From a virus, in the IMG/VR virus record IMGVR_UViG_3300037847_001933, positions 1 to 31,739 of that record: a stretch of DNA of 31,739 nt; one strand, 5' to 3'. How positions within the stretch are numbered: position 1 is the stretch's first letter; every line of letters starts with the position of its first letter. The notes beneath the pieces are model-generated. The model had not been told where the DNA came from. It did not search any database and was given only the letters and a program-made list of their open reading frames with translations. A program made the translations under genes and the position numbers. This document shows positions 1 to 31,739 of the stretch, in pieces.

Positions 1-3000
1 ATTGACCCTGCCGTATCTCTGAAAACACTTAAATTTCTACTTGTTGGTGCAGTTCCTACCCCAAGTTTATCTGTTATTGTTGCACCACCTTGAAGAGTAA
101 GACTACCATTAGCGTCAATACTTGCTTTTTCTGTTCCGTTTGCTCTAAATTTATAAGTCAAAGAATCTGGACTATTGAAATTAACGGCACCACCGTCCAT
201 ACCGATAACAAGTTTTTGATTATTAGCACTTCTTGTAATAATTAAACCACCATCGAAACCTGAATCATCTTGTTGTTTGATAGTAACATTTCCTCTTGCT
301 TCAAGACCTGCTAATAATAAATCTGCATATTCATATCCTGTTCCACTTGTATTGACTGTTGTTGTAGGTTGTTCTGTTGTGCCTTTAAATAATTTAAATC
401 TATTTGTATCAGAAGCATCAGAAAATAACCCTAAATATCTTGCTGAACCATCATTATACTTTCCATATATACCTATATCGAGAGAGTTAGCTGAATTATC
501 TTTAGCCATCTCTATTAATGAATCTTCAACTGCTATTGTTGATGTATTCACAGTTGTAGTTGTACCATTGACTGTTAAATCTTGTGCTATTGTTAAGCTA
601 CCTGCTAAACTAACATCTTGCGAACTATCAATAGATATTGCATTTGTTCCTGCACTTCTAATATATACATTGTCTGCTCCACTATCTATTGAGCCAATAT
701 ATATACTATCTGAATTATCAATACCTATTAATCTAATACTTCCACCTCCTGTCGTTTTACTTTCATAATATTGATTATTATTTGTGATTGTATCGCCTGT
801 TAATACTATATTCCCTGTAACACTAATTCCTGTACTTGTAGTTTCAAATTTTACAGCATCATCGTAATAGATTGAAACTTCGCCATCTTTAGCACAACTT
901 ATATATTGTTCATTTCCAGTTGCAGAACGTAAATAAATAGCTGTGTCGGAACGTAACATTAAATAACCACTATTATTTTCTATGAATGAATTACTACTAT
1001 CGTGATAGATTTCTAAATCTTGACTTGTTCCAAGTTTAATTTTATCATTATCATTAAGGTTTAAACCACCGTCTGCTGTTATTGCTCCTGTAACATCTAA
1101 AGAAGATGAAAAAGTTGAAGCACCATCCGTAGTTATCCCTCCTGTTACAGCGATTCCTGTATTGGTAGTTGCTAGCTTCGTTACATTATTATATCTAAAA
1201 CTACAAGCACCATCAACAGTAAATTGAGCATAATATTCATCTTGAGCAGCATTTCTAAAATATATATTATCACTTCCTTCAATAAATAAATTACCTGTTC
1301 CTTGTTCTGTAATAAAAGAATTACTACCATCGTGATATATTCTTAAATCTTGAGAACTACCTAACTGAAGTATTGCACTATCAACTAAATTTATATGTTT
1401 ACTAACTAATATTCTTTCATTTGTTCCATCAAGTTTAAAATATTCTGTTGTTCCACCTGAACCATCATCACATTTAAAAATCATATCCTTATCATCTGTT
1501 CTTTGGTCAAAAATTAAATCCCCACCACTATTTTGCAGTCGTGTATCAGTTCCATCGTGATAAAAATATAAATCAGAAGCATCTCCTAAAGTTATTCGGC
1601 AGTTGTCTGGATATTTAGCATATAAATTGCCACCTGACGCTTGACTTCCGTCAAAATGTAAATATGTAGAAACGCCACCAGAACCATCGTCTGTTTGAAA
1701 AATAATATCTTTGTCATCTGAGTTGTTTTGTATATATAAATGCCCAGTATAATTTTGTAAATAAGAATCTGAAGTATTATGATGAATTTTAAAATCTGAG
1801 CCATCACCCCATATAGCGTATTTTGTATCTGCTATTGTTATATTATCACTAAACGAAGCACCTGTAAATACCGAACTTCCTGTTGCTGTTAAACCTCCTG
1901 TAACACTTACCCCTGTACTTGTTGTTTCAAACTTTTTAGACCCAGCATAATAAATAGCAACTTCAGCACCTGTATTAGCTAACAGATAAACTTGTGAGCC
2001 ATCTGCTCTTTGTAATTGAAAATTACTAGCTCTGATTAATAAATTTCCTGTTCCTGTTTCATCAATATAACTATTAGAGCCATCGTGGTACATTTCTAAA
2101 TCTCCTGCATTTCCAATTTGTATTTTAACATTGTCAAATAAAAATAAAGATTTAAAAAATTCATTTTTTTCTGAACTACCATCGATTTTAAAATATTCAG
2201 TAGTACCACCTGAGCCATCGTCTGTTTTGAAAATTATATCTCTATCATCTACTGTTTGTTCTAAAACTAAATCGCCTGTTGTATTATATATAATCGAATT
2301 AGATGTATGATAAATCTGTAAATCATTACCATCACCAAATACTGCTTTACTTGTATCTGTAAATGTGATATCATCATTTGCACTAACTGAAATATTACTT
2401 CCACCAGTTGTATTTCCACCTGATAATACTTCTGCTAAAGTATCGTGCCCTTCAATAGCAGTATCAACATAAGCAGTGGTAGCTATTTTAGTTGAATTAT
2501 CTCCGTCTGTTTGAGTTGTAGCAGTTGAGTTATTAGGTAAAACTACACCACCACTTGCAAAAGATAATGAAAGACCTTGACCACTTGCAGTTGTTACAAT
2601 TTGATTTGACGTTCCTGTAACTGCAAATACTTGACTATCTAAATCTACTGAACCTGTACCACTATCGCCACTAAAATCTAAATCTTCTAAAGTTATTCTT
2701 GAAGCTACATAATCAACTATGGCAGCACTTGTAGGAATTGTTGTGTCATTGTCATTATTTGCGATTCCGTCAGCTTCATCTACAAATTTTGTGATTGTTA
2801 TATTTTCTCCTGTGTCTTTTAGTGAGCCGAACTCTAATATTCCAGTTGCTTTAAAATCTCCTGCGTTGTTTAGATAAACTCCAGTTTGGTTTCCAGAGCC
2901 GTCTGTTAGTTCTCGTAATGTAGCACTGATAACCGCATTATCAATAGTCTTGATAAGACCAACATACGTATTTGAAATTTTTGTATTAAATAAACTTGCC

Positions 3001-3002
3001 AT
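1..3002 (-). CDS. Tail fibre / receptor-binding-type structural protein, C-terminus cut by window edge
   Basis: One frame is open from ATG at 3002 to base 1 with no stop, so at least 1000 residues are encoded and the C-terminus lies outside the window. The first ~200 residues resemble the tail-proximal part of phage fibres. The body holds six copies of a fibre motif of the form DLxIYHDGSNSxI, followed by a GTGxLxI-like strand, starting near residues 227, 301, 403, 477, 552 and 662. Some are linked by a KFETTSTGxxVTG-like module. Near residue 808 is the motif LTVNGTTTTVNTSTIAVED, common in fibres of marine phages. Such repeats normally fold as trimeric beta-rich shafts outside the virion. It is the last visible gene of the late operon, 78 nt after the DUF6712-like gene. 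The fibre role is inferred from the repeats and position. Receptor specificity cannot be read from the sequence. Confidence 0.82.
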   Translation of the reverse strand, partial: MASLFNTKISNTYVGLIKTIDNAVISATLRELTDGSGNQTGVYLNNAGDFKATGILEFGSLKDTGENITITKFVDEADGIANNDNDTTIPTSAAIVDYVASRITLEDLDFSGDSGTGSVDLDSQVFAVTGTSNQIVTTASGQGLSLSFASGGVVLPNNSTATTQTDGDNSTKIATTAYVDTAIEGHDTLAEVLSGGNTTGGSNISVSANDDITFTDTSKAVFGDGNDLQIYHTSNSIIYNTTGDLVLEQTVDDRDIIFKTDDGSGGTTEYFKIDGSSEKNEFFKSLFLFDNVKIQIGNAGDLEMYHDGSNSYIDETGTGNLLIRASNFQLQRADGSQVYLLANTGAEVAIYYAGSKKFETTSTGVSVTGGLTATGSSVFTGASFSDNITIADTKYAIWGDGSDFKIHHNTSDSYLQNYTGHLYIQNNSDDKDIIFQTDDGSGGVSTYLHFDGSQASGGNLYAKYPDNCRITLGDASDLYFYHDGTDTRLQNSGGDLIFDQRTDDKDMIFKCDDGSGGTTEYFKLDGTNERILVSKHINLVDSAILQLGSSQDLRIYHDGSNSFITEQGTGNLFIEGSDNIYFRNAAQDEYYAQFTVDGACSFRYNNVTKLATTNTGIAVTGGITTDGASTFSSSLDVTGAITADGGLNLNDNDKIKLGTSQDLEIYHDSSNSFIENNSGYLMLRSDTAIYLRSATGNEQYISCAKDGEVSIYYDDAVKFETTSTGISVTGNIVLTGDTITNNNQYYESKTTGGGSIRLIGIDNSDSIYIGSIDSGADNVYIRSAGTNAISIDSSQDVSLAGSLTIAQDLTVNGTTTTVNTSTIAVEDSLIEMAKDNSANSLDIGIYGKYNDGSARYLGLFSDASDTNRFKLFKGTTEQPTTTVNTSGTGYEYADLLLAGLEARGNVTIKQQDDSGFDGGLIITRSANNQKLVIGMDGGAVNFNSPDSLTYKFRANGTEKASIDANGSLTLQGGATITDKLGVGTAPTSRNLSVFRDTAGS

Positions 3003-3037
3003 CTTTTATCTTTTTTTTGTCATTCAATTTTTTTAAA

Positions 3038-3060
3038 AATGTTCTCAATTTTTGAACATT
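3038..3060 (-). terminator. Weak hairpin between adaptor gene and tail-fibre gene
   Basis: A 7-bp inverted repeat (AATGTTC / GAACATT, 9-nt loop) lies in the 78-nt gap. On the minus strand it is followed by only four T, then A-rich sequence. It could be a partial terminator or an RNA-processing site ahead of the fibre gene. The weak T tract makes full termination unlikely. Confidence 0.3.
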
Positions 3061-3080
3061 ATGTTTTTTCGGTTTATATC

Positions 3081-3593
3081 TCATAATACCCACCCATTAA
3101 AAGTTGCATCGTGACTTGGATTAATATCCTCGTTTGTGTTGCTTGTATACTCTGGAAAATTAGATTGATTAAAACTCATATAATCAATGAATCTTCTAGT
3201 GTACCATTGAGCATTTGTTCTAGCTTTTTCGACTAAATAATCTACTTCGCTTTTACTCACAGTCTCTGCAGTTTCTGATGTGTGTTTAAAAATACCTCCG
3301 TTTTTAATTTGATAAGCAGCGAATGGAATATAATCCACTTGTGAATACCAAATTAGCATAGGAGCTACATAATCATTTAATAATGTTTTATATTTTGCAT
3401 TTGCATTATCATCAATCGTTCCATCAGTTATTAATGTGCCTAGCTTATTATATAACTCTGTTCCGAGATAATTTTGTATGTGTATCTCTTGTGCTAATTT
3501 TATGAACTGAATAAATTTATCAGTATCAATATTACCATCCATCACGGAGTTTCTTACTAAGTCAGTTCTATTTATAAATAATGCAGTTGCCAT
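3081..3593 (-). CDS. Head-tail connector/adaptor-like protein (DUF6712-like), 170 aa
   Basis: The 170-residue protein has an N-terminus (FINRTDLVRNSV then NIDTDKFIQFIKLAQ) and a helical pattern that I recognise from DUF6712-type proteins found just after the portal gene in many Bacteroidota phages. Conserved landmarks include YLGTELYNKL around residue 42 and an aromatic-rich middle (APMLIWYSQVDYIPFAAY). By position, 6 nt after the portal stop, it probably acts as a head-completion or adaptor protein between portal and tail. No enzymatic motif is visible. The start is the only ATG that keeps the conserved N-terminus. The family assignment is from memory of the pattern; the role is inferred from neighbours. 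Confidence 0.6.
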   Translation of the reverse strand: MATALFINRTDLVRNSVMDGNIDTDKFIQFIKLAQEIHIQNYLGTELYNKLGTLITDGTIDDNANAKYKTLLNDYVAPMLIWYSQVDYIPFAAYQIKNGGIFKHTSETAETVSKSEVDYLVEKARTNAQWYTRRFIDYMSFNQSNFPEYTSNTNEDINPSHDATFNGWVL

Positions 3594-3599
3594 AATATT

Positions 3600-5489
3600 T
3601 TATTTAGGATATGCTCCTTTTGTTTTTGTGCTTCCGGGTGCTATTTCACTTTCAGCACTACCTCTCGGTCTTTTATTTTTCATATATTGAGGTATCTCGT
3701 TTTTATTTCTTGCGATAACATAATCATTCAAGTTTTCACTTTTCACTTTTGTTCTTTTTCTCAATCTATATAAAACTCTTACCCATTTGTGCTGACAATA
3801 AATGCCACCTTTCAATTTGAATATATCGTAGGGCAGGTCTGGTCGGTGTCTGAACTGAACATTGACTGGAGGGTCTTTTTCACCTGGATAACTTGCCCTA
3901 TCAATATCTTCTATTCTCCAAACTAAACCTTGGTCAGAAAGTTCCATCATTTTTTTACAAAACTCTCTTGATTCCCCTGATTTTTTCATTCCTCTTGCAT
4001 ACTTATAACGGATTTTGTATAGTCCATTTTTGGAATCTAAATAAGAAAAAGCACTACCATCTCTCACACTACCTACATTATCTTCCGTTGCCGTTGTTAA
4101 TCCTACGGCTTCTCTAATTTTACTTAATGTGCTTTTGCTTTCTTCAACTAAATGTTCAGCGAAATCTTGTGGCTCAACTTCCTCATTTTCATCCATTTCT
4201 GCAACGAACTCATAATTCTCATCTATTTTATGTGCCGTTTCTTGTAATGAGCCTAATATTCTATGAGTTTCATCAGTTGATAATTCTAAATTTTCATCTT
4301 GCTTAACTCCAGTTTCTTCTTCTATTTCCTCATCACTTTGGATATCTTCATCAATATCAGTAAATTCTAGTGGTTGTAAGGTTATAAAATATAGATTTAA
4401 GCTAATATCATTGTAAGCTAATATTTTGTCAAAGGCATCTATTAAAAGCTCTTGAAAAGGTCTTATCACGGTATTATCCATTAATAAAGAGGCAGTCTTA
4501 ATCTCATCAGCATTATTTCCTAATCCTGTTTGGTCTTTTATACCTAATAACATCGGAGATACAACCCTGTGTGCTAACATTATCTTCTTGGTTGATTCCT
4601 CACTTAAAAATTGATATTGTTGATGTGCATCACTTAATTGAACAGGAGTTATTTCTGCCTGAGCGTCTCTATTGTCATTAAATGCGAGGATAAATTTACC
4701 TGCATTTGAGCTACCACTAAATTTCTGTGCTATTCTATTTTCAATTAATTGTCTTTCCTCTTGATTAGGAATACCATTATTAAAATTAATAAGCATAGAT
4801 GGGGATAACCCATTCATAATATTGTTTAAATGATAATTAGATATTTCTTCTTCTAGTTCGGCATATTGTAAGCCACCTTGATAATCTACAGGGGAATAAT
4901 AATAGAATCCAGCTTTGTACGGCTGAATGTATAATATTTCTATCGCTTCATTACTCATACCAAAAGCAGGTATTCTTGTAGGTTGTTCACTCGGTTTGAT
5001 TTTAGTCCAATCAGCGTAATAATAATATGCTTCAACTTCCCCTTTGTCATTGGCTTTTTCTGCTCTTAATGTTTCAATAGGAAAATGTTCAACCTGTGCT
5101 ATTTTTTTTCTGTCTTTGCTATAAATAACTTGAACGGCACATTGTCCCATCAATTTTAAATCATAACAAAGTTTTCTTACACAATCTTTTTCAAATAGTG
5201 TAACCATTTGAGCATACTCATCTGGTTTTTTATCAGCATCAGTTGCGTTTAAACCTTTACCGAATATTTGTTGAGAGATACCATTTATAGCAGCGTTATT
5301 TGTTGGACTGCCGTTATATCTATCAATTAAGAATTGGAAATAATTATTATCACTTCCATATTGTATCCATTCTTTATTAGGTTGCTCCTTTACTTCTGGA
5401 CTTGTATAAGTGCTTAAATTTACAAAACTTACTTCCGTATTTGATTTTTTCATAAATTGTCCTAATTTATTTCTATTATATTTTCTCAT
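3600..5489 (-). CDS. Portal protein, with cysteine/histidine-containing C-terminal extension
   Basis: This 629-residue protein has portal features. The N-terminal part has WIQYGSDNNYFQFLIDRYNGSPTN-type sequence. The central wing/stem region follows, and SEESTKKIMLAHRVVSP then LLGIKDQTGLGNNADEIKTA (roughly residues 300-335) are typical of HK97/PBSX-type portals. It forms the dodecameric DNA channel at the capsid vertex. After an acidic linker (about 385-455), an extra domain at about 480-590 contains SREFCKKMM, WRIEDIDRASYPG and GGIYCQHKWVRVLYRLRKR. I associate this segment with other head proteins of Bacteroidota phages. The ATG overlaps the upstream stop by 4 nt (ATGA), which fixes the start. 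It is confident as a portal; the function of the extension is unknown. Confidence 0.88.
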   Translation of the reverse strand: MRKYNRNKLGQFMKKSNTEVSFVNLSTYTSPEVKEQPNKEWIQYGSDNNYFQFLIDRYNGSPTNNAAINGISQQIFGKGLNATDADKKPDEYAQMVTLFEKDCVRKLCYDLKLMGQCAVQVIYSKDRKKIAQVEHFPIETLRAEKANDKGEVEAYYYYADWTKIKPSEQPTRIPAFGMSNEAIEILYIQPYKAGFYYYSPVDYQGGLQYAELEEEISNYHLNNIMNGLSPSMLINFNNGIPNQEERQLIENRIAQKFSGSSNAGKFILAFNDNRDAQAEITPVQLSDAHQQYQFLSEESTKKIMLAHRVVSPMLLGIKDQTGLGNNADEIKTASLLMDNTVIRPFQELLIDAFDKILAYNDISLNLYFITLQPLEFTDIDEDIQSDEEIEEETGVKQDENLELSTDETHRILGSLQETAHKIDENYEFVAEMDENEEVEPQDFAEHLVEESKSTLSKIREAVGLTTATEDNVGSVRDGSAFSYLDSKNGLYKIRYKYARGMKKSGESREFCKKMMELSDQGLVWRIEDIDRASYPGEKDPPVNVQFRHRPDLPYDIFKLKGGIYCQHKWVRVLYRLRKRTKVKSENLNDYVIARNKNEIPQYMKNKRPRGSAESEIAPGSTKTKGAYPK

Positions 5490-5926
5490 ATTACAATATA
5501 CTCATTATTATACGAATCATTTGTTTTATATTGATTCTTGTTAATTTCGTACCAATCAAAATCAACTGCGTCAATATCTTGGTCTGTAACGAATATCCTA
5601 TCTTTATACATTCTTTCTTCTTGATTTGAATCGACTTGCCATAACTCATCATAATTTTCCCATAAACTTAAATTACTATTCCAATAATTAAAATCAGCAT
5701 AAACATCTAAGTCATAAAATCTAGCTTCTTTAAAAATACTATTACTTGAGCCATCAACATAAGAATTTGTGAATGTTAAATAATCTCCACTTTGTGTAGT
5801 GCTTGTTATAAAATAACTGAATTGTTTGTTCAAACTTGTATCTCTAACTCTTGTATAGAAGTTACCTAGATATTCTCTAGGAATAATCTTCAAAGTTTGT
5901 GATGCAGTTGTGGTTAATACAATCAT
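5486..5926 (-). CDS. Small virion protein between tube-like protein and portal, 146 aa
   Basis: The gene encodes 146 residues from ATG at 5926. An apparent longer frame to 5974 begins at GTG inside a terminator hairpin and is rejected. The protein begins MIVLTTTASQTLKIIPREY and is rich in Tyr, Asn and Asp, with a beta-type pattern, no membrane segment and no enzyme motif. The same N-terminus pattern occurs in small proteins of Bacteroidota phage structural operons. It overlaps the portal ATG by 4 nt, implying translational coupling, and lies after a terminator and a TCGTTA element. A head or head-tail structural role is inferred from position only. Confidence 0.55.
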   Translation of the reverse strand: MIVLTTTASQTLKIIPREYLGNFYTRVRDTSLNKQFSYFITSTTQSGDYLTFTNSYVDGSSNSIFKEARFYDLDVYADFNYWNSNLSLWENYDELWQVDSNQEERMYKDRIFVTDQDIDAVDFDWYEINKNQYKTNDSYNNEYIVI

Positions 5927-5934
5927 TTGATATA

Positions 5935-5940
5935 TAACGA
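5935..5940 (-). promoter_or_regulatory. TCGTTA element upstream of late gene (copy 1)
   Basis: On the minus strand TCGTTA lies 8 nt before ATG 5926 and follows a T-rich tract (AATTTTTTTTAG). It is one of four near-identical arrangements before late genes (also 8202, 9247, 16303). It may be a phage late promoter or a translation-initiation element; only the recurrence is observed. Confidence 0.4.
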
Positions 5941-5961
5941 CTAAAAAAAATTTATTTGTAA

Positions 5962-5991
5962 AATAAAAAAGCACCCATAAAAGAGTGCTTT
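5962..5991 (-). terminator. Intrinsic terminator after the tube-like gene
   Basis: On the minus strand AAAGCAC pairs with GTGCTTT (7 bp, arms 5985-5991 and 5968-5974) and is followed by TTTTTTATTTT. It lies 27 nt after the stop of the gene at 6018-6533 and ahead of the next start, so it likely ends or attenuates that transcript. Confidence 0.7.
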
Positions 5992-6017
5992 CTTAAGAAA
6001 ATTAATATTGTAAAATA

Positions 6018-6533
6018 TTAAGCTGGGTCGATTTGAGTTGCATTAGCTGATAATACACCTGCGTCCACAAAGTATGGTGCAGTTTCCTCAATTCCTTCCA
6101 TAACTAGTGTGAAGCCAGTTAAATCTCCAGCAGCAGCTCCTGTTACGATAGTTCCGCCAGTCACTTCACATCCGTTTTCATATCCACATAATAATTGGTT
6201 TCCGTAATAATCTTCAACAACAACTACAGGTCTCGCGTGAGTTATAATTTGTAGTTCATTTTTTGTTGCGTTATCAAGGAATGGTAATGTCATATTCAAT
6301 GTTTGAGTATAGAAAGTAGTTCCGTTCTCTCTTGAACTTGTTACTGCTACCTCTAAAGATGAATTTCCTTTCACATCAAATTGAAACCAATCTGGTGAAT
6401 TTGCAAATGCTGATATCGTTTGGTCTGCATCTATTGTTGCAGAAATAGGAAAATCTGCCATATATATAGTTTTGATACCACCAAACCCTTTTTTACAAGG
6501 TACTTTTCTTCCTGTTGTTAATGCACAAGCCAT
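6018..6533 (-). CDS. Major tail tube-like virion protein, 171 aa
   Basis: The 171-residue protein starts MACALTTGRKVPCKKGFGG and contains SSRENGTTFYTQTLNMTLPF and RPVVVVEDYYGNQLLCGYENG followed by TGGTIVTGAAAGDLTGFTL. This pattern is widespread in structural operons of Bacteroidota phages. The all-beta profile, the size and its own strong terminators fit a high-copy tube protein, but this is inference; it could be a capsid decoration protein. It follows the major capsid gene after a strong terminator (6557-6579) and precedes another (5962-5991). It may therefore be transcribed as its own dosage-controlled unit, although no clear promoter was recognised in the gap. Confidence 0.55.
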   Translation of the reverse strand: MACALTTGRKVPCKKGFGGIKTIYMADFPISATIDADQTISAFANSPDWFQFDVKGNSSLEVAVTSSRENGTTFYTQTLNMTLPFLDNATKNELQIITHARPVVVVEDYYGNQLLCGYENGCEVTGGTIVTGAAAGDLTGFTLVMEGIEETAPYFVDAGVLSANATQIDPA

Positions 6534-6550
6534 ATTTTTCTAATTTTAAA

Positions 6551-6585
6551 AAAAAAGGTAGGTAGTCAAACCACCTACCCTTTTA
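6551..6585 (-). terminator. Strong intrinsic terminator after the major capsid gene
   Basis: GGTAGGT pairs with ACCTACC across a 9-nt loop (6557-6563 and 6573-6579). On the minus strand it is followed by a run of nine T. It lies 20-50 nt after the capsid stop. It could also stop plus-strand transcription, with a shorter T tract. Confidence 0.85.
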
Positions 6586-6604
6586 TTGTTAAACAATTTT
6601 TATA

Positions 6605-7555
6605 CTATGATGCTAAAGTCAATAATACTAAATCACTTCCGATGCCATACTGAACACCTGCTGTGAATCTCATTACTACTCTCACATTTTGACTTCCGTC
6701 TAAGTCAGCCATATCTAATAACTTCACTTCGTTGAAATCAGAAACTAGTCCTGTACCGAAGTATAAGTTTGATTTTTGACCTGCTACTGCGTGGTCTGCA
6801 GGCATACCTGGAGTGTTAATCACTTGAATACCTTCGTATGAAAGTGCATTCCCCATATTATACCATTGAGAACCTTTGCTATCTGTACCAGCAGCTCCAA
6901 CTCCTGAAGCACCATAACCACCTAGGTATCTGATATATGCTTGATACGCAACTGGTGGAACATAAATAGCAACATCCTCTTTTCCATAAACTGCGTTAGG
7001 AAGTGCATCTACGATATTTGCTAATAAGTCATCAACATTTGCTGAAGTGAATGATGTATGTGAGCCGTTAGCAGCGTCGTTTACATCTGAATCAGCAGCC
7101 ATTAATACTGTGAATCCGTCAAATTCTCCTGCGTTACCATTAACACCACCCCAAATATTTTGCTCATTTTTTTCTGCAACTAGACCAGCTACGTGGCTAA
7201 TTAAGAAATCAGAGAATTTTGGTGGCATATTTGAAAATGCAGAGAATCCCATTTCGATAGCTTCCCAGTCAGATATAAAATCTTTCTTACAAAGCTCTAA
7301 ATTTACTTGGAACTCCTCAGGTTGAAGAATTCTTTCTGTCAATGTTACCGTAGCAGTGTCTGTGAAATCACAAGTCGCATCTTTGATGACATTAGCATCA
7401 GTTGCTACTTTTTTAATCACATCTTTGTACTTCACATTCGGTTTGATGGTAATGTTACCATTATCTAACGTAGGGGAACTTAATAGGGCAGCCGAAATAT
7501 ACTTCCCCGAAAACTCTCCTGCGTATGTACTAGTTATACTTACTGTAGTCGCCAT
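6605..7555 (-). CDS. Major capsid protein, 316 aa
   Basis: The 316-residue protein has features of the HK97-fold capsid family of Bacteroidota phages. These are ITIKPNVKYKDVIKKV in the N-terminal part, a beta-hairpin/spine segment (ATVTLTERILQPEEFQVNLELC), and IWGGVNGNAGEFDGF in the middle. The P-domain/A-domain segment has KEDVAIYVPPVAYQAYIRYLGG, and the C-terminus is VVMRFTAGVQYGIGSDLVLL. It forms the capsid shell. It directly follows an acidic scaffold-like gene and an XkdF-like protease, the classic protease-scaffold-capsid order. It ends in a strong terminator, as expected for the most abundant transcript. The start ATG at 7555 follows an A/T-rich AAATAAATAAAT leader typical of Bacteroidota translation. 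Confidence 0.88.
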   Translation of the reverse strand: MATTVSITSTYAGEFSGKYISAALLSSPTLDNGNITIKPNVKYKDVIKKVATDANVIKDATCDFTDTATVTLTERILQPEEFQVNLELCKKDFISDWEAIEMGFSAFSNMPPKFSDFLISHVAGLVAEKNEQNIWGGVNGNAGEFDGFTVLMAADSDVNDAANGSHTSFTSANVDDLLANIVDALPNAVYGKEDVAIYVPPVAYQAYIRYLGGYGASGVGAAGTDSKGSQWYNMGNALSYEGIQVINTPGMPADHAVAGQKSNLYFGTGLVSDFNEVKLLDMADLDGSQNVRVVMRFTAGVQYGIGSDLVLLTLAS

Positions 7556-7575
7556 AATTTATTTATTTATTTAAT

Positions 7576-8190
7576 TTAAAAGTTTGCTATTTTTTCTAAT
7601 ATCCTATCTCTTGTAGTTTTGCTTCTGTTTTGAGCATACAAGTGTTGAGGTTTCTTTTTTGAATTTTCTGGACTATGTTTGATTGGCTCAACCGCAGGCT
7701 CAGATAATTCTTGTTTAAGTTCTTCGTTGACTTCTTCTTTAGTTTCTTCAACAACCTCTTCAGATTTTAATTCTTCTTCCTCTGTATCAACTTCCATATC
7801 TTCTTCTTCCTTATCATCTCCCATTTTCGATTTAAGGTCAGCGATTGCATCTTCTAGGTTTTTAATTCTTTTTTCCATACCTGCCCAATCTTGAACATCG
7901 GCTTCTTTGCCGTCATCTTCCATTTCTTCCTCATCTTTTTTCTTGTCACCATAAGAGCCAAGTTCTGCAATCAGACCCTCCTCTTTTACTAACATTACTT
8001 CTCCACTTTCTAAAGTGTACTCGCCCACAGGCATTGCGACTTTGTTATCTTCTGTTTTGATAAAAACTTCGCTACCTGCACTAAATGATTCTGCTTCTAT
8101 CACAGTACCATTTTCTAACTTCTTTGTTTCGAGTTTAACATCGATGTCAAGAAGTGTTCGGATTTTGTTTATCATATCACTACTTTTCAT
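7576..8190 (-). CDS. Acidic coiled-coil scaffolding-type protein, 204 aa
   Basis: The 204-residue protein has a folded N-terminus (about 1-75: INKIRTLLDIDVKLETKKLENGT and following beta segments). Then comes a very acidic, coiled-coil middle (about 80-170, runs of Glu/Asp with ENLEDAIADLKSKMGDD-like heptads) and a basic C-terminus. This layout and the position immediately before the major capsid gene are typical of capsid scaffolding proteins, which fill the procapsid and leave or are cleaved on maturation. ATG at 8190 follows a TCGTTA element; an in-frame ATG five codons later is an alternative. The function is inferred from composition and context. Confidence 0.65.
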   Translation of the reverse strand: MKSSDMINKIRTLLDIDVKLETKKLENGTVIEAESFSAGSEVFIKTEDNKVAMPVGEYTLESGEVMLVKEEGLIAELGSYGDKKKDEEEMEDDGKEADVQDWAGMEKRIKNLEDAIADLKSKMGDDKEEEDMEVDTEEEELKSEEVVEETKEEVNEELKQELSEPAVEPIKHSPENSKKKPQHLYAQNRSKTTRDRILEKIANF

Positions 8191-8201
8191 AATTATTTAA
8201 T

Positions 8202-8207
8202 TAACGA
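8202..8207 (-). promoter_or_regulatory. TCGTTA element upstream of scaffold gene (copy 2)
   Basis: On the minus strand it reads AATTTTTTTTAAATCGTTAA, 11 nt before ATG 8190. The T tract plus TCGTTA matches the copies at 5935 and 9247. Its role (promoter versus translation signal) is not resolved. Confidence 0.4.
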
Positions 8208-8229
8208 TTTAAAAAAAATTTTTTGCATT

Positions 8230-8382
8230 TTACGATGCCGTTCTATTTATTACTCCAATGCCTTGAGCCCATAAAGAGCCATCGCAACATTTTATAGAGT
8301 AAGTATTTGTATCCTCACACAAACAAGCTCTACGGCTTCCCTTTGGACTTGTTCTGCTAGGAGTTTTATATTCTTTATTCAT
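8230..8382 (-). CDS. Small conserved phage protein with Cys-rich core, 50 aa
   Basis: A 50-residue frame starts at ATG 8382, overlapping the stop of the protease gene (TAATG), and ends with TAA at 8230. It encodes YKTPSRTSPKGSRRACLC near the N-terminus and KCCDGSLWAQGIG near the C-terminus. I recognise this pattern as a small accessory protein in the head operon of Bacteroidota phages. The four cysteines (two in CLC, two in CC) could bind metal. Its function is unknown. The tight coupling and the conserved pattern support a real gene. Confidence 0.65.
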   Translation of the reverse strand: MNKEYKTPSRTSPKGSRRACLCEDTNTYSIKCCDGSLWAQGIGVINRTAS

Positions 8383-9239
8383 TATCCTTTTTTCTTTTGG
8401 CAGTTAGGAACTCTCTTTCCACTCTTTCCAGTTTTCCAACCTTTTTGCTCATAACCATCCCAACAAGGACTTTTTGTATTTTTACCTGCATCAACTGAAT
8501 GTTCTTCGCAAGGCATATACCAAATCATTCCCTCGTGTTCGTGTTCGTGTGAACCACCGCAACCAACATCTTCTGCAACTTCTTCTGCTTTTTCTTTTGA
8601 TGAATAAGCCAGTCTATCATCTATGATTGCATAATCTTCATTCACAACTTGAACAAGACTTACTGATAATATATTTTTTATTTTACTCAAAAGTGATTGA
8701 GCCTTTTGTTCTTCTTTTGTTGCATTTTGCATTTTATCTACAAAATATCCTTCAATGCTAAATCCTTTTACTTTTCCTGTTTTAACATATTCATTCCAGA
8801 CCTCATCATTATTAACTTTGATTGAGCCCATCCAAGTACCAACAGGCACATTTAAGCCATATTTTCTGGACTTATCTAGCTTCTCATCTTCAACTATCCA
8901 ACTTTCAACAAGAGTTAATCCGTTTAATTCGTGTTGGTGTTCTAGTGTTGAGTTATTTTGATATCCATTTTTTAAATAAAGCTGACTTGCTTTTTCCACA
9001 GTCTCATTAGAAAAATAAATATAATATTCGCCCTCCTCATTTTTTCTATAAATCGGTTTGTTGGGAACTAATAAAGCACCCATCAATATTTTTTTCTCTT
9101 TATTTATTTCTGCTAGTTTAACTTCTTCTGATTTTAAAGCGACAAAATCTTCTTCAATAGCTGGATTTTCTACTATTGAGATGGCATCTATACCCATTAT
9201 ATCCTGTGCTTCATCTAAAATGAGTTCTATGATTTTCAT
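8382..9239 (-). CDS. XkdF-like capsid maturation protease / head protein, 285 aa
   Basis: The 285-residue protein matches the phage XkdF-like serine protease family. It has an N-terminal IIELILDEAQDIMGIDAISI, then GALLVPNKPIYRKNEEGEYYI (about 54-74), TLEHQHELNGL with candidate catalytic His101/His103, and VKGFSIEGYF with candidate nucleophile Ser161. The C-terminus ends in SPCWDGYEQKGWKTGKSGKRVPNC, a tail motif seen in this family in Bacteroidota phages. It would process scaffold and capsid during head assembly. It lies just before a micro-gene, the scaffold and the capsid gene. The start at 9239 has TCGTTA 7 nt upstream. The catalytic residues are inferred from the family pattern and untested. 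Confidence 0.75.
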   Translation of the reverse strand: MKIIELILDEAQDIMGIDAISIVENPAIEEDFVALKSEEVKLAEINKEKKILMGALLVPNKPIYRKNEEGEYYIYFSNETVEKASQLYLKNGYQNNSTLEHQHELNGLTLVESWIVEDEKLDKSRKYGLNVPVGTWMGSIKVNNDEVWNEYVKTGKVKGFSIEGYFVDKMQNATKEEQKAQSLLSKIKNILSVSLVQVVNEDYAIIDDRLAYSSKEKAEEVAEDVGCGGSHEHEHEGMIWYMPCEEHSVDAGKNTKSPCWDGYEQKGWKTGKSGKRVPNCQKKKG

Positions 9240-9246
9240 AATTCTA

Positions 9247-9252
9247 TAACGA
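9247..9252 (-). promoter_or_regulatory. TCGTTA element upstream of protease gene (copy 3)
   Basis: On the minus strand AATTTTTAAAATCGTTATAG lies in the 34-nt gap between the tape-measure stop and ATG 9239, with the TCGTTA 7 nt from the start. It falls exactly at the tail-to-head module boundary, which favours a transcription start over a purely translational role. Confidence 0.45.
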
Positions 9253-9273
9253 TTTTAAAAATTAATTTTGTAT

Positions 9274-11286
9274 TTATCCTATTGACGCACTATCAACGAT
9301 ATTTCTTTCTAATCCCTGTGCAGTTGTAACCTCACTACTAACGACAAATGCTTGAACAGGTTGCTGAACCTGTGAGCCTATCGCTTCTGCTAATTGACTT
9401 GTACCACCACCAACTGATGTGATGTCAGGTGGCTCTGGAGCCGTAGTTGTCGGTGCAACTGGTGTGTCTATAGTCGGTGTTGAAACCGAAGCACCTGCAT
9501 CTGATGCTGCTTTTTTAGTTCCTTGAATAGCTTTTTTAACACTAGATATGATACCTGCACCAGTCGCTATTGCTGAAATTATAAAAGGTATATTCGCAGG
9601 TGGCGGAGCTGTGTTACTAGCTTTCGCAACTGAACCTGCAACTTCTGTACTCGCTTCAGCACCCTGCATAGTTGCTTCCCCAACCACTTTACTAGCAGTT
9701 GAGAGTTGAGATTTAGCGTCAATGATTAATTGTTTTAGTAGTAACATTTGTTTAGCTATCAATAATGCTTTTCCTAATTTAGTTTCTTCCCCTGCTATTC
9801 TTGCAGCATTATCAAAAGTTTCCATTACTGACTTTCTTTTTTGTTCTTCTATTTTTTCTTCTTCATCTGCTAACTCTTGTTTCCTTTGTAAATCTGCATC
9901 TTCAAACTCTTGTTTCTTTAATCTAACTGCTTCATCTCTTGCATCACGAAGTGCTTGTAGTTCTTCTTCTTTTAAACCCTCAGTTTCTGCAATTTTATCA
10001 TATTGTTCTATAAGTTTTTGTATTTCTAAATCTCTTTCTTCTTGTAATGATAATGCAGTTAAATCTCTTATTTCTTTTCTAGCATCTGCTAAATTCCTTT
10101 CTTTTTCTAATCTTTCATCTTCCTTTTTCTGTCTATCAGCTTCTGCTTCATCTTCAAGTCTTTTTGTTTCAGCGTTTTCTTCTCTTATAGCAGCGTTCAC
10201 AGAACGAGTAAGCATTCTTTTCTTATTTTGCCTTTTTGTTTCTATATTTTGTACCTCTGCTTGTAGTTTAGCTTCTTCCATCAAATCCTCTTTTGTTGAT
10301 TCACTCAAAGAGTTTTCAATTCGTTTAGCTTCTAATCTTTGTTTTGCTAACTCTAGTTCTTTTGCAGTTATTTCATCTTCAATAGCAGCAGCGTCTCTTA
10401 ATGCTTGTATTCTTTCCTGTGTTGTAAAATTTTCCTTATCACTAGCTTTTGCTCTAAGTTCTGCTATTTCAGAGTTTGCTTTTGCCCTATCAACTACAAG
10501 TTCTCTTTCTATTTTGCTATTTTTAAGTTGAATAGCAGTCATTTTATCTGCTAGTTCTAACTCTTTTCTAGTTTCTTCGCCGAAGTTTTTAACTGATTCA
10601 GTAGCTTCATTAAAATTTTTCTTCACATCAGCCATTGCTTTATTGGCTTTTTCTGTGTTTCCTGTGAGTTTAGCACCTAGAAAACTACCTAAACTTAATA
10701 TCGTTTTACCGAATTTTGCAGCGACATCTGTAACATTCCCTATGACTGTTTTAATTCTATTAAATGCTTTAAGTAACTTGCCCTGTCCTTCTTCATTTGA
10801 TTTAAAAGCAGCAGTCACGGCAGTTATTGCACCGAGTATTATTCCAAACCCAGCACCCATCATAGCTATTTTTAAAAGATTGAAACCTTTTGTTGCTTTT
10901 CCAACACCACCTACAAGATTCACAACTTTAGAAGCAGCTCCTCCAGTTGCACCATCTAATAATTTCATAGCACCACTAAAATCTGCAGTATTCTTTTTAG
11001 CTTCAGCGAGTTCTTTATTTTGTCTCCTTTGAACTTGTACTAACTTTTGTCTAGCATTAGTTTCATCTTTTAATTCTAGTTTCGTTCTTGCTATTTTTTT
11101 ATTTAGTGCATCAATTTGTCTTGAATCGTATGATTCTTTTTTTTGTTTTTCTAGTTTAACTAAATCATCTTTGATTCTATTGATAGCGTCATCTTGTAAT
11201 TGCAATAAGTCATTGGTCTTTTTAAGATTAGCTTCTGCTTCTTTTGTTGTTAGTTTTAAAGTATATTCTCTTATTACGTTTGCCAT
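9274..11286 (-). CDS. Tape measure protein, 670 aa
   Basis: The 670-residue protein is mostly long alpha-helical coiled coil (about residues 10-105 and 200-500, Glu/Lys/Gln/Ala-rich heptads). A hydrophobic stretch around 135-160 (LLKIAMMGAGFGIILGAITA) and a second around 565-585 (IPFIISAIATGAGIISS) break it. It has a low-complexity Ala/Thr/Pro C-terminus. This layout is characteristic of siphovirus tape measure proteins, which set tail length and sit in the tail lumen. The residue count suggests a tail of about 100 nm by the usual 1.5 Å per residue rule. The start overlaps a 47-aa gene by 13 nt. The strong coding bias gives long false open frames on the opposite strand. Confidence 0.8.
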   Translation of the reverse strand: MANVIREYTLKLTTKEAEANLKKTNDLLQLQDDAINRIKDDLVKLEKQKKESYDSRQIDALNKKIARTKLELKDETNARQKLVQVQRRQNKELAEAKKNTADFSGAMKLLDGATGGAASKVVNLVGGVGKATKGFNLLKIAMMGAGFGIILGAITAVTAAFKSNEEGQGKLLKAFNRIKTVIGNVTDVAAKFGKTILSLGSFLGAKLTGNTEKANKAMADVKKNFNEATESVKNFGEETRKELELADKMTAIQLKNSKIERELVVDRAKANSEIAELRAKASDKENFTTQERIQALRDAAAIEDEITAKELELAKQRLEAKRIENSLSESTKEDLMEEAKLQAEVQNIETKRQNKKRMLTRSVNAAIREENAETKRLEDEAEADRQKKEDERLEKERNLADARKEIRDLTALSLQEERDLEIQKLIEQYDKIAETEGLKEEELQALRDARDEAVRLKKQEFEDADLQRKQELADEEEKIEEQKRKSVMETFDNAARIAGEETKLGKALLIAKQMLLLKQLIIDAKSQLSTASKVVGEATMQGAEASTEVAGSVAKASNTAPPPANIPFIISAIATGAGIISSVKKAIQGTKKAASDAGASVSTPTIDTPVAPTTTAPEPPDITSVGGGTSQLAEAIGSQVQQPVQAFVVSSEVTTAQGLERNIVDSASIG

Positions 11287-11417
11287 TTAATTTCTCTTTT
11301 TAATAATTTGTATGCTCTTTTAAATGTTTTAGGCAAAGCATTTTTTCCCTGTGCTATTCTGATATTTTCTGTATCGCCATCAGCGACTTGTAATAAATCA
11401 ATAATATTTTTTATCAT
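11274..11417 (-). CDS. Micro-gene between tail protein and tape measure, 47 aa
   Basis: A 47-residue frame starts at ATG 11417 and overlaps the stop of the preceding tail gene by 4 nt (ATGA). It ends 13 nt inside the tape-measure gene. It reads MIKNIIDLLQVADGDTENIR and on to a basic C-terminal half. Both overlaps match the tight packing of the operon and argue that it is translated. No family was recognised. By position it could be a small tape-measure chaperone or tail-tip component. Confidence 0.6.
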   Translation of the reverse strand: MIKNIIDLLQVADGDTENIRIAQGKNALPKTFKRAYKLLKREIKWQT

Positions 11418-13492
11418 ACTACATTCAATAATTCAAATTCACTTTTACCTGTTATCAAATTTGTTTTAACACTATTAATTAGATAGTTCTTATTATTTAA
11501 CGATACTTTGTCGTTCAATTTTAAATTATAAATCATTTTTAATGGCATAAATGCCGTAACCTTTGTTAATCTTCTTTTTTGTGCAAACGCATCTGTGATA
11601 TAAGTTTTGTAATAATTCTCAAACAATGTTCCTGTGAAAGTTGTTGAGCCTGTATATTCATTTGTTTCATTAAAGAAATTTAAGTTCGTTGTACTTGTGC
11701 CACTAGATATTGCCCTGCTATTTGAGGGTATATTATAAGCAGTTGAACTTGAATTTGAATTAGCCGTATTTTTAATACTTATAGGTGTTCCACTTGTTTG
11801 GTATATATTATAAAATATTAATGGCTTTCCTTTTATTGCGTTTTCACTTTCATTAACAAACCAACCCCATTGTATCGTAGTGTTTTGATTATTTGTAACA
11901 TTTATTAATCTTTGATATTGTAAATGCTCAAAAGGTAACTCAACTTTATATATTGGCGATGGTCCATCAAACCTATCTCCTACAAATTCTTCTGTACCCC
12001 AACCTTTATTATACAACTGCTCGTATTGTTTAGCTAGAAAAGTGCTTAATCCTTTATACGTTAATATAATTTCTTTAAAAGGTAGAGCTACATCAACTTT
12101 ACTTTTTGTGATATCTAAGTGTTCATCTAAATTCCAAACAACTGATGAAGCTGAATAAAAAGCATCTAACTTTTGGACTACTATCGTTCCACTATCATTA
12201 ACAAAGGCAGTCAAGTTAAACATCTTGAAAAGACCAGTTAAAAAATCTATGACCTTTATTTCTGGTATTTGTTCTGATATTTTAAATTCAAACGTAGTGC
12301 TTGAACTTGTTGTTGATGCGTTACTAAATGTATCTGTATATGGACTAATAGCCTCAGGGTCATCTTGTCCTGTTATCGACCAAGTAGTTTGACCAGCCGT
12401 CCATTGCAAAGTTCCGAATGTAGCAACCTCAATTGTATAAGTTCCTGCACTTAAAGTAAAATCACTTTCATCTAATTGTTGCTGACCTGTAACATCTTCA
12501 TCAGAAGCTACAATAAATCCATTTCTTTTTACTCTATAATTAAAAGCAACCGCATTTGTTGATGGTGTGATGTTTATTGTAAACTCAGATATATATGCTG
12601 GATATGTAACGGCAAGTCCAGGCACAATAATTCCTGTACCTGATGTTGATATCGGTCCACTATTGCCACTACCTGCGTTGTAAGTTCCTATCGTTTGATA
12701 TTGTAGTGATACTTGTTCAGCAGGTTCGACTGTTCCTTTTTTTCTGTGCATCCATAAATATAAATTATACCAATCAGCATTTGAAGTATCAAAAAAATCA
12801 TTACTGAAAGTTAATCCGTAATGACTTTCAATTTGGTCTACAATTTCGTGTAATCTAATAGCATATTTTAAATCACTCCAATAAACACCATTATCAGATG
12901 TTGAACCTGCGTTATATAAGTTTCCGTTTCCTACATTTCCAGAACTCTGATAATATAATTGTCTTGTATGAGTTATCAACGGACATACAACTGCTCCTGG
13001 ACTTCCAATAAGTTTTGTTCTGATGTTCGCGTGATTATAATTTAAATCATAAGTTGTAACACCTTGAAAAACATCTGCCAAATCATCTTCTCCTACAATA
13101 TCTTTTAAATTGACAGTCTCCCCGAAGAATGTTATTCTGTATGAGTTTGGTTTGTTTTTAATTAAATCAACACCCTCTAATCTTATAAACCCTTTTTTGT
13201 AAGGTATATTATTGAGTTCTATTTTTGCTCTCCTTTTATTTCTAGCATCATATCCAGGAAGTGAAGTCGTTCCAATATCGAAATTATAATAATGCTTAAA
13301 AATTTTATTATTGCTTCTTGATGCAGGTATTGAAAAAGTTTTAGTAAACTCTGTGAATACCTTTGCTAAATCTCTGATGTTTTTAATAGTTTGAGTTATA
13401 GAAACAGTCTCATCTTTAAATAAATCTATTCTTGTATAAGTTGGATTTGTTGCAAGTGGTGTACTATCAATATATAGTTGTAGCTTTTGCAT
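11414..13492 (-). CDS. Large tail / tail-tip structural protein, 692 aa
   Basis: The 692-residue protein begins MQKLQLYIDSTPLATN and has FTEFTKTFSIPASRSNNKIFKHYYN around residues 47-71, then DARNKRRAKIELNNIPYKKG and YRITFFGETVNLKDIVGEDDL. This N-terminal pattern is very common in tail genes of Bacteroidota phages and prophages. The centre is beta-rich with Ser/Thr/Gly, and the C-terminal part has another conserved stretch (KMIYNLKLNDKVSLNNKNYLI). Lying between a second tail protein and the tape measure, it is probably a distal-tail, baseplate-hub or tail-tip component. It overlaps the upstream stop (TAATG). The family is recognised, but its exact structural role is not known to me. Confidence 0.65.
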   Translation of the reverse strand: MQKLQLYIDSTPLATNPTYTRIDLFKDETVSITQTIKNIRDLAKVFTEFTKTFSIPASRSNNKIFKHYYNFDIGTTSLPGYDARNKRRAKIELNNIPYKKGFIRLEGVDLIKNKPNSYRITFFGETVNLKDIVGEDDLADVFQGVTTYDLNYNHANIRTKLIGSPGAVVCPLITHTRQLYYQSSGNVGNGNLYNAGSTSDNGVYWSDLKYAIRLHEIVDQIESHYGLTFSNDFFDTSNADWYNLYLWMHRKKGTVEPAEQVSLQYQTIGTYNAGSGNSGPISTSGTGIIVPGLAVTYPAYISEFTINITPSTNAVAFNYRVKRNGFIVASDEDVTGQQQLDESDFTLSAGTYTIEVATFGTLQWTAGQTTWSITGQDDPEAISPYTDTFSNASTTSSSTTFEFKISEQIPEIKVIDFLTGLFKMFNLTAFVNDSGTIVVQKLDAFYSASSVVWNLDEHLDITKSKVDVALPFKEIILTYKGLSTFLAKQYEQLYNKGWGTEEFVGDRFDGPSPIYKVELPFEHLQYQRLINVTNNQNTTIQWGWFVNESENAIKGKPLIFYNIYQTSGTPISIKNTANSNSSSTAYNIPSNSRAISSGTSTTNLNFFNETNEYTGSTTFTGTLFENYYKTYITDAFAQKRRLTKVTAFMPLKMIYNLKLNDKVSLNNKNYLINSVKTNLITGKSEFELLNVV

Positions 13493-14481
13493 TATCTAAT
13501 ATTATTTATATAATCATTTGCCTGTTCAAACTCTATTGTATATTCTATTAACTTATCATTTAAACTCGTTTTCTTTGTCATTGAACTTGTTTTGACATTC
13601 ACAGGGAATATCTTTTGTGATAACGCATAATTTTTTTGATATATCCATACATATTCAGATAATAATAATTCTTCAAACCAAGCATTAGTCCACTCTGGAT
13701 AGTAACCAGAACTTAATTTATAAACTAACTTTCCGTTCTTATTAAAAGTTTCTATACTATGTGCGTCATCATCATAACTTGCTGTATTGTTTGTAGCGAA
13801 GCTCATTAGGTTTCTTTGAAACTGACTTTTTTTAGTTGATATACTTTCAACCTTTTTAGTCCTAAACCACAATTCTTGTATCGCACCCCACTTATTTAAA
13901 AATAAAACTTTTGTTGCATCATATTTTGTGCAGTCTAATCTTTCAATAGTTAGTGTTTTGCTTCTAACTGTGAATGTAGTCTCTGCTGAATCAAACTCAT
14001 TTGATTGTACATCTCCGTTTGTATCTAAATATGGAAAAGCACCCTCCTCGCCTATCGGTGCATAGATTTTATATGTATCTGGATTTGTTGAATAATCAGG
14101 TGTGAATAAATAAACCTGCGATGAAGCTATCTCTGGATTAACACCATCTTTGAATGTTCCGTATCCATCAAGCCCTGTATGAGTGACTGTGTTTCCACCA
14201 CTAACAACACTGCCACTAGCATTTGCACCATCATAAAAAGTTATAACCCTCGATATACTTATTTGATTACTCGGTTGAGCATAATCGTTATTAGCAGTTA
14301 TGGTTAAATAATCTCTAACCAATTCTGCTATCTCAAATTCAACATTAGAATCAGCCGTACATTCTTTGACTATTTCATATCTTAATGTGCCACCTACACT
14401 CAATGCTAATTTAGCAGAAACTGCTCCACTTGGTGTTAGTAGTACTTCGTATCTTGGACTTCTTAATTTAATTATTGCCAT
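13492..14481 (-). CDS. Tail structural protein, 329 aa
   Basis: The 329-residue protein starts MAIIKLRSPRYEVLLTPSGA and is beta-rich. Conserved-looking segments are LRYEIVKECTADSNVEFEIAELVRDYL, a Cys in IERLDCTKYD, and VLFLNKWGAIQELWF around 200. I have seen this type of protein beside the 692-aa tail protein in flavophages. It likely builds the tail tip or tube with that neighbour, and the two genes share TAATG. There is no enzymatic motif or membrane segment. The call rests on context and pattern memory. Confidence 0.55.
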   Translation of the reverse strand: MAIIKLRSPRYEVLLTPSGAVSAKLALSVGGTLRYEIVKECTADSNVEFEIAELVRDYLTITANNDYAQPSNQISISRVITFYDGANASGSVVSGGNTVTHTGLDGYGTFKDGVNPEIASSQVYLFTPDYSTNPDTYKIYAPIGEEGAFPYLDTNGDVQSNEFDSAETTFTVRSKTLTIERLDCTKYDATKVLFLNKWGAIQELWFRTKKVESISTKKSQFQRNLMSFATNNTASYDDDAHSIETFNKNGKLVYKLSSGYYPEWTNAWFEELLLSEYVWIYQKNYALSQKIFPVNVKTSSMTKKTSLNDKLIEYTIEFEQANDYINNIR

Positions 14482-14483
14482 TG

Positions 14484-15089
14484 TTATTTATTATAGTTTA
14501 CTCCTTTTTTTTGTTGCCTTAAAGCTACATCTACATCAAAAACAAAAGCGTCTAAAAATTTATTAATAAATCTAACTAGGTTTTTATTGTAAGGGTCTGT
14601 GAAAAACATAGTCGCTTCAAGTCCTGCTAGATATATACTTCTAGTCATCATAAATTGCATACTTTTTCTAGGAACAAATCTTCCCTTTTTATCTCTTATC
14701 CCTGGTATGCCTTTTTGTATAGTCCATTTATTTATCGCACCCCTCAAACCTCTGCTACTCATTGAGCCAAATTTGTAAGGACTATTCGGTGCTCTGTTTT
14801 TGCCGTACCATTTTGCACCCTGTAACTCATCTCCCTTTTTATTTTTCCCAGGTGCTGGTAAAGCATAAGGGTCTTTCCCTTGAACACCCCTATCAACAAA
14901 TCTTCCGTAATCTTTCATTACGAAATTAAGTATTGTAGTATCTTTTTGACTGGTGTCTATTGCGTATGTTAATGATTTAAGTAACTCGCCTGTTGTTACT
15001 TTCTTTTTACGCCTTAAATTTTTTCTAGCTTCTGCTATGACAGTCTCTGCAAATAAGGCAAGTTCAGATTCTACTTGTTTAAAAGCCAT
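14484..15089 (-). CDS. Neck / tail-completion protein (HK97 gp10-like role), 201 aa
   Basis: The ATG at 15089 overlaps the upstream stop (TGATG). An alternative TTG six bases upstream is unlikely. The 201-residue product is basic. It has a helical N-terminus (ESELALFAETVIAEARKNLRR), then KVTTGELLKSLTY and KDYGRFVDRGVQG, the KSL-Y...FVDRGV pattern of HK97 gp10-type tail-completion proteins. A Gly/Pro/Lys-rich loop and an aromatic helix at the C-terminus follow. Such proteins sit at the head-tail junction. The next gene upstream also looks like a tail-completion protein, which supports the call. There was no sequence search behind this; confidence is moderate. Confidence 0.6.
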   Translation of the reverse strand: MAFKQVESELALFAETVIAEARKNLRRKKKVTTGELLKSLTYAIDTSQKDTTILNFVMKDYGRFVDRGVQGKDPYALPAPGKNKKGDELQGAKWYGKNRAPNSPYKFGSMSSRGLRGAINKWTIQKGIPGIRDKKGRFVPRKSMQFMMTRSIYLAGLEATMFFTDPYNKNLVRFINKFLDAFVFDVDVALRQQKKGVNYNK

Positions 15090-15559
15090 CAGCAAATTGT
15101 TATATCGTTATAAATAATTACATCAACATTCGCATTCCACCCTGCTAAATTGTTTTCAAACCTATCATAGAACGGGTCGCAAATTGGCTCTCCGTCTAAC
15201 TGATATTTATCTGTATATAAATCTCCTCGACCTAAAACTTGTATCAACTTATTTAATACTGCGAGTTGAGTATTCAATATGTCTTGTTCATTTGTGTTGC
15301 CTTGAAACTTATCAACGACTTCATCTTTAGATTGATTGACAATATCCATTGACATTATATTAAGATTAACTCTTAATGTCTGTTCGCCTACTGTAACATT
15401 ATTGACAAGTATGTGTGCTAGTGGGAATATATCTTGTTTGCCTAAATTAATTTGACTTATATCTCCAGTCGTGACTGTTTTGACATTTATGTCTTTTAAT
15501 AACTCATCTCTAATTTTTTCAGTTATTAAGTAGTAACCCCTTATACCTTGATTGCTCAT
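15089..15559 (-). CDS. Tail terminator / completion-type protein, 156 aa
   Basis: The 156-residue protein has an N-terminal helix with YYLITEKIRDELLKDINVKTV, a beta-rich core (IFPLAHILVNNVTVGEQTLRVNLNIM) and a C-terminal block with FYDRFENNLAGWNANVDVII then NDITIC. I recognise the block as conserved in Bacteroidota phage tail operons. The fold outline (helix, antiparallel sheet, size near 150) fits gpU/gp10-type tail terminators, which cap the tube. The ATG overlaps by 4 nt the end of the -1 frameshift extension of the preceding gene, which fixes the start and supports that extension. The role is inferred. Confidence 0.6.
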   Translation of the reverse strand: MSNQGIRGYYLITEKIRDELLKDINVKTVTTGDISQINLGKQDIFPLAHILVNNVTVGEQTLRVNLNIMSMDIVNQSKDEVVDKFQGNTNEQDILNTQLAVLNKLIQVLGRGDLYTDKYQLDGEPICDPFYDRFENNLAGWNANVDVIIYNDITIC

Positions 15560-16295
15560 TTTTTAAAACTTTTTTTTATTTGTATCGCTTCAACTTCTGC
15601 TCTCTCTTTTTTATAAGCTAACATTGTAAAGCATTTATGTATTCCTAATTGAGTGATATCTTCAAATCTTGTAACATCTCCTCCAGCGAGTTCATAAACT
15701 GATTGATACCAACCCCATTTGGCTGAGAGCTGAGAAGCTCTATCAAGTCCTCCTCCTGTCCCTTTTCCAAATATTTCCTCATAGCTTTTGACAAGTCCAC
15801 TCCTAAATTCAACAAAAAAAAAATTGAACTCGTGACTGCACTCATAGGCATATCTAGAATATCATCTGATGTTTCTAGTTTATATTTATCAATTGAATAT
15901 CTATTTTTGTATTTAGTTATAATCGGTCTATATAAAACATTCATCGCTCTTTCAATATTATCCCAATCGCCAATATAAGTGTCAAGGTCAATATATTCTC
16001 CTAAACTCATATCATCTAAATTAGGATGAAATCCATAATCAATATTATTCAGCTTAAAATTTGTAACCAGTTTCGGTTTAGTTTCAAATAATTTATTAAT
16101 CATCATTACAACTTCTTCCGTGTCATTGTATTTCATATTATAAACATCTTGCAAACTAACACCACAAAAGATATGTATCATTTGAGCCTTTAATAATCTC
16201 ACATCTTCTATTTCATTTTGTAGTTTGAAATACTTTTTGTAAGACCTTAAAGTGATATCATCTAATGATGCAGGTATATTAATTTTAAGTTTCAT
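15556..16295 (-). CDS. Tail assembly chaperone-like protein, -1 frameshift extended product, about 246 aa
   Basis: Slipping -1 on the T10 run (zero-frame codons ATT TTT TTT TTG) leaves the protein unchanged to about residue 160. It then adds about 86 residues, including EEIFGKGTGGGLDRASQLSA and KWGWYQSVYELAGGDVTRF, then a GIHKCFTMLAYKKERAEVEA-type helix. The W-Y-S-Y-LA-GD-F pattern matches a block I know from Bacteroidota phage tail operons. The -1 frame has no plausible start of its own. Its stop overlaps the next ATG by 4 nt (ATGA), as other neighbours in this operon do. This is the layout of gpG/gpGT-type chaperones. A 1-nt homopolymer error in the assembly would look the same and is the main alternative. 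Confidence 0.65.
15645..16295 (-). CDS. Tail assembly chaperone-like protein, zero-frame product, 216 aa
   Basis: The 216-residue zero-frame product begins MKLKINIPASLDDITLRSYK. It has LGEYIDLDTYIGDWDNIERAMNVLYRPI around residues 98-125, a segment I associate with a conserved first late gene of Bacteroidota phages. A run of ten T (15814-15823) falls at codons 158-161. Past it the zero frame continues for 55 residues, whereas the -1 frame encodes a better-conserved-looking tail (see the companion entry). The gene opens the late operon: TCGTTA lies 7 nt before its ATG, and the structured terminator-like element at 16.36-16.47 kb is just upstream. A chaperone role is inferred from the frameshift architecture and tail context. 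Confidence 0.6.
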   Translation of the reverse strand: MKLKINIPASLDDITLRSYKKYFKLQNEIEDVRLLKAQMIHIFCGVSLQDVYNMKYNDTEEVVMMINKLFETKPKLVTNFKLNNIDYGFHPNLDDMSLGEYIDLDTYIGDWDNIERAMNVLYRPIITKYKNRYSIDKYKLETSDDILDMPMSAVTSSIFFLLNLGVDLSKAMRKYLEKGQEEDLIELLSSQPNGVGINQFMNSLEEMLQDLKISLN

Positions 16296-16302
16296 AGTAG
16301 TA

Positions 16303-16343
16303 TAACGAGTTTAATCAGAAAATTTATACTACAAAATAACGAG
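16303..16343 (-). promoter_or_regulatory. Paired TCGTTA elements before the first late gene (copy 4, doubled)
   Basis: CTCGTTAT occurs twice on the minus strand (16302-16309 and 16336-16343), 34 nt apart. The nearer copy is 7 nt from ATG 16295, and T-rich stretches lie before each. This is the only place with two copies. It stands directly after a terminator-like element, so it is the best candidate for the start of the late transcript. Confidence 0.45.
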
Positions 16344-16353
16344 AATTTTTGAA

Positions 16354-16467
16354 ATAAAAAAAGAGGGCAGACACACATCACACCAAACAATCCACGTAGG
16401 CATAGTTTGGAATATTAAGTAAACCCTGTATCGTACCCTCTCGTAACCTATCGGCTACCAAACAATC
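16354..16467 (-). ncRNA. Structured intergenic RNA ending in a terminator
   Basis: On the minus strand a 6-bp hairpin (GTAGCC, loop GATA, GGTTAC; 16443-16458) comes first. Then a long stem pairs AGAGGGTA and GATACA with TGTGTC and TGCCCTCT: about 14 bp, one bulged C and G-U pairs, between 16442 and 16363. It encloses a smaller stem CCAAAC/GTTTGG (16383-16410). It ends in seven T. ACCAAACAATC occurs twice as a direct repeat (16382 and 16457). It ends the early transcript; whether it is also a stable small RNA is unknown. Confidence 0.55.
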
Positions 16468-16498
16468 AATGAAATTTTAACACATAAACCATAAGAAA

Positions 16499-16795
16499 CT
16501 AACTATCACTAATTGCGTTATGACCTTTAAATCTTTTGTCATATTTTTTTTGCATATCTTTTAACTCAAGAAGTGCTTTGTTTTTTCTATATCTATAATC
16601 ACTTATCGCTTCTTTGTGTTTGCTTAAATCATCTTGTAATCTAACAACATACAACGAAACTTTTATTAATGCTTCTGATATTTTTTTTAATTCTTTATTA
16701 TCAGGTTTTAGCTTTCGCCATTTTTGAACTAACTCGGTGCATAATAAAATATTTCCGTAGTATTCTAAGTCGTGTAAGTTCTGTATCTTATCCAT
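16499..16795 (-). CDS. Coiled-coil hypothetical protein, 98 aa
   Basis: The 98-residue product is charged and almost entirely helical. An N-terminal DLEYYGNILLCTELVQKW is followed by Lys/Glu/Leu heptads to about residue 90. There is no membrane segment, cysteine cluster or enzyme motif. Its start overlaps the 56-aa gene upstream by 31 nt, and it is the last gene before the structured terminator at 16.36-16.47 kb, so it closes the early/middle transcript. I do not recognise the family. Confidence 0.55.
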   Translation of the reverse strand: MDKIQNLHDLEYYGNILLCTELVQKWRKLKPDNKELKKISEALIKVSLYVVRLQDDLSKHKEAISDYRYRKNKALLELKDMQKKYDKRFKGHNAISDS

Positions 16796-16935
16796 TTTTG
16801 TAATTTAAAAATATGTTGAGGTATGTCTTGTGCTTCTGACGTGTCATATATAACACCATCTGAATACATTTGATACCTGTCGTCAATAAGTAAACTATCT
16901 TTCGACTTTTTACTTGTTATCCATTCTATTTTCAT
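16765..16935 (-). CDS. Micro-gene, 56 aa, unknown function
   Basis: ATG at 16935 overlaps the stop of the preceding gene (TAATG), and the frame ends with TAG at 16765, 31 nt inside the next gene. The 56 residues begin MKIEWITSKKSKDSLLIDDR and include YQMYSDGVIYDTSE. It is small and soluble, with no recognised family. The coupling signals are the main evidence that it is translated. Confidence 0.55.
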   Translation of the reverse strand: MKIEWITSKKSKDSLLIDDRYQMYSDGVIYDTSEAQDIPQHIFKLQKWIRYRTYTT

Positions 16936-17123
16936 TATGGCTTAATTAAATCTAAGTCATAAGTATCAGCTACATAATTAATGTGCTTTTGTGTTGTTTG
17001 AGACCAATAACCTAATTGAAATAATTTTGTTCCTGCTATTATTCCAACTTTGGTTTTGTAACTCCAAACATCATCACCCTCAACACGAAGGTTTTTTTTG
17101 TATTTGTCTAATGTATAGTTCAT
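16935..17123 (-). CDS. Small conserved phage protein (DUF8033-like), 62 aa
   Basis: I choose ATG at 17123, giving 62 residues. A longer reading to 17240 runs through a promoter and gives a spurious hydrophobic N-terminus. The product reads MNYTLDKYKKNLRVEGDDVW and goes on with SYKTKVGIIAGTKL and GYWSQTTQKHINYVADTYDL. The pattern VxGDxVxSYxTxVAxI, then SxTTxKHIxxVA, is known in many phages (DUF8033-type). The function is unknown. A good promoter with a 15-nt leader precedes it. Confidence 0.65.
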   Translation of the reverse strand: MNYTLDKYKKNLRVEGDDVWSYKTKVGIIAGTKLFQLGYWSQTTQKHINYVADTYDLDLIKP

Positions 17124-17143
17124 AATAATTGTTTTTGTTGTAA

Positions 17144-17175
17144 CAAATATAAAAAGAATAAATGATATAAACAAA
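17144..17175 (-). promoter_or_regulatory. Bacteroidota-type promoter for the 62-aa gene
   Basis: On the minus strand TTTG (17172-17175), a 20-nt spacer and TATATTTG (17144-17151) match the Bacteroidota -33/-7 consensus. Transcription would start about 10-15 nt before ATG 17123. Confidence 0.7.
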
Positions 17176-17179
17176 AAAT

Positions 17180-17635
17180 TTAATAAGTATTTTCCTGCTT
17201 TGTTGCAATCCTGTGTTTGTCGCCTATATAATAATTCCAATATGCTTTAATAGAACATTTGTCTTTGTACATATCTGGCATAGCTTGAGGTGGCTGAACA
17301 AAATCTTTTGTAGGCATACCTTTGGGTGCAAAGTATAACGGCATAAGGCACTTAACATAAGTTAAATGAACACGATTGTATCGTTTGTGATATTCATCAG
17401 CGATAGCAACAAAATGCTCATACAACCAATAGTAGTGCCGTGTGTTTTCTCTAACCCATTTTGTAGATGGATGATTGTAATATGCTTTTTTGTAAGGCAC
17501 ATTATGACCATTATCAAAGTGATGATGTGCTGTACATAGCATTTGTGCTGATTCTAATATCATTTTGCATACGTGCTTGTTGTATAAATATTGAGCAGCT
17601 ATGACTGGGTCTTTGTCTAAGTAAAATATATTCAT
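17180..17635 (-). CDS. Conserved phage protein, pyrimidine-dimer glycosylase-like family, 151 aa
   Basis: The 151-residue protein starts MNIFYLDKDPVIAAQYLYNK and continues HVCKMILESAQMLCTAHHHF. Then come NHPSTKWVRENTRHYYWLYEH, a YHKRYNRVH segment and a C-terminal PPQAMPDMY. This is a very common phage family that I recall being linked to pyrimidine-dimer DNA glycosylase (PF03013), although many members are annotated only as hypothetical. If that is right, it would excise UV-damaged bases, useful for a phage in sunlit water. The catalytic residue cannot be assigned confidently here. The gene sits between the DUF8033-like gene and the Cys/His protein. Confidence 0.5.
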   Translation of the reverse strand: MNIFYLDKDPVIAAQYLYNKHVCKMILESAQMLCTAHHHFDNGHNVPYKKAYYNHPSTKWVRENTRHYYWLYEHFVAIADEYHKRYNRVHLTYVKCLMPLYFAPKGMPTKDFVQPPQAMPDMYKDKCSIKAYWNYYIGDKHRIATKQENTY

Positions 17636-17652
17636 ATCAATAAATATACTAA

Positions 17653-18084
17653 TTAATCTCTAGTCCAATAACCATAGACTGCTCTTGTTCCATTTCTACT
17701 TGGGTCATAAGTGTCGTTAATAACACCATCAACAACGGCAGTAAAATGTTTAGAAACTCGACAGATTATCCTACCTTTTGGTAACTCATCAGCTTTTAAA
17801 TGAACAGTCGTTCCAGAGCCGATAGTCATTTTTGGTATCCACTTCAAACCGAAGTAATCACATATTTTTCTAAATGTATGTGTATGTATTCCTGTTCTTG
17901 CATTAGATAGACCACGTCTTTTTTTGCTTGGTTTTTCTAATTTACAGAACTCGTTTACTTTATCGTAAACTTCTTTGTAAGGTTTTTCTAAACAGATGGA
18001 TAAAGCCCTAACACCACAGTCTCCTGTGAAACCTTTGTAACCAGCTTTTTCCCTACCACCATCATTATATTTAAAATTTCTCAT
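17653..18084 (-). CDS. Papain-like Cys/His fold conserved phage protein, 143 aa
   Basis: The 143-residue protein has GFTGDCGVRALSI with Cys23 at the start of a helix, GTTVHLKADELPKGRIICRV, SKHFTAVVDGVINDTYDPSR with His113 and Asp124/Asp127, and AVYGYW at the end. The order Cys-helix, beta, His, Asp is that of papain-like or transglutaminase-like peptidases. The same family is widespread in phages as an uncharacterised protein. It could be a small protease, deamidase or host-defence antagonist; none of these is shown. It is the first minus-strand gene of the divergent promoter at 18.1 kb. Confidence 0.5.
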   Translation of the reverse strand: MRNFKYNDGGREKAGYKGFTGDCGVRALSICLEKPYKEVYDKVNEFCKLEKPSKKRRGLSNARTGIHTHTFRKICDYFGLKWIPKMTIGSGTTVHLKADELPKGRIICRVSKHFTAVVDGVINDTYDPSRNGTRAVYGYWTRD

Positions 18085-18101
18085 AGTTAATAATTTATGT
18101 T

Positions 18102-18170
18102 ATAATAGCAATATACAAAGAATATATTTAATAAACAAATTTGTTTATAACTATTTTTATTGTATATTTG
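18102..18170. promoter_or_regulatory. Divergent promoter with an 18-bp perfect palindrome
   Basis: ATAAACAAATTTGTTTAT (18131-18148) is a perfect palindrome that gives a TTTG -33 element on each strand. On the plus strand TATATTTG follows at 18163-18170 after 19 nt. On the minus strand TATATTGC follows after about 20 nt (18107-18114). It drives the plus-strand micro-gene and the gene at 18084. The palindrome could also bind a dimeric regulator. Confidence 0.65.
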
Positions 18171-18189
18171 TCTTATGAAAACTAGGACA

Positions 18190-18309
18190 ATGACAAACAA
18201 ACAAAGAGATTCATTCAGAGTTGATGTTATTAAAAATGGTGAATGTTCAAGCCACTATTTTAAAACTCTAAAAGAATCCGAAGAATTTGTCAAACAAATT
18301 ACTGAATAG
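18190..18309 (+). CDS. Only plus-strand gene of the window, 39 aa (44 aa from upstream ATG)
   Basis: The frame runs from ATG 18175 or ATG 18190 to TAG 18309. The -7 element ends at 18170, so a transcript start near 18176 would leave out the first ATG. The second has AGGA 2 nt before it, so I prefer 18190. The product reads MTNKQRDSFRVDVIKNGECS and ends with LKESEEFVKQITE. It is small, charged and soluble, with no recognised family. It runs convergently into the last 11 nt of terL, so its transcript could extend antisense to terL. The promoter quality and codon use support expression. Confidence 0.6.
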   Translation: MTNKQRDSFRVDVIKNGECSSHYFKTLKESEEFVKQITE

Positions 18310-19462
18310 TATATTTACCGAAGTTCGGTCTTGAAAGAATACTATAAGTTGCGTAACGGCAGGGGTCGATAATATGATTATCTTTATCAATAGGAATATT
18401 CGTTAGCCGACCAGATTTATCTTCTGTCCATTTGTAGTTTCTAAATTCTCTAATCGCATTATCACTATCTTTGAGTATATGTATTTTATATCTTTTTAAT
18501 AAATCAATACCTGCGTTTATTGAATCACGACCTTTCATACTTGGAAATATATTATGCCCCATAGTCCTAAGTTCTGTTATCAATCTTGGTTCGGCACTAT
18601 CTGCATAGATAGCACTTTTTCCTAAATCTTGTTTCAATAGGAAATTATGTATATCTCTTGTTGTCATTTGTGTTCTATACAAATGCTCTTTTATATATAA
18701 TTTATGCTCGTGAGTGTGAACAGATACCAAAGTTGTTGGGTCATTTGTGTAACCGAAATCCATTCCGTATGCTATTAAGGTTGCTTCCTCTGGAATTTTA
18801 TTACATTCAACATAATTGAAAATCGTGCTGCGACTTGCTGCTCTTTCTCCCAATCCATAGATTTGCCAATACTGCTCATCAGTTTCTTTTAACCTTTCTA
18901 TCTCTAACTTTATAGCTTCTTCAATAAATGGATTATCTAAATAAGTTGTTTTGAAAAAGTCGCAATCTTCTCTAGTTATAACTTTGTCATATATCCAATG
19001 ATATTCATCTGAAGGATTAAAGTCAATTATAATTTTTTCTTGAGTTCTAAATACAAGTTGTTGCCAATCTTCAAAATATAATTCGTTTGCTTCGTTCACA
19101 AATAAAAGGTTTCTTTTCCTACCTCTAATTTTTTGTGGCATATCTAAACTGATGAACTCAACTAAGTTGCCGAACAAATGATATTCTGAATTTGATTTAT
19201 TATGAAAGGTTTCGCTGTATATATTATTATTTTTTAATATATCAAAGAAATCTCTAAGTACTGTAGCTCTTAAACTTGGGAAACTTTTTCTACATATTGT
19301 TATAATCTTCTTATCATTCTTTGTGCAGAACTCGAATATTATCCAAAGAAGTATATTAAAAGTTTTTCCAGAACGAGTTCCACCCTGCTCAACTATAATT
19401 TTCTTATCGCTTTTTACAAGATGTTTGTAAACGACATTAGTCTGTATCTTCTGTTTTATCAA
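18299..19462 (-). CDS. terL: Terminase large subunit
   Basis: The 387-residue DNA-packaging motor has Walker A GGTRSGKT (27-34), Walker B LLFVNE (119-124, catalytic Glu124) and the coupling segment IIIDFNPSDEYHW (144-156). The RNase H-like nuclease domain carries acidic residues in YGMDFGYTNDP (Asp235), IYADSAEP (Asp288) and HIIDPCRYA (Asp366). It translocates DNA into the procapsid through the portal and cuts concatemers. No ATG lies before Walker A; the frame starts with TTG at 19462, overlapping terS by 26 nt. The last 11 nt overlap the convergent plus-strand micro-gene. The identity is secure; the start codon is the only doubt. Confidence 0.92.
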   Translation of the reverse strand: MIKQKIQTNVVYKHLVKSDKKIIVEQGGTRSGKTFNILLWIIFEFCTKNDKKIITICRKSFPSLRATVLRDFFDILKNNNIYSETFHNKSNSEYHLFGNLVEFISLDMPQKIRGRKRNLLFVNEANELYFEDWQQLVFRTQEKIIIDFNPSDEYHWIYDKVITREDCDFFKTTYLDNPFIEEAIKLEIERLKETDEQYWQIYGLGERAASRSTIFNYVECNKIPEEATLIAYGMDFGYTNDPTTLVSVHTHEHKLYIKEHLYRTQMTTRDIHNFLLKQDLGKSAIYADSAEPRLITELRTMGHNIFPSMKGRDSINAGIDLLKRYKIHILKDSDNAIREFRNYKWTEDKSGRLTNIPIDKDNHIIDPCRYATYSILSRPNFGKYTIQ

Positions 19463-19796
19463 TTATTTCAATTTGAAAGTTATTAGGCATACCATCTGCA
19501 CCAGTTATCTCTTGTCTTTCAACATAACCTCTGCTCTTTCCTTTTGTTTTCAAATAGAACATAGTTGAACTTGGAATGCCATCTCCTATCTGTTTATGTA
19601 GTTGGCTTTCTGCAAAATCAAGAGCAATGTTTTCAATGTCCTTAACTTTTCTAGCAAACTCAATATCTTCATTAAGCCATTTATAGAATGTGCTTCTAGG
19701 TATGTTTGCTTTCTTACAAGCAACTGTAACTATACCTAAACTTTGTTCAAGTGCTTTTAAAATACTCTCCTTTTTTATGTGTCTACTTTTGTCCAT
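19437..19796 (-). CDS. terS: Terminase small subunit
   Basis: ATG at 19796 gives a 119-residue protein; an upstream TTG at 19808 is less likely. The N-terminus has a helix-turn-helix (KESILKALEQSLGIVTVACK then ANIPRSTFYKWLN) for DNA recognition, followed by an oligomerisation helix (IENIALDFAESQLHKQI) and a C-terminal tail of the TKGKSRGYVERQE type. It recognises the packaging site and recruits TerL. It sits directly before terL and 1 nt after the dioxygenase stop, so base modification and packaging share one transcript. Confidence 0.82.
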   Translation of the reverse strand: MDKSRHIKKESILKALEQSLGIVTVACKKANIPRSTFYKWLNEDIEFARKVKDIENIALDFAESQLHKQIGDGIPSSTMFYLKTKGKSRGYVERQEITGADGMPNNFQIEIIDKTEDTD

Positions 19797-19797
19797 A

Positions 19798-20598
19798 TTA
19801 TTTATCAAATCCTGCGAGTGGATAGAAGATTAAACTATTTCTATATCCCTCCTCATTATGTTTTATTATTTTCGTTACTCCGTGAATATTAAACCAAGCT
19901 GGATATACAAGTAAACTATTATCTGCCTGTTCAAATGTGTGATTAAAGTCAGGAACGCACAACGCACCACCCTCTGTGCTTTTTCTTTTGGTTAATATTG
20001 CATTCACTGTGTTTTTTAAATTACCTCTATCTTGATGGAAAGGAGCAGCGATATTAAAATTAGATATACTACTTGTGAATAAATTACCGAATCTATATTT
20101 AGGTAATGTCGTTTCTTCTATTAATTTCTTTTGAGATTTATATTGTTCTGGCATATATTTTTCTATGAGTTTCTCACATTCTAAACAAGAAAGTAGCATA
20201 GCTTTTATAAATGTCTTTGCTTTTGCGTTTGTGTGAACTGCTGATACAGAATTGTAGGGTCTCCTTAAATGTGGCTTTGCTAATACGGCACCGAGTATCG
20301 TACTCATCTGTACTGTATTCCTAGCTTTCGCTTCTTTCCTACTTATCCCTAACTTTCTTTGCATCTCATATACATCAGACCTTTCAAGTAATGACTTCGG
20401 TACATTCTTACTTAAGAACTCTTTATTAGCTATTGTGATATATTGTTTTAATTTGTCAGGTAGGTCTGTCAGGTAGAAGCCGATTATTTCCCCATCAAAT
20501 TCTAACAAACAACTTTCAGTAATAGTTGGTGGAACAAATTCGCACCTCTTACCTATTTTGACATCGTGTTTATGATATTTTAATTTTAATGTTTTCAT
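19798..20598 (-). CDS. TET/JBP-family 2-oxoglutarate/Fe(II) dioxygenase, 266 aa
   Basis: The C-terminal half carries the double-stranded beta-helix signature. FHQDRGN gives iron ligands His188 and Asp190, EGGALCVPD lies at 209-217, and FNIHGVTK gives the third ligand His239. YRNSLIFYP gives Arg253, which would bind 2-oxoglutarate. The HxDRxN, GG-L--P and HGVT spacing is that of the TET/JBP group, which hydroxylates 5-methylcytosine or thymine in DNA. The N-terminal ~120 residues are family-specific. Its ATG overlaps the glycosyltransferase stop by 4 nt, and it is followed at once by terS/terL. It would oxidise phage bases as a handle for the glycosyltransferase. The substrate base cannot be told from sequence, and no DNA methyltransferase is visible here. 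Confidence 0.75.
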   Translation of the reverse strand: MKTLKLKYHKHDVKIGKRCEFVPPTITESCLLEFDGEIIGFYLTDLPDKLKQYITIANKEFLSKNVPKSLLERSDVYEMQRKLGISRKEAKARNTVQMSTILGAVLAKPHLRRPYNSVSAVHTNAKAKTFIKAMLLSCLECEKLIEKYMPEQYKSQKKLIEETTLPKYRFGNLFTSSISNFNIAAPFHQDRGNLKNTVNAILTKRKSTEGGALCVPDFNHTFEQADNSLLVYPAWFNIHGVTKIIKHNEEGYRNSLIFYPLAGFDK

Positions 20599-21341
20599 AT
20601 TGCTCTACTATTTAACCTCAATTCTAAATATTTACTTTTCCTATGAGGGTTTATACTTATCAAGTTTGGATATTTCTTACATAGATATAACGCAGAATTG
20701 TTTTGTTCTTTTGTTGTCCTACTATCTACCATTCCGCCATCGCCTTTGTAATAAGTTGTATTCAAACTAAACATATTCAATCTAATAACTTTTTTAAACT
20801 TAATAAAATATTTAATCGTTCTTTCGTAATCTTCTTTTTCATTTACATTAATTTCTAAATTTTTATCTTTGTCTATAATAATTCCAAAGAAACCACCATT
20901 GATAAATTTTAGATTAGTTGATATTTTATTATCCATAAAGAAATGATTATTGGTTGGTGTGATTCCAAATATTTTTGTTCTATGTTTTAAACATTCATTG
21001 AAACCTATCTTAATTAACTTATCAATCTCAACAAATTTTTCTGTACTCTTGCCTTTTTTCTTTGTTAGATAATTTATATCATCATCTATTTGAATTATAA
21101 AATCACCATCATTATAATAATTATTTATATACTTTCTTTGTTCTTTAAGGGTTATGACACCAACGATAATATTTATTCCAAAACTTTCTAGATATTTATA
21201 ATCTTTATATTCTTTTTTATTAGCGACAAATACATCAATGAGTTTTGGGTTTATGTTACAATCATTAATAAGATAATTTATACTTTTATCTTTAACGACT
21301 TTTGACCTTTTGTAACTTGGGATAGCTATTCTATAGTTCAT
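20595..21341 (-). CDS. TET/JBP-associated-type glycosyltransferase (TAGT-like), 248 aa
   Basis: The 248-residue protein has a GT-A nucleotide-sugar transferase outline. It has YRIAIPSYKRSKVV at the N-terminus, FIIQIDDDINYL with the metal-binding Asp triad at 86-88, then KFINGGFFGIIIDK, an acidic EKEDYERTIKYFIK and a C-terminal YYKGDGGMVDSR. This order (PSYKR, DDD, G-G, ED-x-R, GG) is that described for TAGT enzymes encoded beside TET/JBP dioxygenases in phages (Iyer and colleagues). It would attach a sugar to the hydroxylated base made by the next gene. It overlaps that gene by 4 nt and the ParB-like gene by 11 nt. Sugar and acceptor are unknown. Confidence 0.7.
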   Translation of the reverse strand: MNYRIAIPSYKRSKVVKDKSINYLINDCNINPKLIDVFVANKKEYKDYKYLESFGINIIVGVITLKEQRKYINNYYNDGDFIIQIDDDINYLTKKKGKSTEKFVEIDKLIKIGFNECLKHRTKIFGITPTNNHFFMDNKISTNLKFINGGFFGIIIDKDKNLEINVNEKEDYERTIKYFIKFKKVIRLNMFSLNTTYYKGDGGMVDSRTTKEQNNSALYLCKKYPNLISINPHRKSKYLELRLNSRAI

Positions 21342-21897
21342 ATTTTTGCATAGCTTTATAAAACAACTCTTGCAAATTTACTCCCTTATTTTTTAAATCA
21401 TCATATAATTTTTTGATTGGCTCAAAATCTTTTGCAGGATATTCAAGTATGATTGATTTTTTTGTTTGCTCATACATTGTATTTATTTCTTCTTCAACAT
21501 CAATGTCATCTAAAACAGAGTAATCAATTTCTTGTTCTGGTTGCCAAACATCTATACCCCAATCATTAAGTTTTTGATTATCCCAAATGTTCGCAAGTAT
21601 ATCCCAATCCCAATCACCGAAGCTGGCATTATCTTTGATTATAAATTCCTCTTGCTTTTTTTTACTTATCTTAACTTTCATTGTATGAACTTCTTTCAGA
21701 CCTGCATCAACGGCAGCTTTGTATCTCATATTTCCACCGAGTATATAATTATCTTCATTAATAACTATCGGTCTAAACTCTAACATCTCTGGAAAGTCTT
21801 TAATGCTCTGAACTAATTTCTTAAACTTTGCGTCTTTGATTAATCTTGGATTCTTAGGGTTAATTTTTATTTCTCCTATTTTTAATTTTTTAATCAT
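21331..21897 (-). CDS. ParB-like nuclease/partition domain protein, 188 aa
   Basis: The N-terminal ~100 residues are a ParB domain: KIGEIKINPKNPRLIKD, then FKKLVQSIKDFPEMLEFRPI and the box LGGNMRYKAAVDAG (53-66), followed by IIKDNASFGDWDWDIL. The C-terminal part is acidic and helical. This compact ParB protein is common just before terminase genes in Bacteroidota phages and has been listed among neighbours of TET/JBP-TAGT cassettes. ParB folds can hydrolyse CTP or ATP or cut DNA; which applies is unknown. It may target the modification machinery to DNA or act in packaging. It overlaps both neighbours. Confidence 0.75.
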   Translation of the reverse strand: MIKKLKIGEIKINPKNPRLIKDAKFKKLVQSIKDFPEMLEFRPIVINEDNYILGGNMRYKAAVDAGLKEVHTMKVKISKKKQEEFIIKDNASFGDWDWDILANIWDNQKLNDWGIDVWQPEQEIDYSVLDDIDVEEEINTMYEQTKKSIILEYPAKDFEPIKKLYDDLKNKGVNLQELFYKAMQKYEL

Positions 21898-22175
21898 ATT
21901 CCTTTTGTTTGTTTATACATATATTCTAAAACTTGCAGTTCGGAATCAGTTGCTTCGTATCTTATAACTAAATGGTCTTTCTGCGTTTCTGTTTTGTTTT
22001 GCCAATTATTAATTTCATTTACAATATCATTTAGTTTTAATTTTGTGAAATAAATCTTTGCGTCTAATTTATTTAACGACCTTTCTTTTAAATCAATTGG
22101 TAATAGTCTTTTCGTATTTACTTTTCCATTCCCAACTTTTAACAAAGGTACGTAATCTTTCATAGGTTTCGTCAT
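21894..22175 (-). CDS. Hypothetical protein of the modification cassette, 93 aa
   Basis: The frame ends overlapping the ParB-like ATG by 4 nt and starts 83 nt inside the preceding DnaA-like gene in another frame. An internal ATG at 22163 would shorten the overlap to 71 nt. The product starts MTKPMKDYVPLLKVGNGKVN and ends with a helical IRYEATDSELQVLEYMYKQ. There is no recognised domain, membrane segment or cysteine motif. Its place directly before the ParB/TAGT/TET-JBP run makes it a candidate accessory protein, but only by position. Confidence 0.5.
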   Translation of the reverse strand: MTKPMKDYVPLLKVGNGKVNTKRLLPIDLKERSLNKLDAKIYFTKLKLNDIVNEINNWQNKTETQKDHLVIRYEATDSELQVLEYMYKQTKGI

Positions 22176-22581
22176 ACTTGTTTTTTGGTATTTTCTGTAA
22201 TAATTGAATTAATGGTGTGTCAAGTTTTTCCTCTAAAGTTTTTATCTGACTTTCTAAAAAATGTATCCTATCTATTTCATCATAAGTTAAATCACTTTTC
22301 CAAGAAAACATTCTCTCATATTCTGTGAGTTTTTTATTATGTTTTTTATATACTGAATACATTTTGTATGCGTTGATTGCAGTTGCGTGTGTCATATGCT
22401 TTCCGTTATTGACAAAGAACTTTGCAATATTAGTCCAACGCATTCCGAGTTTTTGTCTTAACAAATAACAAAGTAACATTCTTATTTCAATGACTTCTTG
22501 TTTTCTTGTGTTTTCAAAAACATCAATTTTAGTAATCTGTTTTAATTTTTTTGCTACATCTATCGGTTTCAAATCTTTCAT
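22093..22581 (-). CDS. DnaA domain IV-like DNA-binding protein, 162 aa
   Basis: The N-terminal ~80 residues match the C-terminal DNA-binding domain of DnaA: RKQEVIEIRMLLCYLLRQKL, then GMRWTNIAKFF, NGKHMTHATAINAYK (59-73). This corresponds to the R-K--V--R---MYL and helix-turn-helix DHTTVIHA signature of DnaA. The rest is a coiled coil without an AAA+ ATPase domain. It may bind a phage origin or compete with host DnaA for it. It overlaps the exonuclease stop by 4 nt. The DNA-binding call is fair; a replication role is inferred from neighbours. Confidence 0.6.
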   Translation of the reverse strand: MKDLKPIDVAKKLKQITKIDVFENTRKQEVIEIRMLLCYLLRQKLGMRWTNIAKFFVNNGKHMTHATAINAYKMYSVYKKHNKKLTEYERMFSWKSDLTYDEIDRIHFLESQIKTLEEKLDTPLIQLLQKIPKNKYDETYERLRTFVKSWEWKSKYEKTITN

Positions 22582-23279
22582 CTAATTCTTAATTTTAATA
22601 AGTTATAACATTGTATATACTTTTCTCTAGCTTTGCTCTTGTATTTTTCTTGGAACAATTTAAACAATTTTTTGGTATATTGATATTTAGTATTGCATCC
22701 TTTGAAATATTTTTTAGCAAATGCTTTACCTTTTCCTTTAAAATAATTTACATTATCTGCAGTATCTCCTTCAATCATTTGAGAATAAAAATTAAATAAT
22801 GCAGTTTCTTCTGATATGTCATAAATACATTTATGGTTATAATGATAATTATAAATCAATGCTGGGAATTGTTTGTAGTCTTTGTCAATACTAACTATCA
22901 TAACATTTTCACGACCTACTTGTTCTTGTAGGTTATACCAATATCTTGCAACTAAATCATCAGTTTCAATTCCGTAACCATATACACTATCGTAATGGTC
23001 TTTTACGTATTGGTGCATCTCAAACAACAAAGGAGGTAGTTCTGCTTTTTTTCTGTTCGCTTTATATGATGAACTAATTTTTTTTCTAAAGTTTCCACGG
23101 CAACCATTGAATGTGATAATTTGTTTAATGTTAAATTCTTCTTCTAATCTATTTACTATCTCCATATATTGCTCATCAAACTTTGCGATTGAATCTTCTA
23201 TTTCTGTAAAGTATTTTTCTTCTGTTCCAGAATAGCAACTTGCGAATACTAAACTATCTGCGTCTACTAGTAATATCAT
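22578..23279 (-). CDS. 5'-3' exonuclease / flap nuclease (FEN/PIN fold), 233 aa
   Basis: The 233-residue protein has the metal-site residues of phage 5' nucleases in order. They are LLVDADSLVF (Asp6, Asp8), a helical arch region KISSSYKANRKKAELP (68-82), GIETDDLVARYW (105-114, Asp107/Asp108), VSIDKDYKQFP (Asp132, Asp134) and EGDTADNV (170-177, helix-hairpin-helix entry). This is the T4 RNase H / T5 flap nuclease type, which removes RNA primers and flaps during replication. It is somewhat short and ends just after the hairpin region. Its ATG overlaps the stop of a small membrane protein by 4 nt. Confidence 0.82.
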   Translation of the reverse strand: MILLVDADSLVFASCYSGTEEKYFTEIEDSIAKFDEQYMEIVNRLEEEFNIKQIITFNGCRGNFRKKISSSYKANRKKAELPPLLFEMHQYVKDHYDSVYGYGIETDDLVARYWYNLQEQVGRENVMIVSIDKDYKQFPALIYNYHYNHKCIYDISEETALFNFYSQMIEGDTADNVNYFKGKGKAFAKKYFKGCNTKYQYTKKLFKLFQEKYKSKAREKYIQCYNLLKLRIR

Positions 23280-23410
23280 TTTTTTGTTAAAAATATAAAA
23301 ATAAAAGTTATTAACAAACCGATAATACTAAAAAAAGCCATCTTATTATTTGTTTCTCTTTGTTTTGGTGGTCGCCCTTGGTGACTACGATATTGTCTTA
23401 CTTTTTTCAT
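23276..23410 (-). CDS. Single-pass membrane micro-protein, 44 aa
   Basis: ATG 23410 to TGA 23276 encodes 44 residues: a basic N-terminal half (MKKVRQYRSHQGRPPKQRET) and one transmembrane helix (MAFFSIIGLLITFIFIFL). The positive-inside rule would place the N-terminus in the cytoplasm. It overlaps the exonuclease ATG by 4 nt and the 55-aa gene by 26 nt. The family is unknown; it could be a small host-membrane modulator. Confidence 0.6.
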   Translation of the reverse strand: MKKVRQYRSHQGRPPKQRETNNKMAFFSIIGLLITFIFIFLTKK

Positions 23411-23552
23411 TGTGATTTTTTTTACTAATCCAGTATTCATTATAAGGGTCACTCATTTGATATTCCGTCAATAAGTATAATGCTTCCTTATATGTTTCAG
23501 CTGAATCTATTGTTTCTACTTCTTTGTTGTGTTTAAAATTAATATATAACAT
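23385..23552 (-). CDS. Small conserved phage protein, 55 aa
   Basis: ATG 23552 to TAG 23385. The product contains AETYKEALYLLTEYQMSDPY then NEYWISKK, the L-EY--sD---YW-S pattern found in many short phage proteins of unknown function. It lies 2 nt after the 47-aa gene stop and overlaps the membrane micro-gene, in a run of three micro-genes. Confidence 0.6.
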   Translation of the reverse strand: MLYINFKHNKEVETIDSAETYKEALYLLTEYQMSDPYNEYWISKKNHNEKSKTIS

Positions 23553-23554
23553 AA

Positions 23555-23698
23555 TTAATCTATTTTGTTTTTTCTTAAAATATTACCCTCTAAATCTATA
23601 ATCGTATAGTTATGTTCGAGTAATAATTTTATAGAGTTGTTAATTGATTTTGCTTTTTCTTGCATTCTGTATGTTTCAAATATTTCGTTACTTATCAT
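23555..23698 (-). CDS. Micro-gene, 47 aa, unknown
   Basis: ATG 23698 overlaps the stop of the resolvase-like gene (ATGA) and ends with TAA at 23555. The 47 residues begin MISNEIFETYRMQEKAKSIN and are helical, then IIDLEGNILRKN. No family was recognised. The coupling at both ends supports translation. Confidence 0.55.
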   Translation of the reverse strand: MISNEIFETYRMQEKAKSINNSIKLLLEHNYTIIDLEGNILRKNKID

Positions 23699-24069
23699 AA
23701 TAAATCTTTTAATGGTAATAGTATTCCTTGACTTGTATTGTCATCTCCACCCTTGACATCTCTTTTTGTATTTAAGTAAGGTCTACATAATTGTTTTAAT
23801 TTTTTTGTGGATATTAATATTATCTTATGGTTGCTTAATATAAAAGCAAACCAAGTGGCTTCGGTAGTTATTATGCCACTTTCTTTTCCTCTACTAAAAT
23901 ATTCTATAAATAAATTTCCAGTATCGGATGCTTGATAATCTGTTTTCACTTCTACCTTTTCGTTATCTAGTATTTTTCCTAGATGTTTTTCTCCTAACTG
24001 ACCTAATTCTAAATCATATCTAAAATCGGTATTGTAGTTTTTAACTGCTTTGACTTTATATCTATCCAT
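23695..24069 (-). CDS. PD-(D/E)XK nuclease, resolvase/endonuclease-like, 124 aa
   Basis: The 124-residue protein shows the PD-(D/E)XK layout of small phage endonucleases. It has LELGQLGEKHLGKIL with Glu27, VEVKTDYQAS with Glu40 and Lys42, then TGNLFIEYFSRGKESGI (50-66), and a helix-strand end with ATWFAFIL. The G-LGE, EVK-D and GN-FIE blocks are typical of Hjc-like or type II enzymes in phage replication modules. It could resolve branched replication intermediates or debranch DNA before packaging. The ATG at 24069 is followed by intact motifs; 59 nt separate it from the gene upstream. Confidence 0.7.
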   Translation of the reverse strand: MDRYKVKAVKNYNTDFRYDLELGQLGEKHLGKILDNEKVEVKTDYQASDTGNLFIEYFSRGKESGIITTEATWFAFILSNHKIILISTKKLKQLCRPYLNTKRDVKGGDDNTSQGILLPLKDLL

Positions 24070-24128
24070 AATAAATAACCATTGCCACCCAATAAAGTGC
24101 GAAGATTGTACATATAAATAAGAAGTCT

Positions 24129-24374
24129 CTAATTGCTATTAAAATTTGCTTTAAGTTTTTCATCTTTGTAAAGTTTTTCTGTATTAATTTGATAAGCAGT
24201 TCCGTTTAAACAAACAGGAACTTCATCATCTAGTTCAAGACAATGAACTACTCCGTTTATTTTAACAGGAACCATCATATCTTTTGCCATCATAAATAAT
24301 AATTGACATTTTTCTATTTGCGTAGTTTCGTTATAGAACTTGACTATCTTTTTAATTCTCATAGTTTTCGTCAT
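24129..24374 (-). CDS. Hypothetical protein, 81 aa
   Basis: An 81-residue product with KIVKFYNETTQIEKCQLLFM, then VPVKINGVVHCLELDDEVPV and a beta-type C-terminal half. An in-frame ATG at 24362 gives a shorter overlap with the preceding gene (11 instead of 23 nt) and may be the true start. No family was recognised. It is part of the early operon that starts at the promoter near 24.64 kb. Confidence 0.5.
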   Translation of the reverse strand: MTKTMRIKKIVKFYNETTQIEKCQLLFMMAKDMMVPVKINGVVHCLELDDEVPVCLNGTAYQINTEKLYKDEKLKANFNSN

Positions 24375-24618
24375 ATATTTTATGTATTGTGCCTTCTATT
24401 TCTTCTAAAACATAATCAGCTAGTAAAGGCATTATATCCTCTTTGCCACCTGCGGTTACTTTGTATATGTGAACTTCAGCAGCACATCCAGGATAACCAG
24501 AGCCGTCGCCATAATTATAAACCATCGGCTCAGCAGATTTATAATCGTATTCAACATCTAAATAAACTCCGTCTATTTCTATGTCAATTGTAGAACTTTT
24601 GTAAAGTGTTTTTTTCAT
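24352..24618 (-). CDS. Small conserved phage protein, 88 aa
   Basis: The 88-residue product has IDIEIDGVYLDVEYDYKS, then a Gly/Pro/Tyr-rich loop (GDGSGYPGCAAEVHIYKV), DIMPLLADYV and a C-terminal helix with IEGTIHKIYDE. The same layout (extended strand, P-G loop, IxxxLxxxxxxxIE) occurs in many short proteins of phage early regions. The function is unknown. A TATATTTG element lies about 20 nt before its ATG. Confidence 0.6.
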   Translation of the reverse strand: MKKTLYKSSTIDIEIDGVYLDVEYDYKSAEPMVYNYGDGSGYPGCAAEVHIYKVTAGGKEDIMPLLADYVLEEIEGTIHKIYDENYEN

Positions 24619-24637
24619 ATCATTTATATTTATGTAA

Positions 24638-24658
24638 CAAATATAAACAAAAATGTTA
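24638..24658 (-). promoter_or_regulatory. Promoter-like element before the 88-aa gene
   Basis: On the minus strand TTTTTGTTTATATTTG includes a -7 box TATATTTG (24638-24645). The same string stands before the gene at 28174 and, in part, at 17.17 kb. A TTTG -33 at the usual distance is absent, so it may need an activator. Confidence 0.5.
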
Positions 24659-24665
24659 ATAAAAC

Positions 24666-25076
24666 CTAATTATCGTTGATATTTATTCTAGATGCTTGAT
24701 TTTCCTCGAGTAGATACACATCTTTTTTGATTCTTTTTTTTGTCCACATTGTAGTATCAGGACAATATAATTTTTCAGTTTCAGGCATTTGTAGGTTATT
24801 TAACCAATACATAAAATTGCCCTTGGGGTCATTTATAAAATATAAAGCTACAACTCCTAGCTTCATCAGTTTATCGTATTTTTCTTTTTCTAATAATTTC
24901 TTTTCGTAATATTTAACTCTAAATTTCATTTCAATAACACAATCAATTCCTTTCGGTGTTTTACCGATTGCATCATAAGGTTTATATGAATCGCCAGTCC
25001 ACTCTAAATCCCATCCATCTAAATTGAGAATCATAACTACGGCTCTCTCAAATTTATGAACTTCCTCTATCGTCAT
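24666..25076 (-). CDS. PD-(D/E)XK nuclease-like protein, 136 aa
   Basis: The 136-residue protein has a nuclease-like core: WTGDSYKPYDAIGKTPKG with Asp35, then CVIEMKFRVKYYEKKL with Glu49 and Lys51, and a helix EKEKYDKLMKLGVVALYFI. Asp, then Glu-x-Lys after a beta strand, is the PD-(D/E)XK signature. The family resembles short phage VRR/RecB-like nucleases. It overlaps the 73-aa gene by 23 nt, and the promoter-like element near 24.64 kb lies just past its end. The substrate is unknown; nuclease activity is inferred. Confidence 0.55.
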   Translation of the reverse strand: MTIEEVHKFERAVVMILNLDGWDLEWTGDSYKPYDAIGKTPKGIDCVIEMKFRVKYYEKKLLEKEKYDKLMKLGVVALYFINDPKGNFMYWLNNLQMPETEKLYCPDTTMWTKKRIKKDVYLLEENQASRININDN

Positions 25077-25275
25077 TATCCCAAATTTTATTTAAATCTT
25101 GTATCCATTGTTTAATTGTCTTTGGGGAGCAGGTGCAGGGTTTATAAAATTTATGTTTGTAATATCGTGAGTGCAAGTCGCATACCATATCAAATTCTTT
25201 GTGTGATAGGAATGACTTCTTACCCAATCGAAATTTTTTCCATTTTTCATAATCTTCTTTTTCAAAAGTTACCAT
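25054..25275 (-). CDS. Small conserved phage protein, 73 aa
   Basis: The 73 residues contain LSHKEFDMVCDLHSRYYKHK then FYKPCTCSPKTIKQWIQDLN. The YKPC-CSPKTI block looks like one of the small early proteins of Bacteroidota phages, with the cysteines possibly structural. No function is known. It overlaps the 53-aa gene by 7 nt and the nuclease-like gene by 23 nt. Confidence 0.55.
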   Translation of the reverse strand: MVTFEKEDYEKWKKFRLGKKSFLSHKEFDMVCDLHSRYYKHKFYKPCTCSPKTIKQWIQDLNKIWDNDDRGSS

Positions 25276-25430
25276 CTTTTAATTTTTATTTTATTTAATT
25301 TTTTTTTCCTTTCATCGCAACCACAATCTTCATATCCAAAATATTTAATTGCAATATATTTTGCGATTCGTTTACCTTGACCGAATGTGATAATGTGTAT
25401 CACTTTTTCTAATAAATCTCCTAGCTTCAT
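25269..25430 (-). CDS. Micro-gene with CGC motif, 53 aa
   Basis: ATG 25430 overlaps the previous stop (ATGA) and the frame ends at TAA 25269, 7 nt inside the next gene. The product reads MKLGDLLEKVIHIITFGQGK, then RIAKYIAIKYFGYEDCGCDE and a Lys-rich tail. The GxGKxIAxxIAxxxGxxxCGCxxRKxxLN pattern recurs in small Bacteroidota phage proteins. The function is unknown. Both overlaps support it. Confidence 0.65.
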   Translation of the reverse strand: MKLGDLLEKVIHIITFGQGKRIAKYIAIKYFGYEDCGCDERKKKLNKIKIKRW

Positions 25431-25741
25431 TTTTTATCTCTTTCTTTAAATAACGCATATCCTAGATAACAATAGTTAATTACATCTGCAAACCTAGATT
25501 TTATTGGCTCACTTTCTTTTAAATTAGCATTTTTAATATGTGCAAAAATACTTTGCGTTTGCTTTTCAAAAAAAGTTGCCCAAACTTTCATTTCAGATAT
25601 ATCTAATTTATCTCCTGTGCTTTTGAAGTTGTTTAATACATCTTCATTTTCATTCGTGTACTCTGGTCTTTTGTTTCTCATAATGTCAAAAGAATATTCA
25701 TTTAATTCAATAACAAGTTTATCAAATTCGTTTTGTGTCAT
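25427..25741 (-). CDS. Helical phage protein, possibly nucleotide-modification-associated (DUF1599-like), 104 aa
   Basis: The 104-residue all-helical product has MRNKRPEYTNENEDVLNNF, a middle WATFFEKQTQSIFAHI and ESEPIKSRFADVINYCYL near the C-terminus. R--EY---NeD-l-NF, then E-I--R--D--NY, is the layout of a phage family that I weakly connect with DUF1599, named nucleotide modification associated domain 1. If right, it would tie to the base-modification cassette, but the match is from memory and could equally be a MazG-type helical protein. It is coupled to the sigma factor gene (ATGA). Confidence 0.45.
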   Translation of the reverse strand: MTQNEFDKLVIELNEYSFDIMRNKRPEYTNENEDVLNNFKSTGDKLDISEMKVWATFFEKQTQSIFAHIKNANLKESEPIKSRFADVINYCYLGYALFKERDKK

Positions 25742-26214
25742 AATAATAATTTTAATTTATCTTTAACTTTTTTATAAGTATTATACAAAGAATAATATTG
25801 TATTCCAGTTTTTCGTGATAATGATGCGATACTTTCTCCAGCATTTATCAACTCAAAAACTTTTTTGTCATACCAATACATTTTGTTTAATTCTTCTTGT
25901 ATTAGCTTGTAGCTCTTTTCGTAGTCTATTGTGTCATCTGTTCCTTTGATATTTTCTACAGGAACTCTTTTGATGTTTTTCCCTTTGCGTTTTAAATCTA
26001 AGAATAAAGTTCTTAAAGTTTTAAAAATATAATAATAATTTATTTCATTATCATTATATAAAATGTCTAATCCAGATTCTAATTTAAGTTGTATTTTAAT
26101 ATACATCTCCTGTACTAAATCCTCCGATATAGCAGGGTCATCGCCGAATGAGTTCACAATTTTTACCCAATCACTATGCTTTTCAGCAAGTAATCGCATC
26201 TGTTTTTCTACCAT
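25738..26214 (-). CDS. Small RNA polymerase sigma factor, 158 aa
   Basis: The 158-residue protein has a region 2-like part (DDPAISEDLVQEMYIKIQLK at 25-44, then the -10-binding helix ...YYYIFKTLRTLFLDLKRKGK around 80-99). A short linker leads to a region 4 helix-turn-helix (FELINAGESIASLSRKTGIQ, then YYSLYNTYKKVKDKLKLL). It resembles the short ECF-type sigma factors of flavophages. It probably redirects host RNA polymerase to phage promoters; the TCGTTA elements before late genes are obvious candidates. It follows the ATPase gene after 6 nt. Confidence 0.72.
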   Translation of the reverse strand: MVEKQMRLLAEKHSDWVKIVNSFGDDPAISEDLVQEMYIKIQLKLESGLDILYNDNEINYYYIFKTLRTLFLDLKRKGKNIKRVPVENIKGTDDTIDYEKSYKLIQEELNKMYWYDKKVFELINAGESIASLSRKTGIQYYSLYNTYKKVKDKLKLLL

Positions 26215-26220
26215 TTTCCA

Positions 26221-27057
26221 TTAGGTTAAGGGGTCATATAAATCCCCAACTACACTTGGTAGTCCTAATCCATTTACCTCAAAACTAAATGTTTCAAAAG
26301 CATATCCTCTGCTTCTTTTACATTTGACTGTCACCCAATCTTTGTTGACTGTGTTCGCTTCAAGTTGTATTTGTGTCTCACATTTTTTTTCTAGGAATGA
26401 GCCTAGATGCCCTGTTGGTTTGTCTGAACCAAAGTTTGAATGTATAACGCAAATTATATGACAATTATACTTTGCTGACCATTCCATCAGTTTTTGTACA
26501 CAGGCATTTGATTCTTCTAAATTATTTACATCGCCAACTAAATCTGCGATACCATCAATAACCACAAGACCTGTACGCCTTTTTGTTTTTATACAATGTT
26601 CTATAAATTCTATCCTCGTTTTAAATCCTAGAGTTCTTAAACCATAAGTATAGTAACAAACATTCTCGCTACCATCCATATCTGCCATATCAACTGCTCG
26701 TTTGAAAACTCTTTGTGCGTGCCACTTGCCTTGCTCTGTATCAAAGTGCAATAAACACCTGCCGTCTCTATGCCCTTTTATATCTCCTGCAAAATTATTT
26801 GTGCCACTAAGATATACACTTGCTAGCAAAGATATAAAAAAAGTTTTTTTAGTTTTAGGTGGAGATTGTACAAATGAAAAGTTGCCGTATGTTCCTATCG
26901 GTATTGGAACTAGCTGGTCGCCTTTACTTGATTTTAATAATTTTTCGCCTAGTGATAAGGCAACTGGTGGGTAATCCATTGATACTGTAGTAGTTATCAA
27001 ACATTCCTGCTCGATTTTTTGCATCAAAGGATTGTCGTTCTGTATTTCTTTTTGCAT
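26221..27057 (-). CDS. RecA-like / RepA-type replication ATPase, 278 aa
   Basis: The 278-residue protein has a RecA-like ATPase core. The P-loop is QSPPKTKKTFFI (64-75) with Lys71-Thr72; the usual Gly before the Lys is replaced by Lys. Then follow LLHFDTEQGKWH (102-113), Walker B GLVVIDGIADLV (163-174), and CHIICVIHSNFGSDK with a sensor-like His/Asn. Such Bacteroidota proteins resemble RepA/DnaB-type ATPases that load or act as helicase. It lies after SSB, separated by a strong terminator (27078-27107), and before the sigma factor. The replication role is inferred from family and neighbours. Confidence 0.68.
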   Translation of the reverse strand: MQKEIQNDNPLMQKIEQECLITTTVSMDYPPVALSLGEKLLKSSKGDQLVPIPIGTYGNFSFVQSPPKTKKTFFISLLASVYLSGTNNFAGDIKGHRDGRCLLHFDTEQGKWHAQRVFKRAVDMADMDGSENVCYYTYGLRTLGFKTRIEFIEHCIKTKRRTGLVVIDGIADLVGDVNNLEESNACVQKLMEWSAKYNCHIICVIHSNFGSDKPTGHLGSFLEKKCETQIQLEANTVNKDWVTVKCKRSRGYAFETFSFEVNGLGLPSVVGDLYDPLT

Positions 27058-27067
27058 TTAATAAATA

Positions 27068-27142
27068 TAAAAAAAAAAGAGGGAAGATACTTATACCTTA
27101 ACCCTCTAATTTTGTAGCATATAGTTGCGGGAACTATTATGC
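27068..27142 (-). terminator. Double hairpin terminator between SSB and ATPase genes
   Basis: On the minus strand a 10-bp hairpin with one bulged A (GCATAATAGTT / AACTATATGC, loop CCCGC, 27117-27142) comes first. A stem AGAGGG/CCCTCT (27102-27107 with 27078-27083) stacked on AAGGTA/TATCTT follows, ending in a run of about ten T. It is a strong terminator for the operon that begins near 28.2 kb. It shares its layout and AGAGGG stem with the element at 16.36-16.47 kb. Confidence 0.82.
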
Positions 27143-27159
27143 AATCTATAGATAATATC

Positions 27160-27465
27160 TTAGAAAGGCAAATCTTTGTCGTGTTCGCCCTCTATCACTA
27201 CTTCTTCTGTTTCTTCTTCTTTTTCAGCTAATAAGATTGAGCCGTCAGTCCAAACAACTTTCCCGTTGCCGAGATAATTTCTAGACTTTTTTGCTTCTCT
27301 TTCTTCTTTAGTTTGTGAATCAAAGATTCCGACATTATTGCCATACCTAGATTCATCTTGAACTGAGATAGTGAGGTTATAATAAACTGCACCATCTTTA
27401 CCTTTGACAAATTTTTCCTTTGGAAGTTTGTCTACTCTAATACTTGCGTTAATAAGTGTACTCAT
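27160..27465 (-). CDS. Single-stranded DNA-binding protein-like, 101 aa
   Basis: The 101-residue product has an OB-fold-like N-terminal part (LINASIRVDKLPKEKFV, YYNLTISVQDESRYGNNVGI) and an acidic linker. It ends in HDKDLPF, the hallmark acidic tip by which SSB proteins recruit partners. It is shorter than host SSB (about 110-180 aa) and so is probably phage type. It coats ssDNA during replication and recombination. It lies 2 nt after the 136-aa gene and is closed by a strong terminator. Confidence 0.75.
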   Translation of the reverse strand: MSTLINASIRVDKLPKEKFVKGKDGAVYYNLTISVQDESRYGNNVGIFDSQTKEEREAKKSRNYLGNGKVVWTDGSILLAEKEEETEEVVIEGEHDKDLPF

Positions 27466-27467
27466 AA

Positions 27468-27878
27468 TTATTGTTTTACATATTTAATTTTCTGTTTAAA
27501 ATCATCTGACTCATCTTCACCAAAAACATTTTCTTGATAAAAATCTGTCATCTTTAGAACTGCTCTAGCGAATGCCCTTTTTTCTGCCATCTCAACCACA
27601 TAGGAAGTGAAGCAGTTACCACCAGTACCCTTGAGTGCTGATGAATAAGTTTCTATTACTTTGTCGCCTTTTTTTGCAATTGCTTTAATAACTGCAAAAT
27701 CTTTTTCAGTTACTACTGCATCATAGCTTACATAAATCTGTTCTTGATTTTGTATTTTTTCTATGCCACTTCTAGTAACGATTGTGAAAGTTTTTCCAGA
27801 CATTGTTTTTTTCCAAAAATCTGTGTCTAGTTTTAAATCATATTTTTCATATAATTCATTTAATTTTTCTTTATTCAT
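27468..27878 (-). CDS. Conserved phage replication/recombination protein, 136 aa
   Basis: The 136-residue protein has YVSYDAVVTEKDFAVIKAIA, VIETYSSALKGTGGNCFTSY and the block VVEMAEKRAFARAVLKMTDF, ending in FGEDESDDF. The x-E-AEKRA--RAVLK pattern occurs in phage single-strand annealing or ssDNA-associated proteins (Rad52/Erf-like group), which pair with SSB. Direct neighbourhood with SSB and NinG supports a recombination role, but I cannot assign the subfamily. It overlaps the 45-aa coiled-coil gene by 8 nt. Confidence 0.55.
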   Translation of the reverse strand: MNKEKLNELYEKYDLKLDTDFWKKTMSGKTFTIVTRSGIEKIQNQEQIYVSYDAVVTEKDFAVIKAIAKKGDKVIETYSSALKGTGGNCFTSYVVEMAEKRAFARAVLKMTDFYQENVFGEDESDDFKQKIKYVKQ

Positions 27879-28008
27879 ATTCTTTGTAATTATTTAGTTC
27901 GACTTCTAATTGTGCGTTTTCAAACTCTAGTTTTTTTACATATCTTTCTAGAGCTTCTATCCTATCTCTATAATAGGGAACTAATAAATGATTATAATTG
28001 TGTACCAT
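27871..28008 (-). CDS. Coiled-coil micro-protein, 45 aa
   Basis: ATG 28008 to TAA 27871. The product begins MVHNYNHLLVPYYRDRIEAL and continues as a coiled coil (ERYVKKLEFENAQLEVELNN). It overlaps the 60-aa gene by 17 nt and the 136-aa gene by 8 nt. No family was recognised; it may dimerise with the similarly helical neighbour. Confidence 0.6.
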   Translation of the reverse strand: MVHNYNHLLVPYYRDRIEALERYVKKLEFENAQLEVELNNYKEYE

Positions 28009-28174
28009 CTATTCCGTATTTTTCTTTGAAACTTTCTAAAGCTAGTTTGCTTTTTTCTAATCTTCTTTCAGCTTTTTCAAGTTCTGTAGTGTAGTAATTG
28101 ATATCCCACATTATATCTTTATATAATTGTTTTGAGTGAGCATCGTGTTCTGTAATAATCTTTGTTAAATCCAT
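27992..28174 (-). CDS. Coiled-coil small protein, first gene of the SSB operon, 60 aa
   Basis: The 60-residue, charged helical protein MDLTKIITEHDAHSKQLYKD... has heptads through residue 50 (TTELEKAERRLEKSKLALES). It is the first gene after the promoter at 28.20 kb, with a leader of about 15-20 nt. The family is unknown. A small early regulator or structural helper is possible. Confidence 0.55.
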   Translation of the reverse strand: MDLTKIITEHDAHSKQLYKDIMWDINYYTTELEKAERRLEKSKLALESFKEKYGIDGTQL

Positions 28175-28195
28175 ATAATTAATATTTAGTTAGAA

Positions 28196-28216
28196 CAAAT
28201 ATAAACAAAAAATTTA
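28196..28216 (-). promoter_or_regulatory. Promoter-like element for the SSB operon
   Basis: On the minus strand TTTTTTGTTTATATTTG has a -7 box TATATTTG at 28196-28203, 21 nt before ATG 28174. It repeats the block seen at 24.64 kb. It sits directly after the terminator of the ninG transcript. Confidence 0.55.
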
Positions 28217-28235
28217 ATAAATTATCATTTTACTC

Positions 28236-28274
28236 AAAAAAAAAGGACAATTTTATAAAAAATTATCCCCTTTC
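28236..28274 (-). terminator. Intrinsic terminator after ninG
   Basis: AAAGG/CCTTT and AATTTT/AAAATT stems (internal loop GGAT/GT) are followed on the minus strand by nine T. It ends the ninG transcript, or the short RNA from the promoter at 28302. Confidence 0.7.
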
Positions 28275-28301
28275 TTACAAAGACAAATGAACAGAACTAC
28301 A

Positions 28302-28334
28302 CAAATATAGAACTAATTTTTAATATTTGTCAAG
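28302..28334 (-). promoter_or_regulatory. Promoter-like sequence at the 3' end of ninG
   Basis: On the minus strand CTTG (28331-28334), 21 nt and TATATTTG (28302-28309) match the Bacteroidota consensus. It lies at the end of ninG and only about 30 nt before a terminator, so a transcript of about 60 nt is predicted. Confidence 0.5.
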
Positions 28335-28705
28335 TCTTGATACTTATTTATCAACATTTCTAGGTCTATTGTAGATAACTTGACTGTTTTTCTAGCTTTT
28401 TGATATAATTTGTCTGCCGTTCCGTGTCCATATTTAGCATCTAATCTTCTTCCGAATAAAAATTGTTCTCCTGCTTTGAACACATTACAGCCACTACATT
28501 GAACTTGACAATTTACAGTATCCCATCTTGTTGAATAATGTCGTCGACTTTGAAAATGACCGCATTGTAATTTTTTCCAATGTTCTTTTTTGCCACAAGT
28601 GAAACATTGAGCAATATCATTTATTGCAAATCTTTTCCTAATATATATACTGAATATCTTGTCAAGTTTTTTAACTACTTGACTGCGAGTTTTTTTTCGT
28701 GGCAT
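28313..28705 (-). CDS. ninG: NinG/Rap-like recombination protein, 130 aa
   Basis: The 130-residue protein matches phage lambda NinG. It has a basic N-terminus, zinc-binding CFTCGK (Cys34, Cys37), WKKLQCGHFQSRRHYSTRWD (Cys48, His50), then QCSGCNVFKAGE (Cys70, Cys73) and LDAKYGHGTADKL. NinG promotes recombination and is related to HNH-type zinc folds that recognise branched DNA. It fits the module of SSB and ssDNA proteins. It is shorter than lambda NinG (about 200 aa), keeping the core. It shares TAATG with the gene upstream. Confidence 0.82.
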   Translation of the reverse strand: MPRKKTRSQVVKKLDKIFSIYIRKRFAINDIAQCFTCGKKEHWKKLQCGHFQSRRHYSTRWDTVNCQVQCSGCNVFKAGEQFLFGRRLDAKYGHGTADKLYQKARKTVKLSTIDLEMLINKYQDLTNIKN

Positions 28706-28935
28706 TATTTATCTTGATGGTATAGAAATCTTTTTCCCATAGAGGAATTAAGTTTTGCTATTGCCTTGTAGATATATCTGCTATTTTTTTTAACTTGTTC
28801 TTTTTGTTGTTTAGTTGAATCTATTCCTAAATTACAATATTGACTAGCATCTAGTTCAAGTAACATATCTATCTTTTTTTTATTAGAATATGTATAATCA
28901 ACTATTTTGTCAACATATTGATTTGAATATTGCAT
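28705..28935 (-). CDS. Hypothetical protein before ninG, 76 aa
   Basis: The 76-residue helical product reads MQYSNQYVDKIVDYTYSNKK, then LLELDASQYCNLGID and a basic C-terminus (KNSRYIYKAIAKL). Its stop overlaps the ninG ATG. It is the first gene after the 197-nt gap with the mirror repeat. No family was recognised. Confidence 0.5.
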   Translation of the reverse strand: MQYSNQYVDKIVDYTYSNKKKIDMLLELDASQYCNLGIDSTKQQKEQVKKNSRYIYKAIAKLNSSMGKRFLYHQDK

Positions 28936-29132
28936 ATTATAAATATATTAAAAAAAAATAATTTATAAATAAAGAAAGAAAAAAGAAAAAGTAGACAAAA
29001 AGAAAAAAGAAAGAAAACCCCCCCAAAAAAGAACTAATTTTATTTACAAGTTCCAACAGGAGTGGTTACCTGAAGTTTAGCAACTTATACTGATTTGCGG
29101 CAGTTTTATAAATATAAAAAATTTTTTTTACT
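28936..29132. other. Non-coding gap between lysis and replication modules, possible origin or control region
   Basis: No gene of useful length was found here. The gap holds a homopurine mirror repeat (28971-29016), a run of seven C (29018-29024) and AT-rich flanks with a TATATTTA box at both ends. A more GC-balanced segment (29048-29105) has short inverted pieces (CAGG...CCTG) but no strong hairpin. It is the longest plain gap of the replication side. An origin or transcription-control role is conjecture. Confidence 0.4.
28971..29016. repeat. Homopurine mirror repeat (20-nt arms, 6-nt spacer)
   Basis: The arm 28971-28990 read backwards equals 28997-29016 exactly; both hold only A and G, around the spacer GTAGAC. 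Such mirror symmetry of purines on one strand permits an intramolecular triplex (H-DNA). The A-rich composition raises the chance of coincidence. A C7 run follows directly. Confidence 0.75.
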
Positions 29133-29270
29133 CTAACGTCCTTGTCCTCTATATTTTGTTCCAGAATAATATTTTCCGTTTTTTTGATTTGTGTTTCTAT
29201 TCTTTGAATGAACTCCTGGTCGTTTTTTTTTCGGTTTAAAAAAATATGTGCTAAGATTTTTTTTAGCCAT
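29133..29270 (-). CDS. Small basic conserved phage protein, 45 aa
   Basis: I choose ATG 29270, which overlaps the holin stop, giving 45 residues; a longer reading to 29315 would lie inside the holin gene. The product starts MAKKNLSTYFFKPKKKRPG and ends YYSGTKYRGQGR. The KKRPGVHSK...Y.GQGR pattern recurs in Bacteroidota phages near lysis or structural genes. It is very basic and may bind nucleic acid. The function is unknown. Confidence 0.65.
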   Translation of the reverse strand: MAKKNLSTYFFKPKKKRPGVHSKNRNTNQKNGKYYSGTKYRGQGR

Positions 29271-29667
29271 TCTTTTTAACTTTTTCATAAGACCTGCCAC
29301 CGAAATATGCACCAATCATTGTTATAAGAACAAGTTGCAAAAGTGACTTCCATTCGTCATCAACTTCAAATTTGATTGAACCTGAATCTATAAAAATCAT
29401 TATTAATGTTAAACAAATTGTAATTAATAAAACTAGAGGTCTTACATTTTTTGACAAGAAACTTGAATGTGCTTGAGAATCTAATGCCCATCTTTCAGTT
29501 ACATTTTTTTGCATATCTGCTTCTGCATTTATCCAAATTTGTTCCATCTCTTTTTGAAATTGTGCTTTCTCATCTTTTGTATGCACAAATTTATCTACAA
29601 TACCAGATATTTTTTCTGCTACTGAACCACCTGCTTTTCCGAATATTTTAGCTAAAATTTTACTCAT
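29263..29667 (-). CDS. Holin-like membrane protein, 134 aa
   Basis: The 134-residue protein has an amphipathic N-terminal helix (KILAKIFGKAGGSVAEKISG), a coiled-coil part (AQFQKEMEQIWINAEADMQK) and LSKNVRPLVLLITICLTLIM with the first transmembrane helix (about 76-94). A second helix, LLQLVLITMIGAYFGGR, precedes a basic tail. This is the layout of 3TM-type phage holins (GTA/T4-like HOL families), which open the inner membrane for the endolysin. It stands in the lysis module with an M15 peptidase. Overlap with the gene upstream is 8 nt. Holin function is inferred. Confidence 0.68.
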   Translation of the reverse strand: MSKILAKIFGKAGGSVAEKISGIVDKFVHTKDEKAQFQKEMEQIWINAEADMQKNVTERWALDSQAHSSFLSKNVRPLVLLITICLTLIMIFIDSGSIKFEVDDEWKSLLQLVLITMIGAYFGGRSYEKVKKNG

Positions 29668-29977
29668 TTTTTAAATCATAAATTAAATCTTGAATATATT
29701 TTCTATCTATATCTAATTTAAAATCTAATCCTGCTTGAAAAGTTCTAACAATTTTGCCATCTTTTTCTATTAATATAACTGGAACAGATTTTATTTGACC
29801 TTTCAATTTTTCGTTTTGGTCCTCTAACCAACCGAAATCATATTTTGCACTTCTGATATCTTCTAAATATAAAGTATTTTTTTGATTCCATTTGGCATTT
29901 ATTTGTACTACCCTTATGTTTTGACTATAAGTTGTATAGCTAAAAAATAAAAATAGAATTAAAATTAATTTTTTCAT
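29660..29977 (-). CDS. Exported thioredoxin-like protein without CxxC, 105 aa
   Basis: The 105-residue product starts with a signal peptide (MKKLILILFLFFSYTTYSQN, cleavage likely near residue 18-19). It then has a thioredoxin-fold outline: VVQINAKWNQKN, YDFGWLEDQNEKL, SVPVILIEKDGKIVRTF with the cis-Pro region, and an end helix. The position where CxxC would sit reads NAKWNQKN, so a redox function is improbable. It would be in the periplasm and could aid lysis or envelope modification. It is coupled to both neighbours. Confidence 0.6.
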   Translation of the reverse strand: MKKLILILFLFFSYTTYSQNIRVVQINAKWNQKNTLYLEDIRSAKYDFGWLEDQNEKLKGQIKSVPVILIEKDGKIVRTFQAGLDFKLDIDRKYIQDLIYDLKNE

Positions 29978-30276
29978 CTTTTATAAACTTTATCTTCCAA
30001 CTCCTTGATTCTCTCTTTGTTATCTAATATATCTTCTTTTAATCCGTCTGTTGATTTTTCTATTTGTATAATTGTGCTTCTAACCAATTCATCTTTCAAC
30101 TGAAACTCCATTTTTTTTACAAACTCATCTCCAGATACATTTTCTATTTTATAATTTAAATCATCAATCTTAGATTGTAATGTAAAATAAGTTGATGCAA
30201 CTGATAATGCTCCAGCTACTATGATTGCGATAGTTTTCAAATCTAATTTTACTTGCGTGTTCTCGTTTAATTCCAT
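29974..30276 (-). CDS. TM plus coiled-coil protein of the lysis module, 100 aa
   Basis: The 100-residue protein has a short cytoplasmic N-terminus, one transmembrane helix at about 15-33 (TIAIIVAGALSVASTYFTL) and a long coiled coil to the C-terminus (KIDDLNYKIENVSGDEF..., DNKERIKELEDKVYK). This is like inner-membrane spanin or holin-accessory proteins. No outer-membrane lipoprotein partner was found in the window. It overlaps the next gene's ATG by 4 nt. Confidence 0.55.
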   Translation of the reverse strand: MELNENTQVKLDLKTIAIIVAGALSVASTYFTLQSKIDDLNYKIENVSGDEFVKKMEFQLKDELVRSTIIQIEKSTDGLKEDILDNKERIKELEDKVYKR

Positions 30277-30713
30277 TATTTTTTGTCAATTTGTTTTAAT
30301 TTGCTAATCGCCCAATTTATTCCTGCACTTCCTCCCCAAGCATCCCACATTATACCACCGCATCCTTCCGTATATGGAACGTCTTTATTTTGTTGATGTC
30401 TTTTAAAAGAAGCCATTCTTGCGATTGTGTCTCTTGTTAAACTTTCTCTATTGGCTAACTGCCTAGCTCTCGTCCAACCAACAGTCGTGCCACATTTACT
30501 TCCATTTTTTTCTTTATAAGCTATTGCTCTTTTTGCATTATTTGTAGCCGATTGAGGATAATCACTATAAGATTCAAGTTCTACATTTTTTCTGTAAGTG
30601 TCATAACATATAGCCAATGCTTCATCTCTTTTATGATATTGCATCAACTCTGGAACACATCTTAAAATGTAGTCTCTTTGTTGTTCTCCTTTTTTTACTT
30701 TCGGTATAGGCAT
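30276..30713 (-). CDS. Conserved Bacteroidota phage protein, 145 aa
   Basis: The 145-residue protein starts MPIPKVKKGEQQRDYILRCV, with a DEALAICYDTYR segment. It then has SDYPQSATNNAKRAIAYKEK, VGWTRARQLANRESLTRDTI, ARMASFKRHQQNKDVPYTEG and CGGIMWDAWGGSAGINWAIS. All blocks are strongly conserved in many Bacteroidota phages, sometimes fused to head or protease genes, so it may be a virion-associated protein despite sitting among lysis genes. No catalytic motif was assigned. It follows a 53-aa gene directly (TAGATG). Confidence 0.65.
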   Translation of the reverse strand: MPIPKVKKGEQQRDYILRCVPELMQYHKRDEALAICYDTYRKNVELESYSDYPQSATNNAKRAIAYKEKNGSKCGTTVGWTRARQLANRESLTRDTIARMASFKRHQQNKDVPYTEGCGGIMWDAWGGSAGINWAISKLKQIDKK

Positions 30714-30875
30714 CTAATAAAATAATTTTATATGCAAAATGATAAATAAAAAATAAAAATTAATTTCCAAAAAATCATTTTCATCATCTTTTGGGTGAAC
30801 CGAAACTCCTACTATAAATTGATAGCCATTCATTGACCTATCTATAATAGCAATCTCATACCTTTTTAACGACAT
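30714..30875 (-). CDS. Micro-gene with hydrophobic C-terminus, 53 aa
   Basis: ATG 30875 overlaps the M15 peptidase stop (TAATG), and TAG 30714 is directly followed by the next ATG. The product starts MSLKRYEIAIIDRSMNGYQF and ends in a hydrophobic stretch (INFYFLFIILHIKLFY) that could insert in the membrane. The family is unknown; the coupling supports translation. Confidence 0.6.
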   Translation of the reverse strand: MSLKRYEIAIIDRSMNGYQFIVGVSVHPKDDENDFLEINFYFLFIILHIKLFY

Positions 30876-31360
30876 TAGATAACGAAATATGTAGTTTGAC
30901 TACCTCTTTTTTTCGCTCTTAATGTTCGATTTCTGTTTGACTTTGGATTAACATAAGATACGTGAATCCAATTTGGATTTTTATCGTTACCGAACTCCCA
31001 TATTAATTGGTCAAACTTGATATTTTCTTTGATATATTCAAATAATTCTCCATTTGATTTTTCTCCTAGAGTTGTTATATCAATCGCTTGACCTTTTAAA
31101 TGTTGGCTTGATTTAGCTCCACCGATAGCAGAGTTCAAATCATCACATCTAAAAAATGAATTAATTTTAATAGGGTGTCCTGCCCATTCTCTCAATGGTT
31201 GAAAAACTTTTTCAGCAACGACTTTCATATTTTTTAACTGCGTTTCATTAGGTTTATTTTCTATTTCTAACTTTTGTGCAGTATGTGAAAATGTAGCTTC
31301 TTTATAACTTATATTTTCACTAATATTATTATTCGCTTTTTTACTTTTTGTTTTTTTCAT
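30875..31360 (-). CDS. M15-family peptidase, probable endolysin, 161 aa
   Basis: The 161-residue protein has the zinc site of M15 D-Ala-D-Ala-type peptidases: SSQHLKGQAIDI with His87 and Asp94, the catalytic-type Glu122 in LIWEFG, and WIHVSY with His133. IKINSFFRCDDLNSAIGG precedes the site, as in related lysins. It would cut the peptide part of peptidoglycan at lysis. It lacks a signal peptide, so it depends on the holin for release. The basic, Asn-rich first 45 residues may be a linker. Neighbouring small membrane proteins fit a lysis cassette. Confidence 0.8.
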   Translation of the reverse strand: MKKTKSKKANNNISENISYKEATFSHTAQKLEIENKPNETQLKNMKVVAEKVFQPLREWAGHPIKINSFFRCDDLNSAIGGAKSSQHLKGQAIDITTLGEKSNGELFEYIKENIKFDQLIWEFGNDKNPNWIHVSYVNPKSNRNRTLRAKKRGSQTTYFVI

Positions 31361-31499
31361 ACATTAATATCCATTTGTGTACTGTGTATCCTATTGAGAT
31401 AGCTACTAGTACTATTTTTAAAAAAAGGTCTATATCCGAAAAACTAATACCTAGTGTGGTCAGATTAAGACCATATATTTTTAAGTCAGTTATGCTCAT
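31341..31499 (-). CDS. Small single-TM protein, holin-like, 52 aa
   Basis: ATG 31499 gives a 52-residue protein, MSITDLKIYGLNLTTLGISF..., with one helix FLKIVLVAISIGYTVHKWIL; ATG 31526 would add nine residues. The SFSDID--LKI pattern is common in small Bacteroidota phage membrane proteins in lysis regions and suggests a holin or antiholin. It overlaps the peptidase gene by 20 nt. Confidence 0.55.
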   Translation of the reverse strand: MSITDLKIYGLNLTTLGISFSDIDLFLKIVLVAISIGYTVHKWILMYEKNKK

Positions 31500-31509
31500 T
31501 TGAAATATG

Positions 31510-31739
31510 TTATTTTTTAGATTCATCTTCTTTTATCTCGGTATAACTACCATCCTTTAAATCTATATTCACTTTTCCATATTTTTCTTCTAGCTCTTTT
31601 TTCGCTCCCTCTTGTTCAGAAATAATATTGCTATACATATGGTTAAGTGCGTGTTTCTGCGTTTCCAATAAACCTAAATCGTGTAATATTGCACCTTTTT
31701 TTTGTTCTTGTTCTTGTAGTTCTTTGAGTTCTTCTTTAG
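31510..31739 (-). CDS. Coiled-coil conserved phage protein, N-terminus cut by window edge
   Basis: The frame is open from the right edge to TAA 31510 (75 residues visible). It is a coiled coil (KEELKELQEQEQKKGAILHD, GLLETQKHALNHMYSNIISE) ending EEKYGKVNIDLKDGSYTEI. A similar protein is frequent beside lysis genes in Bacteroidota phages. The function is unknown. The true start lies beyond the window. Confidence 0.6.
   Translation of the reverse strand, partial: KEELKELQEQEQKKGAILHDLGLLETQKHALNHMYSNIISEQEGAKKELEEKYGKVNIDLKDGSYTEIKEDESKK

Follow-up and report, generated by a model that had tools for sequence, protein, structure and literature searches.

Which base a marine phage might modify with a TET/JBP-type dioxygenase, and what decides how such a modification is finished, are the questions raised by a compact operon in the IMG/VR record IMGVR_UViG_3300037847_001933. 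This record of a marine phage was analysed as one stretch of 31,739 nt, referred to here as the window. On its minus strand, the genes for a ParB-fold protein, a glycosyltransferase and the dioxygenase are transcribed in this order and are followed by those for the small and the large terminase subunits (TerS and TerL), with overlaps of 4-26 bases between successive genes from ParB through TerL. Positions, strand and gene calls agree with the initial annotation of this DNA, which had placed a three-gene cassette at 19798-21897 and described it as fused to the terminase operon. The cassette indeed adjoins and overlaps terS and terL, but no fused protein is present. TerS (19437..19808, minus strand) is recognised by phrog_4044 (6.7e-7) and its gene shares 11 bases with the TET gene, and TerL (18299..19462, minus strand) matches PF17288 (5e-23) and PF04466 (1.9e-20).

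Predicted products of the three-gene cassette

Profile, structural and residue comparisons support the prediction that the 266-aa dioxygenase (19798..20598, minus strand) is a true TET/JBP enzyme dependent on Fe(II) and 2-oxoglutarate. The protein matches the TET_JBP profile PF12851 of Pfam (E 2.3e-9, 37.1 bits against a cut-off of 34.9), and its AlphaFold2 model, built from 42 sequences (pLDDT 93), retrieved exclusively TET2, CcTet, NgTET1 and CMD1 at ranks 1-26 of a Foldseek search against the PDB (E 2e-12 to 7e-8), with AlkB-type enzymes next in the ranking at 1e-6. In VIA-align, TET2 reached a Z of 19.3 over 240 residues, compared with 14.8 for FTO, the best non-TET structure, and a family profile run against the PDB sequences recovered TET2 (E 0.015). 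TET folds thus outrank all other folds, and the Foldseek and VIA-align rankings rule out as first choice a protein or small-molecule hydroxylase, the placement that the initial annotation had named as fatal to its reading. In the profile alignment with TET2, H188 and D190 fall on the HxD motif and H239 and R253 on the distal His and Arg, which identifies HxD...H as the iron site and R253 as the 2-oxoglutarate Arg, just as had been proposed from the letters alone. These four residues, together with N193 and Y259, are invariant across 111 family members; N193 and Y259 occupy the positions of TET2 N1387 and Y1902, and L261 that of H1904. The alignment with the TET2 core covers the full length of the protein, and neither the J-DNA-binding domain of JBP1 nor any further Pfam domain was found in it. 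TET genes of this kind are called "queuine tRNA-ribosyltransferase" in phrog_6059 and in several GenBank records (RefSeq NC_020847, NC_011044 and many others); Pfam does not bear this label out, the model has a TET fold, and a misannotation seems likely. A TET_JBP search of bacterial genomes, about 790 sampled from two phyla, gave no match beyond the starting genomes.

The gene that precedes TET (20595..21341, minus strand) encodes a 248-aa protein that had been described as a TAGT-like, GT-A-like glycosyltransferase with the motif DDD at 86-88. Its comparison with the TAGT profile gave a divided answer, as the window protein scores 15.3 bits against PF20691, below the Pfam cut-off of 27.5, whereas it matches phrog_25200 (2.4e-27) and phrog_842 (1.8e-11) in PHROGs. 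Its assignment to the TAGTs rests on the phrog_842 match, on the GT-A model described below and on two relatives that pass the PF20691 cut-off, i.e., the protein occupying the same place in the contig L010 (60.4 bits; 37% identical to the window protein) and gp3 of mycobacteriophage Acadian (131 bits), whose gene follows the TET gene. The structure model (pLDDT 93.5) matches the GT-A enzymes TarS, POMGnT1 and LH3, while a sequence search against the PDB returned chance matches only. Among 37 relatives, D87 and D171 never vary and D88 and G203 hardly vary, which together with the GT-A model upholds the DDD motif. These comparisons support the prediction of a DNA-type, TAGT-like GT-A glycosyltransferase.

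The first gene of the operon (21331..21897, minus strand) encodes a stand-alone ParB-fold protein of 188 aa. The ParB domain that had been noticed in it is borne out by a match to ParB_N (PF02195; 28.6 bits, with a Pfam cut-off of 26.3) and by matches to phrog_620 and phrog_498, the latter reflecting its resemblance to the ParB portion of ParB-methyltransferase proteins from phages. Pfam gives ParB_N only, without the helix-turn-helix DNA-binding domain of partition ParB proteins. The protein contains a Box-II-like motif, GGNMR, of which R58 is kept in 95% of 98 members, and in tested ParB-fold proteins the Arg of this motif is needed for NTP binding (PMC12704722). Other DNA-modification enzymes of phages are likewise found together with ParB-type proteins (PMC12783734, PMC12704722). 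As a working idea, the ParB-fold protein might help to load the modifying enzymes on DNA. Two tandem ParB-type genes precede TET in L062 (3058-4196) and L077 (8859-10011), two contigs that contain ADDT/PLP/kinase genes and lack a glycosyltransferase.

A fixed ParB-TET chassis with an exchange slot

Two scans of IMG/VR returned more than 140 loci, some of them from the same contigs. ParB lies upstream of TET in all 81 non-redundant loci with enough upstream sequence, TerL is found within 3.5 kb downstream in 45 of the 51 loci with enough downstream sequence, and the gene between ParB and TET overlaps the latter by exactly 4 bases in 75 of about 90 loci. Because the arrangement was found again in dozens of contigs, with TET identities ranging from 95% down to 44%, it is not the product of chance. 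The Prochlorococcus phages MED4-184, MED4-117 and P-HS2 (TET 44% identical) share with the window the order ParB, slot gene, TET, small gene and TerL, although in MED4-184 the slot is filled by an FkbM-type methyltransferase (PF05050, 4e-11) instead of a glycosyltransferase.

Comparable blocks occur in phages of actinobacteria. The Mycobacterium phages Acadian, Indlovu and Donny carry ParB, TET and TAGT as genes 1-3 in one operon beside the terminase, as in the window, but their TETs are far diverged (the actinophage TETs aligned here are 22-27% identical), and in their block TAGT is located after TET and not between ParB and TET. In Acadian and Indlovu a PIG-L deacetylase (PF02585) joins ParB, TET and TAGT just before the terminase, with a P-loop kinase added in Indlovu. 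A PIG-L deacetylase gene also directly follows TAGT in three further actinobacterial phage loci (L164, 2470-3048; L163, 2438-3025; L162, 7765-8355), and its position beside the glycosyltransferase hints that in these phages the sugar may be N-acetylated and then deacetylated. Linkage to the terminase is common and not obligatory, since the Arthrobacter phages Klevey and Altadena have ParB-TET-TAGT without a terminase gene in the neighbourhood examined. Rhodococcus phage Tonitrus and Mycobacterium phage Prince also keep ParB and TET in the terminase neighbourhood, but there the hydroxyl would be processed by ADDT (aGPT-PPlase2) and a kinase rather than by a glycosyltransferase; the ParB-TET-aGPT-kinase set of Tonitrus has been called thymidine hypermodification (PMC11955845). 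Cultivated phages of Mycobacterium smegmatis include both the glycosyltransferase version (Acadian and Indlovu) and the transferase/kinase version (Prince).

The genes found between ParB and TET form several groups with less than 50% identity. TAGT is accompanied by a GT32-type gene in L003 (PF04488, 4.8e-16), L018, L020, L022, L027 and L035-L037, an FkbM methyltransferase is present in L061 as in MED4-184, and a P-loop kinase stands alone in L090, L096, L119 and L128. The slot proteins of 301-309 aa in L113, L122 and L154 and the product of an extra 330-aa gene in L126 received no Pfam or PHROGs assignment and appear GT-B-like by eye only. That these genes are exchanged is visible among the closest relatives: in 23 of the 48 contig pairs with TETs at least 95% identical, the slot proteins share less than 40% identity, while ParB reaches a median of 93%. 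The DNA of L011 matches that of L012 at about 96.5% identity until ParB ends, and the match resumes at this level where TET begins; the glycosyltransferases enclosed by these flanks are unrelated, and L010 and L011 show the same pattern of near-identical flanks around unrelated glycosyltransferases. The window itself differs from its nearest relative, L003 (TET 95% identical), by having no GT32 gene. In blastn, the alignment of the two runs without a gap in the window at about 21338-21344 but is broken in L003 by about 0.7 kb, which corresponds to the GT32 gene; these break points mark the ParB/glycosyltransferase junction (21331..21344, minus strand) as the upstream edge of the slot. On the TET tree, which was built by a quick method, has several long branches and was used only for the scatter of finisher types, these types require 18 changes, compared with 19-22 (mean 21.5) for shuffled labels, and are thus only loosely tied to the descent of TET. 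On a fixed ParB-TET chassis beside the terminase, the gene between the two is an exchange slot.

By exchanging the slot gene, such phages may be able to alter the chemical disguise of their DNA quickly. In a broader scenario, to which we give even chances, a thymine-oxidising chassis would stay fixed while its slot is exchanged gene by gene under pressure from modification-sensing defences, so that the genome would wear a fast-evolving "chemical coat" and close relatives would come to carry different DNA chemistries, i.e., sugars, disaccharides, phosphate or, in the Prochlorococcus phages, methylated hydroxymethyluracil. To our knowledge, this last base has not been reported in DNA.

Proposed modification and its probable substrate

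We consider it likely that the cassette directs the post-replicative hypermodification of thymine by a ParB-TET chassis with an exchangeable finisher. The TET-type dioxygenase would act on phage DNA after replication and hydroxylate thymine at its 5-methyl group to give 5-hydroxymethyluracil (5hmU), and the TAGT-type GT-A enzyme would then move a sugar from a nucleotide sugar to the hydroxyl, producing a base-J-like glycosyl-5hmU. The ParB-fold protein may load or place these enzymes on the DNA, possibly in an NTP-dependent manner. The occupant of the slot would decide how the hydroxymethyl group is finished, with one sugar in the window phage, probably two where GT32 joins in, a phosphate where the slot holds a kinase and perhaps a methyl group in the case of the FkbM enzyme; in other relatives the hydroxyl would be processed by a kinase and an amino-acid:DNA transferase. 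The modified base would hide the phage genome from restriction and similar defences. Judged by the position of the genes, its synthesis might take place shortly before packaging, as the initial annotation had suggested. The glycosylated, hypermodified base proposed in the initial annotation remains the simplest reading of TET, a DNA-type glycosyltransferase and ParB in one operon.

With regard to the substrate, two options had been left standing, plain thymine or a base that depends on a gene located elsewhere. The company in which the TET genes are found and the lack of C5-methyltransferases favour the first; the substrate of the cassette is probably thymine. A search for C5-cytosine methyltransferase (PF00145) detected none in 37 related records and none in 10 phage genomes (the cassette is present in eight of these), while the positive controls were detected in both cases, and the C5-methyltransferase motif had no match in any cassette locus scanned. 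The thymidylate-synthase-like 5hmdUMP synthase (PF00303), which had been noted as missing from the window, gave no match in any of 18 records, the window included, with the M6 positive control being detected. Since the tested genomes, Tonitrus and Prince among them, lack such a synthase, no candidate other than TET is left in them as a source of 5hmU. The window cassette has no kinase and no aGPT-PPlase/ADDT among its neighbouring genes. In L062, L064, L077 and L158, TETs of this family are located beside ADDT/aGPT-PPlase2 (PF18724), a PLP enzyme and/or a P-loop kinase, and in the cultivated phage Prince TET lies beside ADDT and a kinase (PF18751, 1.4e-72). The ADDT-like protein of L062 has homologues in hundreds of phages, including Kuttervirus-type phages, where one is annotated as aGPT-Pplase2. 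The slot kinases found in place of the glycosyltransferase share 45-53% identity with the kinase of L062 that adjoins ADDT, and the slot kinase of L090 is paired with a TET 78% identical to that of the window. A tblastn search with the L062 kinase gave no match in the phage collection, so its link to the actinophage kinases rests on profiles and PF18751.

The base-binding residues point in the same direction. The base of 5-methylcytosine (5mC) is contacted in TET2 and NgTET1 by a His at N3 and an Asn or Asp at N4, with a Tyr or Phe stacked on it (PMC7854593). According to the alignment with TET2, the N3-contacting His1904 is replaced by Leu or Ile in 111 of 111 members; this loss is suggestive of thymine, while the kept Asn193 could serve either base. 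It is the combination of absent C5-methyltransferases, ADDT and kinase partners, homologous slot kinases and Leu/Ile at the His position that favours thymine.

TET enzymes are known as 5-methylcytosine oxidisers. An alternative, which we regard as unlikely, is a cytosine pathway in which TET oxidises 5mC made by the host or by an unseen phage C5-methyltransferase and TAGT glycosylates the resulting 5hmC. The window record is a fragment, cut within a repetitive frame of at least 1000 aa (3-3002, minus strand; probably a tail or receptor-binding protein) that runs off its left end, so that a methyltransferase could be encoded beyond the fragment, or 5mC could come from the host. Two features of the window proteins speak against the proposed pathway, as Asn193 corresponds to Asn1387, the TET2 residue that binds N4 of 5mC, and the glycosyltransferase scores below the TAGT cut-off; in addition, the PHROG to which this glycosyltransferase belongs takes its name from a glucosyl-HMC enzyme. 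Activity on 5mC is what tests of phage TETs have shown to date (Burke et al., 2021, as summarised in PMC11404850; PMC12730594), and a search of the literature found no biochemistry for the window-type TET subfamily. However, the cytosine pathway is difficult to reconcile with the missing PF00145 and methyltransferase motif in the related records, cultivated phages and loci searched, with near relatives that have kinase/ADDT partners of the 5hmU type and with the absence of the N3-binding His in all members, and the phage would need to rely on host methylation.

We think it improbable that ParB steers TET and the glycosyltransferase to a few sites, e.g., the packaging start, so that the mark would license packaging instead of masking the genome. 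Such a role would fit the constant presence of ParB and the closeness of TerL in the loci compared, as well as the recurrence of the ParB-TET-terminase neighbourhood in mycobacteriophages with a TET only about 22-27% identical. However, Klevey and Altadena show no terminase gene in the neighbourhood examined, the fast exchange of finishers resembles an arms race and not a packaging signal, and ParB-type proteins are associated with other phage DNA-modification enzymes as well. It is very improbable that a protein, RNA or small molecule is the target of the dioxygenase and a surface glycan that of the glycosyltransferase: the queuine label of TET relatives and the TarS/TarP wall-acid enzymes among the glycosyltransferase fold matches could be read in this way, but the label lacks Pfam support, the fold groups with DNA-acting TETs clearly above AlkB, FTO and others, and the partner genes encode DNA-base enzymes.

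Relation to known systems and surroundings of the cassette

Cassettes combining TET and TAGT in phages are not a new idea, having reportedly been predicted by Iyer and colleagues. The ParB-TET-ADDT-kinase set has been published as well (PMC11955845). Compared with the literature examined, what is new is the proposed assignment of thymine to a large marine TET family, the constant pairing of ParB with TET as a chassis next to the terminase and the gene-by-gene exchange of the finisher, which includes an FkbM methyltransferase and a lone kinase. The proposed thymine pathway resembles that of trypanosome base J, which involves JBP1/2 and a glucosyltransferase (PMC10276184), in that thymine would be hydroxylated within DNA and then glycosylated, but the window TET lacks the J-DNA-binding domain and its sugar enzyme is of the TAGT-type GT-A class. 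The phage system consisting of a C5-methyltransferase, TET and a glycosyltransferase (Burke et al., 2021), as it is summarised in PMC11404850 and PMC12730594, is likewise initiated by TET after replication and completed by glycosylation; in contrast to this system, no C5-methyltransferase was found in the window or in complete relatives. Thymidine hypermodification of the M6/ViI type differs in its use of a TS-like synthase, which was not detected in the window, and of a kinase and aGPT-PPlase/ADDT, which are absent from the surroundings of the cassette. If the thymine pathway is correct, a large and widespread phage family that oxidises plain thymine would be the phage counterpart of trypanosome base J and would add new tools for installing modified bases in DNA that has already been replicated. 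The exchange slot would offer a direct view of how phages diversify their genome chemistry against restriction.

Some further features of the window surround the cassette. Upstream of ParB, a gene at 22093-22581 (minus strand) encodes a 162-aa protein resembling the C-terminal DNA-binding domain of DnaA (PF08299, 1.4e-6, just under the cut-off), which is kept in this position in close relatives of the window. It is preceded by a gene for a stand-alone 5'-3' exonuclease domain (22578-23279, minus strand; PF02739, 6.2e-12), also kept upstream of the cassette. A TET 83% identical to that of the window is encoded on one MAG contig labelled Flavobacteriaceae, a label to be read with caution because the binning of phage contigs is uncertain. 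Finally, a block of about 640 bases at 29660-30300 of the window (minus strand) is located at another place in the nearest relative (14465-15101 of L003), which indicates that a small gene pair has moved.
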